Part shown: piece by piece, positions 1-64,000 of the stretch | Layout of the letters: each line of letters opens with the position of its first letter | How positions within the stretch are numbered: the first letter of the stretch is position 1 | Assembly: GCF_002127655.1 (NCBI RefSeq) | Contig: NZ_NEHB01000009.1 | Span: forward strand, 62,001 to 126,000 | Origin: Janthinobacterium sp. GW456P | GTDB lineage: Bacteria; Pseudomonadota; Gammaproteobacteria; Burkholderiales; Burkholderiaceae_D | DNA length: 64,000 bases | Direction: 5' to 3' | The notes under the pieces: model-generated | Told to the model about the DNA's origin: nothing | What the model saw: only the letters and a program-made list of their open reading frames with translations | Database searches by the model: none | Position numbers and translations under genes: made by a program

Positions 1-330
1 GGAGAACTGCGCAGCCGCAGCGGCCGCGTGCATGAATTCAAGTCCGTGGCGGAAGTGGAATCGGGCCTGCAATTTTTGATCGACAAATACCCGCCGCTGG
101 TGGCGAAACTGGCCATCGCACCCGGCGCCAAGGAGCCGCGCTACGGCCATCTGCTGGGCGGCGAGGAAGCGCTGGCGCAGTTCGAGACGGCGGCCGGTTT
201 CGCCGGCGCCGTCAGCGCGCCGCAGCAGGGCAGCCGTGTCGCCCAGCTGGAACAGGAAGTGCTGCAGTTGCGCAGCGACTTCGATGGCCTGGCGGCGCAG
301 TTCGAGGCGTTCCGCAAGCAGTTCGAATAA
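1..330 (+). CDS. YceH/DUF480 family protein, C-terminal part (5' truncated by window edge)
   Basis: The reading frame is open from base 1, so the gene begins upstream and only the last 109 residues are visible. The opening GELRSR segment followed by HEFKSVAEVE and YPPLVAKL matches the second winged-helix half of the UPF0502/YceH (DUF480) family. It ends in a short heptad-like stretch (VAQLEQEVLQLRSDFDGLAAQFEAF, roughly the last 40 residues) that looks like a coiled coil. The biochemical role of this family is not established; the winged-helix fold suggests nucleic-acid or regulatory binding, which is inference. No partner gene is visible because the neighbour on the right is on the other strand. 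Confidence 0.8.
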   Translation, partial: GELRSRSGRVHEFKSVAEVESGLQFLIDKYPPLVAKLAIAPGAKEPRYGHLLGGEEALAQFETAAGFAGAVSAPQQGSRVAQLEQEVLQLRSDFDGLAAQFEAFRKQFE

Positions 331-345
331 TTTCCGGGCACGCGC

Positions 346-789
346 CTATCGTGCCTGCGGGTCGAAATACGCGGTCCAGGTCAGGCGGGAAGCGGCAAGG
401 CCCTGCGCCTTGCCAAATTGCGCCATGGCCTTGCGCGGTTTTGCCAGTCCCGCCAGGGCCACCCCCAGGTTGTAATGGGTATGGCTGTCCGTCGAGCCCA
501 GCTTGAGCGCCGTTTCCAGTACGTTGACGGCTTCCCTGTACTTGCCCTGGTCACACAGTACGGCGACCAGGCAAGTGATCAGGGCAGTGTCTTGCGGGGT
601 TGCTTGCACGGCGTTGCGCAACACGGCTTCAGCTGCCGCCATGTGCGCATCCCACTGCCCGGCATCGCCTTCGGCCAGCGCGATATGCGCCTTGCTTGCG
701 GCGATGGCGTTCATTGCCGGCTTAGCCAGGCCAGGCGGCGCAATTACTTCCGGTTTCATAATCGACGCCAGCCGTAACATCCCAGTCAT
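346..789 (-). CDS. TPR-repeat protein, function unknown
   Basis: This 147-residue protein carries tetratricopeptide-like helical repeats. The clearest unit runs from about residue 75 to 125, with CDQGKYREAVNVLETALKLG followed by HYNLGVALAGLAKPRKAMAQF. TPRs mediate protein-protein contacts; no catalytic motif is present. No signal peptide is seen, so it is probably cytoplasmic. The gene converges on the YceH gene at its left. An alternative start exists at the internal Met of MKPEV about ten codons in; no ribosome-binding site decides between them. Function is unknown. Confidence 0.65.
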   Translation of the reverse strand: MTGMLRLASIMKPEVIAPPGLAKPAMNAIAASKAHIALAEGDAGQWDAHMAAAEAVLRNAVQATPQDTALITCLVAVLCDQGKYREAVNVLETALKLGSTDSHTHYNLGVALAGLAKPRKAMAQFGKAQGLAASRLTWTAYFDPQAR

Positions 790-995
790 CGGTGTCGTTC
801 ATTGTTCATTCCTGGTAAATAGTCCATCGATACTGAAAGAGTTCAGGCATGCCATGCCGGTGGCGCGATGCGTCCCGTCTGCCCATCTTGAGCTTATTTA
901 GAATATCATCTTGCCGGAATGCCAAGCGCGCAGTTTCTCCAAGTAGCTATTTAGCATGCACCACCATAAACAATTCGAATAAGCGGTCTTCACGC

Positions 996-1499
996 ATGAC
1001 TTTTTCCTTCCTCTGCCGCTCCTGCGGCGAGACCCACACGGGCATGCCCAGCTTCGGCGCCGATGCGCCGTGGCTGTACCAACAGATAGCGCCCGCCGAG
1101 CGCGCAGCGCGCTGCCAGATGGACAGCGATGCCTGCGTCGTCGATGAGGCGTACTGCTTCGTGCGCGCCACCATCGACATTCCCGTGCATGGCACCGACG
1201 AGCCATTCAGCTGGGGCGTGTGGGTGTCGCTGAGCGGCGAGAGCTTCGATGCGTGGGATGCCTGTTTCAACGATAGCAAGCGCGCGCACATCGGCCCCTT
1301 CTTCGGCTGGCTCAGTACGCAGCTGCCCGGGTATCCCGATACCGTGAACCTGAAAACCCGCGTGCACCTGCGCGACGATGGCGTACGACCGGTGATCGAA
1401 CTGGAACCGACCGGCCATCCGCTGGCCGTGGAACAGCGCGACGGCATCACGGCAGAGCGGGTGGCCGAGCTGTATGCGCGGCTGATGCATGGCAGCTGA
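996..1499 (+). CDS. DUF2199 domain protein
   Basis: The 167-residue product begins MTFSFLCRSCGETHTGMPSFGADAP, the typical opening of DUF2199 proteins: a CxxC pair that could bind zinc, then the conserved aromatic region around WLYQQIAP. The frame extends upstream to 849, but homology-like sequence begins only at the ATG at 996, so that start is used. DUF2199 proteins have no known biochemical role. The 3' end overlaps a small ORF (1489-1623) in another frame. Confidence 0.75.
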   Translation: MTFSFLCRSCGETHTGMPSFGADAPWLYQQIAPAERAARCQMDSDACVVDEAYCFVRATIDIPVHGTDEPFSWGVWVSLSGESFDAWDACFNDSKRAHIGPFFGWLSTQLPGYPDTVNLKTRVHLRDDGVRPVIELEPTGHPLAVEQRDGITAERVAELYARLMHGS

Positions 1500-1623
1500 C
1501 CGCCCGCCAAGTGCCGCTGCCGAGCTCATCATGCCAAGCATGACGGCGGCCGTTGCGCCGCAAGAAAAGAAGGAGCGCAAGCGGGCCGCGTACGTGCAGG
1601 CGATCAACAAGGAAAAGCGCTGA
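1489..1623 (+). CDS. possible small basic protein overlapping the DUF2199 stop
   Basis: A 44-codon frame starts at an ATG eight bases before the DUF2199 stop codon and ends in a lysine/arginine-rich tail (KKERKRAAYVQAINKEKR). The overlap could allow translational coupling. There is no convincing ribosome-binding site, and the composition fits both a real small protein and chance reading of GC-rich DNA. An internal ATG at 1531 would give a 30-residue version. I do not recognise it. Confidence 0.25.
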   Translation: MAADRPPSAAAELIMPSMTAAVAPQEKKERKRAAYVQAINKEKR

Positions 1624-1708
1624 GCTGCGGGCCAGTCTGCCTTGCAGTATGTAAAGTAGGTTCTTCCGATGGCCTGCAAGCCGCCCTCGGCAACGAATTG
1701 GATGCCAT

Positions 1709-3178
1709 ATGATGATGCGATCGGTATTGACCTTGCTGCTGGCGGCAGGGGTGTGTGACGTGCATGCGCAGGGCGACAGCGGCGCGGTGACGGCCCGCAA
1801 GGCGCGGGTTGAGAACGGCTTGCTGCAGCCCGTTGCCGTGCGCGGGGCGCCTGTCCATGCCATGCGGCTGACCGAGCGGATGCCGGCCCTGAACGTGCCG
1901 GGCGTGAGCATCGCCGTCATCAATGCCGGCGCGCTGGAATGGAGCGGCTCCTACGGCGTTGCGGACGCGCGGACGGGCCGCCCCGTCACCGCCGGCACGC
2001 TGTTTCAGGTAGCCTCGATCGGCAAGCCTGTGGCCGCCCTGGTGGCGGTGCGGCTCGCGGCCGAGGGAAAGATCGATCTTGATGAAGACGTCAACCGGCG
2101 GCTGCGCCAGTGGCAGGTGCCCGGCGCGCAGCCGGTCGTGACGGTCCGGGCGCTGCTCAGCCATACCGCAGGCATGCCAACATTCGGCCTGGCAGGCTAC
2201 GGCAGCGATGCGCCGCAGCCGACGCTGCTGCAGGTATTGGCCGGCTCCCGCCCGGCGACGAATCCGCCCGTCACGGTAGACACCCCCGTGGGCGGCCGCT
2301 ACGCGTATTCCAGCCTCGGCTATGTTGTGCTTGAGCAATATCTGAATGACGCGACTGGCCAGCCGTTCGGCGTCCTGGCCGGTGAAACGGTATTTGCTCC
2401 GCTCGGCATGCGCGATACGCTGTATGCGCAGTCGCTGCCGCCAGCGCTCGCCACGCGCGCCGCATCTGGCCATGCGGCGGACGGCAGCGTTGTAGCCGGA
2501 AACTGGCGCGCCTATCCGGAACTGGCCGCAGCGGGGCTATGGAGCACGGCCCATGACCTGGCGCTGTTTGCGCTCGCCGTCCAGCGTGCCGCATCGGGAG
2601 AGGATGGGCAGCTGATCACGCCGCAGCAGGCAAGGGCGATGCTGACGCCCGTGCGCGGCAGTTATGGCCTCGGCTTCGAGCTCGATCATGCGGCAGTTGA
2701 GCCGGCATTCCATCACAGCGGCTCGAATGCCGGCTACAAGGCGCTGCTGTTTGCGTATGCGCGTACGGGGCAGGGCGCGGTCATTCTCGCCAATGGGGAT
2801 AACGGCTGGATGCTGATAGAAGAAATCGCGCGCAGCATTGCTGCCGAGTATGGATGGGAAGACTATCGCCAGAGGGAACGCGTTGCCGCCCAGCCGAATG
2901 CCGCGTTATTGGCCCGGTTTGCCGGTGATTTTGCCGTGTCCAACACGACGCTGCGCGTCAGCCACGAGAATGGCCGTCTGTATATCGCCGGGCCGCCGGT
3001 TGGTCCGGTGCCAGTGGAATTAATCCCGGCGGGGGACTACGATTACTTCATGCGTGAAAAGGATGTCACATTGCATTTCGATAACAGTGGCGACGGCCGG
3101 ATCCAGACCCTCACCTTTGTCGATGGCCGGCCGCGCAAGGGTACGCGGCTTGCCGAGGCTGTGCCGCGCGTCGATTAG
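1709..3178 (+). CDS. serine beta-lactamase-like hydrolase (class C/esterase family), secreted
   Basis: The 489-residue protein opens with a hydrophobic signal peptide of about 20 residues ending near VHAQ, so export to the periplasm is expected. The catalytic serine lies in SIGK (SxxK motif, in FQVASIGKPVAAL), the second motif is YSS (RYAYSSLGYVVLEQ), and HSG (FHHSGSNAGYKAL) fits the third. This is the beta-lactamase/D-Ala-D-Ala carboxypeptidase/EstB-type fold. The roughly 120 residues after the core look like the small beta-rich tail of esterase or peptidase members, so the substrate may be an ester or D-amino-acid peptide rather than a beta-lactam. Three adjacent in-frame ATGs (1709, 1712, 1715) leave the exact start open. 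Confidence 0.8.
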   Translation: MMMRSVLTLLLAAGVCDVHAQGDSGAVTARKARVENGLLQPVAVRGAPVHAMRLTERMPALNVPGVSIAVINAGALEWSGSYGVADARTGRPVTAGTLFQVASIGKPVAALVAVRLAAEGKIDLDEDVNRRLRQWQVPGAQPVVTVRALLSHTAGMPTFGLAGYGSDAPQPTLLQVLAGSRPATNPPVTVDTPVGGRYAYSSLGYVVLEQYLNDATGQPFGVLAGETVFAPLGMRDTLYAQSLPPALATRAASGHAADGSVVAGNWRAYPELAAAGLWSTAHDLALFALAVQRAASGEDGQLITPQQARAMLTPVRGSYGLGFELDHAAVEPAFHHSGSNAGYKALLFAYARTGQGAVILANGDNGWMLIEEIARSIAAEYGWEDYRQRERVAAQPNAALLARFAGDFAVSNTTLRVSHENGRLYIAGPPVGPVPVELIPAGDYDYFMREKDVTLHFDNSGDGRIQTLTFVDGRPRKGTRLAEAVPRVD

Positions 3179-3288
3179 CGGACCAGGGCACAGGGCGACC
3201 GTGCGGCAGGCGCCGCGCAATTGCCGCATGCGCCATGTTGCTGCGGCCGCTCCCTGTCGGTCCGGCGCCGTTTCCGGTATCATTCGGC

Positions 3289-3930
3289 ATGAATACTATT
3301 TCCTTCCAACCGTTTGTTATTGGTGTCGCTGGCGGAAGCGGCAGTGGCAAGTCCACCGTATCACAGCAGGTGCTGGCGTCGTTCGGCGCCGACATGGTCT
3401 CGGTCGTGATGCAGGACGATTACTACTGCGACCAGACCCATCTCTCCCCTGAAGTGCGGCGCCAGCAGAATTACGACCATCCGCAGGCGTTCGAATGGCC
3501 TTTGCTGGTGCAGCATATCCAGGCCTTGCGCAATGGCGAAGCGATCGAGATGCCCGAGTACGACTTCACGCTGCACAACCGCTCCAACAGGACCATTCCC
3601 GTCAAGCCGGCGCCGGTGATCGTCATCGAAGGCCTGTTTGCCCTGTATGACGAAGACTTGCGCAACATGATGTCGCTGAAGATCTTTGTCGACACCGCTT
3701 CCGACGTGCGCTTCATCCGCCGCATGCAACGCGATATCACCGAACGCGGCCGTTCCGTGGAAAGCGTCATCGAGCAGTATCTGGAAACGGTGCGCCCCAT
3801 GCACAAGCAATTCATCGAACCGACCAAGCGCAATGCCGATGTGATCTTGCCGCACGGCGCCAACGGCCCCGCCGTCGACATGATCACGGCCAAGGTGGCC
3901 AGCGTGATCGGCCGGTTGACGCGGGCCTGA
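3289..3930 (+). CDS. udk: uridine kinase
   Basis: This 213-residue P-loop kinase phosphorylates uridine and cytidine to UMP and CMP in pyrimidine salvage. The Walker A motif GGSGSGKST lies near residues 15-23, MQDDYY follows in the substrate region, and the LID/arginine region is RRMQRDITERGR. Length and motif order are normal for bacterial Udk. The frame extends upstream to 3235, but the ATG at 3289 gives the standard short N-terminus. It is probably transcribed alone: the upstream hydrolase ends 110 bases away and the downstream genes are on the other strand. Confidence 0.85.
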   Translation: MNTISFQPFVIGVAGGSGSGKSTVSQQVLASFGADMVSVVMQDDYYCDQTHLSPEVRRQQNYDHPQAFEWPLLVQHIQALRNGEAIEMPEYDFTLHNRSNRTIPVKPAPVIVIEGLFALYDEDLRNMMSLKIFVDTASDVRFIRRMQRDITERGRSVESVIEQYLETVRPMHKQFIEPTKRNADVILPHGANGPAVDMITAKVASVIGRLTRA

Positions 3931-4011
3931 TCCCCGCCGGTCCGCTGCGCGTATGCCGGGCCGGCATACGCGTGCAGGGCGCCGCCCAAATCCGCCCACG
4001 GAAGAGGGGGC

Positions 4012-5013
4012 TCAGCCTTCCTCGCGCCAGCGGCGCAGGCAGATGGCGGCGTAAATCAGCGCCGCGCCTGCCGCCGCACCCAGCCAGACGGCTGGCAAGG
4101 CCAGGCTGGACCAGGAATCGCTGAACACATCCGTGCGCATTGCGTGCGATCCGCCCTCTGCCAGCGCGTGCATGTGCGGCAGCAGGTCCGGCTCGAACAG
4201 ATACCAGCTGCCGGGGAGGGTGCCCAGCAGGGCGCGCCCGATGACGTTCATCTGTATCCAGTCGACGCCGCTTTCCGTCTGCGTCAGCTTGCCGGCCCAG
4301 ACGGTCAGGATGAGCAGCAGCAGCGGCACGCCGACGGCCCACAGGAAGACTTTCGACTTGGCCCAGCTCGATACCATCAGCAGCCAGCCGACCGTCGGCA
4401 AGGCCCACAGGCAATACACGGGCAGCAAGCCGAACACGCGCAGCGGTCCCAGATACAGGCCGGGCGTGGCGAGCAGTTCGGCAAACACGTGGATGCCATT
4501 GGCCGCCAGCACGCCGCTCAGGATCAGGATCAGGGCCAGCGAAGTCAGGCTGGCGGCGGCGGCCACGATCAGCGGCGCGACGAGCAAGGCGATGGCCGCT
4601 TTCGACAACACCGTCTGGGCATCCGAGATGGGCAGCGATTTCCAGAACAGTACGCTGCGGTCGCGGCGGTCTTCATGCAGGGCGCTCAGGCAATAGAAAA
4701 ACACGAGAAAGCCCAGTGCCAGGAACAGCGGCGCGGCCGCGTACGTGTAGTTGTTGGCGACGGCGTCGATGATTTCCGTGCGGCGCGGGCCGAAGGTGCG
4801 GGTATTGAAGACCGTGCTCCAGGACACTTCTTCGCCATTGACGATCAGCGCCGTGCGCATCTTGGTCTTGGCGATGGTGGCTATCGTCATCAGGGCGCCC
4901 AGTACCGTCATGACGACGCCGATGAGGGCGGGCGTCCATACCAGCATGCCCTTGTGTTCCCACAATTCACGCCGGATCAGCCATTGCATCTTGTTTGCAG
5001 GGGAAATACTCAT
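4012..5013 (-). CDS. ABC-2 type transporter permease
   Basis: This is a 333-residue membrane protein with about six hydrophobic segments: one near residue 25-45, one around LFLALGFLVFFYCL, several between 140 and 260, and a last one at LGAAAGAALIYAAICL. It pairs with the ATP-binding subunit encoded immediately upstream; the two genes overlap by four bases (ATGA). Together with the GntR regulator they form a three-gene operon. YtrA-type GntR regulators commonly control ABC exporters that answer cell-envelope stress or peptide antibiotics. The substrate cannot be told from sequence. Confidence 0.75.
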   Translation of the reverse strand: MSISPANKMQWLIRRELWEHKGMLVWTPALIGVVMTVLGALMTIATIAKTKMRTALIVNGEEVSWSTVFNTRTFGPRRTEIIDAVANNYTYAAAPLFLALGFLVFFYCLSALHEDRRDRSVLFWKSLPISDAQTVLSKAAIALLVAPLIVAAAASLTSLALILILSGVLAANGIHVFAELLATPGLYLGPLRVFGLLPVYCLWALPTVGWLLMVSSWAKSKVFLWAVGVPLLLLILTVWAGKLTQTESGVDWIQMNVIGRALLGTLPGSWYLFEPDLLPHMHALAEGGSHAMRTDVFSDSWSSLALPAVWLGAAAGAALIYAAICLRRWREEG

Positions 5014-5882
5014 TGGTACGATCCTTTCATGGTCGCGACAAACAGGTCCGCCAGGCTGGGCGTGCGGACTTCGCCGAGGGCTGCCAGCTGGGTGCGGGCG
5101 ACGCCGTCGAACAGCATCACCGACTTGCCGAACACGCTGCGTTCGCTGATCGGCTGCAGCGCGCGCGCCGGATTGACGTGCTGCGGGCCCACCATTACCT
5201 CGATGTAGCGCTCGCCCACCTCTTCCATGGTCGAGGCCAGTACGATCTTGCCGTCGCGAATGAACATCAGGTCGCTCAGGATGTGTTCCACTTCCTCGAT
5301 CTGGTGCGTGGTGATGACGATGGTCTTGTTTTCATCGAAATAGTCTTGCAGCAGGTTCTGGTAGAACTGCTTGCGGTACAGAATGTCCAGCCCCAGGGTC
5401 GGCTCGTCGAGCACCAGCAGTTTGGCGTCGATGGCCATCACCAGCGCGAGGTGCAGCTGCACCACCATGCCTTTCGACATGGCCCTGACCTTCATCTTCG
5501 GCGCCAGCTTGGTGTGCGCCAGGTAGCGCTCGGCCTTGCTGCGGTCGAAACGTGGGTGCACGCCGGCGACGAAATCGATGGCGTCGGCCACGCGCAGCCA
5601 GCCCGGCAGGATGGCCACGTCGGCGATGAAGCATACGTCGTCCATCAGCGCGTCGCGCTGCACGCGCGGATCGCGCCCCAGTACCGACAGCTCGCCATCG
5701 AAGCCCGTCAGGCCCAGGATGGCTTTCAGGGTGGTGGTCTTGCCGGAGCCGTTCGGCCCGATCAAGCCGACGATGCGCCCCGGCGCGATATCGAAGCTGA
5801 TGCCGTCGATGGCGACCTGTTTGCCATACTGCTTGCGCAAGCCGCGGGCGCTGATGACGCTGTCATTGTTCAATGCATTCAT
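5010..5882 (-). CDS. ABC transporter ATP-binding protein
   Basis: The 290-residue ATPase has Walker A GPNGSGKTT (near residue 42), a Q-loop region, and Walker B LLVLDEPTLGLD with the H-loop in ITTHQIEEVE. The C-loop reads MSKGM rather than the usual LSGGQ, a departure common in this ABC-2 exporter subgroup. It energises the permease encoded just downstream (ATGA overlap) and itself overlaps the GntR gene stop by four bases, so all three are translationally coupled. Cytoplasmic, membrane-associated. Confidence 0.85.
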   Translation of the reverse strand: MNALNNDSVISARGLRKQYGKQVAIDGISFDIAPGRIVGLIGPNGSGKTTTLKAILGLTGFDGELSVLGRDPRVQRDALMDDVCFIADVAILPGWLRVADAIDFVAGVHPRFDRSKAERYLAHTKLAPKMKVRAMSKGMVVQLHLALVMAIDAKLLVLDEPTLGLDILYRKQFYQNLLQDYFDENKTIVITTHQIEEVEHILSDLMFIRDGKIVLASTMEEVGERYIEVMVGPQHVNPARALQPISERSVFGKSVMLFDGVARTQLAALGEVRTPSLADLFVATMKGSYQ

Positions 5883-6259
5883 GCGCTCTCTCCGTGTGCG
5901 CCACTGTCGCGGCTCGCCTGCAGTAGTTGCTCGAGGTTAAGGTCCAGTTGCGTGATGCGTTCCAGCATCGCCGGCCATTCTTCGCGCATGAAGCGCTCGC
6001 GTTCACTGGCCAGCAATTTGTCGCGGGCGCCTTCCAAGACATACATACCGAGTCCTCTGCGTTTTTCCACCAGGGCATCGTCGACCAGTTCCTGGTAGGC
6101 GCGCGAAACCGTGATGGGATTCAATTGATAATCGGCCGCCACCTGGCGTACCGACGGCAGGGCGTCGCCGGACTGCAGCACGCCATCGAGCATCATGCCC
6201 ACCACCCGGGCCTTGAGCTGGCGGTAGATTGGGCTATTGTCGTTCCATTCCGCGCTCAT
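5879..6259 (-). CDS. GntR-family regulator, YtrA-like
   Basis: This 126-residue regulator has an N-terminal winged helix-turn-helix (SPIYRQLKARV, then GDALPSVRQVAADYQLNPITVSRAYQEL) and only a short helical C-terminus, the layout of the YtrA subfamily. A GTG frame reaches 6274, but GGGAG lies eight bases before the ATG at 6259, so that start is used. It is the first gene of an operon with an ABC exporter. The 22-bp palindrome at 6341-6362 is its probable operator, implying autoregulation. Confidence 0.85.
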   Translation of the reverse strand: MSAEWNDNSPIYRQLKARVVGMMLDGVLQSGDALPSVRQVAADYQLNPITVSRAYQELVDDALVEKRRGLGMYVLEGARDKLLASERERFMREEWPAMLERITQLDLNLEQLLQASRDSGAHGESA

Positions 6260-6340
6260 GGGATGCGCTCCCACAAGGGCGGGGCAGTGCGGCGCGTGAA
6301 AAATGCTGTAGGCATCGAAGCTCCGTGATGTAGTTAATCG

Positions 6341-6362
6341 GTGTTGTAGTGAACTATAACAC
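6341..6362. promoter_or_regulatory. probable GntR/YtrA operator
   Basis: The sequence GTGTTGTAGT-GA-ACTATAACAC is an inverted repeat with one mismatch per ten-base arm. It sits about 80 bases upstream of the GntR start, where YtrA-type regulators bind their own promoters. This is read directly from sequence; binding is inferred. Confidence 0.6.
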
Positions 6363-6389
6363 TAAGTCTCAAAAAATCAACACGTATTT

Positions 6390-7106
6390 TCAGGTCAGCC
6401 GCGCCTGCAAGTCCAGCGCATTGAACAGGGCGGCGCCGGCCGCCGTGTTATCGAAGATGCACCAGCTGTGCGCCTGCGCCGATGCGCGCCATTCGGCGGC
6501 CAGCGCCGCCAGGTAATCGGCCGGATAGTCGGAGTAATATATTTTCGGGCTGCCGTGCAGGCGCAGATAGGCCGCGCTCGTGGTCGGCACATGGGGGCCG
6601 CGCTGGCCGGCGGGCGGATCGGCGCGCACGCGCGTGATGCGCTGTGCCATCAGCAGTTCGGTGGCATCCGCCGCGAACCAGCTGGGGTGGCGCGCTTCGC
6701 AAGCGAGCATGCCGTTGAAGTGCTGGCGCAGCGCATGAAAAAATGCGGCGGCCGCATCCGCTTCGAAACGCAGGCTGGGCGGCAGCTGCACCAGCACGCA
6801 GCCCAGTTTATTCCCCAGCTGCATCACCTCTCCCGCAAAGCGGTCCAGTTCGGCCGCACAGTCGCGCAAGCGCCGTTCGTGCGTGATGCTGCGTGGTAAT
6901 TTCACGCTGAAGCGGAAATGCTCGGGTACGCTGGCGGCCCAGCGCGCGTAGGTTGACGGCTGGTGCGGACGGTAGAAGGAGCTGTTGATTTCCACGCAGT
7001 CCAGTACTTGGGCATAGCGCTGCAGGTGGCTGCCATCGAGGGGGAAGTGGCTGGCGGCGACGCTGGAGATGCTCCAGCCGGCGGTGCCGATGTGAACAGT
7101 GTGCAT
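6390..7106 (-). CDS. DUF72 (YecE-like) protein
   Basis: The 238-residue protein begins with the family hallmark HIGTAGWS and continues with VEINSSFYRPH, FRFSVKLPRSITHERRL, a GCVLVQLPPSLRF strand and a C-terminal YLRLHG plus CIFDNTAAGAA. These are typical of DUF72 TIM-barrel-like proteins. Their biochemical role is unknown. It is not coupled to its neighbours: its 3' end faces the GntR promoter region and LpxH lies upstream on the same strand, 69 bases away. Confidence 0.85.
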   Translation of the reverse strand: MHTVHIGTAGWSISSVAASHFPLDGSHLQRYAQVLDCVEINSSFYRPHQPSTYARWAASVPEHFRFSVKLPRSITHERRLRDCAAELDRFAGEVMQLGNKLGCVLVQLPPSLRFEADAAAAFFHALRQHFNGMLACEARHPSWFAADATELLMAQRITRVRADPPAGQRGPHVPTTSAAYLRLHGSPKIYYSDYPADYLAALAAEWRASAQAHSWCIFDNTAAGAALFNALDLQARLT

Positions 7107-7175
7107 GGCGCCATTACAGCAAGGCCAGGCGGGCGCGGCTATCGGACAAACACCCGTGCGGCCGTCGGCGCAGGC

Positions 7176-7928
7176 CTAGTCGACGATCTCGCCGTTCAGG
7201 TCATGGCGCGTGATGTTGCCGCGCGCATCGATGGCGATCCAGCCGCCGCGCGGCGGTTCCACGTCGCATTCCCAGTCGGGCAGGACATAGCGCAAGGTGT
7301 TGTCGACCTGGTGCAGGGCGGGGCGGTGCGTATGGCCGTGGATCATGACGGTGCTCGCGTGTTCGGCAAATACTTGCGCGACAGCATCGGGCGTGACATC
7401 CATGATGTCCATGGATTTTTCGCCATTGTGCTCGCGGCTGCTTTGGCGCAAGCCGTCGATGATGGCCTTGCGCTGCGCCAGGGGCATGGACAGGAACTGT
7501 TTTTGCCAGGCCGGCTGGCGCACCATGGCGCGAAACTCCATGTAGCTGGCGTCTTTCGTGCATTCGGCGTCGCCATGCAGCAGGACGATGCGCCGGCCGG
7601 CAATCGTGGCCACGTGCGGTTCGCTGAGCAGGGTGGCGCCGGCGGCGGCGGCAAAGCCGGAGCCGACAAGAAAGTCGCGGTTGCCGGCGATCCAATAAAC
7701 ATGCACGCCGGCATCGCTGACGGCGCGGATGGCGGCCGTCATGCGCGCATTGAACGGGTCTTCCAGGTCATCGTCGCCGGCCCAGTATTCGAACAGGTCG
7801 CCTAATAGATACAGCGCTTGCGCATACTGCGCATGGTGTTCCAGGAAAGAAAGAAACGCCGCGCTGGTGCGCGGGTGCGAGCTCTGCAGATGCAGGTCGG
7901 AAATAAAGAGTGCGGCAGGCATTGTCAT
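7176..7928 (-). CDS. lpxH: UDP-2,3-diacylglucosamine pyrophosphatase
   Basis: LpxH hydrolyses UDP-2,3-diacylglucosamine to lipid X and UMP in lipid A synthesis, at the inner membrane surface. The 250-residue protein shows the calcineurin-like metallophosphoesterase motifs in order: FISDLHL, GDLFEYWAGDD, GNRDFL, LLHGD and HGHTHRP, which supply the dinuclear metal ligands. Length is typical. GGGAG lies upstream of the ATG at 7928. A large hairpin separates it from ppiB. Confidence 0.9.
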   Translation of the reverse strand: MTMPAALFISDLHLQSSHPRTSAAFLSFLEHHAQYAQALYLLGDLFEYWAGDDDLEDPFNARMTAAIRAVSDAGVHVYWIAGNRDFLVGSGFAAAAGATLLSEPHVATIAGRRIVLLHGDAECTKDASYMEFRAMVRQPAWQKQFLSMPLAQRKAIIDGLRQSSREHNGEKSMDIMDVTPDAVAQVFAEHASTVMIHGHTHRPALHQVDNTLRYVLPDWECDVEPPRGGWIAIDARGNITRHDLNGEIVD

Positions 7929-8018
7929 CGTTCAACGCTCCCGTCGGTTTGGGATTGCTTGCTTGCGGGACGCATGATTGCTGCCTGATTTGTCTGGTGT
8001 GTTGAATGCATTGTTGAA

Positions 8019-8139
8019 GGTGGCTCTGAAAACCGTAGCGAGCAAGCCCAATGCCGGGTCGAGTAGCGGAGCCGTACCTTGAGTACGGCGAGCAACGGAA
8101 ACCCGGCAGTGGGCTGCGCAGTAGGTTTGCAGGGCTACC
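8019..8139. repeat. 121-bp imperfect inverted repeat (long hairpin)
   Basis: The outer arms GGTGGCTCTGAAAACC (8019-8034) and GGTTTGCAGGGCTACC (8124-8139) pair with three mismatches. A second block, around AGCCCAATGCCGGGT, pairs with ACCCGGCAGTGGGCT. The tip is GCCGTAC-CTTGA-GTACGGC (8071-8089). The element ends exactly where the ppiB stop codon begins. It could act as a terminator or mRNA stabiliser for ppiB, or be a copy of a dispersed palindromic repeat; one copy cannot decide. Confidence 0.7.
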
Positions 8140-8631
8140 TTAGGCGGCTTCGACTTTTTCGATGATGACATCGGTCACTGGCACGTCGGCGAACATGCCG
8201 GCGCGCGAGGTTTTCACGGCGCGGATGGCGTCGACGACTTCCTTGCCGTCGGTAACTTTACCGAACACGGCGTAACCCCAGCCGTCCTGGCCTGGATAGT
8301 CGAGGAAGCTGTTGTTCTTGATGTTGATGAAGAACTGGGCCGATGCCGAATGCGGATCCGACGTGCGGGCCATGGCCAGGGTGTAGGTATCGTTTTTCAG
8401 GCCGTTCTTGGCTTCGTTTTCCACGGTGGTGTCGGCAGGTTTTTGTTTCATGCCTGGCTCGAAACCGCCGCCCTGGATCATGAAACCGTCGATGACGCGG
8501 TGGAAGATCGTGTTGTTATAGTGGCCGGCGTTCATGTAGGCCAGGAAGTTGGCAACCGTTTTCGGCGCTTTTTCGGCGTCCAGTTCAGCGGTGATCTTGC
8601 CCAGATTGGTGGTGATGATGACGGAGGTCAT
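8140..8631 (-). CDS. ppiB: cytoplasmic peptidyl-prolyl cis-trans isomerase B
   Basis: The 163-residue cyclophilin catalyses proline isomerisation during protein folding. Motifs include the [14 protein letters not shown] signature, ARTSDPHSASAQFFIN and GYAVFGKVTDG, all normal for bacterial PpiB. There is no signal peptide, so it is cytoplasmic. AAGGATC lies just upstream of the ATG at 8631. The secreted cyclophilin gene lies immediately upstream on the same strand and shares most of the core sequence, so the two are probably a duplicated pair. Confidence 0.9.
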   Translation of the reverse strand: MTSVIITTNLGKITAELDAEKAPKTVANFLAYMNAGHYNNTIFHRVIDGFMIQGGGFEPGMKQKPADTTVENEAKNGLKNDTYTLAMARTSDPHSASAQFFINIKNNSFLDYPGQDGWGYAVFGKVTDGKEVVDAIRAVKTSRAGMFADVPVTDVIIEKVEAA

Positions 8632-8704
8632 GATGATCCTTAATAAATTGGATGAATAATTGATTCAGTGGCGCCAGGCAGGCCGGCGGGGCAAAAACGC
8701 TATT

Positions 8705-9334
8705 TTACAGTTTTGCGGGCGCGGACTTGAGTAAAGTCGCCGATTCGATCACCACGGGGGTGACCGGCACGTTCTGGTGCGGCCCCTTGTCTGCCACGGG
8801 CACGGCCTTGATCTTGTCGACCACGTCCATGCCTTTGATGACTTTGCCGAACACCGTGTAGCCGAAACCGTCGCGGCCAGGGTAGTCGAGCGCGCCGTTA
8901 TCGTTCACGTTGATAAAGAATTGCGCGGTGGCCGAATGCGGATCGCCCGTGCGCGCCATGGCGATGCTGTAGGTGACGTTTTGCAAGCCGTTCTGCGCTT
9001 CATTCTTGATCGGCGCCTTGGTGGCTTTCTGCTTCATGTTCTTGTCGAAGCCGCCGCCCTGTATCATGAAGCCGTCGATGACGCGGTGAAACACCGTGCC
9101 CTTGTAATAACCGCTTTTGACATACTGCAAGAAATTGGCCACGCTTTGCGGCGCTTTTTCCTGATTCAGTTCCAGCACGATTTCGCCCATGCTGGTTTTC
9201 AGGGCCACATGGGGCGTGGGGTCGAGGGCGGTCGCCGGAGCGGCCGCCACGACGGCGCTGCCCAGGGTCAGACCGGCAAACAGGGTGCAAAAACGGGCCA
9301 GGAAAGACAGGCGTTTCGATTTGATTTCTTGCAT
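8705..9334 (-). CDS. ppiA: periplasmic peptidyl-prolyl cis-trans isomerase (cyclophilin)
   Basis: The 209-residue protein has a signal peptide (positively charged MQEIKSKR, then a hydrophobic run ending near VVAAAPA) followed by a cyclophilin domain with [14 protein letters not shown] and [16 protein letters not shown]. It should assist folding in the periplasm. It lies 73 bases upstream of ppiB on the same strand and may be co-transcribed with it. Compared with PpiB it carries an extra leader of about 40 residues. Confidence 0.85.
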
Positions 9335-9612
9335 GAAGGCGTCCTTGATCGTTATTTTTCTCTAAACTTGCTTTAATTGTAAAGAACTGAAAATTCGGTT
9401 GAACATCGTAAAAACCTGATTCATATCGGGCCAGTATGGTTTTTATCAATGTTATACTTGACCGCTAACGTCCCAATTCTAACAAACAAGAACAACAATA
9501 TAGCGGGTCGACAGTTTTCGGCGCACACGGCAGTTCAGTGGCGCGGCACCCCCGGTGTCCGCGCCTGTCTGTCGTTTTGCCAGGCTGGCGGCCGCTTCAC
9601 TTGCAAAGTACG

Positions 9613-11010
9613 ATGAGCAATCTAAAGATTTACAACACCCTGGCTCGCGAGAAGCAGGTATTCGTCCCGATGGAAGCGGGCAAGGTACGCATGTACGTCT
9701 GCGGCATGACCATCTACGATTATTGCCATATCGGCCATGCGCGCATGATGATGGCTTTCGACGTCATCTACCGCTGGCTGAAGGCGTCCGGTTTCGACGT
9801 CACCTATGTGCGCAACATTACGGACATCGACGACAAGATCATCCGCCGCGCCGTGGAAAACGGCGAGACGATTTCCCAGCTGACGACGCGTTTCACCCGC
9901 TACATGGATGAAGACACGGCCGCGCTGGGCATCCTGACGCCCGACCACACGCCGCGCGCCACCGAATACGTGCCGCAGATGCTGCGCCTGATCGAGCAGC
10001 TGGAAGCGAAGGACCTGGCCTATCAAGGCGCCGATGGCGACGTCAATTACGCCGTGCGCAACTTCCCCCACTACGGCAAGCTGTCGGGCAAGTCGCTCGA
10101 CGACCTGCGCGCGGGCGAGCGCGTCGACGTGAACACGGGCAAGCGCGATCCGCTCGACTTCGTGCTGTGGAAGTCGTCGAAGGAGTCCGAGCCGGAAGAA
10201 GTCAAATGGGATTCGAAGTGGGGCAAGGGCCGTCCGGGCTGGCATATCGAGTGCTCGGCCATGTCCTGCGCCTTGCTTGGCGAACAATTCGACATCCATG
10301 GCGGCGGCGCGGACTTGCAATTCCCGCACCACGAAAACGAGATCGCCCAATCCGAAGGCGCGTTCGGCCATACCAGCGTTAACTATTGGATACATAACGG
10401 CTTCGTGCGCCTGGACAATGAAAAAATGTCCAAGTCGCTCGGCAATTTCTTCACCATCCGCGAAGTGCTGCAAAAGTTCGATGCCGAAGTGATCCGCTTC
10501 TTCATCCTGCGCGCGCACTACCGCAGCCCGCTGAACTATTCGGACGTGCACCTCGATGATGCGCGTTTGTCCTTGACGCGTTTGTACACGGCGCTGGCCG
10601 ACGTGGCGGTGGAAGAGGGCGCCATCGACTGGAGCGAAGCCCATGCCGTGCGCGTGCGCGAAGCGATGGACGACGATTTCAATACGCCGCTGGCCGTGGC
10701 CGCCCTGTTCGACCTGGCGACGGAAGTCAACAAGAGCAAGTCGCCCACCCTGGCGCGTCAATTGAAGGGCCTGGCGGGCGTATTCGGCTTGCTCGAACGC
10801 ACGCCGCAGCAATTCCTGCAAGCGACCGTCGGCGCTGGCGCCGATAGCCGGGACGAGGCGGCCGGCATTGAAGCGGCCATCGCGGCGCGCAGCGCGGCGA
10901 AAAAGGCGCGCGACTTTGCCCAGTCCGACAAGATCCGCGCCGACTTGCTGGCGGCGGGCATCATTCTTGAAGACAAGCCTGACGGCTCGACCAACTGGCG
11001 CCGCGCATGA
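9613..11010 (+). CDS. cysS: cysteinyl-tRNA synthetase
   Basis: CysS charges tRNA-Cys with cysteine. The 465-residue protein has the class I HIGH motif in [10 protein letters not shown], zinc-ligand context GWHIECSAM and [10 protein letters not shown], and the KMSKS loop in [11 protein letters not shown]. The frame extends to 9538, but the family N-terminus ([14 protein letters not shown]) starts at the ATG at 9613. It begins a run of housekeeping genes and overlaps the next gene by four bases (ATGA). Confidence 0.95.
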
Positions 11011-11723
11011 TGGCTACGTCCAGGGAAAACGGGGAAGCGCCAGTAGTCGCTGCGCAGGTGATCCAGGTGCCGCACTACTGGGAAGAGGCGAAGATCGAGC
11101 TGATGAAGCGCGACCGCATCATGAAAAAGCTCATCCCGCAATTTGGCGACCTGCACCTGGTCGGCCACAGCGACCCGTTTACCACCCTGGCCCGTTCGTT
11201 GGTGGGGCAGCAGATCACGCCCAAGGCGGCTGATGCTGCCTGGAAAAAGCTGCTGCTGGCCTGCCCGAAATGCACGCCTTCGCAAGTATTGAAGGCGGGC
11301 GCCGAGCAACTGTCCGCCTGCGGTTTGTCCAAACGCAAGACCGAATACATCCTCGACCTGGCCGACCATTTCAAGGCCAAGCGCGTGCACGCGAGCCAGT
11401 GGGACCAGATGGATGACGAAGCTGTCATCGCCGAACTGGTGCAGATCCGCGGCATCGGCCGCTGGACAGCCGAGATGTTCCTGATATTTAATCTGCTCCG
11501 GCCGAATGTCTTGCCGCTCGACGACCCTGGTTTGATCCAGGGCATCAGCGTCAATTATTTCTCCGGAGAACCCGTTTCCCGCAGCGATGCACGCGAAGTT
11601 TCCGCCAATTGGGAGCCGTGGCGCACCGTGGCGACGTGGTATTTGTGGCGCAGTCTCGACCCTGCAGCCGCTCCTGCCGCATCCGATACAGCCCCCGGCG
11701 CACCAGCCGGTACGGTAAAATAA
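11007..11723 (+). CDS. DNA-3-methyladenine glycosylase II, AlkA-like (HhH-GPD)
   Basis: This 238-residue base-excision repair enzyme removes alkylated bases. The helix-hairpin-helix and GPD loop read [15 protein letters not shown], followed by LPLDDPGL, whose aspartate fits the catalytic Asp. It lacks the long N-terminal domain of E. coli AlkA, as is usual for the shorter betaproteobacterial version. Its start overlaps the cysS stop (ATGA), so expression is coupled to cysS. Confidence 0.85.
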
Positions 11724-11777
11724 ACATAGATGACGCCGCGCGCCCTGGCGCCGTGGCCGGTAAAACCTGGAGGTACA

Positions 11778-12752
11778 ATGACTAAAACGACTTTCCTCAA
11801 TTTTGAACAGCCGATCGCGGAACTCGATTCCAAGATCGAAGAGTTGCGCTTCGTGCAAGACGATTCGGCCGTCGACATCTCGGAAGAGATCGACCGCCTG
11901 GCCAAGAAGAGCCAGCAGCTGACCAAGGATATCTACGCCAAGCTGACCCCTTGGCAAGTGGCGCAGATCGCGCGCCACCCGCAACGCCCCTACACCATGG
12001 ATTACGTGAATGAAATCTTTACCGATTTCCACGAATTGCATGGCGACCGCAGCTACGCGGACGATCTGTCCGTCGTCGGCGGCCTGGCCCGCTTCAACGG
12101 CCAGCCGTGCATGGTCATCGGCCACCAGAAGGGCCGCGACACGAAAGAGCGCGCCATGCGCAATTTCGGCATGCCGAAACCGGAAGGCTACCGCAAGGCC
12201 ATGCGCCTGATGAAAGTGGCTGAGAAGTTCAACCTGCCCATCTTCACGTTCGTCGACACGCCAGGCGCCTTCCCCGGCATCGACGCGGAAGAGCGCGGCC
12301 AGTCGGAAGCGATCGGCCACAACCTGTACGTGATGGCCGAGCTGAAAGTGCCGCTGATCGCCACCATCATCGGTGAAGGCGGTTCCGGCGGCGCGCTGGC
12401 GATTGCCGTGGGCGATGCCGTGCTGATGCTGCAATACTCGACTTATGCCGTGATCTCGCCGGAAGGCTGCGCCTCGATCCTGTGGAAGAGCGCCGAGCGC
12501 GCCTCCGACGCGGCCGAAGCGCTGGGCCTGACCGCCCACCGCCTGAAAGCCATGGGCCTGATCGACAAGATCATCAACGAACCGCTGGGCGGCGCCCACC
12601 GCGATCCGAAACAGATGGCGACCTTGCTCAAACGCGCACTGGCCGACACCCTGCGCCAGTTCCAGGGCATGAAAACCAAGGACTTGCTGGCCGCGCGCCA
12701 TGAAAAACTGCTGAGCTACGGCAAGTTCAAGGAAACCACGCCGAGCGAGTAA
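11778..12752 (+). CDS. accA: acetyl-CoA carboxylase carboxyltransferase subunit alpha
   Basis: AccA forms, with AccD, the carboxyltransferase that makes malonyl-CoA for fatty acid synthesis. The 324-residue sequence shows family landmarks: [18 protein letters not shown] at the N-terminus, [36 protein letters not shown] and [16 protein letters not shown] lies seven bases upstream of the ATG at 11778, which rules out the upstream start at 11730. Standard length. Confidence 0.95.
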
Positions 12753-12852
12753 GCCAGCGCCGGCGCAGGCCGGCAGCAAGAACACCGGGGACAGGCTGCC
12801 AAACGACATGATTCGTTTGGTCGCCTGTCCCTCTTTGCATTCCAGGAGTCTT

Positions 12853-14271
12853 ATGAAAAAGCAACAAACCGCCACCGTCGCCGATATCTTCGCCCGCGCG
12901 CTGGCAACTTGCGCACCGCCAGCAGGCAGCGCCGTCGGCATCGCCCTCAGCGGCGGCCTCGATTCCGCCGCCCTGCTGCACCTCGCGCATGCCTGGGCGC
13001 AAGAGCAGGGCGTGGTCCTGCACGCATTTCACGTGCACCACGGTCTGAGCCCGAACGCCGATGCCTGGCTGGGCCACTGCGAGCAGGCGTGTGCCGGCTT
13101 GGGCGTCGCCTTCGAGGCACGCAAGGTCACCCTGGAAAAGAATGCGAAGACGGGTACGGAAGAGGCGGCCCGCAAGCGCCGTTATGCGGCCCTGGGCGAA
13201 CTGTGCGCCGCGCACGGCGTGCGCCTGCTGCTCACCGCCCACCATCAGGACGACCAGGCGGAAACGGTGCTGCTGCAATTGCTGCGCGGCTCGGGCACGG
13301 CAGGGCTGTCCGGCATGGATGGCGCCAACAGCGCGCCCGAGCTGCTTGGCAATCCGGACCTGGTGATGGCGCGCCCCTTGCTTTCCGTGGCGCGCAAACA
13401 ACTCGAAGCGTATGTGGCGCAACACGCGATCGCGCACATCCACGATGAATCGAACGACGATCCCCGTTTTGCGCGCAATGCCCTGCGGCACCAGGTGATG
13501 CCCGTGCTGGCGCAGGCCTTTCCCGGTTTCCAGGAGCGTTTCGCCCGCAGCGCCCAGCACGCGCAATCGGCGCAGCGCCTGCTGACGGAACTGGCGACGC
13601 AGGATTTGGCCATGTGTCTCGATGGCGATTGCATCGAGCTGGCGAAATTGCGCGCGCTGAGCGCGGACCGCTGCTACAACCTGCTGCGCCACTGGTTCGG
13701 CACGCGCGGCTTGCGCATGCCGTCGACGGCGTGGCTGGCGGAAATGCTGGCGCAATTGCTTGAAGCGCGGCCCGATGCGCAGCTGCTGGTCACGCATCCC
13801 GAATGCCACGTGCGGCGCCACCGCGACCGTTTATACCTAACGCCGAAACTCGATGATCTGGCCGGCATGCGCGATAAAAGCGACGCGGGCATTCCTGGCC
13901 TGGAAAAAGCCAGCCAGCAATTTACGTGGCGGGGCGAGGCCAGCCTGGCCTTTCCCGCGTATGGCGGCGTGCTGCACTTCGATGCGGTGGAAGAGGGCGG
14001 GCAAGGTATCGATATTGCCTGGTTGCAAGCACAGACCTTGACCATCGACTTCCGCCAGGGCGGCGAGCGCCTGAAGCTGGCCTTGAACCGTCCCACCAAG
14101 AGCTTGAAATACCACTACCAGGCATTCGACGTGCCCGCCTGGGAGCGCGAACGCCTGCCCCTTGTCTGTGCGGCGCAACAATTGCTGTATGCGGCTGGTA
14201 TTGGCCTCGATTGCCATTGCCTGAGCCTGCTGGACCGTCCCCGCGTGAGCTTGCGCTGGCTCTCCTGCTGA
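12853..14271 (+). CDS. tilS: tRNA(Ile)-lysidine synthase
   Basis: TilS uses ATP to convert the wobble cytidine of tRNA-Ile(CAU) to lysidine. The 472-residue protein has the N-type ATP-pyrophosphatase P-loop SGGLDS at residues 33-38, the HHGLSPNAD and TAHHQDDQAET motifs, and a C-terminal substrate-binding domain (GGERLKLA, then KSLKYHYQ). AGGAG lies five bases upstream of the ATG at 12853. It follows accA by 100 bases, an order common in Burkholderiales. Confidence 0.92.
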   Translation: MKKQQTATVADIFARALATCAPPAGSAVGIALSGGLDSAALLHLAHAWAQEQGVVLHAFHVHHGLSPNADAWLGHCEQACAGLGVAFEARKVTLEKNAKTGTEEAARKRRYAALGELCAAHGVRLLLTAHHQDDQAETVLLQLLRGSGTAGLSGMDGANSAPELLGNPDLVMARPLLSVARKQLEAYVAQHAIAHIHDESNDDPRFARNALRHQVMPVLAQAFPGFQERFARSAQHAQSAQRLLTELATQDLAMCLDGDCIELAKLRALSADRCYNLLRHWFGTRGLRMPSTAWLAEMLAQLLEARPDAQLLVTHPECHVRRHRDRLYLTPKLDDLAGMRDKSDAGIPGLEKASQQFTWRGEASLAFPAYGGVLHFDAVEEGGQGIDIAWLQAQTLTIDFRQGGERLKLALNRPTKSLKYHYQAFDVPAWERERLPLVCAAQQLLYAAGIGLDCHCLSLLDRPRVSLRWLSC

Positions 14272-14394
14272 GCGCAGGGGCGGCTCCCACGGCCACTCCC
14301 GGGGTGGCCGGCAAGTGGCTGTCCATGCGCCCCCGACTGCATGGATTGGTTATTTCCATATGCGCAATCGGTATGAGCTAATGCGCTTTTTAGC

Positions 14395-14423
14395 TTGTTA
14401 TTTTGCATTGCGGCATGTAGAGT
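14395..14423 (+). promoter_or_regulatory. candidate sigma-70 promoter for lysC
   Basis: TTGTTA (14395-14400) and TAGAGT (14418-14423) are separated by 17 bases, in an AT-richer stretch about 45 bases before the lysC ATG. The fit is moderate. Confidence 0.4.
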
Positions 14424-14467
14424 AAAGCCCTCCTTTTTTATTCTTCTTGAGCGGAAACTTCACTCTT

Positions 14468-15715
14468 ATGGCTTTAATCGTCCACAAATATGGCGGTACG
14501 TCGATGGGCTCGACTGACCGTATCAAGAATGTCGCCAAGCGCGTTGCCAAGTGGCACGACGCTGGGCATCAAATCGTGGTGGTGCCATCCGCCATGTCGG
14601 GCGAAACCAACCGCCTGATTGGACTGGCCAAGGAAATCATGGATCAACCCGATCCCCGTGAACTTGACATGATCGCCTCGACAGGCGAACAAGTGTCCGT
14701 CGGCCTATTGTCGATGGCACTGCTGGCGATCGGCAAACAAGCCGTATCCTATGCTGGCTGGCAAGTCGCGATCAAGACCGATTCCGCCTTTACCAAGGCA
14801 CGCATCCAGTCGATCGATGACGAAAAAGTCAAACGCGACCTCGATGCGGGCAAGATTGTCATCATTACCGGTTTCCAGGGCGTCGACGAACACGACAACA
14901 TCGCGACCCTGGGCCGCGGCGGTTCCGACACCTCGGCCGTGGCGATCGCCGCCGCCATGAAGGCGTCCGAATGCCTGATCTTCACGGACGTCGACGGCGT
15001 CTACACGACCGACCCGCGCGTGGTTTCCGAGGCGCGCCGCCTGAAGACCATCACCTTTGAAGAAATGCTGGAACTGGCTTCGCTGGGTTCCAAAGTGCTG
15101 CAAACGCGTTCGGTGGAATTCGCCGGCAACTACCGCGTGCCCACGCGCGTGCTGTCGTCGCTGACCGACCCGATGTTGCCGCTGGAAATAGAAGCCAATT
15201 CAGGCACCCTGATTTCGTTTGAGGAAGATACAAACATGGAACAAGCAGTCATCTCCGGCATCGCCTTCAACCGCGATGAAGCCAAAATCACCGTGCTCGG
15301 CGTGCCCGACCGTCCAGGCGTGGCGTACCACATCCTGGGACCGGTGGCGGACGCGAACATCGAAGTCGACATGATCATACAGAATCAGTCGGTCGACGGT
15401 AAAACGGACTTCACCTTCACCGTCTCGCGCGGCGAATACACGCGTGCGCTGGCCGTGCTGGAAGCGAACCGCGAAGCGCTGGGCGCGGCCAGCATCACGG
15501 GCGACGCGAAAGTGTCGAAACTGTCCGTCGTCGGCGTGGGCATGCGCAGCCACGTGGGCGTCGCATCGCAGATGTTCCGCACCCTGTCGGAAGAGGGCAT
15601 CAACATCATGATGATCTCCACTTCCGAGATCAAGATCTCCGTGCTGATCGATGAAAAGTACATGGAACTGGCCGTGCGCGCGCTGCATAAAGCGTTCGAG
15701 CTGGAAAAAGCTTAA
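14468..15715 (+). CDS. lysC: aspartate kinase
   Basis: LysC phosphorylates aspartate, the first step towards lysine, threonine and methionine. The 415-residue protein starts ALIVHKYGGTSMGS, contains GRGGSDTSAVAIAAAM and FTDVDGVYTTDPR in the kinase domain, and ends with two ACT domains (around ITVLGVPDRPGVAY and LSVVGVGMRSHVGVA) that give feedback control by amino acids. The ATG at 14468 is preferred over 14447 because it gives the family N-terminus. A GTG or ATG inside the kinase C-terminus could produce a separate beta subunit as in some relatives; this was not resolved. Confidence 0.95.
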   Translation: MALIVHKYGGTSMGSTDRIKNVAKRVAKWHDAGHQIVVVPSAMSGETNRLIGLAKEIMDQPDPRELDMIASTGEQVSVGLLSMALLAIGKQAVSYAGWQVAIKTDSAFTKARIQSIDDEKVKRDLDAGKIVIITGFQGVDEHDNIATLGRGGSDTSAVAIAAAMKASECLIFTDVDGVYTTDPRVVSEARRLKTITFEEMLELASLGSKVLQTRSVEFAGNYRVPTRVLSSLTDPMLPLEIEANSGTLISFEEDTNMEQAVISGIAFNRDEAKITVLGVPDRPGVAYHILGPVADANIEVDMIIQNQSVDGKTDFTFTVSRGEYTRALAVLEANREALGAASITGDAKVSKLSVVGVGMRSHVGVASQMFRTLSEEGINIMMISTSEIKISVLIDEKYMELAVRALHKAFELEKA

Positions 15716-15728
15716 ATATCCAAAAATA

Positions 15729-15760
15729 TTGCCCCACGCCCTTGACCAAAGGGGGGGCAA
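15729..15760 (+). terminator. possible terminator after lysC
   Basis: TTGCCCC (15729-15735) pairs with GGGGCAA (15754-15760), with an inner CCCTT/AAGGG stem. It lies 14 bases after the lysC stop. The following tract is only weakly T-rich, so efficiency is uncertain. Confidence 0.4.
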
Positions 15761-15825
15761 TCGATATTATGACGTTCGTCGCTGCAGCGCAGTTAGCTAC
15801 AGAGACATAGTTGAGTAATCAGCTA

Positions 15826-15918
15826 GGAGACGTGGCCGAGTGGCCGAAGGCACATCCCTGCTAAGGATGCATACGGCTTATACCTGTATCGTGGGTTCGA
15901 ATCCCACCGTCTCCGCCA
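15826..15918 (+). tRNA. tRNA-Ser(GCT)
   Basis: A 93-base class II tRNA. The acceptor arm GGAGACG pairs with CGTCTCC (15908-15914). The anticodon loop CTGCTAA within CATCC-CTGCTAA-GGATG gives anticodon GCT (reads AGC/AGU, serine). A long variable arm follows, then T-loop TTCGAAT. CCA is encoded at 15916-15918. Confidence 0.95.
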
Positions 15919-15925
15919 GAATCAA

Positions 15926-15960
15926 ATAAAAAAGCCTCCCCTGCGGGAGGCTTTTTTATT
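15926..15960 (+). terminator. Rho-independent terminator after tRNA-Ser
   Basis: AAAGCCTCCC (15931-15940), loop CTGC, then GGGAGGCTTT with further T residues: a ten-base stem with flanking A and T tracts, directly after the tRNA. It could work in both directions. Confidence 0.9.
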
Positions 15961-16297
15961 TGTCTGGACGGAACGATGGGATTCGAAGACGGAGCGCCCT
16001 GAAGGGCGCGCAGGCTCACCGAATCGCCGTTCTGCCGCGCCCCGCGCGGCCCCGTTGGCCGCGCAGCGGCCAACGCCGTCCCCTCATCCCAGGCACTGGC
16101 TGCCAGCGCATGCGCCGCCTTATGCGAGCACATACGCCGGCCTGTGCTCAGCAAGAGATTCTTTTTTATCGCATTCGTCCCAATCCCCTTAAAAAGTTGC
16201 ATAATCCGCAAATGCCGCGCAGAAATTTCATACTGGCCAGCGCGGCCTATGCCGGCGGCATTGGCGGCATGGTCCGGATAAACGAGGGGGTACGCAC
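15961..16297. other. 337-bp stretch without a convincing gene; hairpin and tRNA-like fragment
   Basis: No supported coding frame. Bases 15974-15987 (CGATGGGATTCGAA) match, in inverted orientation with one mismatch, the T-arm of the adjacent tRNA-Ser (15896-15909). Bases 16053-16075 form a perfect ten-base hairpin (CGTTGGCCGC-GCA-GCGGCCAACG). GCGCCC-TGAA-GGGCGC forms another small hairpin. The rest is GC-rich, with an AT-richer leader before the chemoreceptor gene. It may be a scar of a lost tRNA or integration event. Confidence 0.5.
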
Positions 16298-17902
16298 ATG
16301 CAGCTGCTTCGCCAAGTCAAACTGTCGCGCCGGCTGGCCTTGTTGGTCGCCATCTTTTCGCTGGGCCTGATCGTGTATGGCGGCTGGTCGCTGCGCGTGC
16401 TGCACGAACTGAAGGTCAACGGGCCCGTGTACCAGCGCATCGTGCAGGGCAAGGACCTGGTGGCCGACGTGCTGCCGCCGCCGGAATACATCCTCGAATC
16501 GTATCTGGTCGCCTTCCAGTTGATGGCGTCAGAAGACAGAAGCGCGCAAGACAAGCTGGTCGAACGCCTGAAAACCTTGAAGGCCGAGTACGACACGCGC
16601 CATCAGTTCTGGCGTACCCAGGATCTCGATCACGATATCGCCGAAGCCTTGCTGACGCAGGCGCACGCCCCTGCCGTGGCATTCTACGAGACGGCATTCA
16701 CGCGCTTCATCCCGGCGCTACAGGGGCAGGACAAGGCGGGCGTCGCCACTGCCATGGCGGCCATGGCCGCCAGCTACGACAGCCATCTGGCGGCCATCAA
16801 CCGCGTGGTCGATATGACCAGCAAGCGCTCGGCCGCGTTCGAGACCGAATCGGCCGACAAGGCGCGCTCGGCAACCGTGCTGCTGGCGGGCTTGCTGCTG
16901 GCATCGCTGGGCGTCAGCATCGCCGGCGCCGTGCTGATCAGCCGGAGCATTACCGGCCCCTTGCAGGAGGCGTTGCTGGCAGCGCAGAGGGTGGCCGCCG
17001 GCGACCTGAGCAATCGTGTCGACAAGCGCTTTTCCGACGAGCCCGGTCAGTTGCTGCAGGCCCTGGAAGCGATGAATGGCAGCCTGTCGCGCACCGTGGG
17101 CCAGGTGCGCAGCAGCACGCAAAGCATCACGATTGCTTCGCGCGAAATCGCGGCCGGCAATTTCGATCTGTCGTCGCGCACGGAGGCGCAAGCCAGTTCG
17201 CTGGAAGAAACGGCTTCCGCGATGAAGGAGCTGACCAGCACGGTCAAGCAGAATGCCGACAATGCCAGGCAGGCCAATCAGCTGGTGGTGTCGGCGTCGG
17301 AATTTGCCGTGCAGGGCGGACAGGTGGTCGGGCGCGTGGTCGATACCATGGGCGCCATCAATGCCAGCTCGCGCAAGATCGCCGATATTGTCGACGTCAT
17401 CGACGGCATCGCCTTCCAGACGAATATCCTGGCCCTGAATGCGGCTGTCGAGGCGGCCAGGGCCGGTGAACAGGGACGCGGTTTCGCCGTGGTGGCCAGC
17501 GAAGTGCGCGGCCTGGCGCAGCGCTCGGCTGGCGCGGCGAGGGAAATCAAGGCCATGATCGGCGATTCGGTCGAGCGCGTCGACGCGGGCAGCAAGCTGG
17601 TGGACGAGGCGGGCGCGACGATGGACAAGATCGTGAACTCGGTCAAGCAAGTGGTCGACCTGATGAGCGAGATCGCCGCCGCCAGCCAGGAACAGAGCCA
17701 GGGCATCGAACAGGTCAACCAGGCCATCACGCAGATGGATGAAGTGACGCAGCAGAATGCCGCCCTGGTCGAGGAAGCGGCGGCCGCCGCCGGCAGCCTG
17801 GAAGAGCAGGCGGCCAGCCTGGTGCGGGAGGTGGGGGTGTTCAAGCTCGATGCCGGCGGCGCTGCCAGCGCGCTTGCCGCCTCAGCGCATCCGGGGCGCT
17901 GA
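16298..17902 (+). CDS. methyl-accepting chemotaxis protein
   Basis: This 534-residue chemoreceptor has a membrane helix at about residues 13-31, a periplasmic four-helix-type sensing region of about 155 residues, a second membrane helix around [20 protein letters not shown], a HAMP linker and a long signalling domain. The conserved hairpin tip contains [20 protein letters not shown] and [12 protein letters not shown], which contacts CheA/CheW. No aligned C-terminal CheR-binding pentapeptide is visible. The ligand is unknown. Other chemotaxis genes are not nearby, so it is an orphan receptor. Confidence 0.92.
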
Positions 17903-17934
17903 CAGGCTGGCTGGCGGCCAGGACCGTTGCTGCG

Positions 17935-19044
17935 CTACGGCGCGCGGGCCGCCGCCGTGGCTTGCTTGTCGCACGTCGCCAGGCTGCCGGCGCATGCGGA
18001 AAACGTTTCCAGATAGGTGATGGTTTTCTCGTATTCGTCGATCAGGTAACGCAGCTGATATGCCGCCTCGACAGATTCCCCCGTGCCGTTGTCCCGCAGC
18101 CTGTACATATCTTTCAAGAAGCGTTTTCTTCGCACCAGTTCCGCAGTCAGGCGCGCCCTGCGCTCGGCGGCCGGTGGCAGGGGATACGGCTTGCCATTGA
18201 TGGATTTGACGCCCTCAGGCGTCAGATCCAGGTCCTTGCCGGGGTGGCGAAATTCCACGCTCATGCTGCCATCCGCTTGCACCAGTATCAGCAGTTCGTC
18301 GGCGTCGCTGTTGGCTGGCAAGGTCATGGCCAGCACTTCAGGCCTGCCTTTGGGCAGCCAGCGATATTCGAGCTTGACCTGCAACGGCGCCGCGGCCTGC
18401 GCCGGCAGGTGGAAGCAGCAACTGGCGGCGCTGCTCATGTGCGGATTCAGGGGATCGGTATCGACAGCGTTGTCAGGATTGCTGGTGGAACTGATGCCCA
18501 CCTGTACCATGCGCGGGCTGTAGTTCAAGGTACTGACCGATACCTTGCGCTCACCGGCGCCGGGCGTGTACGCGTGCCGGCCCCGCTCCCCGCGCTCGTC
18601 GTGGCCCGCCCGGAGCGGCCGGCGGTACAGCGGTTCAATGCCGAAGCTCGCGATATTGCTGATATAGCCGGTATCGGACGGCCCGACGCGCGAGTGGCTG
18701 TTGCCCGGCGTATGGTAGAGGTAGCCGATCTCGTCCAGGGATAGCGCGCTGACCATGCGGTCCTGCTGAAACAGTGGCGGCGACGCGTAGCTGTCGCCGT
18801 TGCCCATGACTTTGGCGTAGATGGGGCCCGTCCATGGTCCGTGGCCGCCAAAGCGCGCCAGTACCACGTACTCGCCCAGCAGCGATTCTACTTTCAGGAC
18901 ATCTTTGGTCTCGCCAGTGACGGGATCGATGATGGAGTAAATGCCCGGAAAGGGATTGGTGGCGGCACGCGACAGCGTGGGCAGGGCAAAGCAGAGTGCG
19001 GCAACCGCGGCGATGCCGGTGGCGATGGCAGTGCTGGTTTTCAT
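17935..19044 (-). CDS. DUF3304-like secreted protein, probable immunity-cluster member
   Basis: The 369-residue protein starts with a signal peptide (MKTSTAIATGIAAVAALCFALP, cleavage near SRAA). A middle section (STLNYSPRMVQVGISS, then SCCFHLPAQ, PLQVKLEYRW and LILVQADGSMSVEF) resembles the DUF3304 family, often found beside type VI secretion effector genes. The C-terminus is a charged helical region ending with cysteines. Its start overlaps the PoNi-like gene upstream by four bases (ATGA), so the three minus-strand genes form one unit. Function is unknown; a periplasmic immunity or accessory role is inferred from context. Confidence 0.6.
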   Translation of the reverse strand: MKTSTAIATGIAAVAALCFALPTLSRAATNPFPGIYSIIDPVTGETKDVLKVESLLGEYVVLARFGGHGPWTGPIYAKVMGNGDSYASPPLFQQDRMVSALSLDEIGYLYHTPGNSHSRVGPSDTGYISNIASFGIEPLYRRPLRAGHDERGERGRHAYTPGAGERKVSVSTLNYSPRMVQVGISSTSNPDNAVDTDPLNPHMSSAASCCFHLPAQAAAPLQVKLEYRWLPKGRPEVLAMTLPANSDADELLILVQADGSMSVEFRHPGKDLDLTPEGVKSINGKPYPLPPAAERRARLTAELVRRKRFLKDMYRLRDNGTGESVEAAYQLRYLIDEYEKTITYLETFSACAGSLATCDKQATAAARAP

Positions 19045-19916
19045 GCTTCGTCCGGTCGTTGTTGCTGCGTGTTCTGCGTTGCCACAGCGGCGCCGGGGGC
19101 GATCCCGTTCATCCGGCAGAACGCCACCAGGTCGGCCGGATAGAAGGGCGCGCCGCGATAGCTGCTGTCGTCGATATCGAGCACGCAGGTGATGGCGGCC
19201 GCTTCCCAGGACCAGTAGCCCCAGAATGACGTGTCGCGCCGGTGGCTGTCGTAATAGGGCTCGCGGCGGCTGGCCTCATACCATTGCCGCAGATAGGCGT
19301 GCATCAGGGCGGGACGGGCATCTTTTTCTGCCGCGAATATCTTGAGTGTGTTGATGTAGGGTAGCTGGCGCGTGCACGTTGGCCAGGCGGCATCCCTGCC
19401 GGCAACGAAGCATGCCAGCAGCCGCTCCAGCAAGCCATCCTTTTCATGGTTATTGAAATCGATGACGGGCGCCAGCCGGGGCAGCAAGCTATCCCAGCCC
19501 AGTAAAATGCCGAGGCAGACCATGCGGTTGACCTGTTCGTAGCCGTCGCCGGGCAGGGCGAAGTGGGGAAATCCCTGTTCCGCCTCGCCGGCCTGAGCGT
19601 CAAATGCCATGTCATAGCGGGCAAACGCCAGCCAGTAACCGAGTATCGTGGGATACGCGGCGCGCAACTCGTCGAGCCGGTGGCCGGCGCTGTAGGCGAG
19701 GGCCAGCTGGTCGACGCCATCCCAGGCCCGCTGGCGCGTGGCCGTCATGAAATTTTCTGGTGGAATATGTTGCAGCACGTGCGCCGGCTGTTGCAAGCCG
19801 GCTGCCACCATATCGTAGCACTCGTCCTGGCTTTCCTTGCTGTCAAGGTAGATGGCATAGGATAGCCGCGCTTCCCTGCGCCGGGCGCAAAAATCCTGTT
19901 CGTTCAGCGTCTGCAT
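19041..19916 (-). CDS. PoNi-type immunity protein (DUF1910/DUF1911), copy 2
   Basis: The 291-residue cytoplasmic helical protein has an N-terminal DUF1910-like half (TLNEQDFCARRREARLSYAI onward) and a C-terminal DUF1911 half with SFWGYWSWEAAAITCVLDID and FYPADLVAFCR. PoNi proteins neutralise PoNe-family DNase toxins delivered by type VI or related secretion systems. The frame continues upstream to 20105, but that part is antisense-like, and the ATG at 19916 lies just after AGCAAGGGG. It follows copy 1 by 16 bases and is clearly its diverged paralogue. No PoNe toxin is adjacent. Confidence 0.75.
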   Translation of the reverse strand: MQTLNEQDFCARRREARLSYAIYLDSKESQDECYDMVAAGLQQPAHVLQHIPPENFMTATRQRAWDGVDQLALAYSAGHRLDELRAAYPTILGYWLAFARYDMAFDAQAGEAEQGFPHFALPGDGYEQVNRMVCLGILLGWDSLLPRLAPVIDFNNHEKDGLLERLLACFVAGRDAAWPTCTRQLPYINTLKIFAAEKDARPALMHAYLRQWYEASRREPYYDSHRRDTSFWGYWSWEAAAITCVLDIDDSSYRGAPFYPADLVAFCRMNGIAPGAAVATQNTQQQRPDEA

Positions 19917-19932
19917 CCATGCCCCTTGCTGA

Positions 19933-20796
19933 TTATGGTTGCGGCCATGCAACTTCGCTGGTGTAGCGCGCTTCCTTGCGTAGCCGTCGCGCATAGTCGA
20001 CCAGATCCCTGGGGTACACCAGATGCGCGGCCTGGCTATCGTCCAGGTCGAGCAGGAAAACCGTCGCCCCCGCTTCGAATGCCCAATAGCCATAGTAGCC
20101 GGCATAGCCTTCCTCGCTGATATTGAGATGCTCGTTGTACCAGCGCGGATGATGTCGCATGGCCGGATACCATTGTTTCAGGTATTTCTGGAGCAGGGCC
20201 AAGGTAGCTTCCTCATCCTCCTCATAGAACACTTGCAGCAGGGTGTCATAGGGCCTGGCGATGATGCAGGCGTCGAGTGCTTGTCCATCCTCCACATATC
20301 CGTCGATCAATTGCTCGAACAGGCCATCGCGGCCACGATGACTGCGCAGCACGTGGATGATGCGCAGTACCGAACGCTGATCGCGCAGCAGGATCGCAAT
20401 GCTCAGCAGTTGCAAGGTGTCCTCATAGTCGGACAGGACGTAAAACTCTGGTGCTCCCTCATATTCGTAGGGCCCAAACTCTGGAAATTCAAGCACCGCT
20501 TCCTGCTGATAGAGTTGATCGACCGCATTCCATTCTTCAAACTTATCCACGATGCCCGCGATGCGCGGCGCCAGTGCCTCAATCGGCTCGCCCGCCGTAT
20601 AGTCGAGCATCCAGATCCAGAATTCTTCTAAATACAAAAAATGATGGACGGAAGCATTTTCCTGCGCTGAGTCGGCGACCTTTTTGTTTTCCAGTCCTCC
20701 TGCAATCAGCGCCAATTGATTGTTGCGCGTTTTGACATACAGTTCTTCATCAAGAAATTGCTGACGCCGCCGTTCGGTGAATGGGCGATTGTTCAT
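19933..20796 (-). CDS. PoNi-type immunity protein (DUF1910/DUF1911), copy 1
   Basis: The 287-residue protein is rich in acidic and aromatic residues. Its DUF1910-like region runs from TERRRQQFLDEELYVKTRNN to about residue 140, and its DUF1911 region holds YAGYYGYWAFEAGATVFLLD and VYPRDLVDYARRL. The start at 20796 is chosen because upstream residues to 20910 look non-coding. GC content is visibly lower than in flanking genes, with A/T-rich runs such as those around 20620-20710, consistent with horizontal transfer. It is the first gene of a three-gene minus-strand unit. Confidence 0.75.
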   Translation of the reverse strand: MNNRPFTERRRQQFLDEELYVKTRNNQLALIAGGLENKKVADSAQENASVHHFLYLEEFWIWMLDYTAGEPIEALAPRIAGIVDKFEEWNAVDQLYQQEAVLEFPEFGPYEYEGAPEFYVLSDYEDTLQLLSIAILLRDQRSVLRIIHVLRSHRGRDGLFEQLIDGYVEDGQALDACIIARPYDTLLQVFYEEDEEATLALLQKYLKQWYPAMRHHPRWYNEHLNISEEGYAGYYGYWAFEAGATVFLLDLDDSQAAHLVYPRDLVDYARRLRKEARYTSEVAWPQP

Positions 20797-21075
20797 CTTG
20801 TCTGGCTGCCGCCGTGATCGATGCGTAAGGAAGATGCGCTTGCATGGAAAAATGCGGACATTGCCTGGAACTCCGTGTGGTGAGGGAAACGTATCGACCG
20901 TTGATGTCATGACTTGTTTGCAAGATTACACACTAGAAATAGTGATCGAACAAGCGCGATTCAATTGAATCGTGTGCCAGAAAGAACTATTCAAAATAGC
21001 TACTATGGGCGACAGGATGGCGTGCCGCAGATATTTTTCGGCCGTCATCATCTTTTTACGTGAACCGGAGCAAGC

Positions 21076-21681
21076 ATGAGCAAGATGAAATACGCGGCCG
21101 CAGCGGCCTTATGTGCCAGCCTGTCGCCCGCCATGGCGGCGTCCACCCCGGCCGCGCCGCCTTTCCTCGATGTGCTCGTCTATCAGTACGCCAATTGCGT
21201 CAAACCTGCCTACCATCAGACCGACCTGCTGATACAGGACGGGGCGGGGCGCTACCAGATTGACGTCAAGGGCGAGGCCTACACGGTCGAATTGCAGGAA
21301 CGCATGGGCTTTTCGCTGCAGGCGGGCACAGGCGGCCCCGTGGCGGCAGTCGTCAAGCTGGACCGGCCGCCACAGGGACAGTTCGCGGAGCAGGCGCGCT
21401 GGCGCGAACGCTGGCTGCGCGACGTGGCCGAGCGTAGCGGCGTGGCGCTGGACGAGCGGGCGTTTGCGGGCGGCGCGCGCCTGCTGGCCGTCAACAAGGC
21501 TGAGATCAAGGGAAACTATGTCGGGCAGTCCCTGCTGATCGATCCGGCACGGCAGTTGTTCATCGATATCGCGTGGCCGAACACGCTGGATATCTATCGC
21601 GGCCCCGATGCCCTGCGGCAGGTGCGGCAAGTGCAGGACGATGTCTGGAAACGCATGCTGTCCTGCCCGCCGGCCACGTGA
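21076..21681 (+). CDS. secreted protein of unknown function
   Basis: A 201-residue product with a signal peptide (MSKMKYAAAAALCASLSPAMAAS), so periplasmic or secreted. GGAGC lies upstream of the ATG. The mature part has two cysteines, near residue 39 (QYANCVKP) and near the C-terminus (LSCPP), which could form a disulfide. I do not recognise the family. It is read away from the immunity genes across a 279-base AT-richer intergenic region and is followed by a Fur-box-preceded gene. Confidence 0.65.
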   Translation: MSKMKYAAAAALCASLSPAMAASTPAAPPFLDVLVYQYANCVKPAYHQTDLLIQDGAGRYQIDVKGEAYTVELQERMGFSLQAGTGGPVAAVVKLDRPPQGQFAEQARWRERWLRDVAERSGVALDERAFAGGARLLAVNKAEIKGNYVGQSLLIDPARQLFIDIAWPNTLDIYRGPDALRQVRQVQDDVWKRMLSCPPAT

Positions 21682-21730
21682 AGACCGTCGCCTTCGCATA
21701 TCCCTGCTGCGTGCACGTGCATACACAAAT

Positions 21731-21749
21731 AATAATGATTCTCATTTAT
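21731..21749. promoter_or_regulatory. candidate Fur box upstream of the DUF2325 gene
   Basis: AATAATGATTCTCATTTAT matches 13 of 19 positions of the Fur consensus GATAATGATAATCATTATC, including the whole ATAATGAT half. It lies 65 bases before the chosen DUF2325 start. Iron repression is inferred. Confidence 0.65.
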
Positions 21750-21814
21750 AATTCAGCGTTATGGGCGTGCAATGGGCTGGCGCCATGGCGCCACGGGTGG
21801 TGAAGGAGGGCATG

Positions 21815-22495
21815 ATGGGTAGTGTGTATGGCAACGAAGACGTGATCGCGCATGAGCATCGCGTGCTGATGGGCGAATATGGTCGCGCGCAGGCGCGTTG
21901 CAGTGCGCAGTTGGCGGCGCAGGCGGCCCGCATCGCGCAGCTGGAGTCGGAATTGATGCGCGCGCGGGCGCAGGTCGTCATCCGCGATACGCAGCTGGCG
22001 CTGGCGCGCGACGCATTGGCCGAATTGTCGGCCAGTATGCCGGGCTTGCCGACGCGTGCACGGCTGGCCCGCAAGGTCGAGTGGCTCAGCGAGCGCGTGC
22101 AGGACCTGATGCGCGAGCTGCTGCGCCTGCAGTGGCTGCCGGCGCCATCCTTGCAGGCCGACGTGCGCGAAAAGGCCGTGCTGTATGTGGGCCACTATGC
22201 AAGTCTGGCGCCGGGCCAGGACGCGGGCGGCGCCAACGTGGCTCAGCTGGCCATCGAACAGGCCGGCGGGCGCTTCCTGCATCACGCGGGCGGCGACGAT
22301 GGCGCCGACGATGCGGCGGCGCTGGAAGCGGGTCTGGTGGCGGCCGACCTGGTGATTTGCCAGACCGGCTGCGTCAGCCACGACGCTTACTGGCGCGTGC
22401 ATGACCATTGCAAGCGCACGGGCAAGCAGTGCGTGCTGGTGGACCAGCCGCAAGCCATGCATTTCGTGCGCAAGGAAGCGCTGGCCGCTTCTTAA
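21815..22495 (+). CDS. DUF2325 domain protein, probably Fur-regulated
   Basis: The 226-residue protein has an N-terminal coiled coil (about residues 15-110, rich in A, Q, R and E heptads) and a C-terminal DUF2325 domain: AVLYVGHYASLAPG, then ADLVICQTGCVSHDAYWRVHDHCKRTGKQCVLVD. Its cysteines and histidines could bind metal. The frame extends to 21761, but AAGGAGG at 21803-21809 places the start at the ATG at 21815. DUF2325 has no established function. The Fur box just upstream links it to iron. Confidence 0.75.
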   Translation: MGSVYGNEDVIAHEHRVLMGEYGRAQARCSAQLAAQAARIAQLESELMRARAQVVIRDTQLALARDALAELSASMPGLPTRARLARKVEWLSERVQDLMRELLRLQWLPAPSLQADVREKAVLYVGHYASLAPGQDAGGANVAQLAIEQAGGRFLHHAGGDDGADDAAALEAGLVAADLVICQTGCVSHDAYWRVHDHCKRTGKQCVLVDQPQAMHFVRKEALAAS

Positions 22496-22553
22496 CGCCG
22501 GTTTAATCTGCATGGGCCACAATGGCCGTCCCTCGACGTTCCTGAAAGCGCCC

Positions 22554-23390
22554 ATGCTGTCTCTGCAAATCGGCCCCCTGGCCCTGCCCACGGGCCTGGT
22601 CCTGTTGTTCCTTTCCCTGTGCGTCGCCTACGGTGCGGCGTGGTGGCTGCGGAAGTATCGCCAATTGCCGGACGCCGGCCCCCTCGTTTCCGACATGCTG
22701 ATCGCCGGCCTGCTGGCGGCGCGCCTGGCGTTCGTGCTGCGCTGGCATGAGCAGTATTTCAGCTCCCCCTTGGCCGCGCCCGGGTCCATCATCAATATCC
22801 GCGACGGCGGCTTCATGGCTTCGGCCGGCATCGCGGCCGCGCTGGCCATCGCCGCGTGGCGTTGCCGGCGTCCCGCCATGGCGGCCATGCGCCGTCCGCT
22901 GGCTGTCAGCGTGGCCTGCGGCGCGCTGGCCTGGGCCGTGTTGAGCGCAGGGATCTCGCTGGCGTATGACAAGCCGGCGGCCTTGCCGGCCGTGGCGCTG
23001 CAGACGCTGGACGGCACGTCCACCAGCCTGGCGGCGCTGGCCGGCGGCAAGCCCATGGTCGTCAACCTGTGGGCCAGCTGGTGCCCGCCATGCCGGCGCG
23101 AGATGCCCGTGCTGGCCGCCGCGCAGCAGGCGCGCGCCGATATCGTCTTCGTGTATGCGAACCAGCGTGAGGATGCGGCCGCCGCCAGCGCTTTCCTGGA
23201 CAGGAGTGGCGCGACCCTGCGCAATGTGGTACTCGACAGCGGGGCGGCGCTGGGCAAGGCGGCTGGTTCCTCGGCCCTGCCCACCACCCTGTTTTATGAC
23301 GCGCAGGGGCGCCTGGTCGATACGCACCTGGGCGAATTGTCCGATGCCTCGCTGGCCAGCAAGCTGCAGCAGATCGCGCGCGTTCCCTGA
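22554..23390 (+). CDS. TlpA-like thioredoxin fused to an Lgt-like membrane domain
   Basis: A 278-residue protein. The first half has about four membrane segments (PTGLVLLFLSLCVAYGAA, LIAGLLAARLAFVL, GIAAALAIAAW, ACGALAWAVLSAG) and an Lgt-like loop INIRDGG. It lacks the conserved GRxGN signature of true prolipoprotein diacylglyceryl transferase, so that activity is unlikely. The second half is a periplasmic thioredoxin fold with active site WASWCPPCRREMP and cis-proline segment ALPTTLF. It probably reduces periplasmic disulfides. Starts at 22512 or 22401 are possible; 22554 best matches a membrane N-terminus. It is followed by the dmeR-dmeF pair. Confidence 0.75.
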   Translation: MLSLQIGPLALPTGLVLLFLSLCVAYGAAWWLRKYRQLPDAGPLVSDMLIAGLLAARLAFVLRWHEQYFSSPLAAPGSIINIRDGGFMASAGIAAALAIAAWRCRRPAMAAMRRPLAVSVACGALAWAVLSAGISLAYDKPAALPAVALQTLDGTSTSLAALAGGKPMVVNLWASWCPPCRREMPVLAAAQQARADIVFVYANQREDAAAASAFLDRSGATLRNVVLDSGAALGKAAGSSALPTTLFYDAQGRLVDTHLGELSDASLASKLQQIARVP

Positions 23391-23429
23391 GGTGGATATG
23401 CCTTGTTGACGTAGCCCTGGCGGTTTCTG

Positions 23430-23451
23430 ATAGTATACCCCCCTATAGTAT
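23430..23451. promoter_or_regulatory. candidate DmeR (RcnR/CsoR-type) operator
   Basis: ATAGTATACCCCCCTATAGTAT is a near-palindrome with AT-rich arms around a C6 tract (G6 on the other strand), the pattern recognised by RcnR-type repressors. It lies 15 bases before the dmeR start and so could block its promoter. Confidence 0.6.
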
Positions 23452-23466
23452 TTATCGGAGTGAATC

Positions 23467-23742
23467 ATGGGCCACACGGCGCACAACAAGACCAGGCTGC
23501 TCAATCGCGTCAAGCGCATCAAGGGGCAGGTGGAAGGCCTGGAGCGGGGCCTGGAAGAGGGCCGCGACTGCGGCGAAGTGCTGCAGCTGATCGCCGCCGT
23601 GCGCGGCGCCGTGAATGGCCTGATGGCCGAAGTGATCGAGGAACACTTGCGCGAGCACGTGGCCAGCCCCGATATCTCCGGCGAGGAGCGGGCCAGGGGC
23701 GCCGACGATATCGCCGGCATCCTGCGCACCTACCTCAAATAA
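23467..23742 (+). CDS. dmeR: RcnR/CsoR-family cobalt/nickel-sensing repressor (DmeR)
   Basis: The 91-residue all-helical repressor belongs to the DUF156 family. Counting from the start, it has His3, Cys35, His60 and His64, the ligand set of the Co/Ni sensor RcnR; that differs from the copper-binding set of CsoR. The next gene is a DmeF-type efflux protein 17 bases downstream, and an operator-like palindrome precedes the gene. It is expected to release DNA on Co(II) or Ni(II) binding and so derepress itself and dmeF. Confidence 0.85.
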   Translation: MGHTAHNKTRLLNRVKRIKGQVEGLERGLEEGRDCGEVLQLIAAVRGAVNGLMAEVIEEHLREHVASPDISGEERARGADDIAGILRTYLK

Positions 23743-23759
23743 TCACCAGGGACCATCAC

Positions 23760-24725
23760 ATGAAACACCAACACACGGCGGAAGACCTCTCCGCCTGGCA
23801 GCACGAACACGTTTTTGACAGCAGCAATGGCAAGGCCGAACGCCGCGCGCGCATCGTCATGTGGATCACGCTGGCCACCATGCTGCTGGAAATCCTTGCC
23901 GGCTGGTGGTACAACTCCATGGCGCTGCTGGCCGATGGCTGGCATATGAGTTCGCACGCGCTGGCCATCGGCCTGGCCGCGTTTGCGTATGCGGCCGCGC
24001 GCCGTTATGCGCGCGACCCCCGCTTTGCCTTCGGCACGTGGAAGATCGAGGTGCTGGCCGGCTACACGAGCGCCATTTTGCTGCTGGGCGTGGCCGTGCT
24101 GATGGTGGCCGCTTCCGTCGAGCGCCTGTTTTCACCGCAGCCCATCCACTATCCGCAGGCGATGGCGGTGGCGGCCTTCGGCCTGGCTGTGAACCTCGTG
24201 TGCGCGCTGATCCTCGGCGGCCACCACGACCATCACCATGGCCACGATCATCACCATGGCCACGGCCATCACGATCACCATGGTCATGGCGAAGACCTGA
24301 ACCTGAAGGCCGCCTACATTCACGTGCTGGCTGACGCCGCCACCTCCGTGCTGGCCATCGTCGCGCTGGCCGGCGCGTGGGCTTACGGCTGGCAGTGGCT
24401 CGATCCCCTGATGGGCATCTTGGGCGCCGTGCTGGTGGCCCTGTGGGCGAAAAAGCTGATGCAGGAAACGGGCAAGGTCTTGCTGGACCGCGAGATGGAT
24501 CACCCCGTGGTGGACGAAATCCGCGAAGCGGTGGAAGTGGCCAGTGCCGGCGACACGCCGCGCATCGTCGACCTGCATGTGTGGCGAGTCGGCAAGCAGC
24601 TGTATTCGTGCGCCTTGTCCGTCGTCAGCCGCGATGCCGCATTGACGGCGGCCGAGCTGCGCGCGCGTATAGGCATCCACGAGGAAATCGTCCACAGCAC
24701 CATCGAGATTATTCGCCGGCCTTGA
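23760..24725 (+). CDS. dmeF: cation diffusion facilitator, DmeF-like (Co/Ni efflux)
   Basis: The 321-residue inner-membrane protein has six membrane segments, the paired metal-site motifs [12 protein letters not shown] (TM2) and HVLADAATS (TM5), and a very histidine-rich cytoplasmic loop (about 14 His between [11 protein letters not shown] and HHGHGED) between TM4 and TM5. A C-terminal cytoplasmic domain follows ([18 protein letters not shown]). The N-terminal HEHVF and gene order after dmeR are typical of DmeF, which exports cobalt and nickel by proton exchange. The ATG at 23760 follows CCAGGGACC. Confidence 0.88.
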
Positions 24726-24816
24726 TAATGATGGGGAAAAAAGCCCGCTGATACGGGGCGTAGGCCGTATAATGTCGGCTTTTACAGCACGCGCTGTTCA
24801 CCAGACAGAGAAGAAA

Positions 24817-25158
24817 ATGAGCACATTACCACCATGCCCGCAATGCCAATCCGAATTCACGTACGAAGACGGCAGCCAGTTGATCTGCCCTGAGTGCGCG
24901 CATGAATGGTCGGCCACGGCTGCAGAAGCGGCGGAAGAGGGCGCCAAGGTGTACCGCGATTCGGCCGGCAATATCCTGCAGGACGGCGACACGGTCAGCG
25001 TCATCAAGGACTTGAAATTGAAGGGCGGCGGCGGTGTCGTCAAGATGGGCACCAAGGTCAAGAATATCCGCCTGGTCGATGCCGACCACGATATCGACTG
25101 CAAAATCGACGGCTTCGGTTCCATGAGCCTGAAGACGGAATTCGTGAAGAAAGTGTAA
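24817..25158 (+). CDS. yjdM: YjdM/PhnA-family zinc-ribbon protein
   Basis: The 113-residue protein has an N-terminal zinc ribbon (CPQC, then CPEC) and the strongly conserved PhnA-type C-terminal domain ([23 protein letters not shown], then [10 protein letters not shown] and [14 protein letters not shown]). Despite the historic alkylphosphonate name, YjdM proteins have no proven enzymatic role. The frame extends to 24772, but the family start is the ATG at 24817. A strong terminator follows. Confidence 0.88.
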
Positions 25159-25176
25159 GACTCTCCTTGCCATTCG

Positions 25177-25213
25177 CGGCGCGCCTCGCATTCCTGCCGG
25201 CGCGCCGTTTTTT
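25177..25213 (+). terminator. Rho-independent terminator after yjdM
   Basis: CGGCGCGCC (25177-25185) and GGCGCGCCG (25199-25207) form a nine-base GC stem with a 13-base loop, followed by six T residues. Confidence 0.85.
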
Positions 25214-25225
25214 ATTTCAAACCCC

Positions 25226-26254
25226 ATGCAAATCGATTATCTGCGCCAGCGCCTGCGCGCCTTGGGCGCCAAGCCCCTGCACGAACAGCGCGTGCTGCGC
25301 GACTGGATACAGGGCCAGCCGCACGACCAGGGCCGGCGCCGCGCCGAAGACTTTTTGCCGCTGCCCGTGCGCGAGGCCTTGCCTGCACTCGACCTGGAAT
25401 TGCAGGGCATGCTGAAACTGCTGAGCAGCCATCCGGGCGCCGACGGTTCCGCGCGCCTGCTGGTGGGGCTGCACGACGGTCAGACGGTGGAAAGCGTGCT
25501 GCTGCCGCGCGACGGCTTGTGCGTGTCGAGCCAGGTCGGTTGCGCCGTCGGCTGCCAGTTCTGCATGACGGGCCGCGACGGCTTGATACGCCAGGTGACG
25601 AGCGGCGAGATCGTCGCCCAGGTGGTACTGGCGCGCACCCTGCGACCTGTGAAAAAAGTCGTCTTCATGGGCATGGGCGAACCGGCGCATAACCTGAACA
25701 ATGTGATGGAAGCGATCGAACTGCTGGGCACCGAGGGCAATATCGGCCACAAGAACCTCGTGTTTTCCACCGTGGGCGACCCGCGCGCCTTTGAGCGCCT
25801 GCCGCAGGGGCGGGTCAAGCCGGCGCTGGCCCTGTCGCTGCACACGACGAAGCCGGCGCTGCGCGAGCAGCTGCTGCCGCGCGCGCCCAGGCTCACCCCG
25901 CGCGAACTGGTGGACTTCGGCGAATCGTACGCGCGCCTGACCGGCTACCCGGTGCAGTATCAATGGACCCTGATGGAAGGCGTCAACGATGGCGATGACG
26001 AGATGGACGGCATCGTCGCGCTCCTGCAGGGCAAGTACGCGGTGCTCAACATGATCCCGTACAACACCATCGATGACTTGCCGTTCAGGCGTCCCAGCTG
26101 GGAAAAGGCGCGGACGATTGCCGCCGCCCTGCACGCGCGCGGCGTGCTGACCAAATTGCGCGATTCGGCCGGGCAGGACGTGGAGGGCGGCTGCGGGCAG
26201 TTGCGGGCGCGCGCGGCCAAGGGCAAGAAAGTAATCGAGATACACGCAGCGTAA
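25226..26254 (+). CDS. RlmN/Cfr-family radical SAM rRNA methyltransferase-like protein
   Basis: The 342-residue protein keeps the catalytic elements of RlmN: LCVSSQVGCAVGCQFC, which gives the radical SAM CxxxCxxC cluster and the additional cysteine seven residues before it, and the C-terminal VEGGCGQLR cysteine that carries the methyl group. FMGMGEPAHNLNNV is the GEP motif. These enzymes make C2 or C8 methyladenosine at A2503 of 23S rRNA and A37 of tRNAs. Details such as QFCMTGRDGLIRQ differ from ordinary RlmN (SFCSTxxQGFxRN), so this may be a second paralogue. It is not beside ndk or pilF, as rlmN often is. Confidence 0.8.
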   Translation: MQIDYLRQRLRALGAKPLHEQRVLRDWIQGQPHDQGRRRAEDFLPLPVREALPALDLELQGMLKLLSSHPGADGSARLLVGLHDGQTVESVLLPRDGLCVSSQVGCAVGCQFCMTGRDGLIRQVTSGEIVAQVVLARTLRPVKKVVFMGMGEPAHNLNNVMEAIELLGTEGNIGHKNLVFSTVGDPRAFERLPQGRVKPALALSLHTTKPALREQLLPRAPRLTPRELVDFGESYARLTGYPVQYQWTLMEGVNDGDDEMDGIVALLQGKYAVLNMIPYNTIDDLPFRRPSWEKARTIAAALHARGVLTKLRDSAGQDVEGGCGQLRARAAKGKKVIEIHAA

Positions 26255-26270
26255 AACCGGGGTCAGCGGC

Positions 26271-26354
26271 GTAGGTCGGATTAGCGGGAACCGCGTAATC
26301 CGACATTGCGAAGCCAACAATGGTGTCGGATTACGCTCCGCTAATCCGACCTAC
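26271..26354. repeat. 84-bp inverted repeat, probable bidirectional terminator
   Basis: GTAGGTCGGATTAGCG (26271-26286) pairs perfectly with CGCTAATCCGACCTAC (26339-26354), and inner GCGTAATCCGACA pairs with TGTCGGATTACGC. It lies between two convergent genes. I believe closely similar palindromes are dispersed in many proteobacterial genomes. Confidence 0.8.
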
Positions 26355-26359
26355 CCGGC

Positions 26360-26764
26360 TCACATGCCACCCAGCAAATCGTTTTCATTCAATATCGCAA
26401 ACGCGATCTCGGGATGCGCGGCCAGGCAGCGGCGTACGGCGGCGGGAATGGCCGCGCGCGTCTTGCGGCACAGCCCGGGCCGCTCCAGCAGGCGGATCTG
26501 GAAGCCGCGCACGGTGCGCACTTCGCCGCTGCCCGGCGCAATCTGCAATTCCACGCCCAGGTTGCTCTTCAACAGCCGCTGCAGCTTTTGCAACTGCGCA
26601 TAGGTGGCGATGCCCTCGATGTGCGCCAGCAGGCGTTTTTCTTCCGTCAGGTTCAGGCGCAGGATGGAAACGTCCGCCTGCGGATCGTCGAGCAGCCGCT
26701 CGCGTTCGCAGTCGCACAGCTGCGGCGGGCACTCCTTGCGGACTTCAAAATCGACGATGCGCAT
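26360..26764 (-). CDS. small hypothetical protein with N-terminal cysteine motif
   Basis: The 134-residue product begins MRIVDFEVRKECPPQLCDCERERLLDD, with three clustered cysteines (CxxxxCxC) that could bind metal. The middle (EKRLLAHIEGIATYAQLQKLQRLL) is helical and the C-terminus is arginine-rich. The ATG at 26764 is favoured over 26806 because the upstream residues look like leader. I do not recognise the family. It lies upstream of a shared hairpin terminator, facing the RlmN-like gene. Confidence 0.55.
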   Translation of the reverse strand: MRIVDFEVRKECPPQLCDCERERLLDDPQADVSILRLNLTEEKRLLAHIEGIATYAQLQKLQRLLKSNLGVELQIAPGSGEVRTVRGFQIRLLERPGLCRKTRAAIPAAVRRCLAAHPEIAFAILNENDLLGGM

Positions 26765-26838
26765 GCTGGTGTTCCAGTGACGTTCCAATGGCGAGTTCCC
26801 GATCAATCAAGTATCGTCCGCCGCCTGGCGCATGTCAA

Positions 26839-27066
26839 TCAGCGCGGGCTGACGATCAGGCGCCAGAGAATGGGGCCCTGTTCGCTGCTGTGCTGATGGT
26901 GGTTCTGCGGCGGCATGACGTGGCCTTCCGTCGACACGATCTCGTGCGCGCAGCCGTCGCAGCGGTAGATGCCCGAATACGGCACGGCTTCGCCGGGCGA
27001 GGTCAGTTCATCGAAGCGCGGGTGCATGGAGCGGGCCACGTAGCTGGGGTTCTTGTAGTCGGCCAT
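26839..27066 (-). CDS. small zinc-ribbon-like protein
   Basis: This 75-residue protein contains YRCDGCAHEIVSTEGHVMPP followed by QNHHQH. One CxxC pair and several histidines suggest a metal site, but only one CxxC is present, so a full zinc ribbon would need histidine ligands. Similar small proteins (PFDEL...SGIYRCxxCGHEI) are widespread in Proteobacteria without a known role. It lies 74 bases upstream of the 26360 gene on the same strand and may be co-transcribed. Confidence 0.65.
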   Translation of the reverse strand: MADYKNPSYVARSMHPRFDELTSPGEAVPYSGIYRCDGCAHEIVSTEGHVMPPQNHHQHSSEQGPILWRLIVSPR

Positions 27067-27193
27067 GGATTCCTCGGGCAGTGGTCAATGTCCCCATTCT
27101 GGCACACAATCGCGCGCGGCCTTGACCGCGTGGCTTGGCGCGCGCGCCACCCTGTGTTGTAATGTTGATCATCCCGACTGAACATGCAAGGCC

Positions 27194-27871
27194 ATGAGAA
27201 CCCGCATCAAGATCTGCTGTATCGCTTCCATCGACGAAGCGCAACTGGCGATTGCCGCCGGCGCCGACGCGCTGGGCCTGGTGGCCGCCATGCCGTCCGG
27301 TCCCGGCCCGATTCCCGACGCGCGCATCGCGCAGATCGCCGCCTGGACGCCGCCGCCCGTGGCGACCTTCCTGCTGACGTCAGAGACGACGGCGGCAGCC
27401 ATCGCCGAACACGTGCGCGCCACGCAGCCGTCCACCGTGCAGATCGTCGGGCATGTCGACCCGGGCGAAGTGGCGCAGCTGGCGCGCCTGTTGCCGCACG
27501 TGCGGCGCGTGCAGGTGATCCACGTGGAAGGGCCCGAGGCGCTGAACCTGATCCCCGCCTACGCGCCCCACGTGCACGCCTTTTTGCTAGATTCGGGCCG
27601 CCCCGGCGCGGCGGTGCCGGAACTGGGCGGCACGGGCCGCACGCATGACTGGTCCGTCAGCGCCCGCTTCGTGCGCGCCAGTCCCCGTCCCGTCTTCCTG
27701 GCAGGGGGGCTGGACGACACCAACGTGGCTGACGCGCTGCGCCAGGTGCGCCCCTACGGCATCGACCTGTGCTCGCGCGTGCGCACGGACGGCCAGCTCG
27801 ATGTCATGAAGCTGGCCTTGCTGATGGCGGCCGTGCGCGACGTCGATGCGGCGCTGTATGCGGAAGGCTAA
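27194..27871 (+). CDS. TrpF-like phosphoribosylanthranilate isomerase family protein, isolated
   Basis: The 225-residue TIM-barrel protein has IKICCI at the N-terminus, where the TrpF catalytic Cys lies in KICG; FLLDSG, whose aspartate matches the second catalytic residue; and the phosphate-binding FLAGGLDDTNVADALRQVRPYGIDLCSRV. Both catalytic residues appear conserved. However, the usual glycine after the cysteine is another Cys, and no tryptophan genes are near, so it could be a paralogue acting on a different substrate. It is convergent with the LysR gene, overlapping it by four bases. Confidence 0.75.
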   Translation: MRTRIKICCIASIDEAQLAIAAGADALGLVAAMPSGPGPIPDARIAQIAAWTPPPVATFLLTSETTAAAIAEHVRATQPSTVQIVGHVDPGEVAQLARLLPHVRRVQVIHVEGPEALNLIPAYAPHVHAFLLDSGRPGAAVPELGGTGRTHDWSVSARFVRASPRPVFLAGGLDDTNVADALRQVRPYGIDLCSRVRTDGQLDVMKLALLMAAVRDVDAALYAEG

Positions 27872-28773
27872 GCGGCCGGCAGTGTGCCCATTTCGCGCAC
27901 GAACGCTTCCGTAAACGCGGCCACCATGCCGCTGGCCGCGCGCGGCGAGATCAGGCCGACGACGGAATGCGATTCCTCGTCCGGCAGGGCGATAAAACGC
28001 ACGCCGGGCGGCGCCACCAGGCGCATGCTGTCGGGGACGATGGCGATGCCCAGGTTCGCCTCGATCAGGTTCAGCTGCGAGGTCTTGCGCGACATGGCGC
28101 GCGCCGCCTTCGGGAAGAAACCCTGCGCCAGGCACAGGCCCGCCACCAGGTAGCTGAGACCGCCCCGGTCCTTGTGCGGGATCGAGACGAAGGCCTCGTC
28201 GCGCAGGGCGCCGATCGTCGTGCGCTCCAGCGCGGCCAGCGGAGACTGCGCCGACACGGCCACCACCAGCTTTTCCGCAAACAGTTCGCGCACGACGATG
28301 TTGGCGTGCTTGCGCAGGGTGGGCAGGCGCACCAGGCCCAGGTCGGCGCGGCCTTCCTCGATATCGGCGGCCTGGTTTTCCGACGAGCCTTTTGACACGT
28401 CGAGCGTAACGCCGGGGAACTGCGCCAGCAGGCGGTTCAGCACGGCGCCGATGGCGGGCGTGAGGGTGACGGAGCTCGAATGCAGCAGGCGGATGATGCC
28501 TTGCGCGCCTTGGCCCACGTGGCGCGTCTGGCGCACGGTTTCCTCGATGTCGTCGAGGATGCGCCTGGCGCGTTCATAAAACAGCTGTCCCGCGGGTGTG
28601 AGTTCGATATGGCGCGCGTCGCGCGTGAGCAGCAGCGCCTGCACCTCGCCTTCGAGCTCCTTGATTTGTCGGCTCAGGGCCGACTGCGCGATATATAACT
28701 TTTCCGCCGCGCGCGAGTAGCTGCCCGCATCGACGACTTCGACAAAGTACTTGAATTGTTTGAGAGAAATCAA
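27868..28773 (-). CDS. LysR-family transcriptional regulator
   Basis: The 301-residue regulator has an N-terminal HTH (LKQFKYFVEVVDAGSYSRAAEKLYIAQSALSRQI) and a periplasmic-binding-fold effector domain (residues about 90-295). The family start (ISLKQFKYF) has no ATG. A TTG at 28773, preceded by AAAAGG at seven bases, is the likely start; the frame to 28848 is an extension. The target is unknown: the divergently read partner is only a 32-codon ORF about 100 bases away, and the TrpF-like gene is convergent. Confidence 0.85.
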   Translation of the reverse strand: MISLKQFKYFVEVVDAGSYSRAAEKLYIAQSALSRQIKELEGEVQALLLTRDARHIELTPAGQLFYERARRILDDIEETVRQTRHVGQGAQGIIRLLHSSSVTLTPAIGAVLNRLLAQFPGVTLDVSKGSSENQAADIEEGRADLGLVRLPTLRKHANIVVRELFAEKLVVAVSAQSPLAALERTTIGALRDEAFVSIPHKDRGGLSYLVAGLCLAQGFFPKAARAMSRKTSQLNLIEANLGIAIVPDSMRLVAPPGVRFIALPDEESHSVVGLISPRAASGMVAAFTEAFVREMGTLPAA

Positions 28774-28877
28774 TCGTATGCCTTTTCGAGATCGGAGACT
28801 GCCTGATTTGATATTGGCCTTGGCCCCGGCGTTCGCGCTACAGTGCATTGGTCCGCTGTCATTGCGAAGGAAAGACC

Positions 28878-28976
28878 ATGCTGGAATTGATCGGGGTGCT
28901 GGGATTGCTCGTCAGTATTATCGTAAAACTGATTTTCGTCCAGATCGGCGGCGCGGCCGAGGGCAAGGAGGATTAG
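28878..28976 (+). CDS. possible 32-residue single-span membrane protein
   Basis: An ATG with AAGGAAAG seven or so bases upstream starts a 32-codon frame. It has one hydrophobic helix (LIGVLGLLVSIIVKLIFV) and a short charged tail (GGAAEGKED). It ends four bases into the convergent phosphopantetheinyl transferase gene. The good ribosome-binding site and membrane-like composition favour a real microprotein. It is transcribed from the region divergent to the LysR gene. I know no family for it. Confidence 0.45.
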   Translation: MLELIGVLGLLVSIIVKLIFVQIGGAAEGKED

Positions 28977-29500
28977 TATGCGAGGGTTGCCACATACGGC
29001 GCCGGCAAGTGCACGGCTTGCAGCCGGCAAGCCGGCGCCACGCCGTCCCATTCGGCCAGCTGCCGGCCCGCGCACTTGAGCGCCGCCTCGCGCGCCGTCC
29101 ACGCCTGCGCCAGGGCGCAAGGACGCTCTGGATCGGGCAAGGAGGCCAGCTGCTGCGCCACCCGCGGCCCCAGGTAATCGCGCGCCACCTGTTCCCAGTC
29201 GGGGATGTCCTGCACGCGCATCACGTCGATGCCGACGGGACCATGCAGGCCGATGGCGGCCAGCGACAGTCCCTCGTCATGGCTGAACGACAGGCCAACT
29301 GTGCGTCCAGCCAGCAGCAAACGGGGAGGGGTGCCCGGCGTCGACTCCACTGTAATCGCCTCGATGTTCAGCTCGAGCCACTGCGCCGCCGCCTCGCGCA
29401 CGGCGGCGCGGATGCGCTGGCGCGCCACGGCGCGGGGCAGGACGGCAGCGATGCCGATCGCCAGCACGCCGTCTCTTGACAAGAGCACCGTAAACTCCAT
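28973..29500 (-). CDS. 4'-phosphopantetheinyl transferase (Sfp-like)
   Basis: The 175-residue enzyme carries the PPTase motifs GIDVMRV and AWTAREAALKCAGRQL (WxxxEAxxK), which bind magnesium and CoA. It transfers phosphopantetheine from CoA to the serine of carrier domains. The ATG at 29500 is used; a TTG at 29509 directly abuts the NRPS stop codon. The gene immediately follows the NRPS in the same direction, so its natural substrate is very probably Ser582 of that protein. Confidence 0.88.
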   Translation of the reverse strand: MEFTVLLSRDGVLAIGIAAVLPRAVARQRIRAAVREAAAQWLELNIEAITVESTPGTPPRLLLAGRTVGLSFSHDEGLSLAAIGLHGPVGIDVMRVQDIPDWEQVARDYLGPRVAQQLASLPDPERPCALAQAWTAREAALKCAGRQLAEWDGVAPACRLQAVHLPAPYVATLAY

Positions 29501-29509
29501 CAGCCGCAA

Positions 29510-32500
29510 TCAGCTACGCAAAGGCGCGGCCGGGCAGCCCGCCCAGTTGCTGCCGGCGGGGATGTGCTCGCCCTTCATCACCAGGGTCAACGGTCCCAGG
29601 CGCGCGTTGTCGCCCACCTTGGCGCTGTACAGCACGGAGCTGCGCGGGCCCATGTAGACGCGCTGGCCGATCTCGACGTGGTCGATCTTCATCACGCGGT
29701 CTTCGAACAGATGCGTTTGCGGGCAGGTCAACGCATTGAGTTCGCTATAGTCGCCGATGTGCACGCAGTCGAATTCCGTGATGTCCGTCGTGTCCATGTA
29801 GACGCCGCGGCCGATCTTGCAGCCGAACAGGCGGAAGGCCAGCGGCAGCCAAGGCGTGCCGCGCAGGTAGCGCATGAAGTTGGGCACGGCGATGCCTTCG
29901 TACAGGTTGGTCACGCCTTCCGAAATCCACACGAACGGCGTCCACATGGGCGCCGCATGCTTGCGGTAGCGTCCCAGCAGCAGCCATTTGAACAGCACCA
30001 CCACGAGGAAATTGCCGATGCCGTAGGCCAGGCCGGCGATGGCCAGGTCGCCCACCACTTCGCCCCAGCGCCCGGCGCCCGCGATCGGCATCACGTCCAG
30101 CACCAGCGTGTAGCCGACGGCGATCACCACCGCGTGCGGCGCGACGATGCGGAACGCTTCGATCAGGCTGCGGCCCAGGCGGCGCAGCACGGATGGCTTG
30201 AACGTCAGGTGTTCGGCAAAGCCGCTGACCTGTTCGCGCGCGGGCAAATGCATGGGCGGGGAACCGAGCCAGGTATCGCCGCTGTGCATCTGTTCATTGC
30301 GCGGCGCATGCGTGTGCACGCCGATCAGCACGTGCTCGGGCAGCACGGTGCCATCGGGGATGTAGCTGCCGTTGCCGACAAAGCTGCGATGCGAGACGAC
30401 GGTGGGGCGCATGGTCATCCAGCCGCCGTCGATCTGCTCGTCGCCCAGCATGACGGCATCGGCGATGAAGGTGTCGTCGCCCAGGGTTAGCATGTCGGGC
30501 ACGACGCCCAGGGCCGTGGAAATCTCGGCGCCCTTGCCGACCTTGGCGCCCAGCAGGCGGTACCAGTACGGCGCGTACACGGTGGCGTAGATGCCGTGCA
30601 GGACGTTCAGGCTCGATTCCTGGATATGGCTGACCAGCCACTTGGCGCAATAGATATTGCTGTGCACGGGCGAGCTGCCCGGCTTCAGGCGCGGCAGCGC
30701 ACCCCAGCGGATGGCGGCCGACAGCAGGGCCGTGAGCACGATCAGCACGGCGCTGGCGGGAAAGGCCAGCAGGAAGTAGCGGGCCAGCTGGGTCGTCACG
30801 TCGCGCCCCTGCAACCACGGCATCATTTCACGCTCGTCGAACCAGTCGATCAGGACAAAAGTAGGGAAGACTGGCATGAAGAACAGCACGGCGATGAGGA
30901 CCATGCCGAAGCAGAAGAACACGGTTTCGCCCGTCAGGCGCAGGCGCGAGACGGCGGGGCGCGGCGGATGGCTGGCCACGTCAAACGCTTTGACATCGCG
31001 CGCGGGCGAACCGGTCCAGACCCTGCCGGCCGGCACCGAGGCGCCGTCGGCCAGCGCCGACTGCCCTTCCAGGTGGCCAAACGCGCCCACTGCGGTATTG
31101 CCTTCCAAAATCGCGTAAGAGCTGATGCAGGCATCGTCGCCGATGCTGATCTGGCCCAGCAGCAAACGTCCCCGTTCCACCCTGGCATTTTCAAAGTTGA
31201 CGGCATTGCCCACGCTGACGTTGTCGCCGATGGCCAGCAGGTCGGGCGCGCGCAGGGTCATCGAGCCGATGACCACTTCCTTGCCCACTTTCGCGCCCAG
31301 CGCACGCAGCCACCAGCTGTTCAGGGACGAGCCGCTGAGCAGATACGCGGGCGCCGATTCGACCAGTCGGTCGGCCAGCCACCAGCGGTAATACGTGACG
31401 CCCCACAGCGGATAGCTGCCCGGCTTCAAACGGCCTGCGATCAGCCACTTGCCGGCGATCGCAATGGCAAATTCGGCCAGGGTCGCGAGTAAAAACACGC
31501 CGATCGAGGCGGCGATGGCGCGCGGCACGGTGTCGCCCGCGTCGCCCGTGAAGAAGTGGTAGGTGAAGAACGGCGCCATCCACTGCGCCATGCGCAGGGT
31601 GACGAGGCCCGGCACGGCCGCCGCCTGGGCCGCGCCGCAGACCCAGCGCTTCCAGGTCGATGGCGGCGTCCAATCCGCTTCCGGCGTGGCCAGCGCGGGC
31701 GCCTCGTTCAGGACGGCGGCGATCTTGCCGATTTGCCGGTTCTGGTAAATGTCGCGTACCGTCATGTGGGCATAGGCCGGGTCGGCGCGCAGGCTTGACG
31801 CCAGGCGGGCGGCCAGGAAGGAATGGCCACCGAGATCGCTGAAAAAGTCCAGCTGGCGCAGGATGGGCTGGCCGGGAAACAGCTTCGCCAGCGCCGCGAA
31901 CAGGGCCGCCTCGGCCGGCGTTTCCGGCACGTCCGATACACCCGCTTCGCCGGCCGGCGGGGCGGACAGCGGCATGGCCTTCAAGGCCTTCCTGTCGATC
32001 TTGCCCGAGGTCAGGCGCGGCATCAGCGGCAGCAATTCAAAGCGGCCCGGCACCATGTAGGGCGGCAAATGCAGGTTCAGGGCCGCGCGCAGGGTTTTTG
32101 CCGCCAGCGCGTCGGCGGGCGCCTCGTCGCTGCCGACGATGTAGGCCACCAGCTGGTCGATGCCGTCATCCTTGCGCAGCAGGACGGCCACCGTGCCCAC
32201 GCCCGGCTGCTGCGCCAGCACGGCTTCGATCTCGCCCAGCTCCACGCGGAAGCCGCGTATCTTCACCTGGTCGTCGGCGCGGCCCAGGCACAGCACCTGG
32301 CCGTCGGCATCGATACGTGCCAGGTCGCCTGTGCGGTACAGGCGCGCATCATCGGGACCCGTGCTCCAGGGATTGGGCAGGAATTTTTCCAGCGTCAGGT
32401 CGGGGCGGCCCAGGTAGCCCTCGGCCAGGCCGGGGCCGATGATGCACAATTCTCCCGTTTCGCCGCGCGGCAGCAGGGCCAGGGGACGGTTTTCTCCCGC

Positions 32501-33565
32501 TTCGGCCACTTGCAGCACCAGCAGGCCGTAATTGGGCAGCGGCGTGCCGATGGTGACGGGCTCGCCGGGCCGCAGCCGCGCCAGGCTGCACGAGACGGTG
32601 GCTTCCGTGGGGCCGTAGGTATTGAACATGGCGCGGCCCGGGCGCGACCAGCGCTCGACCAGGGACTCGGGGCACATCTCGCCGCCCAGATTGATCAGGC
32701 GCAGGCTCGGCACTTCCTCGGCGAACAGGGCCAGCAGGGTCGGCACGGCGTGGAGCACGGTGACCTTGTTCTCGGCCAGCGCGCGCGGCAAGGCTTCCGG
32801 GTCGCCCGAGATTTCCTTCGGTCCCAGCCACAGGGTGGCCCCCACCAGGTAGGCGATCCAGATTTCCTCGAACGACATGTCGAAGGCGACGGAAAATCCC
32901 TGGTAGACGGTGTCGCTTTGCATCACTTCCAGCACGGCGTTTTCGCTGCGCAGGAAGTGGCAGATGCTGCGCTGATTGATCAGTATGCCCTTGGGCTTGC
33001 CCGTGGAGCCGGACGTGTAGATCACATAGGCCGGGTGTTCGGGCCTAACTTCGCCGCGCGCGGGCAGCACTTCGCCTGGCGCGGCGGGGGCCAGCAGGCT
33101 TTCGGCCATCCACACGGGGCGGCCAAGTCCGGCGTCCGCCAGGCGCGGCGCGAATTGCGCGCAGCTGACGACGCCCGCGCCATGGGCGTCATCGAGGCAC
33201 ACCTGCAGGCGCTCGACGGGCGTGTCTTCATCGACGGGCAGCCAGGCGGCGCCCGCCTTGGCAATCGCCGCCTGCATCAGCAGCAGATGCGCGCCGCGCG
33301 GCAGCCACAGGCCCACGATGTCGCCCGGCTTGACGCCGGCCGCCACCAGGCGCGAGGCCGCCAGGCCCGCCTGCGCATCGAGTTCGGCATAGGTGATGCG
33401 GCGCGCGCCATCGATCAGGGCGATTTGCTGCGGGCAGCGGCGGGCCGTCGCTTCCAGCAGGTCAGCCAGCACTTCCTCGCGCAGCAGATCCGGTCGCGGC
33501 GGGCCGTACAGGATGTCGGCGTGGGTGGAAGGGGTGCCTGGGCTGACTGCGGTGAAATCGTTCAT
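29510..33565 (-). CDS. Pls/PosA-family membrane non-ribosomal peptide synthetase
   Basis: A 1351-residue single-module synthetase. The adenylation domain covers about residues 30-530 (TSGSTGKPKG at 184-193; FDMSFEEIW with the amino-binding Asp at 229; NTYGPTE at 315-321; SGKIDR with catalytic Lys522). The carrier domain has LGGHS with the pantetheine serine at 582. There is no condensation or thioesterase domain. Instead the C-terminal half has about six membrane segments interleaved with three left-handed beta-helix (hexapeptide) blocks, around residues 750-860, 1030-1110 and 1235-1350. This is the layout of epsilon-poly-lysine synthetase (Pls) and relatives, which join one amino acid iteratively. 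The product cannot be read off; conserved Asp229 indicates an alpha-amino acid. Confidence 0.9.
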   Translation of the reverse strand: MNDFTAVSPGTPSTHADILYGPPRPDLLREEVLADLLEATARRCPQQIALIDGARRITYAELDAQAGLAASRLVAAGVKPGDIVGLWLPRGAHLLLMQAAIAKAGAAWLPVDEDTPVERLQVCLDDAHGAGVVSCAQFAPRLADAGLGRPVWMAESLLAPAAPGEVLPARGEVRPEHPAYVIYTSGSTGKPKGILINQRSICHFLRSENAVLEVMQSDTVYQGFSVAFDMSFEEIWIAYLVGATLWLGPKEISGDPEALPRALAENKVTVLHAVPTLLALFAEEVPSLRLINLGGEMCPESLVERWSRPGRAMFNTYGPTEATVSCSLARLRPGEPVTIGTPLPNYGLLVLQVAEAGENRPLALLPRGETGELCIIGPGLAEGYLGRPDLTLEKFLPNPWSTGPDDARLYRTGDLARIDADGQVLCLGRADDQVKIRGFRVELGEIEAVLAQQPGVGTVAVLLRKDDGIDQLVAYIVGSDEAPADALAAKTLRAALNLHLPPYMVPGRFELLPLMPRLTSGKIDRKALKAMPLSAPPAGEAGVSDVPETPAEAALFAALAKLFPGQPILRQLDFFSDLGGHSFLAARLASSLRADPAYAHMTVRDIYQNRQIGKIAAVLNEAPALATPEADWTPPSTWKRWVCGAAQAAAVPGLVTLRMAQWMAPFFTYHFFTGDAGDTVPRAIAASIGVFLLATLAEFAIAIAGKWLIAGRLKPGSYPLWGVTYYRWWLADRLVESAPAYLLSGSSLNSWWLRALGAKVGKEVVIGSMTLRAPDLLAIGDNVSVGNAVNFENARVERGRLLLGQISIGDDACISSYAILEGNTAVGAFGHLEGQSALADGASVPAGRVWTGSPARDVKAFDVASHPPRPAVSRLRLTGETVFFCFGMVLIAVLFFMPVFPTFVLIDWFDEREMMPWLQGRDVTTQLARYFLLAFPASAVLIVLTALLSAAIRWGALPRLKPGSSPVHSNIYCAKWLVSHIQESSLNVLHGIYATVYAPYWYRLLGAKVGKGAEISTALGVVPDMLTLGDDTFIADAVMLGDEQIDGGWMTMRPTVVSHRSFVGNGSYIPDGTVLPEHVLIGVHTHAPRNEQMHSGDTWLGSPPMHLPAREQVSGFAEHLTFKPSVLRRLGRSLIEAFRIVAPHAVVIAVGYTLVLDVMPIAGAGRWGEVVGDLAIAGLAYGIGNFLVVVLFKWLLLGRYRKHAAPMWTPFVWISEGVTNLYEGIAVPNFMRYLRGTPWLPLAFRLFGCKIGRGVYMDTTDITEFDCVHIGDYSELNALTCPQTHLFEDRVMKIDHVEIGQRVYMGPRSSVLYSAKVGDNARLGPLTLVMKGEHIPAGSNWAGCPAAPLRS

Positions 33566-33713
33566 GGATGACGCTTATCTGTAGTGCTGTAGGAGGAATC
33601 TAAGGGGCGGCGCGTGGTGCGCGGCACAGTTGATACATTACAGCACGCAAGACATTTCAGCGTTGCAGAACGGGGAATTTTGCGGAGCTTTCCGAAATTA
33701 TGTGCTTGCAGGA

Positions 33714-34418
33714 TCAATTGCCATGATTACGGAATGTAAAACGGGGAAACATGGCGTCAATTTGCCGCAGAATATGCGCCGATGGATAGCCGTGCAGGGG
33801 GCGGCCGGACAGCGCCGCGTCCAGGCAGCCTTCGGCGCGGAACTGCTGCAGCACGTAGTTGTCGACGCCCTTGGTGGCCAGGGTGGCGGCCAGGGCCAGC
33901 AACTGTTCGTCCGGCAGCAGGTCCGGGTGGGTGGTGGTGCGGCATTCGTAGGCGACGCCGCTGGCGAGGATGGCGTCCAGGCAGGCGCGCGCCGGGTCGC
34001 CGCTGCCGGCCACGCGGGTCACATGTCGATAGTCGGCAAACGGCGCCTTGATGTCGAAGCCGACCCAGTCGACGAGAGGCAGCACTTCCTGCAGGCGCTG
34101 CGGATAGATGCAGGCCGTGTGCAGGCCGATGCCGAAACCCAGCGCCTTCACATCGAGCATGGCGCGCGCCAGCGCCGGGTCCATGCACGCCTCGCCGCCA
34201 CTGAAGACGACGGCGTCGACCAGGCCCACGCGGCGCCGCAGCCAGCTCAAGACGTCCTGCCACGGCATGGCGCCTTCGGGCGTGCGCGCCTGCAGGTGCG
34301 GATTGTGGCAATAGCCGCAACGCCAGGGGCAGCCCTGCACGAACACCACGGCCGCCAGCTTGCCTGGGTAGTCGGTGGCGGAAAAGGGCGTCAGGCCGCC
34401 CACTTTCAACTCAGCCAT
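33714..34418 (-). CDS. nrdG: anaerobic ribonucleotide reductase activating protein
   Basis: NrdG is the radical SAM activase that puts the glycyl radical on NrdD. The 234-residue protein begins MAELKVGGLTPFSATDYPGKLAAVVF and has the CxxxCxxC cluster in QGCPWRCGYCHNPHL, plus VVFSGGEACMD. The ATG at 34418 is chosen: it overlaps the stop of the small glycyl-radical ORF by eight bases, and the extension to 34436 uses a TTG. It is the last gene of a three-gene anaerobic unit with NrdR boxes at its head. Confidence 0.9.
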   Translation of the reverse strand: MAELKVGGLTPFSATDYPGKLAAVVFVQGCPWRCGYCHNPHLQARTPEGAMPWQDVLSWLRRRVGLVDAVVFSGGEACMDPALARAMLDVKALGFGIGLHTACIYPQRLQEVLPLVDWVGFDIKAPFADYRHVTRVAGSGDPARACLDAILASGVAYECRTTTHPDLLPDEQLLALAATLATKGVDNYVLQQFRAEGCLDAALSGRPLHGYPSAHILRQIDAMFPRFTFRNHGN

Positions 34419-34608
34419 GGCAGGCTGGCTGGCCAAGCCGGGCGCCCGCTTCCGTAAAATACTGGCGTTCGTGGAATTCGCCCTGCTTGCCGATGTTGAA
34501 CGAGGCGACGGGGCGGTGGTAGCCCATCACGCGCGTCCAGATTTCGCAGCGCTGGCGTTCGGAATCGAGCAGGGTGATGGCGGGCGTGAAGTCGGGACGT
34601 GCGTTCAT
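34411..34608 (-). CDS. stand-alone glycyl-radical domain of class III ribonucleotide reductase
   Basis: This 65-residue protein contains RCEIWTRVMGYHRP and FNIGKQGEFHERQYF, the pattern that normally ends NrdD (RVxGY with the radical-bearing glycine, then NxGKQxE). By count, Gly29 would hold the radical. Its ATG overlaps the stop of the large reductase ORF (ATGA), and a good GGAGG lies nine bases upstream inside that ORF, so the split looks functional rather than a sequencing slip. It is functionally the C-terminus of NrdD supplied in trans, comparable to the GrcA spare part for pyruvate formate-lyase. The activase nrdG follows. Confidence 0.8.
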   Translation of the reverse strand: MNARPDFTPAITLLDSERQRCEIWTRVMGYHRPVASFNIGKQGEFHERQYFTEAGARLGQPACHG

Positions 34609-36353
34609 GGTGTTTCCTCCAGTGATGGAACAGGTTGGGCCTGCTTGCGGGCGATCAGTTCCGCGTCGCAGGTGGGGCAAAATTCATGTTTGCCGGCCAG
34701 GTAGCCGTGGCGCGGGCAGATGGAAAACGTGGGCGTGATGGTGATGTAGGGCAGCGAGAAGCGGCTCAGTGCGCGTTTCACCAGTTCGCGGCAGGCGTTG
34801 GCGTCGGACAGCGCTTCCGTCATGTACAGGTGCAGCACCGTGCCGCCCGTGTACTTGCGCTGCAGCGCGTCCTGCAATTCCAGCGCCTCGAACGGGTCGT
34901 CCGTATGGCCGACGGGCAGCTGCGACGAATTCGTGTAATACGGGTTGTCGACAGTGCCGGCCTGCAGGATGGCGGGATAGCGCTTGCGGTCTTCGCGCGC
35001 GAAGCGGTACGTCGTGCCTTCGGCCGGCGTCGCTTCCAGGTTGTACATATGGCCCGTCTCTTCCTGGAACTGCACCATGCGGGCGCGCACGTGGTCGAGC
35101 AGGCGGATCGCCAGCGCATGGCCTTGCGGCGCCGTGATGTCCCAGGCGTCGCCGCTGAAATTGCGGATCATCTCGTTGATGCCGTTCACGCCCAGGGTGG
35201 AAAAGTGGTTGCGCAAGGTGCCCAGGTAGCGTTTCGTATACGGGAACAGCCCTTGCTGCATCAGTTCCTCGATGGTGCGGCGCTTGATTTCCAGGCTGGT
35301 CTTGCCCAGTTCCAGCAGGCGGTCCAGGTCCGCCATCAAGGCCGCTTCGTCGCCGCGCCACAGGTGGCCAAGGCGCGCGCAATTGACGGTCACCACGCCC
35401 AGGGAGCCCGTCTGCTCGGCGGAACCGAACAGGCCATTGCCCCTTTTCAGCAGTTCGCGCAGGTCCAGCTGCAATCGGCAGCACATGGAGCGTATCATGT
35501 TCGGCTTGAGTTCCGAATTGATGAAATTCTGGAAGTAGGGCAGGCCGTAGCGGGCCGTCATCTCGAACAGGCGTTCGGCGTTCTCGCTGTGCCAGTCGAA
35601 ATCCTCGGTGATGTTATAGGTCGGGATGGGGAAGGTAAACACGCGTCCCTTGGCGTCGCCCGCCATCATGATTTCGATGTAGGCGCGGTTGATCATGTCC
35701 ATTTCCGCCTGCAGCTCGCCGTAGCTGAAGTCCATTTCCTGGCCGGCGATGACGGGAATCTGCTCGCGCAGGTCGTCCGGACAGACCCAGTCGAAGGTCA
35801 GGTTGGTGAATGGCGTCTGCGTGCCCCAGCGCGACGGCACGTTGAGGTTGAAGATCAGCTCCTGCATGTACTGGCGTACGTCTTCGTAGCGCAGGCCGTC
35901 CTTGCGGATATAGGGCGCCATATAGGTGTCGAAGGAGCTGAACGCCTGCGCGCCGGCCCACTCGTTCTGCAGGGTGCCGAGGAAGTTGACGATCTGGCCG
36001 ATGGCGCTCGACATGTGCTTGGGCGGACTTGACTCGATCTTGCCCGGCACGCCGTTCAAGCCTTCGTGCAGCAGGGTGCGCAGCGACCAGCCGGCGCAAT
36101 AGCCGGCCAGCATGTCGAGGTCGTGGATGTGCAGCGCCGCCTCGCGGTGCGCCGCGCCCACTTCCGGCGGATACACCTGGTCCAGCCAGTAGTTGGCGAT
36201 GACCTTGCCCGACACGTTGAGTATCAGGCCGCCCAGCGAGTAGCCCTGGTTGGCGTTGGCGTTGACTCGCCAGTCGCGTCGCTCCAGGTATTCATTGATG
36301 GACGCGGCGACGTCGACCTGGCCGCGCGTGGATGGAACTGCATTTGTCGTCAT
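34605..36353 (-). CDS. nrdD: class III (anaerobic) ribonucleoside-triphosphate reductase, large part without glycyl-radical domain
   Basis: NrdD reduces ribonucleotides to deoxyribonucleotides without oxygen. The 582-residue protein begins directly with the catalytic barrel (INEYLERRDWRVNANANQGYSLGG, HIHDLD); there is no N-terminal ATP-cone, so dATP activity control through that domain is absent. It contains RSMCCRLQLD and ends with a metal-site region SICPRHGYLAGKHEFCPTC, in which a His replaces one of the usual four cysteines. The expected RVxGY ending is missing and lies on the next ORF. GGAGG lies four bases before the ATG at 36353, which rules out 36389. Confidence 0.88.
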   Translation of the reverse strand: MTTNAVPSTRGQVDVAASINEYLERRDWRVNANANQGYSLGGLILNVSGKVIANYWLDQVYPPEVGAAHREAALHIHDLDMLAGYCAGWSLRTLLHEGLNGVPGKIESSPPKHMSSAIGQIVNFLGTLQNEWAGAQAFSSFDTYMAPYIRKDGLRYEDVRQYMQELIFNLNVPSRWGTQTPFTNLTFDWVCPDDLREQIPVIAGQEMDFSYGELQAEMDMINRAYIEIMMAGDAKGRVFTFPIPTYNITEDFDWHSENAERLFEMTARYGLPYFQNFINSELKPNMIRSMCCRLQLDLRELLKRGNGLFGSAEQTGSLGVVTVNCARLGHLWRGDEAALMADLDRLLELGKTSLEIKRRTIEELMQQGLFPYTKRYLGTLRNHFSTLGVNGINEMIRNFSGDAWDITAPQGHALAIRLLDHVRARMVQFQEETGHMYNLEATPAEGTTYRFAREDRKRYPAILQAGTVDNPYYTNSSQLPVGHTDDPFEALELQDALQRKYTGGTVLHLYMTEALSDANACRELVKRALSRFSLPYITITPTFSICPRHGYLAGKHEFCPTCDAELIARKQAQPVPSLEETP

Positions 36354-36367
36354 GAAACCTCCAATAA

Positions 36368-36383
36368 ACACAACATGCGGTGT
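36368..36383. promoter_or_regulatory. candidate NrdR box, proximal
   Basis: ACACAACATGCGGTGT fits the palindromic NrdR consensus ACACWATATMTWGTGT at its outer bases. Its centre is exactly 31 bp from the distal box, the usual spacing of NrdR box pairs. Confidence 0.6.
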
Positions 36384-36398
36384 TTTCATGGAGATTAA

Positions 36399-36414
36399 TC
36401 ACTAAATATAGTGG
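36399..36414. promoter_or_regulatory. candidate NrdR box, distal
   Basis: TCACTAAATATAGTGG contains the near-perfect palindrome CACTAAATATAGTG, a strong match to the NrdR consensus. With the proximal box it forms a pair upstream of the class III reductase operon. NrdR represses nrd genes when dATP is abundant. Confidence 0.7.
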
Positions 36415-36478
36415 CGTCAAAGGCCGCGTGCAGTTGCGTGACGAATCCTTGACGCAGGTGAAAAAAGCGCCGCCGCGC

Positions 36479-36889
36479 TTACTTCCTGGCGCTGCCCTGG
36501 CGCAGGATGAAGCAGCTCACGCCGAAATAGGCGGCGCCGCAGACGGCGATGCTGATGACCGAGGCGGGCAGCACGTGCATCCAGATTTCCAGCGGCGAAA
36601 ACGTGCTCCAGCTGGCCACGCGCACGTCGAACGTGACGTAGTTCGCCAGCAGCCAGTAGACGGCCAGCAGGCCCGTGCAGAGGGCGGCCTGGCGCGCCAC
36701 GGGCATGGCGCGGCGGGCGAAGACGGCTTGCAGGAACAGCAGCAGCACGCCCGGATACGCGCCCAGCACCTCGGGCGACAGCAGCGACAGCGCCTCGGCG
36801 TCGTAGCCGTCGGCGGGTGCGGCCCACTGCACTTGCAGCACGGTGAGGAACAGGGTGAGCAGGAAAATCAGCAGCGGTTTGCGGGGCAT
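36479..36889 (-). CDS. small integral membrane protein, unknown
   Basis: The 136-residue protein has four hydrophobic segments: PLLIFLLTLFLTVLQV, VLLLFLQAVF, LLAVYWLLANYV, and VISIAVCGAAYFGVSCFIL. MPRKP is a normal positively charged start, and the frame beyond 36889 is a poor leader. It lies between the NrdR boxes of the nrdD operon and the divergent ubiUVT genes. No motif is recognised; a link with anaerobic growth is suggested only by position. Confidence 0.6.
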   Translation of the reverse strand: MPRKPLLIFLLTLFLTVLQVQWAAPADGYDAEALSLLSPEVLGAYPGVLLLFLQAVFARRAMPVARQAALCTGLLAVYWLLANYVTFDVRVASWSTFSPLEIWMHVLPASVISIAVCGAAYFGVSCFILRQGSARK

Positions 36890-36974
36890 GGCGGGCAATC
36901 GGAGAGGAAGAAAAGTGGGGCATTTTACAGCCAGGTCAAGCAAGTCGAACGCGCGCCAGCCATGCATGCATTCC

Positions 36975-36988
36975 TTCACCTGCGTCAA
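36975..36988. promoter_or_regulatory. candidate FNR/Anr site upstream of ubiUVT
   Basis: TTCAC-CTGC-GTCAA resembles the FNR consensus TTGAT-N4-ATCAA (seven of ten positions). A TATAGT -10 element at 37012-37017 would put the start of transcription near 37024, so the site would be centred about 42 bases upstream, the class II activator position. Confidence 0.5.
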
Positions 36989-37051
36989 GGACTGGGCGGC
37001 ATGGGCGGGGCTATAGTCTGCACCCTGAGCCGATACAGGACTGTGAACACC

Positions 37052-38089
37052 ATGATGCTTGAATCAACCACCGCCACTCGCGTGGCCGGACCGCTGGAAC
37101 TGGTCTGCCCCGCCGGCAGCCTGCCCGCCCTGAAAGCGGCCGTCGACAATGGCGCCGACACCGTGTACCTGGGTTTTCGCGATGCCACCAATGCGCGCAA
37201 TTTCGCCGGCCTCAATTTCGATGAAAAGGCTATCGCCGAGGGCGTGCGCTACGCCCACCAATATGGACGCAAGGTGCTGCTGGCGCTGAATACCTATCCG
37301 CAGCCGCACAACTGGGCCGTGTGGCGCAGCGCCATCGACCGCGCCGCCGAGGCGGGCATCGACGCCATGATCGTGGCCGATCCGGGCCTGATGGCGTATG
37401 CAAGTGAGCATCACCCGCAGCTGCGCCTGCACCTGTCCGTGCAAGGCTCGGCCACCAATTACGAAGCGATCAATTTTTACCAGGAACACTTCGGCATCGC
37501 CCGCGCCGTGCTGCCGCGCGTGCTGTCGATGGCGCAGGTCGAGCAACTGATCGCCAAGACGGACGTCGAGATCGAGGTCTTCGGCTTCGGCAGCCTGTGC
37601 GTGATGGTCGAAGGGCGCTGCGCGCTGTCCTCGTATGCGACGGGCGAGGCGCCGAACACGCATGGCGTGTGCTCGCCGGCGAAATCCGTGCGCTGGCTGG
37701 AAACGCCGAACGGCCTGGAATCGCGCCTGAACGGCGTGCTGATCGACCGCTACGCACCGGGCGAAAACGCCAGCTATCCAACCCTGTGCAAGGGGCGTTT
37801 CGAAGTCAACGACGAAGAGTATTACGCCATCGAAGAGCCGGCCAGCCTGAACACGCTGGCGCTGCTGCCGCAGCTGATCGCCATGGGCGTGCGCGCCGTG
37901 AAGATCGAAGGACGCCAGCGCAGTCCCGCGTATGTGGCGCAGGTGACGCGCGTGTGGCGCGAAGCGATCGACGCCTGCCGCGAAGGCAATACGCGCTACG
38001 CCGTCAAGCCGGGCTGGATGGCGGCCATGGACAAGCTGGCCGAAGGGCAGCAGCACACACTCGGCGCCTACCACCGCTCCTGGAAATAA
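37052..38089 (+). CDS. ubiU: ubiquinone biosynthesis protein UbiU (U32 family)
   Basis: UbiU, with UbiV and UbiT, carries out oxygen-independent ubiquinone hydroxylation. The 345-residue U32-family protein shows ELVCPAGSLPALKAAVDNGADTVY, GFGSLCVMVEGRC and CSPAKSVRW, with the cysteines CVMVEGRC, GVCSPAK and TLCKG that hold the iron-sulfur cluster. The ATG at 37052 is used; GTG 37043 and ATG 37055 are alternatives. It is followed by ubiV and ubiT on the same strand. Confidence 0.9.
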   Translation: MMLESTTATRVAGPLELVCPAGSLPALKAAVDNGADTVYLGFRDATNARNFAGLNFDEKAIAEGVRYAHQYGRKVLLALNTYPQPHNWAVWRSAIDRAAEAGIDAMIVADPGLMAYASEHHPQLRLHLSVQGSATNYEAINFYQEHFGIARAVLPRVLSMAQVEQLIAKTDVEIEVFGFGSLCVMVEGRCALSSYATGEAPNTHGVCSPAKSVRWLETPNGLESRLNGVLIDRYAPGENASYPTLCKGRFEVNDEEYYAIEEPASLNTLALLPQLIAMGVRAVKIEGRQRSPAYVAQVTRVWREAIDACREGNTRYAVKPGWMAAMDKLAEGQQHTLGAYHRSWK

Positions 38090-38098
38090 AGGATGAAC

Positions 38099-38995
38099 AT
38101 GTTAAAACTCTCTTTGGGCCCTTTGCTCTACTATTGGCCGCGCGCCACCGTCTTCGAGTTTTACCAGCAGATCGCCGGCACCGCCGTCGATATCGTGTAT
38201 CTGGGCGAAACCGTCTGCTCGCGCCGGCATGAGCTGCGCCTGGCCGACTGGCTCGATATCGCCGACATGCTGGCCGCCGCCGGCAAGGAAGTGGTGCTGT
38301 CGACGCAGGCGCTGATCGAGGCGGGCGCCGAACTGGCGACTCTGCGCCGCATCACGGGCAATGGCCGCTACGGCGTCGAGGCCAACGACATGGGCGCCGT
38401 GCACTGTATGGAAAAGGGCGCGTCCTTCGTCGCCGGTCCCCATTTGAACCTGTTCAATGGTCCCAGCCTGCAATTGCTGGCGCGCATGGGCGCGCGGCGC
38501 TGGGTGATGCCGCTGGAAATGGGGCAGACGGCGCTGGCCGAGATGCAGCGCCAGAAACCGGAAGGGCTGGAGACGGAAGTGTTCGCCTACGGCCGCATGC
38601 CGCTGGCGTTTTCCGCGCGCTGCTTTACGGCGCGCAACCGCAACCTGCCGAAGGACGATTGCGGCTACAGCTGCCTGGAAGAGCCGGACGGCCTGCTGCT
38701 GCGCACGCGCGACGAAGTGCCCTTCCTCGTACTGAATGGCACGCAGACGCAGTCGGCGCTTGTCTACAACCTGGTGCGCGAACTCGACGCCATGCGCGAC
38801 ATGGGCGTGTCGGTAGCGCGCATCAGTCCGCAGGCCATGCATACGGAACAGGTGATCGCCATCTTCGACCGCGCCCGCCGAGGGCAGGTCAGCGGCATCG
38901 GCGCCCAGGCTCAGCTGGCGGCCTGCCAGCCGGCCGGCGCCTGCGACGGCTATTGGCACGGCCAGCCCGGCATGGAACAGCACGCCGCCCATTGA
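38099..38995 (+). CDS. ubiV: ubiquinone biosynthesis protein UbiV (U32 family)
   Basis: The 298-residue partner of UbiU begins [14 protein letters not shown] and contains [17 protein letters not shown] with DDCGYSC, the cysteines that bind a 4Fe-4S cluster. The start at 38099 is chosen over 38093 because AAAGG lies six bases upstream of the later ATG. It forms a heterodimer with UbiU in E. coli. The gene lies nine bases after ubiU and 19 before ubiT. Confidence 0.9.
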
Positions 38996-39014
38996 ACGCA
39001 TCGAAAGGAAGAAC

Positions 39015-39542
39015 ATGCAAGATCAACTGGAAAGATTGCCCGTGCCGGCCAAGCCTCCCATGAGCAAGCCCGCCGTGTCGTACCGGCTGCCCGAACCGCT
39101 GGCCGAATTGCTGTCCAAGCTGCCGCCGTATCCCGCCTCCTGGCTGTTCGTGCAAGGCTTGAACCGCCTGCTGGCGCCGCAATTGCCCGACGACGTGCGC
39201 TGCAGTCTGGAGGGGCGCAGCCTGCGCTTGCGCCTGCTGGACGCGGGTATCGCCTTCGATTTCGAGTGGCAGGGCACAGTGTTTGTGGCCGAACGCTATG
39301 TCGACGTGCCGGACCTGTGCATCGCCGCCAGTGTGCATGACTTGATGCTGCTGGCGCGGCGCCAGGAAGATCCGGACACCCTGTTCTTCAGCCGCCGTTT
39401 GAGCCTGGAAGGCGATACGGAGCTGGGCTTGCTGTTCAAGAACACGCTCGACGCCATCGAATTGCCGCCGTTCGACCTGCAGTCGCTGGGACCGCGCCGC
39501 GTGCTGGCGCATTTGCGCGACCGGGGCGCGCGGGGAGGCTGA
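39015..39542 (+). CDS. ubiT: ubiquinone biosynthesis accessory protein UbiT (SCP2 domain)
   Basis: The 175-residue SCP2-type protein binds ubiquinone or isoprenoid precursors and acts with UbiUV under anaerobiosis. Typical segments are LSKLPPYPASWLFVQGLNRLLAP near the N-terminus and DLCIAASVHDLMLLARRQEDPDTLFFSRRLSLEGDTELGL in the core. AAAGGAAG lies upstream of the ATG. It is the last gene of the ubiUVT unit and converges on a small HMA gene. Confidence 0.9.
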   Translation: MQDQLERLPVPAKPPMSKPAVSYRLPEPLAELLSKLPPYPASWLFVQGLNRLLAPQLPDDVRCSLEGRSLRLRLLDAGIAFDFEWQGTVFVAERYVDVPDLCIAASVHDLMLLARRQEDPDTLFFSRRLSLEGDTELGLLFKNTLDAIELPPFDLQSLGPRRVLAHLRDRGARGG

Positions 39543-39567
39543 GCGGAAAAGGGGAGGCGGCAGGCGC

Positions 39568-39831
39568 TCAGTGGCGGCAGTGGCCGCAGGCGCCGCTGCA
39601 TGAGGGCAGTTGTTCTTCGTTGGACGCCTCGCCCATGAAGCCGGCGTCGTTGACGGCGGCCAGCAAACGTTCCTGCGTGGCCAGGCGTTCGTCGAATTGC
39701 ACCGTGGCGCCGTGGCGCGCCAGCGAGACGCAGACGGTGGCCACGCCCGTGACCGCCTCAAGTGCGCCCGTCAATCTGTCGGCGCAGCCTTCGTGATCCA
39801 TTCCAATAATATTCAAGCGCGCTGTCTGCAT
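39568..39831 (-). CDS. HMA-domain protein lacking the first metal-binding cysteine
   Basis: The 87-residue protein has an HMA fold sequence, NIIGMDHEGCADRLTGALEAVTGV, but the usual GMxCxxC reads GMDHEGC, so only one thiol remains. A C-terminal extension holds CSGACGHCRH, which adds three cysteines and a histidine. A small metal-binding chaperone of altered specificity is possible. The start at 39831 (MQTARLN) is favoured over 39900. An FNR-like site lies about 105 bases upstream. Confidence 0.7.
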   Translation of the reverse strand: MQTARLNIIGMDHEGCADRLTGALEAVTGVATVCVSLARHGATVQFDERLATQERLLAAVNDAGFMGEASNEEQLPSCSGACGHCRH

Positions 39832-39929
39832 GTGGTCCTCTTGTTTTTCAGATAAAAAAACAGCGTAGGCGAGGGGCGCGCATGCCGTCCAGAGCAGCAC
39901 GCAAGATTTATTTTCTATTTACGCTTTTA

Positions 39930-39943
39930 TTGATCTGGATTAA
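39930..39943. promoter_or_regulatory. candidate FNR/Anr site upstream of the HMA gene
   Basis: TTGAT-CTGG-ATTAA matches nine of ten bases of the FNR half-site consensus. It is about 99-112 bases upstream of the HMA start on the minus strand. Confidence 0.55.
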
Positions 39944-40079
39944 TTTGCCCCCCTCCACTTAGGCCTGAATAGCTGTTGTTTTGTACACAGTTTCCGTAAT
40001 CCAGTCGACAAGCGTGCTCTGCTGCGTGATACTGTCATTCTGATAAGAACGCTGATAAAAGCGCTGGAAAGGAGGGGCC

Positions 40080-40940
40080 ATGCAGCGCCGCCACCTGCTC
40101 AAGCTTGCGGCCCTGTGGCCGTTGGGCGCCGCCGCCGGCACGCCGCTGCCGCTCGTGTATCCGCGCCACCAGGCACTCGACGATCCGCAGCAAGGCTATG
40201 TGACGGCCTTGCTGCAACAGGCGCTGGCCCGTTCGGGCCAGGCCTATGCCTTGCGCCGCTCCGAACTGCGCATGGTGCAGACGCGCGCCATGCAGGAAAT
40301 CGCCATGGCGTCGGGCAGCGTCGACGTCGTCTGGGCCATGACGAGCCGCGCGCGCGAAACGCAATTGCTGCCGGTGCGCATCCCCATCGACCGCGGCCTG
40401 ATCGGCTGGCGCGTGGCCCTGATCCACGCCCGCCAGCCGCAGCTGCTGCGGGGCGTGCGCAGCATCGCCGCCCTGGCGCGGCTGTCTGCCGGCCAGATGC
40501 GCGACTGGCCCGACTGCGCCATCCTGCAGGCGAACGGCCTGCGCCTCGATACCTCGAGCACCTACGAAGGCCTGTTCCAGCAACTGGCGGCGGGGCGCAT
40601 CGATTACTTTCCCCGCTCCGTGATCGAAGCGCAAAGCGAGCTGGCCAGCCATGCGTCATTGCCGCTGGCGCTCGATGTCCACCTGGTCATCCGCTACCCG
40701 GCCGCGCTGTATTTTTTTGTCGGCAAGCACCGGCCGGAACTGGCGCGCCACATTGAAACGGGATTGGAAACCATGCTGGCCGATGGCAGTTTCACGCAGC
40801 TGTTCGAGCGCCATTTCGGCCGTCTGGCCGAGGGCCTGAAGCTGTCCCGTCGGTACGTGCTGGAGCTGGCCAATCCGGACCTGCCGGAAGAGACGCCGCT
40901 GGCGCGCAAGGCACTTTGGTATCGTCCAAAACATTACTAA
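40080..40940 (+). CDS. periplasmic substrate-binding-like protein (amino-acid type)
   Basis: The 286-residue protein has a short signal-like start (MQRRHLLKLAALWPLGAAAG) and a type 2 periplasmic-binding fold, with LVYPRHQALDDPQQGY, VDVVWAMTSRARE and the C-terminal YFFVGKHRPELARHIETGLETMLADGSF. No ABC permease genes are nearby, so it may serve another sensor or transporter. Strong AAAGGAGGGG precedes the ATG. The gene reads towards the aspT operon. Confidence 0.7.
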   Translation: MQRRHLLKLAALWPLGAAAGTPLPLVYPRHQALDDPQQGYVTALLQQALARSGQAYALRRSELRMVQTRAMQEIAMASGSVDVVWAMTSRARETQLLPVRIPIDRGLIGWRVALIHARQPQLLRGVRSIAALARLSAGQMRDWPDCAILQANGLRLDTSSTYEGLFQQLAAGRIDYFPRSVIEAQSELASHASLPLALDVHLVIRYPAALYFFVGKHRPELARHIETGLETMLADGSFTQLFERHFGRLAEGLKLSRRYVLELANPDLPEETPLARKALWYRPKHY

Positions 40941-40948
40941 TAGTTTTA

Positions 40949-40962
40949 TTGATCAGTGTCAA
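40949..40962. promoter_or_regulatory. candidate FNR/Anr site upstream of the aspT-aspT-aspD genes
   Basis: TTGAT-CAGT-GTCAA matches nine of ten bases of the FNR consensus. It lies in the 272-base region between the binding-protein gene and aspT, about 250 bases before the aspT start. Confidence 0.6.
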
Positions 40963-41212
40963 ACAACCGCTTCAATCGTGCGCAGGATGTTTGATGAATC
41001 GCAAGACGAGTTCAACAGAACACCTGTTGACACTAATAAAATTTTCGCCGAACATAATTCCAAGTTGCAACATTTTGCAGTTTTTTCCCAGCACAAGCGG
41101 TCATACGCGGGTCTCGTGCGGGATCCGTGCGCCCGTTCAATAGCCAGCTGCCGCCAGCCGCCGAACGCTCTGTCTCCTTGTAACCATCCGTTATCTTTTC
41201 GAAGGGTTGTCC

Positions 41213-42895
41213 ATGCTCGAGTCGATCACGTCGGTATTGCACCAGGTGCCGGAACTGGCCCTGTTCCTGGCGCTGGCGCTCGGTTACGCGGCAGGGCAGA
41301 TACGCTTCGGCCCGATCCAGCTCGGCGGCGTGTGCGGTACCCTGATCGCCGCGCTGCTGATCGGCCAGCTGGGCATTACTTTGGACGCCAGCGTCAAGAA
41401 CGTTTTCTTCATGCTGTTCATCTTTGCCCTCGGCTACGCGGGCGGTCCCCAATTCTTTGCCAACCTGAATGCCAAGGGTTTGCGCCTGGGATTGCTGTGC
41501 CTGATCGAAGTGCTGGTGGTGCTGGCGCTGGTGCTGCTGGCCACGCGTTTCCTTGGCCTGGACCAGGGGACGGCGGCCGGCATGATGGCGGGCGCGGCGA
41601 CGGAATCGGCCGTCGTCGGCACGGCCACGGACGCGATCTCGAAGCTGGCGCTGCCGGCGGCCCGCATCGCCGAGCTGCAAGCCAATGTGGTCACCGCGTA
41701 TTCCATCACCTATATCTTCGGCCTGATCGCCATCGTCATTGTCACCAGCCAGATTTTTCCGCTGTTGTTGGGCGTCAACCTGCGCGAGGAAGCCGACAAA
41801 TTATGGGAAAAGATGGGCGGCGCGCAAACCGACGGCGATGGGGTGCAGGCCACGCCGGAAATGGTGGGCCGCGCCTACCGCATCAGCCGGGGCGCGGGGC
41901 GCCGCCTCGATGCCTTGCAGCATATTTTTGCGGGCCGCGCCAGCATCACGCGCGTGCGCCGGCACGGCAAGGTCTTGCCGTTGGAGCCGGCACTGCGCCT
42001 GCGCAATAACGACGAAGTGCTGGTGATCGGCCACCGTCCCGCGCTGGTGGCGGCCGAAGCCATCCTGGGCGAGGAATTTGCCGACACGACGGGCTTGAAC
42101 ATGGCCGTCTCCGCCGTCGAAGTGGTGCTGCAGCAAGCCGCGCTGGTGGGCCAGCCCTTGCGCCAGCTGGCCTTGCCCACCGGCGTGCACGTGGCGGCCG
42201 TCATCCGCGGCGAGCACAACATGCCGCCGCTGCCTGATCTTTCCTTGCAGCGCGACGACGTGCTGCGCCTGTACGGCACGACGGAAGGGCGCGAGCTGAA
42301 CACGGCGCTGGCCGCCATCGGCAAGCGCATGCCCACGGGCGACCGCAGCAATATTGTCTACGCCAGCATCGGCATCGTGCTCGGTGTGTATATCGGCGGC
42401 TTTACGGCCAAGCTGGGCGGCATTCCGTTTTCGCTGGGCACGGGCGGCGGCGCCCTGCTGACGGGCCTCGTGTTCGGCTGGTACCAGGCGCGCAAGCCTG
42501 GCATGCCGGGCATTCATCCCAGCGCGCTCGACATGATGAAGGATATCGGTCTGGCCACCTTCATCGCCTGCGTGGGCCTGGCATCGGGACCGCAGGCGAT
42601 CGAGCTGGTGCGCCAGTACGGCCTGTCGCTGCCGCTGATGGGCGTCCTGATCGCCGTCATCCCCGCCTCGCTGTCGCTGCTGGTGGGCCATTTTTTCCTG
42701 AAGCTGGAAGCGCCCGTGCTCTTGGGCGCCATCGCCGGCCAGCAGGGCAGCACGCCGGCCCTGTCGGCCGTGCAGAACGCGGCCGGCAATTCCACGCCCT
42801 TGCTGGGCTACACGATCACGTATGCGATCTCGAACGTGGTGCTGCCCCTGCTGGGGCCGCTCATCGTGGCCCTGGCCGGTTCGGTGCGTGCATAA
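41213..42895 (+). CDS. aspT: aspartate:alanine antiporter, copy 1
   Basis: This 560-residue member of the AAE family exchanges aspartate for alanine; with aspartate decarboxylation inside the cell it generates proton-motive force. It has an N-terminal membrane block, two RCK_C (TrkA-C) cytoplasmic domains in the middle, and a C-terminal membrane block. A conserved family segment reads GAATESAVVGTATDAI. GAAGGG lies six bases before the ATG at 41213, which rules out the TTG at 41207. It is followed 52 bases later by a paralogue. Confidence 0.85.
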   Translation: MLESITSVLHQVPELALFLALALGYAAGQIRFGPIQLGGVCGTLIAALLIGQLGITLDASVKNVFFMLFIFALGYAGGPQFFANLNAKGLRLGLLCLIEVLVVLALVLLATRFLGLDQGTAAGMMAGAATESAVVGTATDAISKLALPAARIAELQANVVTAYSITYIFGLIAIVIVTSQIFPLLLGVNLREEADKLWEKMGGAQTDGDGVQATPEMVGRAYRISRGAGRRLDALQHIFAGRASITRVRRHGKVLPLEPALRLRNNDEVLVIGHRPALVAAEAILGEEFADTTGLNMAVSAVEVVLQQAALVGQPLRQLALPTGVHVAAVIRGEHNMPPLPDLSLQRDDVLRLYGTTEGRELNTALAAIGKRMPTGDRSNIVYASIGIVLGVYIGGFTAKLGGIPFSLGTGGGALLTGLVFGWYQARKPGMPGIHPSALDMMKDIGLATFIACVGLASGPQAIELVRQYGLSLPLMGVLIAVIPASLSLLVGHFFLKLEAPVLLGAIAGQQGSTPALSAVQNAAGNSTPLLGYTITYAISNVVLPLLGPLIVALAGSVRA

Positions 42896-42947
42896 AGCGT
42901 CCGCAAGGGCGTAGTCAAGAATTCCTTCAACACGAAAGGCGGTCCGC

Positions 42948-44636
42948 ATGGAATGGTTGCATGAGTTATTCAAGAAGTCGCCCGAAATTGCTTTGTTTCT
43001 CTCCCTGGCAGTGGGCTACTACATCGGCAAGATCAAGTTCGGCTCGTTTCAGCTGGGCGGGGTCGCCGGTTCACTGCTGGTGGCGGTCCTCGTCAGCCAG
43101 GTGGGCGTGGCCATCGATCCCGGCGTCAAGTCGGTATTGTTCGCCCTGTTCATTTACGCGGTCGGCTATGAAAGCGGGCCGCAATTCTTCAATTCGCTGG
43201 GGCGCCAGTCCGTGCGCGAAATCATCCTGGCCGTCGTGCTGGCCGTGACGGCGCTGCTGACAGTGGTCATCATGGCCAAGGTGTTCGGCCTGGACAAGGG
43301 CCTGGCGGCCGGCGTGGCGGCGGGCGGCTTGACGCAATCGGCGATCATCGGCACGGCCGGCGATGCGATCACCAAGCTGGGCCTGGCGGCCGACGAGGTG
43401 GCGCGCCTGCAGGGCAACGTGGCCGTCGGCTATGCCGTCACCTACGTGTTCGGCTCGTTTGGCGCCATCATCGTCTGCGTCAACATCTTGCCTAAACTCA
43501 TGAAACGCACCATCCGCGAAGATGCGATCAAGGCGGAAACGGCGCTGCAGGCGGGCGTGCAGGTGCTGGGACCGGGCCAGACGCCGGCCGCGCCAGATTT
43601 GATCGGCCGCATCTACGACGTCGGTCCGGGCGCCGGCCGCACCGTGGAAGAGATCGAAAGCGCTCATCCGAACACGGCCATTACCATCGAGCGCGTGAAA
43701 CGCAATGGCCAGATCATCGACGTCAGCCCGGACCTGGTGCTGGCGGCCGACGACATCGTGCTGCTGGTGGGCCGCCGCGAAGCCATGCTCAGCGTGTCTT
43801 CCCAGCTGGGCAAGGAATTGCTTGCCGTCGAAGGCATGGAGCTGGTGATGCAGCGCCGCGACATGGTGCTGACCAACAAGGCTTACCACAACAAGACGGT
43901 GGGCGAAATCCGCAGCGCGACGGCGCCGGGCGTGCGTCACGGCATCTTTGTCGTGCAGCTGAGCCGCATGGGCAAGATCCTGCCCATGCAGCCGGAAACC
44001 GTGGTGCAGACGGGCGACGTGGTGACCATCTATGGCGCCGAGCAGGACGTCAAGCGCGTGGCGGCCGAAGTGGGCTATATGATCGTGCCGAGCGCCAAGA
44101 CGGACTTCGTCTACATGGGCGCCGGCCTCGTCGTCGGCCTGCTGGTCGGCTTGCTGGTGGCGCGCATCGGTTCGATTCCACTGACGCTGGGCAGTGGCGG
44201 CGGCGTGCTGCTGTCGGGCCTCGTGTTCGGCTGGTTCCGCGCCAAGCGCCAGACGTTCGGCTACATGCCCAGCGGCGCCGTGCAAATCCTCAAGGATCTG
44301 GGCCTGGCCGGCTTTGTTGCCGTCGTCGGCCTCACGTCGGGCCTGCAAGCCGTGCAAACCGTGCGCGAACACGGCCTGACCCTGTTTGGCGTGGGCGTGG
44401 TGGTGACCATCCTGCCGATGATGTTGACCATGCTGATCGGCCGTTATGTCTTGCGCTATGACAACGTGGCCGTGTTCGCGGGCGCCTTGTCCGGCTCGCG
44501 CAGTGCCAATCCCGCGTTCGGCGAAGTGCTGAACGCGGCGCAAAACTCGATTCCCACCGTACCGTTTGCCATCACGTATGCCCTGGCCAACGTTTTCCTG
44601 ACCCTGCTGGGGCCGCTGATCGTGGCCTTCGTCTGA
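42948..44636 (+). CDS. aspT: aspartate:alanine antiporter, copy 2
   Basis: A 562-residue paralogue of the preceding gene with the same layout: GGLTQSAIIGTAGDAI replaces GAATESAVVGTATDAI, and two RCK_C domains are present (RVKRNGQIIDVSPDLVLAADDIVLLVGRREAML, then KILPMQPETVVQTGDVVTIYG). The two copies are clearly related but well diverged, so they may have different specificity or form a mixed assembly. The aspD gene follows 45 bases downstream. Confidence 0.85.
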   Translation: MEWLHELFKKSPEIALFLSLAVGYYIGKIKFGSFQLGGVAGSLLVAVLVSQVGVAIDPGVKSVLFALFIYAVGYESGPQFFNSLGRQSVREIILAVVLAVTALLTVVIMAKVFGLDKGLAAGVAAGGLTQSAIIGTAGDAITKLGLAADEVARLQGNVAVGYAVTYVFGSFGAIIVCVNILPKLMKRTIREDAIKAETALQAGVQVLGPGQTPAAPDLIGRIYDVGPGAGRTVEEIESAHPNTAITIERVKRNGQIIDVSPDLVLAADDIVLLVGRREAMLSVSSQLGKELLAVEGMELVMQRRDMVLTNKAYHNKTVGEIRSATAPGVRHGIFVVQLSRMGKILPMQPETVVQTGDVVTIYGAEQDVKRVAAEVGYMIVPSAKTDFVYMGAGLVVGLLVGLLVARIGSIPLTLGSGGGVLLSGLVFGWFRAKRQTFGYMPSGAVQILKDLGLAGFVAVVGLTSGLQAVQTVREHGLTLFGVGVVVTILPMMLTMLIGRYVLRYDNVAVFAGALSGSRSANPAFGEVLNAAQNSIPTVPFAITYALANVFLTLLGPLIVAFV

Positions 44637-46292
<1,656 letters not shown>

Positions 46293-46312
46293 GCCGCTAG
46301 CCGCTTGGTCTG

Positions 46313-46350
46313 ACAAAAACGGGCGCCCCGCATGAGGCGCCCGTTTTTGT
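46313..46350 (+). terminator. Rho-independent terminator after aspD
   Basis: AAAAAC-GGGCGCC (46315-46327), loop CCGCATGA, GGCGCCC-GTTTTTGT (46336-46350). A strong stem with A and T tracts on both sides, 20 bases past the aspD stop. Confidence 0.92.
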
Positions 46351-46470
46351 CTGTCAGCGTGCATAAGCAATAGTGTAGGCTGGAATGGACATCCGTAGAT
46401 ATAATTGCTATTGTGAAAGTATAAACATGGCAACCCCGTGCTTTCCCCTCATTCATTGACTGGACGCTAC

Positions 46471-47898
46471 ATGGGCAGATTGCAAGGACATTTATTATTC
46501 GCCGGCGCACTGGCCGCATTCCTGCCGGCGCTGCCGGCGCAGGCGCAGTTGCCGGCCGGCGCGCCTGTGAGTTTCAGCGAAGCGCTGCAGCAGGCCGCCG
46601 CCGCTTCGGGCGCCGTGCAGGGCGCCGCGCTCGACGTGCGCGCGAAAACCCTCAAGGCCGAGGCGCTGTCGAATATCGACGGCCCTTCCGTGGACTTGAC
46701 GGCGTTTCGCGGCCGCCTGTCGACGGACTTGAACATCGATACGAGCGGCTTGTCCGGCGTGGTGGGCGGCATCGAATCGGTGCTGCCGCCGATTCCCGGC
46801 TTGCCCACGCCGCACATTCCCAATTCCCTGAACCGCGAAGTGGTGACGGACCTGACCTCGTTCGGCTTGCTGGGCATGTGGCCCATCTACACGGGCGGGC
46901 GGCTGGACGCTGTCAAGGGCCTCGCGTCGAGCCTGACCCTGGCCGCGCAGGCGGAACGCGCGGAAGCGGAAGAGCAGCTGGCGACCCTGGTGGCGCAGCG
47001 CTATTTCCAGTTGCTGCTGGCCAAGCGGGTGGTGGCCGTGCGGGCCGAAGTGACGGCCGGCGTGACGGAACATCAGCGCGACGCGGCCAGGCTGGAAAAG
47101 GGCGGCCTGATTTCGCGCGCGGAACGCCTGCGTGCCGACGTGGCCCTCGATAGCGCCCGCAGCGACGAGGCGCAGGCGCGCAGCGACGAGGAAATCGCCC
47201 AGGTGGCGCTCGACCGTTTGCTCTCCGTCAACACGCAAGTGCGACCCAGCACGCCATTGTTCGTCAACAGCTTGCCGGTGGGTACCTTGCAATCGTTCAT
47301 CAGTACGGGCATGCGCGAAAATGCGAACTGGAAAAAGATCGACAGCAAGCGCGTGCAGGCCGAGCAGGCCTTGAAGCTGCATGGCAAGGAGTACGCACCC
47401 ACCGTGTTTGCCATCGGTAACTACAACCTGAATCGCGGCAATGAAAAACTCGTGCGCTCGAACTGGGCCATCGGCCTCGTCGTGGCCGTGCCGCTCGTGC
47501 ACCGCATCAATACGGGCAAGATGATCGCCGCCGCCAAGCTGGACCAGGAGCGCGTGGAAGTGGTGGCGCGCCAGGCCGAGCGCGACATTCCCACCCTGAT
47601 CGAAAAGAACTGGCGCGCGCTGGAAAACGCGCGCATCCAGTACCTGTCCACGGCGTCGTCGGTGGAGCTGGCGCGCGAAAATATCCGTTTGCAAACGGTC
47701 GCCTTCCAGCAGGGACAAGTGACGTCGCTGGAAGTGGTCGACGCGCGCCTGAACCTGGCCAAGGTCGAGACCCAGCGCGCGCAGACGGCCTATAACTATG
47801 TGATGGGGCTGGCGCAATTGCTGGAAGCGACGGGCGAGACGCAGCGCCTGGGCAGCCTGGCGGCAGCGGCCGATATCCAATTACCTGTGGACAAATAA
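46471..47898 (+). CDS. TolC-family outer membrane efflux protein
   Basis: The 475-residue protein has a signal peptide (LLFAGALAAFLPALPAQAQ) and the two-fold outer-membrane-efflux-protein repeat, with long helical segments (LARENIRLQTVAFQQGQVTSLEVVDARLNL). It would form the outer-membrane duct for the downstream HlyD and permeases, with whose genes it is contiguous (2-base gap). The start at 46471 is preferred because it gives the signal peptide. Substrate unknown. Confidence 0.85.
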   Translation: MGRLQGHLLFAGALAAFLPALPAQAQLPAGAPVSFSEALQQAAAASGAVQGAALDVRAKTLKAEALSNIDGPSVDLTAFRGRLSTDLNIDTSGLSGVVGGIESVLPPIPGLPTPHIPNSLNREVVTDLTSFGLLGMWPIYTGGRLDAVKGLASSLTLAAQAERAEAEEQLATLVAQRYFQLLLAKRVVAVRAEVTAGVTEHQRDAARLEKGGLISRAERLRADVALDSARSDEAQARSDEEIAQVALDRLLSVNTQVRPSTPLFVNSLPVGTLQSFISTGMRENANWKKIDSKRVQAEQALKLHGKEYAPTVFAIGNYNLNRGNEKLVRSNWAIGLVVAVPLVHRINTGKMIAAAKLDQERVEVVARQAERDIPTLIEKNWRALENARIQYLSTASSVELARENIRLQTVAFQQGQVTSLEVVDARLNLAKVETQRAQTAYNYVMGLAQLLEATGETQRLGSLAAAADIQLPVDK

Positions 47899-47900
47899 GA

Positions 47901-48875
47901 ATGAGCACCTCCAAAAAAACCTTGGCCATCGCCGCCGCCATCGTCGTCCTGGGCTTCGTGGGCTGGGGCTTGTACCAGGCATTCCAGCCGCAGCGCCTGC
48001 CTTTGCAGGGACAGATGGATGCGCAGGAAGTCAATGTCTCGTCGAAAGTGCCGGGCAGGGTGGGCCAGCTGTACGTCAAGCTGGGCCAGACGGTGCCGAA
48101 AGGCGAGTTGCTGTTTCAGCTGACGAGTCCGGAAGTGGATGCGAAGGTCGCGCAAGCGACGGCCGCCACGCAGGCAGCCGATGCCGTGGCGCAAAAGGCG
48201 CAAGCGGGTGCGCGTCCCGAGGAAGTCGCGGCCGCGAAAGCCAATTGGGAGCGGGCGCAAACGGGCGCCACCATTGCCAAGACCACGTACGGCCGCGTCA
48301 ACAATATGTACGAGCAAGGCGTGATCGCGCAGCAGAAACGCGACGAGGCGCAGGCGCAATGGCGCGCCGCCGAGCAGCTGGCGCAGGCGGCCCGCGCGCA
48401 ATATGACATGGCGCAAAAGGGCGCCCGTCCGGAAGACAAGACGGCCGCCGCCGCCCAGGCGCGCCAGGTGGGCGCCGTGCTGACGGAAGCGCAAGTCGCG
48501 CTGGCGGAGACGAAGATCGCCGCGCCCGTGGCGGGCCAGGTCAGCAAGATCCAGATACAGCCGGGTGAACTGGCGCCGCAAGGCTTCCCAGTGATTACGC
48601 TGGTCAACCTCGACGACGCCTGGGCCGTGCTGCAGGTGCGCGAAGATGAGATGGCGGCGTTTGCCATGGGCAGCACGCATACGGCGAATGTGCCGGCCTT
48701 GAAACAGCAAGTGAGCTTCAAGGTCAGTTCCGTGGCCGTGCTGCCCGATTTCGCCACATGGCGCGCGGCCCGCCCGGGCGGCACGGATTTGCGCACCTTC
48801 GAGATACGCCTGCGTCCCGCCATCAAGGTCGAGGGCTTGCGCCCGGGTATGTCGGTTGTGTTTCCACCGCTCTGA
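47901..48875 (+). CDS. HlyD-family membrane fusion protein
   Basis: The 324-residue periplasmic adaptor has an N-terminal membrane anchor (LAIAAAIVVLGFVGWGLYQAF), a lipoyl-like half (GQMDAQEVNVSSKVPGRVGQLYVKLGQTV), a long coiled coil (about residues 80-195, alanine- and glutamine-rich) and a C-terminal lipoyl half ending in PGMSVVFPPL. It links an inner-membrane transporter to a TolC duct. It lies 2 bases after the TolC gene and 6 before the permease genes. Confidence 0.88.
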   Translation: MSTSKKTLAIAAAIVVLGFVGWGLYQAFQPQRLPLQGQMDAQEVNVSSKVPGRVGQLYVKLGQTVPKGELLFQLTSPEVDAKVAQATAATQAADAVAQKAQAGARPEEVAAAKANWERAQTGATIAKTTYGRVNNMYEQGVIAQQKRDEAQAQWRAAEQLAQAARAQYDMAQKGARPEDKTAAAAQARQVGAVLTEAQVALAETKIAAPVAGQVSKIQIQPGELAPQGFPVITLVNLDDAWAVLQVREDEMAAFAMGSTHTANVPALKQQVSFKVSSVAVLPDFATWRAARPGGTDLRTFEIRLRPAIKVEGLRPGMSVVFPPL

Positions 48876-48881
48876 TACGCG

Positions 48882-50063
48882 ATGAACGAAGCGGATAAGG
48901 GGCCGGTTTCTGCGCTGGCGCGCGAGTGGCGGCGCTTGCGCGGCGACTTCTGGGATTGGGGCATGCTCAGCTGGATTCCAGTCGTGCTGTGCGGCATGCT
49001 GTGGCTGGTGTTTTCCGCCGGCATCGCGCGCGACTTGCCCATCGTCGTCATCGACAATGACAACTCCACCTTGTCGCGCCAGCTCACGCGCTGGCTCGAC
49101 GCTTCGCCCGGCATCGCGGTGGCGGCCAAGGTGGCGTCCAGCGACGAAGCCCTGCACCGCTTGCGCGAGCGCACGGCGTTTGGCTATCTGCTGATCCCCA
49201 ACGATTTCGAGCAGAAACTGCTGGGCGGCCGCCAGGCCACAGTGCAATGGCTGTACAACGCGCAGTTTTCCTCGCACGCGGGCGCCTTGCTGCGCGACGT
49301 GCGCACGGTCAGCACGACCTTGTCGGCCGGCATCGAGATGACGGCGCGCGCGAAAAAGGGCATGTCGGGCGTGCAGGCTGCGGCCCAGTTCGAGCCGATC
49401 CGCACGACCTTGAACAGTTTGTACAATGAAAATATCAGCTACGAAGCATTCCTGACCCTGGCGCTGATGCCGGCCATGCTGCAGATTTTCATCGTCGTCG
49501 CCGTCGTCACGAGTATCGGACGGGAGTTGCGCGACGGCACGGTGCCGCAATGGCTGGCCTCGGCCAACGGCAGCTGGCTGCGCGCCGTCGGTGCCAAGCT
49601 GCTGTTTCCCCTGATCGCCTACTGTGCGCTGGCGCTGCTGTACTTGTTGTTTTTCAGCCTGGCGCGGGGCTGGGCCGTGGCGGGCAGCTTGCCCGCCTTG
49701 CTGCTGAGCATGCTGCTGCTGGTGCTCGCGTATTGCGGCCTGGCGACCTTGCTGATCGGCGCCACCCTGTCGCTGCGGCTGGCCCTGTCGGGCGCGGCAT
49801 TTATTACGGCGCCGGCCTTCGCGTTCGCGGGCCAGGCTTTTCCCTTGATGGCCATGCCGGCGCCCGCGCGCGCCTGGGCGGAAGCCTTGCCGCTCACGCA
49901 TTATCTGCAATTGCAGACGAAATTCTGGCTGGCCGGCGCGCCGTGGCGTTATGGCGTGCAGGAAATGCTGGTTTTGGCCGGCTTCGCCATCGGCTGCGGC
50001 GCCGTGGGCGTGTTCCTGCTGGCGCGCCGCGCGAATGCGCCTGCCGCCTGGGGGCGCGCATGA
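48882..50063 (+). CDS. ABC-2 type permease, first subunit
   Basis: The 393-residue inner-membrane protein has an N-terminal helix (LSWIPVVLCGMLWLVFSAGI), a large extracytoplasmic domain of about 150 residues (LPIVVIDNDNSTLSRQLTRWLDA), then five or so membrane segments from about residue 190. This is the MacB-unrelated YhgE/YbhS-like ABC-2 fold. No ATP-binding gene is next to it. It overlaps the second permease by four bases. Confidence 0.8.
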   Translation: MNEADKGPVSALAREWRRLRGDFWDWGMLSWIPVVLCGMLWLVFSAGIARDLPIVVIDNDNSTLSRQLTRWLDASPGIAVAAKVASSDEALHRLRERTAFGYLLIPNDFEQKLLGGRQATVQWLYNAQFSSHAGALLRDVRTVSTTLSAGIEMTARAKKGMSGVQAAAQFEPIRTTLNSLYNENISYEAFLTLALMPAMLQIFIVVAVVTSIGRELRDGTVPQWLASANGSWLRAVGAKLLFPLIAYCALALLYLLFFSLARGWAVAGSLPALLLSMLLLVLAYCGLATLLIGATLSLRLALSGAAFITAPAFAFAGQAFPLMAMPAPARAWAEALPLTHYLQLQTKFWLAGAPWRYGVQEMLVLAGFAIGCGAVGVFLLARRANAPAAWGRA

Positions 50064-51208
50064 TGTGGACCGCCTTCCTCGCCACCTGGCGCGCCATGCT
50101 GACGGACAAGGGCGCGCTGACCTTGCTGTTTATCGGCGGCATCATTTACTCCTTTTTCTACCCCTTGCCATACTCGGCGGAAATCGTCCAGCGCGTGCCC
50201 GTGGCCGTGGTCGACCAGGACCGCAGCGCCATGTCGCGCCAGCTCATGCGCTTTGCCATGGCCCATCCCTCGCTGCAGGTCGTGGCCGTCACGCCGGACT
50301 TGCCCGTCGCGCAGGATTTATTGTGGCGCGACCAGGTCATGGGCGTGCTGATCATTCCCGACGGCTTGCAGACGGACGTGCTGGCCGGCCGCGCCGCCCA
50401 TGCCCAGGTGGCGGGTAATGGCTTGTATCTGATGCTGAACAAGGTGGCCTTGAACGGCCTGGCGGAAGTGGTGGGCACGGTGTCGGCCGGCATCGAACTC
50501 AAACGCCTGGGGGCGGGCACGCCATCGACCGTGCAAGCCAACCAGCAGCGCGCACCCATCGCCTTTGACGCCGTGCCCCTGTTTAACGTCAAGGAAGGCT
50601 ATGGCGCCTATGTCGTGCCCGGCGTGGCGACACTGATCGTGCAGCAGACCTTGCTGATCGGCATGACCATGCTGTTCGGCACCTGGTATCAGCGCAAGAG
50701 TTTTCCGCTGGCGGGCCGGCGCACGGCCGGTGGCTATGCGGGCATGCTGCTGGCGTTTGCCTGCGTGGCGTTTTTGAACTGCTGCTATTTCTTCGGCTTC
50801 GTCTTCTGGTTCCAGGATTACCCCCGTGGCGGCAACTTTGGCGGCATGCTCTTGCTGCTGGTGCTGTTCTCGCTGGCGGAAGCGGCGTTCGGCATGTTGC
50901 TGGGCATGCTGTTCCGCACGCGCGAGCGGGGCACGCAGCTGATGATCGCCACCTCGATGCCGGTGCTGTTCCTCGCGGGCCTGACCTGGCCCGTGTCGTC
51001 CATGCCCGTCGTGCTGCAATGGCTGCGCTGGCTGCTGCCGTCCACTGCCGGCATCCAGGGCTTTGTCGCGCTCAATCAGATGGGCGCCTCGCTGTATGAA
51101 ATCCGCCATGAAGTGGCGGGCTTGCTGGCCTTGCTGCTGGCCTGTGTGGCGCTGGGCTGGTGGCGCTGGCGCGCCGAGGCGCCGGCGCCCGTCGTCCAAC
51201 AAGGATGA
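50060..51208 (+). CDS. ABC-2 type permease, second subunit
   Basis: The 382-residue paralogue of the preceding permease starts at ATG 50060, overlapping the upstream stop (ATGA). It shares the layout: an N-terminal helix (LTLLFIGGIIYSFFYPL), an outer domain (VPVAVVDQDRSAMSRQLMRF) and a C-terminal membrane block (VATLIVQQTLLIGMTMLFG, FLAGLTWPVSSMP). With the first permease it probably forms a heterodimer. The operon TolC-HlyD-permease-permease has no visible ATPase. Confidence 0.82.
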   Translation: MMWTAFLATWRAMLTDKGALTLLFIGGIIYSFFYPLPYSAEIVQRVPVAVVDQDRSAMSRQLMRFAMAHPSLQVVAVTPDLPVAQDLLWRDQVMGVLIIPDGLQTDVLAGRAAHAQVAGNGLYLMLNKVALNGLAEVVGTVSAGIELKRLGAGTPSTVQANQQRAPIAFDAVPLFNVKEGYGAYVVPGVATLIVQQTLLIGMTMLFGTWYQRKSFPLAGRRTAGGYAGMLLAFACVAFLNCCYFFGFVFWFQDYPRGGNFGGMLLLLVLFSLAEAAFGMLLGMLFRTRERGTQLMIATSMPVLFLAGLTWPVSSMPVVLQWLRWLLPSTAGIQGFVALNQMGASLYEIRHEVAGLLALLLACVALGWWRWRAEAPAPVVQQG

Positions 51209-51268
51209 GCATGAAGCCGGGGGAAGCGCTGGAGCCCCAACTGCCTGTATCGTTAGCGACGGGATCCA

Positions 51269-52132
51269 TCATGCTTTCTGCAATGCCGCCAGCAGCAGCT
51301 GGCAAAAACCGTCACGCACCGGGTCGGGCAGGTTGTCATTGGCCCGCAGCAGGCTGTCGACGCGCGGTAGCGGTGCCAGCCGTTCCAGTGCCGTGTGCCG
51401 GTGCACGCCCTGGTTCAGCTTGCGTGCATTGACCACCGCCATGCCCAGGCCGGCGGCAACGGCGGTCAGCATCCCCGCCACCGATGGGCATTCCAGGCCC
51501 ACGCTCCAGGCCATGCCGGCCTGGCCCAGCTTTTCCTCGGCCAGCCGGCGGTAAAAGCAGTGTGGCCCGTAGGTAATCAGTTTGACGGTATCTCCCGGCA
51601 AGGTCTGCTCTGCCGAGGCAGCGCACCAATGCAGCGTTTCTGACCATAACAGGGTGTCGCTCGGCGCCGCCTTGCCGGCAAAATCCTGGTGCAAAATCAC
51701 ATCGAGCACGCCGTCGGCAAAGCGTTCGCGCAATACCTGGCTTTGCTCCACCACCAGCTGCACGTCCACCTTGGGGTGGTGATGCGAGAACTGCGACAGC
51801 ACTGCGCACACGTCCGCCAATGAAATCTGCTCCGTCACGCCGATGCGCAGCCGGCCTTGCATCGCCGATGGCGAAAAATGGGCGACGGCGTCATCGTGGG
51901 CGTCGAGTATGTCGAACGCATGCCGCAGCAGCACGGCTCCCTGGTCGGTCGTGCCAAACCGCCCGCCACTGCGCGCCAGCAGCTGGCAATCGAGCTGCTG
52001 CTCCAGCCTCTTGATTTTCCAGCTGACGGCCGACTGGCTCAGATGGAGCAAGCTGGCTGCCTGGCTCATGCTGCCGGTTTGTGCCACTGCCCTGAACACC
52101 CGCAGGGCGTCGATGGAGAGACGCAAATTCAT
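51269..52132 (-). CDS. LysR-family transcriptional regulator
   Basis: The 287-residue regulator has an HTH at the N-terminus (LSIDALRVFRAVAQTGSMSQAASLLHLSQSAVSWKI) and a LysR substrate domain (residues about 90-280). It is divergent from an alpha/beta-hydrolase/GST pair across 99 bases, the usual arrangement for a regulator controlling its neighbour. The inducer is unknown. The intergenic region has no clear palindrome I could single out. Confidence 0.88.
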   Translation of the reverse strand: MNLRLSIDALRVFRAVAQTGSMSQAASLLHLSQSAVSWKIKRLEQQLDCQLLARSGGRFGTTDQGAVLLRHAFDILDAHDDAVAHFSPSAMQGRLRIGVTEQISLADVCAVLSQFSHHHPKVDVQLVVEQSQVLRERFADGVLDVILHQDFAGKAAPSDTLLWSETLHWCAASAEQTLPGDTVKLITYGPHCFYRRLAEEKLGQAGMAWSVGLECPSVAGMLTAVAAGLGMAVVNARKLNQGVHRHTALERLAPLPRVDSLLRANDNLPDPVRDGFCQLLLAALQKA

Positions 52133-52231
52133 GAGTTATGACAAAAGTTGGATGGAAGGTCAAAAGAATGTCACTGGCGTCATGTTGAGTCAAGCCTTAG
52201 CCTGCAGGTTCTGCATACGAAAGGATAGTTG

Positions 52232-53089
52232 ATGAGGAGTCAAGAACCGCTGTTGAATGGCCACGCCCTGATCCACGGACAGCGTATCGCCACCGGCATC
52301 CATGGCGCAGGCACGCCGCTGGTGCTGGTGCATGGCACGCCGGCGCACAGCATTATCTGGCGCGAACTGGTGCCGCTGTTCGTCGATGCCGGTTTTCAGG
52401 TGCACCTGTATGACTTGCTGGGCTTTGGGCGATCCGAGCGGCCCGTCGAGGCCGATACCTCGGTAGCGGCGCAGGTGACCTTGCTGGCGGCCTTGCTCGA
52501 CCACTGGCAACTGCCGGCCACCCATTTGTTTGGCCACGATATCGGCGGCGCCATTGCGCTGCGCCTGGCGTTCGACCACGCGGCGCGCCTGCGCGGCTTG
52601 AGCATCGCCGACGCGCCCAGCTACGATTCCTGGCCATCGCCCACCTGGAAGCATCTGCGCGATGACTTCGCCCGGTGTGCTTTGACGCCGGCCAGCGAGC
52701 ATTGCGCCACGATGGCACGCCAGCTGGCCATGGCCGTTTTTCACAAGGACAGGATGCAGGGCGAGCTTCTGCGGTGTTACCTGGAGCCGCTGTGCGGCGT
52801 GGTGGGGCAGCCCTCGTTTTACCAGCACCAGGTGGCGCACTATAACGCCTGCCATACGATGGACTTTAGCGAAAAACTGCCGCGGTTAACCTTGCCGGTA
52901 CAGATATTATGGGGCCGGCAGGACGAGTGGCAGCCGGTCGCGTATGGCCATCGCCTGCAGCGCGATATTCCCGGCGCCACCTTGCACCTGTTTGACGAGG
53001 CCGGGCACTTCCTGATGGAGGATGCGCCAGCGGCCGTCGCGGCACAAGTGATCGCGTTTATTCATCAGCTGGAGAGGAGGGGGCCATGA
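52232..53089 (+). CDS. alpha/beta hydrolase with Asp nucleophile (dehalogenase/epoxide-hydrolase-like)
   Basis: The 285-residue protein has HGTPAHS for the oxyanion region, LFGHDIGGAIAL as the nucleophile elbow, and DEAGHFLMED with the catalytic histidine. The nucleophile is Asp in GHDIGG rather than Ser, as in haloalkane dehalogenases and epoxide hydrolases. AAGGA lies six bases before the ATG at 52232, which rules out 52229. The next gene, a glutathione S-transferase, overlaps it by four bases, suggesting joint handling of an electrophilic compound. Confidence 0.82.
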   Translation: MRSQEPLLNGHALIHGQRIATGIHGAGTPLVLVHGTPAHSIIWRELVPLFVDAGFQVHLYDLLGFGRSERPVEADTSVAAQVTLLAALLDHWQLPATHLFGHDIGGAIALRLAFDHAARLRGLSIADAPSYDSWPSPTWKHLRDDFARCALTPASEHCATMARQLAMAVFHKDRMQGELLRCYLEPLCGVVGQPSFYQHQVAHYNACHTMDFSEKLPRLTLPVQILWGRQDEWQPVAYGHRLQRDIPGATLHLFDEAGHFLMEDAPAAVAAQVIAFIHQLERRGP

Positions 53090-53697
53090 TATTGATCGGA
53101 ATGCTCGATTCGCCTTACGTCAGGCGCGTTGCCATTGGCATGAAAGTGCTGGGTCTGGAGCATGAACACCGGCCCTTGTCGGTGTTTTCCGATGTCGACC
53201 AGGTACAAGCCATCAATCCTGCCGTCAAAGTGCCGACCCTGGTCACCGGCGACGGCCAGGTGTTGATGGACTCGACCTTGATCCTGGCATATCTGGAAGA
53301 ACTGGCCATGCATGCTCACCGCATCAGGCCGGAGCCCGAGACGGACCCGGCACGCCTGCGCGCGCTGTGCCAGACCAGCTATGCTTTGGCGGCCTGCGAC
53401 AAAGCCGTGCAGATCGTCTACGAGCGGCGCTTGCGCCCGCAGGAAAAACAGCATCAGCCCTGGCTGGACCGCGTCCAGCTGCAGTTGCATGGGGCCTGGC
53501 GGCAGTTGGACGCGTCATTGCGCGAAGAGGCGCCGGACTGCCTGAGTATTGCCGGCATCACCATTGCGGTGGCCTGGAGTTTTGCTCAGCAGATGGTGCC
53601 CGAGGTGATGGCGGCCGGCGACTATCCGGCCGTGGCCGCGCTGACGGCGCTGGCCGAGCGGCAGCCGGTGTTTCTGGCTACGCCGATGGCGGGCTAA
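53086..53697 (+). CDS. glutathione S-transferase
   Basis: The 203-residue enzyme has a thioredoxin-fold N-terminus (MLDSPYVRRVAIGMKVLGL) with the substrate-binding VKVPTLV and DSTLILAYLEEL, followed by a helical C-terminal domain. GSTs conjugate glutathione to electrophiles or reduce peroxides. Translation is coupled to the hydrolase gene (ATGA overlap), and both are probably under the divergent LysR regulator. It resembles the unclassified bacterial GST groups; no class-defining motif was assigned. Confidence 0.85.
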   Translation: MILIGMLDSPYVRRVAIGMKVLGLEHEHRPLSVFSDVDQVQAINPAVKVPTLVTGDGQVLMDSTLILAYLEELAMHAHRIRPEPETDPARLRALCQTSYALAACDKAVQIVYERRLRPQEKQHQPWLDRVQLQLHGAWRQLDASLREEAPDCLSIAGITIAVAWSFAQQMVPEVMAAGDYPAVAALTALAERQPVFLATPMAG

Positions 53698-53771
53698 TCT
53701 GCTTTCATCCGAACCGGTAATTGCGGGCGGCTTGTGCAATAATTTCATTTCCTTAACGGAAGAGTATTGCC

Positions 53772-55352
53772 ATGCCGTCTTTTAATCTGTTCCAGCGCCT
53801 GTCCCAGGCCCCCACCAAGCCCAAGGCCGCGCCCGTTGCGCGGCAATTCGACGTGGCAGACCTGTACCAGGGCCCCATCGCGCTGGGCAGCGACGGCGAG
53901 ACGCAGGCGCGGCCTTTCGATGAAAAGCTGCGCCAGGCATATTTCTGGATCGTCAACCACGCCATCATCAGCCCCCATTACGACATCGAATACAACGATG
54001 GTCCGTCGCAGACGTATGCCGTGGGCGACAGCCGGCGCACCCTGAACTTGCCGTCGGCGCAAAGCTATTCCAGTTTTATTCTGCTGCCCCTGCTGACGTT
54101 TGCCACGCGCCGCAAATGCCTGTTCGTCGGCGGGCCGGGGCGGGGCAAGACGGCCAGCGCGCTGCTGATGGGCGTGCTGGCCGGCTCCACCGTCAAGGAA
54201 GTCAAGCGCGCGATGCAGCACGGCCACCCGCAGATGACGGTGGCCGATTTGCTGGGCAATCCGCTGCCAGCCGACCTGGTCAATGCGCAAAGCATGGACG
54301 ATATCCGCATCGCCTGGCGCGCCTGGCTGGGCATGCGCGTCAAAATCGTCGATGAATACAACCGCATCCCCACGCGCACGCAAAGCGCGCTGCTCACCGT
54401 CATGGGCGACAATTACGCGGAAGTGCTGAACCATATCTATGAATGCCCGGAAGCGGCCTGGTATCTGACGGCCAATGACGACCAGGGCGGTGGCACCTAT
54501 CAGGTGATCGAGGCGCTGCGCGACCGCGTCGACGTGACGGTGCAGGCGCTGGCCTTCAATCCGCGCTTTTTAAATGAACTGCTGCTGCGCGTGGAGGAAA
54601 ACGTGCGCCCCGAAGAGCTGGTGCCGCCCGATATCATCTTCACGGAAGCGGAGGTGGACCAGATCGGCGCGGCGATCCGCCAGGTGGCCGTGCCCGAAGC
54701 CGTGCGGCGCCGCCTGGAATTTTTCGCCAGCCAGTTCGAACTGTTCGAGACGGCCGGCGGCCAGTTCGAATACATGACCAAGGATACGGCCCGCCTGGCC
54801 GGCGCCGACCGGGGCGCCGCGCAGGCGGCCGACAATGGGCGCGACCGTTTGAAGGATCTCGGTTGCCAGACACTGAACGGCATCTCCGTGCGTACCCTGA
54901 TGGCGCTGCTGATCTACGCCAAGGCCATGGCCTATTTCCGCGGCAATGGCGAGGTGGCGCTGGAAGACTTGCGCCAGGTGCTGCCGTTTGTGCTGCATAA
55001 CAAGCTGCAGCCGGACCCGGACGCGCCGTTTTTCGCGCTGCCGGAAAACGCCGCCTACCGCAGCGACAGATTGGGCTGGCTGCGCCGCCTGTTCGACTTG
55101 TCCAACGATGAATTCAACCGCCTCGACCTGGACCGCGACGATCCTGTCGGCGCGCTGTCGGCCGAATTCGACCTGGGCCTCGACGGCGTCAGCGAACGCG
55201 ACACCCTGGCGCGCCTGAACCGCATCGAAAAGCTGATCGGCGAACGCACGAAAGGGAGAAAACTGTACGGTCCCCTGTACGACGACCTGCTGAAATTGAA
55301 ATATCTGCATCAGCGCTATACCAACTACCGCAGCTGGCTGCGTTCGCAATGA
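53772..55352 (+). CDS. MoxR-family AAA+ ATPase, first gene of a seven-gene operon
   Basis: The 526-residue ATPase has Walker A GGPGRGKT at residues 120-127, MoxR-type Walker B IVDEYNRIPTRTQSALL with Asp194-Glu195, sensor 1 YLTAND near 235 and an arginine-containing ALRDRVD. An N-terminal region of about 100 residues and a C-terminal region from about 300 are unusual for a plain MoxR. MoxR ATPases act with vWA proteins to remodel or insert cofactors into client proteins. The fourth gene of this operon encodes a vWA protein. Overlap with the next gene is four bases. Confidence 0.85.
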   Translation: MPSFNLFQRLSQAPTKPKAAPVARQFDVADLYQGPIALGSDGETQARPFDEKLRQAYFWIVNHAIISPHYDIEYNDGPSQTYAVGDSRRTLNLPSAQSYSSFILLPLLTFATRRKCLFVGGPGRGKTASALLMGVLAGSTVKEVKRAMQHGHPQMTVADLLGNPLPADLVNAQSMDDIRIAWRAWLGMRVKIVDEYNRIPTRTQSALLTVMGDNYAEVLNHIYECPEAAWYLTANDDQGGGTYQVIEALRDRVDVTVQALAFNPRFLNELLLRVEENVRPEELVPPDIIFTEAEVDQIGAAIRQVAVPEAVRRRLEFFASQFELFETAGGQFEYMTKDTARLAGADRGAAQAADNGRDRLKDLGCQTLNGISVRTLMALLIYAKAMAYFRGNGEVALEDLRQVLPFVLHNKLQPDPDAPFFALPENAAYRSDRLGWLRRLFDLSNDEFNRLDLDRDDPVGALSAEFDLGLDGVSERDTLARLNRIEKLIGERTKGRKLYGPLYDDLLKLKYLHQRYTNYRSWLRSQ

Positions 55353-55822
55353 GTATCGATCGTTGTCAAGGCTTCCTGGACGCGCTGGCCATGCTCAATG
55401 GCGAAGCGAGCGACCTGTGTGCCAGCTACGAGTTATCACGCCTGCCCGATGCGCCCGATCTGCTCACGGCGCTGGGCTTGCGCGTGGAAGACCATGCCTT
55501 GAACGCCATCGCCCCCGCGCGCCACTTGCCGCCCCCCTTATGGCATATCAAGCTGGCGCCGTGCGGGCGCGCGCAGCTGGAGCAGGTGTGCCAGCGCTGG
55601 TTTTTCTCGTCGCGGCACATGCAGGCGGCGCCCCCTGGGCGCTTCCGCGCGCAGCTGGTGGCCGGCTTCCTGGAATCGCTCGATGCGGCGCTTGGTGATT
55701 GCTCCCTGCATGCCGTGACGATGGTGCCGCCCGCCGGTTTCTGGTACGCGATCCACTGGGACGAGATCGCGTTCGAAGTGGGCGATGAGCGCTATCTGCT
55801 GCACTTTTCGCATAGCGACTGA
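55349..55822 (+). CDS. unrecognised protein of the MoxR-vWA operon (157 aa)
   Basis: The frame starts at an ATG overlapping the ATPase stop (ATGA) and ends nine bases before the next start. It is a mixed alpha/beta protein: DLLTALGLRVEDHALNAI near residues 35-55, PPPLWHIKLAP near 65, WFFSSRHMQ near 85, and a C-terminal GFWYAIHWDEIAFEVGDERYLLHFSH. No membrane segment or signal. I do not recognise a family. The tight coupling and codon use say it is real. Confidence 0.7.
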   Translation: MSIDRCQGFLDALAMLNGEASDLCASYELSRLPDAPDLLTALGLRVEDHALNAIAPARHLPPPLWHIKLAPCGRAQLEQVCQRWFFSSRHMQAAPPGRFRAQLVAGFLESLDAALGDCSLHAVTMVPPAGFWYAIHWDEIAFEVGDERYLLHFSHSD

Positions 55823-55831
55823 GGGGCTGCG

Positions 55832-56803
55832 ATGATCTCTCCTGCCTTTGCGGCGATCCTTGCCGGCGGCCGCGCCCAGTTCAATGCGCGCGCAGCGGAA
55901 GCGCGCCGGCGCTTTCCCTCGCTCGACATGGCTGCCTTCGGCGCCTTTTTGCACGACGGCGTCGATCCGCTGATAGTCGCCGTGTCTTCCGCCGCGCCCG
56001 AGCGCGCGGGTGGCGCGACCCTGGCCGCCTACGACATGGCTTTGGAACTGGTGGGCCATGGGCTGGCCGGTCCGGCCGCGAAAAACCCGTTCCTCAATAC
56101 CGTGTGGCGCGAACTGGCGCCGCAGTTTGCGCCGCTGCTGGCGACTGCCCCGGTCGATGTGCTGGGCATGCTGAGCAACGCCGCCATCCACATCGCCTCC
56201 GTGGCGGGCGCGCGTCCCGCGCAGTGGCAGCGCGAGCTGAACGCCCTGGCGGCGCAGATCGCCACGCTGGCGCAGCTGCGCGCCGTGGGCCAGGTGCTGG
56301 CCTGGCGCGCGGGCGTCGCGCATTTCCGCCAGGGTGCGCTGGCCGCCGCCGATACCTTGCCGCCCGCCTTGGCGCTGGCCGCCTTCGATGAACCCGGTGC
56401 GCAGTGGCCGCAGGTGCATGCGCAGCTACAGGGCAATCCGTGGCGCGGCAATGCCGAAGGCCGCGAGTTCGGCAGCTTCAGCGGCCTTGGTGGCGACTTC
56501 GGCACGCCGCCGCAGGTGCGCGCTTCTGCGGACGGCTTTGTCGTGCGCAGCGCCGAACGCCATTACCTGCTGGTGGCCGACGCCTTTGGCGCCGTGCTGC
56601 ACAGCGCCACGGCGCAGGAGTTCGAGCAGGCGCACACCGGCACGCCGGCGTCCGTCCGCCTCGATGGGACGACCGTGCACGTCGGCGCGCGCCGCATCGA
56701 ACTCGATGTGCCGGCCGGCGACATCGCCATCGCCGCCAATGCGCATACGGTCGCCGTCACGTCGCCGTGGACGCACGCGATCCGCCTGCTGCCCCTCGCA
56801 TGA
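55832..56803 (+). CDS. unrecognised protein of the MoxR-vWA operon (323 aa)
   Basis: The N-terminal two-thirds is helical and alanine-rich (RAQFNARAAEARRRFPSLDMAAFGAFLHDGVDPLIV onward). The last third is beta-rich, with repeated short strands (GGDFGTPPQVRASADGFVVRSAERHYLLVADAFGAVLHS, then PASVRLDGTTVHVGARRIEL), which might be a small propeller-like or jelly-roll domain. The four-base overlap with the vWA gene (ATGA at 56800) indicates strict coupling. No catalytic motif is evident. Possible roles, inferred only, are substrate recognition or adaptor for the ATPase. Confidence 0.65.
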   Translation: MISPAFAAILAGGRAQFNARAAEARRRFPSLDMAAFGAFLHDGVDPLIVAVSSAAPERAGGATLAAYDMALELVGHGLAGPAAKNPFLNTVWRELAPQFAPLLATAPVDVLGMLSNAAIHIASVAGARPAQWQRELNALAAQIATLAQLRAVGQVLAWRAGVAHFRQGALAAADTLPPALALAAFDEPGAQWPQVHAQLQGNPWRGNAEGREFGSFSGLGGDFGTPPQVRASADGFVVRSAERHYLLVADAFGAVLHSATAQEFEQAHTGTPASVRLDGTTVHVGARRIELDVPAGDIAIAANAHTVAVTSPWTHAIRLLPLA

Positions 56804-58575
56804 AGAACGATGCCGACACCGCGCTGATCGAGGCCTGGCGCGCCGCCTGGCCCGAGGCCCTGGCTGTGTGGAGCAAATTTACGCGCCTGCGCGACCCCAG
56901 CCTGTGCGCCAGCCGCGTCGAGGCCAGCAAGCAGGGCCTGTCCGGCAGCTTCGCCATGATCCGTTTGCTGGACCAGAGCGTGGTGGTGGACTTGCCGCTG
57001 GTGACGGAACTGGGCCTGGACGACTATGCGCTGGAAATCCTCGCCCATGAAATCGGCCACCACATCCTCGCGCCAGGCAGCGCCGGCGACCAGTTCCGCC
57101 TGCTGGCGCGCATGCGCCGCGCCTTGCCCACTCTGGAGCAGCATGCGCCCATGGTGGCCAACCTGTACACGGACCTGTTCATCAACGACCGTCTGCAGCG
57201 CCAGGCGAATTTGCGCATGGCCGACATCTACCGCAAGCTGCAGCAGGGGCGCACGGCGCAAGCTGACGCCAAGGACAAGGCCAGCGGCGGCGTGTGGACG
57301 CTGTACATGCGCATCTATGAAAACCTGTGGCAGTTGGAGAAGGGCGAACTTGGGGGCGGCCATGCCGACGAGCGCCTGGACACGGATGCCTGGCTGGGCG
57401 CGCGCCTGATCCGCGTGTATGCGAACGACTGGATGCTGGCGGCGGGGCGTTTCGCCACCTTGCTGCTGCCCTATCTGGTTGACGATACGGACGCTTTGAG
57501 CCCCAGCCGTTATCTGCAGGATACGCGCGACGCGGCCCGTGGCTGCCAGACGTATGGCGCGCAGCAGATCGAGGATGACGAGATGGACGGGGCCATCCAC
57601 CCGGTGCACGACAAGCGCATTTCCGGCCTCGATGGCGAGGAGCCGCAGGGCGAGGCGCCGGCCAGGCAGGGAGGCGGCCAGCTGCGCGAACCGTTCGAGC
57701 TGGGCGATATATTAAAAGCCTCGGGCATCGATCTGAGCGACCATGAAATCGCCATCCGCTATTACCGCGAGCGGGCCTTGCCGCATCTGGTGGCGTTTCC
57801 CAGCCGTCCCGCGCCCGAGTCGCAGGAGCCGCAGATGGAGGGGCTGGAAGCGTGGGAAACCGGCGATCCGCTCGAGGAAATCGACTGGCTGCAGTCCGTG
57901 ATGCAGTCGCCGCGCCCCGTGCCGGGCGTGACCACCGTGCGCCGCGTGTATGGCCGCGAACCGGCGCGCGCCATCGACGCCGTGCCCGTCGACCTCGACA
58001 TGTACGTGGACAGTTCCGGCTCCATGCCGAACCCGCAGGCGCACACCTCGTTCCTGACCCTGGCCGGCGCCGTCATCGCCCTGTCCGCCCTGCGCGCCGG
58101 CGCGAAAGTGCAGGTGACCCTGTGGAGCGGCAAGAACGAGATGATGCAGACGCCCGGCTTCGTGCGCGATGAAGACCTGATTCTGGGCGTGCTGACGGAG
58201 TTTTTTGGCGGCGGCACCTGTTTCCCCATCCACTGTCTGCGCAAGACCTATGCGGCCAAGCGCGAACGGCCCGCGCACATCCTGATGATTTCCGACGATG
58301 GCATCACCACCATGTTCGACCAGGATGAACTGGGCAACAGCGGCTGGGATATTTCGGCGAAAGCGCTGGCGCAAGGCGGCGCCGGCGGCACCATGGCGCT
58401 GAACCTGGCGCGCGACTGGGATGGCGCGGCCAGCCACACCTGGCTGCAGCAATGCTATGACGATTTAAAACGCGCGCGCCGCGAGCAGGGCTGGGATATC
58501 CACGCCGTCGAGCGCTACGAGGACTTGCTGGACTTTGCGCGGGCGTTCAGCCGGCGCCACTATAGACAACCATGA
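56800..58575 (+). CDS. zincin-motif metallopeptidase-like protein fused to a vWA domain
   Basis: The 591-residue protein has HEIGHH at residues 83-88, a zinc-metallopeptidase (HExxH) signature, followed by NLYTDLFINDRLQ near 121-133, which could supply the third ligand and structural acidic residues. About residues 240-390 are charged linker. The vWA domain starts near 395 with the MIDAS motif DSSGS at 404-408 and continues to the C-terminus (GAVIALSALRAGAKVQVTLW, FGGGTCFPIHCL, HILMISDDGITTMF). It is coupled to the gene before it by a four-base overlap. Family members annotated as vWA-like exist, but the zincin fusion is uncommon. Confidence 0.75.
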   Translation: MKNDADTALIEAWRAAWPEALAVWSKFTRLRDPSLCASRVEASKQGLSGSFAMIRLLDQSVVVDLPLVTELGLDDYALEILAHEIGHHILAPGSAGDQFRLLARMRRALPTLEQHAPMVANLYTDLFINDRLQRQANLRMADIYRKLQQGRTAQADAKDKASGGVWTLYMRIYENLWQLEKGELGGGHADERLDTDAWLGARLIRVYANDWMLAAGRFATLLLPYLVDDTDALSPSRYLQDTRDAARGCQTYGAQQIEDDEMDGAIHPVHDKRISGLDGEEPQGEAPARQGGGQLREPFELGDILKASGIDLSDHEIAIRYYRERALPHLVAFPSRPAPESQEPQMEGLEAWETGDPLEEIDWLQSVMQSPRPVPGVTTVRRVYGREPARAIDAVPVDLDMYVDSSGSMPNPQAHTSFLTLAGAVIALSALRAGAKVQVTLWSGKNEMMQTPGFVRDEDLILGVLTEFFGGGTCFPIHCLRKTYAAKRERPAHILMISDDGITTMFDQDELGNSGWDISAKALAQGGAGGTMALNLARDWDGAASHTWLQQCYDDLKRARREQGWDIHAVERYEDLLDFARAFSRRHYRQP

Positions 58576-58576
58576 C

Positions 58577-59170
58577 ATGCAGAATCCCGGACCCCACCTC
58601 GAAATCCTGACCCACCGCCTGGCCGACACGCCCGCCGAATTCCTTGCCGAGCCCCGTATCGCCGGCGTTGCCAATGCGCAGGCTGTGGCGGTTGCCGCGC
58701 TGGTCAACGACATTTTGCTGCTGCATGGCGCGCGCGCGCCGGCCGCGTCACTGCAGGGGTTTATCGGCGCGCAGGTGAAGGCCGACCGCAACCGGCTGGC
58801 GCTGGCCATGATCGTGTGCTGGCTGCTGGCCGACGAGTGGTTCATCGCTCAGCGGTTGCCGCAGCATGATCTGCTGCAGGTGCTGGGCGAGGCGGCGCGC
58901 GAACTGGCCGCCGCCACTCCCGCCCACCAGTTCACGCAAGACCCGGAGCGGCGTGAAGAGCTGGCGCGCATCGTGCTGGCACGCCTGGGTTTCAGGCCGC
59001 GCGATGAAAGCGTGGCGCAGGCGACGGACAGATTGTCCGCCATCAGCGGTACGGAGCGGCGCCGCCTGCTCGAAGCGAGCCGCCTGGCCGAGCAGCGCGC
59101 GCGCGAAATCCGCGAGGCGCTGGCGAAGAAGGCGGCCGAGGAATCGGCCGACAAGTGGTCGCGCGAATGA
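58577..59170 (+). CDS. unrecognised helical protein of the MoxR-vWA operon (197 aa)
   Basis: The ATG at 58577 lies one base after the vWA stop; an ATG at 58572 is out of frame. The product is almost wholly helical: HLEILTHRLADTPAEFLAEPRI near the start, a hydrophobic run (LALAMIVCWLLADEWFI) near residues 75-90, and a highly charged C-terminal coiled coil (RRRLLEASRLAEQRAREIREALAKKAAEESADKW). I do not recognise the family. It overlaps the AMP-forming enzyme gene by four bases (ATGA at 59167). Confidence 0.65.
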   Translation: MQNPGPHLEILTHRLADTPAEFLAEPRIAGVANAQAVAVAALVNDILLLHGARAPAASLQGFIGAQVKADRNRLALAMIVCWLLADEWFIAQRLPQHDLLQVLGEAARELAAATPAHQFTQDPERREELARIVLARLGFRPRDESVAQATDRLSAISGTERRRLLEASRLAEQRAREIREALAKKAAEESADKWSRE

Positions 59171-60534
59171 GCGTGGACGTCAATCTGCCGGGCGGCGCCT
59201 GGGAATCGGACCGCGACTACTGCCCCACCCTGACGCCGGCGGGTGCGCATATGCTGGACAAGCTGCGCGGCCATCCCTGCGCGCCCGTGTATCGCAACCG
59301 CAGCGGCAACAAGCTGCTGGCTGGGGAAGTGGAAGCCTTGCGCATCTACGAGCAGGAAGTCATGGACGCCACGATAGGCTGGAGCGCCGCCGCGCCGCCG
59401 CCGTGGCTGGCGGATTTTCTCAGGACGGTCTACGCCACGGTGCCGCATTACCGCGCCTGCGGCTCGCCGCCCGCGCGCCTTCTGGACGTGGCGCCCATCA
59501 GCCGCGCCGAGCTGGCGCACGACATCGCCGCCTTCGTGCCCGACGATGCTGACCTGGCGCGCATGATCAATTTCCAGACGACGGGCACCACGGGCCACCC
59601 GCTGCTGATCGCCTCGCATCCGCTGGTGGCGGGGCGCTACCTGGCTTTCCACAAGCGCGCGCTGCGCCGCTTCGGCGTCACCCTGCGCCATGGCGCGGGC
59701 CAGGTGGGCGTGATGCTGCTGGGGCACCAGCGCCGCTGCTTCACTTATGTATCCGTCACGCCGACGATGCACGAATCGGGTCTGGCGAAGATCAACCTGC
59801 ATACGGACGACTGGCGCCACCCGGACGACCGCGCGCGCTACCTCGATGCCATGGCGCCCGAGCTGATCGCGGGCGACCCCATCTCGTTTGCCGAGTTGCT
59901 GACCTTGCCCATGACGCACCAGCCGGCCGCGCTGCTGTCCGTCTCGATGATGCTGTTGCCCGGCATGCGTGCGCGCCTGGAAGCGCGTTTCGGCTGTCCC
60001 GTGCTCGATATCTATTCGCTCAATGAAGTGGGACCGGTCGCCGTCTACGACGAGCGGGCGGGCGGCCACGTGCTGCTGCAGCACCGGCTGTACGTGGAAA
60101 TCCTCGATGCGGATGGCCGTCCCGTGCCCGATGGCGCGCGTGGCGAAATCACGGTGACGGGCGGTTTCAATTTTTGCCTGCCCCTGGTGCGCTACCGCAC
60201 GGGCGACTATGCCTCGCTGGCGCATGGCCCGCACGGTCCCGTGCTGGTGGGCCTGGCGGGGCGCAGCCCCTTGCGCTACAGGACGCTCAACGGCGAGTGG
60301 ATCAATAATATCGACATCACGCACGCCTTGAAACCGCTGGCCATCGCCCTGTTTGGCGTGCATCAGCATGGCGACGGCGCCGTCGCGCTGCGTCTGGCGC
60401 CGAACGCCATGCCGCAGGCTGATCGTGCGCGCGCCTTGCTCGCACCTTTTTTCGGCGCCATCACGGTCGAGACCTTGCTGGCGGAAGACAAGATCATTCA
60501 ATACACTTCGGATTTGCGGGAAGCGGCAGCATGA
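59167..60534 (+). CDS. PaaK/F390-synthetase-like AMP-forming enzyme
   Basis: This 455-residue adenylate-forming protein has an FQTTGTTGHPLL motif (phosphate-loop type), SLNEVGPV near the active site and a YRTGDYASL motif with GRSPLRYRT in the lower region. It resembles the PaaK/CapK/F390-synthetase branch, in which the acid or a cofactor is activated as an adenylate. The substrate is unknown. Its start overlaps the preceding stop (ATGA), and its stop overlaps the NadR-like gene (ATGA at 60531). Confidence 0.75.
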   Translation: MSVDVNLPGGAWESDRDYCPTLTPAGAHMLDKLRGHPCAPVYRNRSGNKLLAGEVEALRIYEQEVMDATIGWSAAAPPPWLADFLRTVYATVPHYRACGSPPARLLDVAPISRAELAHDIAAFVPDDADLARMINFQTTGTTGHPLLIASHPLVAGRYLAFHKRALRRFGVTLRHGAGQVGVMLLGHQRRCFTYVSVTPTMHESGLAKINLHTDDWRHPDDRARYLDAMAPELIAGDPISFAELLTLPMTHQPAALLSVSMMLLPGMRARLEARFGCPVLDIYSLNEVGPVAVYDERAGGHVLLQHRLYVEILDADGRPVPDGARGEITVTGGFNFCLPLVRYRTGDYASLAHGPHGPVLVGLAGRSPLRYRTLNGEWINNIDITHALKPLAIALFGVHQHGDGAVALRLAPNAMPQADRARALLAPFFGAITVETLLAEDKIIQYTSDLREAAA

Positions 60535-61574
60535 AGCTTTATAAACGCGGCCTTGTGGTCGGCAAATTTTGCCCGCTGCACCTGGGCCATGAACTGTTGA
60601 TACAACGCGCCACGGACGGGTGCGAGGAACTGCTGGTGGTCAGCTACACGAAACCCGAATTTCCCGGCCTGGAGCCGGTGCGCCGGGAACGGTGGCTGCG
60701 CGCGCGGTTTCCGCAGGCGCACATCGTGGTGCTCGACGATGCGCGCCTGGCCGCCTTGTGCGCGGCGCGCGGCATGCCGGCGCGCGCGCTGCCGCACAAC
60801 GACGCCGATGGCGACGACCATCGCCACTTCATGGGCTGGCTGTGCTGGACGGTGCTGGACTTGCCCGTCGATGCCGTGTTTAGCAGCGAAGAGTATGGCC
60901 CCGGCTTTGCGCAGGTGCTGAAACGGCATTATGCGGTTGGCGCGGTGGCGCACGTGAGCGTGGACCAGGCGAGAACTGCGGTGCCCGTATCGGGCACCCT
61001 CGTGCGGCAAGACCCGCAGGCGCACAGCGCCTTCCTGTCGCCCATCGTGCGCGCCGATTTCGTCACGCGCGTGTGCGTACTCGGGGGCGAGTCGAGCGGC
61101 AAGACGACCCTGGCGCAAGCGTTGGCGCGGCACTTCGATACGGCCTGGGTGGCCGAGTATGGCCGCGAGTTGTGGGAAAGCCAGGATGGCGTGCTGGTCT
61201 ATGACGATCTGCTGAAGATCGGCCGGGAACAGCTGCGCCGCGAAGCGGCCGCCGCCGGGCAGGCGCGGCGCTGGCTGTTCTGCGATACCTCGCCCATGAC
61301 CACGTATTTTTATTGCGTCGAGATGTTCGGCAAGGCGGAGGCGGAACTGGCGCAGCTGGCCGAGCACCGCTACGACCTGGTCGTGCTGTGCGCACCCGAT
61401 TTTCCCTTCATCCAGGACGGCACGCGCCGCGACGAGGATTTCCGCGCGCGCCAGCATGCGTGGTACCAGGCCGAACTGGCGCGTCGGGGGATCGCCTATA
61501 TCGATGTGTCTGGTTCGGTGGACGAGAGAGTCAGGCAGGTGGCGCAAGTGTTGGCGGCGCAAACGCTGTGCTGA
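60531..61574 (+). CDS. NadR-like NMN adenylyltransferase/ribosylnicotinamide kinase, lacking HTH
   Basis: The 347-residue protein has an N-terminal nucleotidyltransferase motif GKFCPLHLGHELL (GxFxPxHxGH) and a C-terminal P-loop kinase GGESSGKTT, the two enzymatic domains of NadR, which make NAD from nicotinamide riboside. There is no DNA-binding HTH at the N-terminus, so it should not be a regulator. It is the last operon gene and converges with the TetR gene, overlapping its 3' end by 44 bases. Its role here may be cofactor supply or modification of a nucleotide; this is inference. Confidence 0.82.
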   Translation: MKLYKRGLVVGKFCPLHLGHELLIQRATDGCEELLVVSYTKPEFPGLEPVRRERWLRARFPQAHIVVLDDARLAALCAARGMPARALPHNDADGDDHRHFMGWLCWTVLDLPVDAVFSSEEYGPGFAQVLKRHYAVGAVAHVSVDQARTAVPVSGTLVRQDPQAHSAFLSPIVRADFVTRVCVLGGESSGKTTLAQALARHFDTAWVAEYGRELWESQDGVLVYDDLLKIGREQLRREAAAAGQARRWLFCDTSPMTTYFYCVEMFGKAEAELAQLAEHRYDLVVLCAPDFPFIQDGTRRDEDFRARQHAWYQAELARRGIAYIDVSGSVDERVRQVAQVLAAQTLC

Positions 61575-62109
61575 CCGCCGCCAGGATTTCATCGGAAAAC
61601 GCTTCATCGTCGACGGCGCGCGCCAGCGCCACGGCGCCCACCATGGCCGACAGCATGACGATGGCTTGCTGCCGGGAGTTGCGTTTTTTCTGCCACGGAA
61701 AATGTGCCGCCAGCTTGCCGATGATGGATTTCAGGTGGAAGGTGAAGGCGGGGCGCACGGCAGGCTGCTTGCGCGCGTCGCCTGCCAGCGCCGCCAGCAG
61801 GCAGCCATCGCCCGGCGCATCGCGGTGGGCCGCGCTCACGTAATCGCGCACATACTGGCGCATCGTTTCCGGGCTGATGGTCGCCGCATCGAGCGCCACG
61901 CGCGAGTGCTCCGAGCCGTGCCGGGTGCTTTCGGCCATCAGCGCTTCCTTCGAGGCGAAATGGTTGTAGAAGGGGCCATGCGTCAGCCCTGTCGCCTGCA
62001 TGATCTGTCCCACGCTGACGCCGTCAAAGCCCTGTTCGCGGAACAGCCGCGCCGCTGCCGTGAGGATGCGCTGGTGCTTTTCGGCGGTTTCTTCGGCGGG
62101 ATAACGCAT
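61531..62109 (-). CDS. TetR-family transcriptional regulator
   Basis: The 192-residue regulator has the TetR HTH near its N-terminus (ILTAAARLFREQGFDGVSVGQIMQATGLTHGPFYNHFASKEAL) and a helical ligand domain. AGGAG lies six bases before the ATG at 62109, which rules out 62133. It is divergent from an SDR gene and surrounded by three 14-bp palindromes; one sits between its own -35 and -10 elements, so autoregulation is likely. Confidence 0.88.
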   Translation of the reverse strand: MRYPAEETAEKHQRILTAAARLFREQGFDGVSVGQIMQATGLTHGPFYNHFASKEALMAESTRHGSEHSRVALDAATISPETMRQYVRDYVSAAHRDAPGDGCLLAALAGDARKQPAVRPAFTFHLKSIIGKLAAHFPWQKKRNSRQQAIVMLSAMVGAVALARAVDDEAFSDEILAAVSTAFAPPTLAPPA

Positions 62110-62147
62110 GGCAGGCTCCTGGTCGCGGTTCAAAAATAATGGTTGAC

Positions 62148-62175
62148 ATCATACATGATGTTCGTCATGCTTCAA
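62148..62175 (-). promoter_or_regulatory. candidate promoter of the TetR gene
   Basis: On the minus strand, TTGAAG (plus-strand 62170-62175) and TATGAT (62148-62153) are separated by 16 bases. Operator 1 lies exactly between them, so a bound TetR dimer would block RNA polymerase. Confidence 0.55.
62155..62168. promoter_or_regulatory. TetR operator copy 1
   Basis: ATGATGTTCGTCAT: near-palindrome ATGATG-N2-CRTCAT, first of three copies with starts 31 bases apart. Confidence 0.65.
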
Positions 62176-62185
62176 CTTATTAAAC

Positions 62186-62199
62186 ATGATGATCGTCAT
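62186..62199. promoter_or_regulatory. TetR operator copy 2
   Basis: ATGATGATCGTCAT: second copy of the palindrome, starting 31 bases after the first. Confidence 0.65.
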
Positions 62200-62216
62200 A
62201 TTTAACGCATATGAAC

Positions 62217-62230
62217 ATGATGAGCATCAT
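62217..62230. promoter_or_regulatory. TetR operator copy 3
   Basis: ATGATGAGCATCAT: third copy, again 31 bases after the previous one and 45 bases before the SDR start. Confidence 0.65.
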
Positions 62231-62274
62231 GCTTGATGACACAATCCACCCCCTATTTTGAAGAAGGAATGATC

Positions 62275-63078
62275 ATGAATGCAGTTACTACCCAAGGCAC
62301 GGCCCTCGTCACCGGCGCCTCTTCCGGCCTTGGCGCCGTGTATGCGGACCGCCTGGCCGCGCGCGGTTTTGATTTGATTCTGGTGGCGCGCCGGGTCGAG
62401 CGCCTGGGCGTGCTGGCCAAGTCGCTGGCGGACAAGTATGGCGTGGCCGTGCGCGCCATGGCGGCCGACTTGTCCGCGCCGGCCGACCTGCAGCGTGTGG
62501 CCGATGAACTGGCCAGCAATCCCGCCATCACCATGCTGGTGAATAATGCGGGCGCCTCGACCCTGGCGCCCGTCGTCGATACGGCCAGGGCGGGCATCGC
62601 CACCATGGACAAGGTCAATGTGACGGCGTTGGCCGAGCTGACCTACGCCGTGCTGCCGCAATTCAAGCAGCGCAATGGGGGCACCATCATCAACATCGGT
62701 TCCGTGCTGTCCTTCCACGTCCTGCCGGTCAGCACGATCTATAGCGCCACCAAGGGCTATGTGATGAATTTCACGCGCGGCTTGCAGCAGGAACTGGCCG
62801 GCACGGGGATCGTGGTGCAGCTGGTGCTGCCCGCAACGACGGCGACGGAAATATGGGAATTGAGCGGCGTGCCGCTGTCGCAGCTGGACCAGGCCACCAT
62901 CATGCGCGTGGAAGACTGCGTCGATGCGGCGCTGGCGGGCCTGGACCAGGGCGAGCTGGTGACTTTGCCCTCCGTCGAAGACCAGGCCTTGTGGGAGCAG
63001 TTTGACGCGGCGCGCCTGGCCCTGTTCGCGGGCGCGATGCGCGGCGCGCCGGCATCGCGCTATGGCATCAAGGACTGA
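62275..63078 (+). CDS. short-chain dehydrogenase/reductase
   Basis: The 267-residue oxidoreductase has the cofactor motif TGASSGLG, the NNAG motif and the active-site YSATK, with the catalytic Ser probably in IGSVLS upstream. The substrate is not evident. AAGAAGGA places the start at ATG 62275. It is divergent from the TetR gene and probably repressed by it, as in many TetR-SDR pairs that respond to small electrophiles or aromatic compounds. Confidence 0.88.
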   Translation: MNAVTTQGTALVTGASSGLGAVYADRLAARGFDLILVARRVERLGVLAKSLADKYGVAVRAMAADLSAPADLQRVADELASNPAITMLVNNAGASTLAPVVDTARAGIATMDKVNVTALAELTYAVLPQFKQRNGGTIINIGSVLSFHVLPVSTIYSATKGYVMNFTRGLQQELAGTGIVVQLVLPATTATEIWELSGVPLSQLDQATIMRVEDCVDAALAGLDQGELVTLPSVEDQALWEQFDAARLALFAGAMRGAPASRYGIKD

Positions 63079-63120
63079 CAGAGGGGCTGCCAGAAATGAT
63101 GCCAGCGCCGCATGCCGAAG

Positions 63121-64000
63121 TTACAGCGGCCGCACGGGGATGCAGATATCGCAAGAGAATTCGCCGGTGGCCGGGTCCATCGCCGTGGCGGCGGCAAATC
63201 GCTCGAAGCAGGGGCGCTCATCCCACTGCAGGCCGCTGGAAGGCAGCCATTCGCGCGTCATGCGCGTCCACGCGTCGGCGATGGTGCTGGCCGGTCCCTT
63301 GAAATGCGCCACCGCATAGCGCCCGCCTGGCAGGGTGGCGAGGCTGGCGCGTCCGGCTGACTGGAAGCCGTCGGGCACGGTGACGCAGGCGTCGTAGCGG
63401 CATTTTTCCGGCAGCGTGATGCTTGGATCGTCAAGGCCGATGCCGTAGCAGGTGGCGTCGCCCAGGCCGTGCGACTGTATCCACGGCGCGACGGTGTCGC
63501 GCCAGAAGGCGCTGATGGCGGGGCCGTAGGGACCGATATGGCGCTGGCACGCGACGGTGGCGGGCGGCAGGTCGAGGATGGTGACTTGCATGGGACTCTC
63601 TCTATCAAGTGGATTGGAGTGCCCATGGTGCTGGAAGTTCGGCCCGTTTTCCTGATCGGCATTGCGCATGGCCTGATCCGGATTGCTATCTTGCCGGCGC
63701 AGGCGCATGGCCGCGAGCATGGCGGCGTTCTTCGCGGCGATGCCGGCGCGCCAGGCTGTCGGCGTGCAGCCGAATTTCAGCTTGAAGGCGCGCGCAAATG
63801 CTTCGCCGGAACCGAAGCCCGTCGCCAGCGCGATGTCGAGTATCGTTTCGCCGGGGCGGGCGGCCAGGCGCAAGGCGGCCGTTTCCAGGCGCCGGCGGCG
63901 CGCATAGTCGCCCAGCGTTTCGCCCATCCAGGCGGCGAACACGCGGTGAAAGTGAAAACGCGAAAAATGCGCGACGTCGGCCAGTTGGGCCAGGTCCAGC
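63121..64000 (-). CDS. AraC-family HTH plus GyrI-like effector-binding protein (N-terminus beyond window)
   Basis: The frame is open to the window edge, so the start lies outside. The visible N-terminal part is an AraC-type DNA-binding domain (ADVAHFSRFHFHRVF, then ETILDIALATGFGSGEAFARAFKLKFGCTPTAWR). A variable linker follows, then a GyrI-like (SOUL/Rob C-terminal type) ligand-binding domain from about MQVTILDLPPATVACQRHIGPYG to the end (CDICIPVRPL). Such proteins are activators of stress or drug-efflux genes; the target is unknown. It converges on the SDR gene. Confidence 0.85.
   Translation of the reverse strand, partial: LDLAQLADVAHFSRFHFHRVFAAWMGETLGDYARRRRLETAALRLAARPGETILDIALATGFGSGEAFARAFKLKFGCTPTAWRAGIAAKNAAMLAAMRLRRQDSNPDQAMRNADQENGPNFQHHGHSNPLDRESPMQVTILDLPPATVACQRHIGPYGPAISAFWRDTVAPWIQSHGLGDATCYGIGLDDPSITLPEKCRYDACVTVPDGFQSAGRASLATLPGGRYAVAHFKGPASTIADAWTRMTREWLPSSGLQWDERPCFERFAAATAMDPATGEFSCDICIPVRPL

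Follow-up and report, generated by a model that had tools for sequence, protein, structure and literature searches.

MoxR-VWA machines act in target remodelling and metal insertion by a mechanism that PMC13036017 describes as poorly understood, and the same paper reports that the MoxR-VWA pair NorQ-NorD inserts iron. NorQ-NorD acts on cNOR, into which it inserts FeB. MoxR and VWA genes are also found with further partners in the ternary conflict systems of Kaur et al. (2020, PMC7159879). There the VWA component is reported to carry a metallopeptidase domain in rare cases, and a zincin-like peptidase of a peptide-processing system is linked to some of the systems. The main text does not mention PaaK, AMP-ligase or NadR (0 occurrences) and mentions radical SAM once.

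The locus described here lies in a window of 64,000 nucleotides (the whole stretch of DNA that was analysed) from Janthinobacterium sp. GW456P. It is like NorQ-NorD in that a MoxR ATPase gene (A) stands beside a VWA gene (D), the VWA domain of D matches NorD and the MIDAS signature DxSxS-T-D is present. Unlike NorQ-NorD, the operon adds the genes C, E and F and often X (radical SAM), Y (PnuC) and G, and D carries a HEIGHH motif before the VWA domain. To our knowledge NorD has no HEIGHH domain. A nitric oxide reductase (norCB) gene was not recognised among the listed neighbour clusters of the operon loci. The locus had been put forward as a candidate undescribed system, and a literature search of open-licence PMC papers for the gene combination returned no description of the operon.

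All seven genes, A to G, are on the plus strand (Table 1), and the tight spacing given in the original prediction (ATGA overlaps or gaps of ten bases or less) was confirmed, with four ATGA overlaps at A/B, C/D, E/F and F/G and gaps of 9 bases at B/C and 1 base at D/E. F was called from an ATG, and an in-frame GTG is present at 59155. The assignment of A as MoxR, D as a zincin-motif/VWA protein, F as adenylate-forming and G as NadR-like was upheld by domain calls and motifs.

Table 1. Genes of the operon at positions 53772-61574 of the window.
Gene	Description	Position	Strand	Basis
A	MoxR-clade AAA+ ATPase, 526 aa	53772..55352	+	Pfam, motifs GGPGRGKT, VDEYNR
B	157 aa, Janthinobacterium-restricted among listed loci, non-core	55349..55822	+	locus tally, profile searches
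C	Adaptor-like, 323 aa	55832..56803	+	locus tally, AlphaFold model, structure searches
D	Zincin-motif domain + VWA fusion, 591 aa	56800..58575	+	motifs, Foldseek, VIA-align
E	197 aa, conserved C-terminal 75 residues	58577..59170	+	locus tally, co-occurrence with D, tail pattern
F	PaaK-like adenylate-forming enzyme, 455 aa	59167..60534	+	Pfam AMP-binding, PDB profile match, motifs
G	NadR-like NMN adenylyltransferase + ribosylnicotinamide kinase, 347 aa	60531..61574	+	NCBIfam, PDB profile match, motifs

Conservation was counted over the best 80 of 216 relatives, i.e. the closer part of the family, which are referred to below as the 80 best loci (L031-L033 were excluded from these tallies; L031 comes from the genome already represented by L063, and L032 from that of L049). 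The complete order A-C-D-E-F-G was present in 62/80, a G-first reordering was seen in two, and the remaining 16 contained a partial operon, some of them at contig ends. For presence around D, A, B and C were scored in those 74 of the 80 best loci that have 3.5 kb or more before D, and E, F, G, X and Y in a different set of 74 that have 5 kb or more after it. A was present in 72/74 loci, C in 74/74, E in 72/74, F in 71/74 and G in 64/74, and relatives contained two additional partners, X in 28/74 and Y in 32/74. Only A, C and D were found within the stretch of L113, and F was also absent from L092 and L106. Among the 80 best, B was confined to Janthinobacterium (14/18 loci, against 0/62 of the others) and is outside the operon core; searches with B gave no match in Pfam, NCBIfam or PADLOC at E up to 1, and none in PHROGs at E up to 0.01.

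The A-G region is a conserved unit, though not with all seven members. The original prediction of one system stands in so far as a MoxR-VWA pair, with a metallopeptidase motif and nucleotide chemistry, forms the basis of a conserved unit. It fails where it called for co-occurrence of all seven families, since B is confined to Janthinobacterium loci and G belongs to a separable pair. Loci with the MoxR and VWA genes and without the last three genes had been named as evidence against a single system; such absences were infrequent among the 80 best loci (E missing from 2/74, F from 3/74, G from 10/74), mostly in favour of the claim.

In the genome surveys a genome was counted as operon-bearing when D was found. 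D and E were present in the identical 49 of 343 family genomes, neither occurring without the other. Mirror-tree comparison, from which Janthinobacterium and partial proteins were excluded, gave r of 0.74-0.88 among A, C, D, E, F and X (22 loci for X; shared species history uncorrected), and the weakest agreement was that of G (r 0.40-0.70). Alignments A3 to A7 were thinned by hand to 60, 59, 49, 30 and 23 rows, respectively. Operon relatives were present in bacteria labelled as several phyla. We take A-C-D-E-F to be the core. No client gene was seen adjoining the operon, and the conserved neighbour clusters resemble local synteny. Comparison of the flanking DNA with D-free Janthinobacterium genomes gave short, weak matches only, in 3 of 5 genomes, and therefore no insertion boundary was found.

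A scored above the Pfam cut-offs for AAA_3 (32.2 bits, cut-off 27) and AAA_lid_2 (30.1 bits, cut-off 22.7), and on these matches and its motifs it is assigned to the MoxR-clade AAA+ ATPases. From the 80 best loci, the P-loop GGPGxGKT was present in 73/76 (the exceptions being L051, with GGAGRGKT, and L052 and L099, which are cut) and the motif [VI]DE[YF]NR in 74/76.

Pfam matches to D were all sub-threshold, the best being VWA_2 at 16.1 bits (cut-off 27), and its features were recognised from the motifs HEIGHH (residues 83-88), DLxIN (residues 125-129) and DSSGSM. The HE[IV]GHH and DLxIN patterns were present in all of the 80 best loci and DxSGS in 77 of them; of the exceptions, L061 has D split over two ORFs, L102 has a DxSxS variant and in L097 the motif was not found. 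The MIDAS residues D404, S406, S408, T473 and D499 were invariant in 49 aligned members. The two best Foldseek matches of D were to the NorD VWA bound to NorQ (best E 1.5e-5), the best VIA-align match was to the MIDAS of MDN1/Rea1 (Z 14.5/14.2), and the C-terminal half of D is predicted to adopt a NorD- and Midasin-like VWA/MIDAS fold. In the predicted model the VWA domain extends to the C-terminus of D and is followed by no further domain.

The N-terminal half of D is a putative zincin-type domain. This assignment rests on motifs because the hhalign score of the D N-terminus against DUF2201_N (19.9) fell among those of 60 shuffled controls, the highest of which was 20.6 (control options differed slightly), and the VIA-align rows listed for D were all on the VWA half. 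The Foldseek results were likewise filled by the VWA half, and this coverage does not count against a zincin fold. DUF2201 (PF13203), a family of putative metallopeptidases with a VWA-like domain, is like D in that an HExxH domain precedes a VWA-like domain, and the LAHE..H and D..IN motifs of the two co-align in hhalign. It differs in that the family model is not matched by D (no PF13203 match in 49/49 aligned D members at E up to 0.1) and the profile score is not above the shuffled range. When full-length D was compared with DUF2201 only the VWA parts were aligned (probability 1.5, E 0.034).

C gave a single, chance-level Pfam match (E 0.29, searched to E up to 1). The AlphaFold model of C (pLDDT 96.9) has a helical N part (1-205) and a beta C part (205-323), and the best VIA-align rows were WD40 propellers on residues 208-323 (EED, Z 8.7, 107 residues, 3.5 A), with Z up to 8.7 being little above the level typical of models without a clear match. 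A Foldseek search with the model returned no match with E up to 0.001. In the model, the beta part of C resembles part of a beta-propeller.

This propeller-like part, the patchy distribution of D across the 343 family genomes and the occasional metallopeptidase fusions and zincin-like links of the known MoxR-VWA conflict systems are each consistent with a biological-conflict function, in which the operon would be a ternary-type defence or stress module with the D protease and F as effectors and with the NR-to-NAD pair restoring NAD under attack. We consider this unlikely. The beta-propeller ternary systems (subsystem 4) of PMC7159879 have the propeller C-terminal to the VWA in the same protein, whereas no domain is C-terminal to the VWA in D, and in both the beta-propeller and the FtsH ternary systems the MoxR P-loop is often GXXXTAKS, where A has GGPGRGKT. 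The core proteins and operon partners are conserved and not hypervariable, D was present in 32 of 40 Janthinobacterium genomes, and D had no match on plasmids or phages and no relative in viral contigs. The best PADLOC match was only mad8 (15.5 bits, E 0.0023), for G, and PHROGs searched with B to E gave nothing of weight.

A Pfam search with E to an E-value of 1 returned nothing, and among 59 members of its family there was no consistent match (stray DUF4158 in 11, best E 4.5e-5, and TY-Chap3 in 1, E 1.7e-4). The C-terminal 75 residues of E form a conserved block with the terminal pattern DK[W/Y]xR[E/D], and the last residue was acidic in 76/76 loci from the 80 best. F overlaps E in 53/75 loci of the same set; the acidic end is not imposed by the ATGA junction, because it was kept in 22/22 loci where the two genes do not overlap. 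The acidic C-terminus of E is a candidate sixth ligand of the MIDAS.

X was over the curated Pfam Radical_SAM cut-off in the two members tested, and among the 80 best loci it was present anywhere in the locus in 31 and between D and E in 25. One operon brings together a radical SAM enzyme, an adenylate-forming enzyme, a peptidase motif and a small protein whose C-terminus is highly conserved, and this would suit a RiPP-like pathway, in which E is the precursor, modified at its C-terminus by F and/or X and released by the D protease. Such a pathway appears improbable, since among loci from the 80 best without X in the stretch 47/48 keep the DK[W/Y]xRE tail and 48/48 end in Glu, the whole of the last 75 residues is conserved, unlike a short core peptide, and no obvious exporter was seen when the listed neighbour clusters were read by eye. 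The retention of the tail in loci without X also weakened the narrower proposal that the E tail is a substrate of X.

F exceeded the Pfam AMP-binding cut-off (31.4 bits, cut-off 29.9), and its best PDB profile match was phenylacetate-CoA ligase 2y4o (E 7.2e-13). It has the adenylation core and the YSxNExGP and RYRTGD motifs of the PaaK-type phenylacetate-CoA ligases and the DVU_1553 family, although the curated cut-offs of these families are far from met (44.3 of 646.3 bits for PaaK TIGR02155; 78.9 of 300 bits for DVU_1553). The motifs YS[LM]xExGP and RYR[TS]xD were present in 75/75 loci from the 80 best, Lys442 was invariant in 30/30 aligned members and the lysine pattern was matched in 71/75 loci of the same set.

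G has a NadR-like layout, with a Pfam AAA_28 score of 133.2 bits (cut-off 27) and a PDB profile match to NMN adenylyltransferase/NadR 9x6f (E 1e-54). From the 80 best loci, the first NMNAT motif GK[FL].P.H.GH was present in 66/66 and the Walker A motif in 63/66, with its lysine absent in L069 and L095. Like NadR with PnuC, G has both NadR domains and has a PnuC partner in relatives; unlike NadR, G has no HTH regulatory domain, scores under the TIGR01526 cut-off (176.7 against 341.15 bits) and is joined to a MoxR-VWA operon. Two members of Y were over the curated cut-offs (86.2 and 77.1 against 42.45 bits for TIGR01528; 156.3 and 158.7 against 27.3 bits for PF04973), and Y was present anywhere in the locus in 34/80 and between F and G in 30 of the 80 best loci.

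The radical SAM and PnuC partners were missed at the first reading because they lie outside the 64,000-nucleotide window. A search of the Janthinobacterium sp. GW456P genome with one X query and no positive control gave no match, and an unlinked operon-type PnuC is present in this genome. The unlinked operon-type PnuC was found in 32/32 D-bearing and 1/8 D-free Janthinobacterium genomes.

The PnuC-NadR pair is separable and also occurs without the operon. Operon-type PnuC was present in 64/294 D-free family genomes, being common in a small number of genera, and 12/294 had a strong G-type match (the match in G400 covers only model positions 85-345), so that the NAD pair is not exclusive to the operon; the same PnuC count led us to reject the proposal that Y belongs exclusively to the system. 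In 10 of these 12 D-free genomes a G-type gene lay beside PnuC, and this, with the lower tree agreement of G, would fit a chance operon of protein quality control genes (A, C, D and E) and salvage and ligase genes of unrelated function. The behaviour of F speaks against it, since F is kept as tightly as E (71 against 72 of 74 loci from the 80 best) and overlaps E in 53/75, and we judge a chance association to be of low probability.

L069 and L095 have a divergent Y-G pair upstream of A instead, which is perhaps, on weak grounds, a second recruitment. The G proteins of these loci group with outside NadRs with support of 0.977 in a midpoint-rooted quick tree with two outgroups, and by BLAST the L069 G scores a little higher against operon G proteins (172 bits) than against an outgroup (150 bits). 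The association of a Y-G pair with the operon, which may have arisen more than once, an adenylation enzyme and a radical SAM enzyme within one operon, and the iron insertion ascribed to NorQ-NorD in PMC13036017 would be in line with a cofactor system, in which a pyridine dinucleotide from PnuC and NadR is converted by F and X to a modified cofactor that A, D, C and E insert into an enzyme encoded elsewhere. We give this little credence: X is patchy while the rest of the operon persists (3 of 18 Janthinobacterium rows were kept in this comparison), Y-G is separable from the operon, a candidate apo-enzyme was not found and a second origin of G gains no support from the pairwise scores.

The reading we prefer, tentatively and at somewhat less than an even chance, is that the core A-C-D-E-F forms a MoxR-VWA-type machine that uses ATP to mature a client and is tied to NAD supply. 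MoxR rings of A would bind the VWA protein D, which would grip a client at the metal site of its MIDAS and pull upon ATP hydrolysis, as proposed for NorQ-NorD in PMC13036017. Since an N-terminal domain with a zincin-type motif is present in D as well, proteolytic cleavage may be coupled to remodelling. C, with its helical and propeller-like parts, and E would be dedicated adaptors, the acidic C-terminus of E supplying the candidate sixth MIDAS ligand, and F would adenylate a carboxylate, either on the client or on a small molecule, with X adding a further step in many lineages. PnuC and NadR, which would provide nicotinamide-riboside import and NAD synthesis, are joined to the unit in many lineages, and the process therefore probably uses up a pyridine nucleotide or starts from one.

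A more specific version, which is rather unlikely as a whole, would be a multi-phylum NAD-linked maturation pathway. Imported nicotinamide riboside would be made into a dinucleotide, F and X would make a new cofactor or modification from the dinucleotide or from a client carboxylate, and the MoxR ring and the zincin-VWA protein, with C and with E docking its acidic tail on the MIDAS, would cut open and load the client.

For the study of MoxR-VWA machines the operon offers a compact case, in which a candidate ligand tail (E) is tied to a MIDAS protein (D) and a peptidase motif is present in the D chain. C and E, families without a consistent Pfam match, gain a context. A link between such an operon and NAD synthesis was not found described in our search of open-licence PMC papers; should the link prove causal, a new type of protein maturation or a new cofactor would be indicated.

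The seven genes of the operon, A to G, were located at the positions given in the original prediction, with ATGA overlaps at the A/B, C/D, E/F and F/G junctions and gaps of 9 and 1 bases at the remaining two. A family-library scan identified A as a MoxR-clade AAA+ protein, F (PaaK-like) as an adenylate-forming enzyme and G as a NadR-like bifunctional enzyme without HTH; no Pfam match of weight was obtained for B, C or E, and the sole Pfam match of the zincin-motif protein D was a sub-threshold VWA. When relatives were scanned singly (E up to 0.1), VWA_2 was detected in 31 of the 49 D proteins, with 2.6e-4 as the lowest E; among 60 relatives of the adaptor-like protein C no family was matched by more than one protein, and the small tail protein E gave stray matches to DUF4158 (11/59, best E 4.5e-5) and TY-Chap3 (1/59). 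Profiles of C, D and E compared by sequence with PDB chains returned nothing at E up to 1. Judged by reading of the sequence, the neighbours looked ordinary, with GST-like, alpha/beta-hydrolase-like and LysR-like genes upstream and TetR-like and SDR-like genes downstream.

To survey the unit, D was used as query over an 84,980-species collection, which yielded 216 relatives, and the locus counts that follow refer to the best 80 of these. Eighteen were from Janthinobacterium, near which the window genome is placed and which among the matches listed included the closest relatives of D (at most 95% identity), and the other 62 were labelled Pseudomonadota, Verrucomicrobiota, Acidobacteriota, Chloroflexota, Gemmatimonadota, Thermodesulfobacteriota or KSB1. 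In the D tree the Acidobacteriota contigs L051 and L052 were placed among Burkholderiales, so that either transfer or a binning error may explain them. The complete order A-C-D-E-F-G was found in 62/80 loci and G-A-C-D-E-F in 2/80, and the adjacent pairs A–C, C–D, D–E, E–F and F–G had median spacings between -4 and 2 bases (script-chosen start codons). Per 74 adequately flanked loci (at least 3.5 kb before D for A, B and C or at least 5 kb after D for the others, two sets that are not identical), A was present in 72, C in 74, E in 72, F in 71 and G in 64; less widespread were B (14), a radical SAM partner, X (28), and a PnuC partner, Y (32). D and E were matched in the identical 49 of 343 family genomes. 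Raw tree-distance agreement, which includes shared species history, was r 0.74–0.88 among A, C, D, E, F and X and lower for G with the other genes (r 0.40–0.70). The unit can be split, as roughly 5 kb of other genes part D from X, E and F in L059, and a Chloroflexota locus, L113, is possibly a minimal or decayed form. B was found in 14/18 Janthinobacterium and 0/62 other loci, and its conservation was mostly below that of C and D. In eight Massilia/Duganella-type loci (L055, L056, L058, L061, L062, L063, L066, L096) a pnp-like gene lay near the operon, accompanied in six by an rpsO-like gene (names by eye), surroundings that suggest a stable chromosomal site.

Features of the operon, its relatives and the PnuC genes of the window genome
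Feature	Location	Strand	Remarks
Operon A-G	53772-61574	plus	Seven genes
B	55349-55822	plus	
Operon-type PnuC, window genome	G000:C2:20455-20982 (= L117:4456-4983)	minus	Encoded away from operon; Shares 64% identity with a Y protein; Y profile score 287 bits
Second PnuC, other kind, window genome	L116 (G000:C9:54773-55827)		Adjoins kinase-only NadR relative
Divergent Y–G pair	L069:4677-6361		Upstream of A, not at operon end
Divergent Y–G pair	L095:4757-6414		Upstream of A, not at operon end
Other genes between D and X, E, F	L059:10770-16109		
A, C, D alone within stretch	L113:6392-10758		Methionine-synthase-like genes adjoin (by eye)
ATPase-like gene between D and partial radical SAM match	L092:10858-12821		Verrucomicrobiaceae MAG; E and F not found at locus
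Gene between C and D	L106:7828-8934		Presumably DUF1016-type nuclease-like; F and G not found at locus

The motifs HE[IV]GHH and DLxIN were present in D in all 80 loci and DxSGS in 77, the exceptions being one split ORF, one DxSxS variant and one protein without a detected motif. The D model (pLDDT 86.6) gave as best Foldseek matches the NorD VWA domains in NorQ complexes (9qh8, E 1.5e-5; 9qhe, E 2.0e-4) and, by VIA-align, Midasin MIDAS domains (Z 14.5 over 207 residues at 3.9 A, and Z 14.2). In the model of C (pLDDT 96.9) the N part was helical and the C part beta, the latter matching WD40 propellers only partially (Z 8.7 over 107 residues). E ended in Arg-Glu in 74/76 proteins and Arg-Asp in 2/76, with Trp or Tyr at position -4 in 76/76 and Lys at -5 in 75/76. 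The E/F junction does not impose this acidic end, because it was kept in 22/22 loci without the overlap; it was also present in 48/48 loci lacking X, of which L106 alone deviated at the Lys. PMC13036017 describes the sixth ligand of VWA MIDAS sites as supplied by a partner, and the MIDAS domains which the D VWA resembled by VIA-align are from structures solved with such partners; we infer that E docks on D.

X lay between D and E in 25/80 loci, and both members tested were above the Pfam Radical_SAM cut-off, with SPASM below cut-off in one. It was found in 13/15 rows of a deep multi-phylum branch of the D tree and patchily elsewhere, a distribution forcing at least 7 changes that we read as repeated loss; no match to X was found in the window genome. 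Y lay between F and G in 30/80 loci and was above curated PnuC cut-offs in both members tested. The window itself lies at G000:C78:62001-126000, and its genome has two PnuC genes, one of the operon type and one of another kind, and since the latter adjoins a kinase-only NadR relative there seems to be a separate nicotinamide-riboside salvage pair. In Janthinobacterium the operon-type PnuC tracked D, being found in 32/32 D-bearing vs 1/8 D-free genomes (Fisher p 4e-7, or 8e-5 with D-free genomes limited to the five at least 98% complete; relatedness ignored in both). Across the 343 family genomes it occurred in 49/49 with D (partial in one, G325) and 64/294 without; G-type matches of at least 390 bits occurred in 49/49 and 12/294, respectively, and two further D-free genomes had matches near 290 bits. 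By coordinate comparison the G-type gene adjoined PnuC in 10 of those 12. PnuC–NadR is thus a free-standing salvage pair, on which the operon would draw. The G proteins of the divergent pairs in L069 and L095 were without the Walker A lysine and clustered with two outside NadRs (support 0.977, midpoint-rooted quick tree), but in BLAST that of L069 scored a little higher against operon G proteins (172 bits) than against an outgroup (150 bits). As tree and scores disagree, a second recruitment of Y–G is only possible.

MoxR–VWA ternary conflict systems have been described by Kaur et al. 2020 (PMC7159879), who mention metallopeptidase domains fused to the VWA component as rare, together with a linked zincin-like peptide-processing system, so joining a peptidase to a VWA domain has a precedent. 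The main text of that paper does not mention PaaK, AMP-ligase or NadR, and the propeller subsystem is defined there by a propeller after the VWA, unlike D, which is without one. No description of this gene combination was found in the open-licence literature. On the simplest reading, and with modest confidence in the mechanism, the core would remodel proteins in the manner of NorQ–NorD, using dedicated adaptors and a peptidase-like domain. It is combined with an adenylate-forming enzyme, in many cases with a radical SAM enzyme, and with a putative NAD supply. With the same reserve as to mechanism, we place the unit in the MoxR–VWA kind, as a variant not described before.
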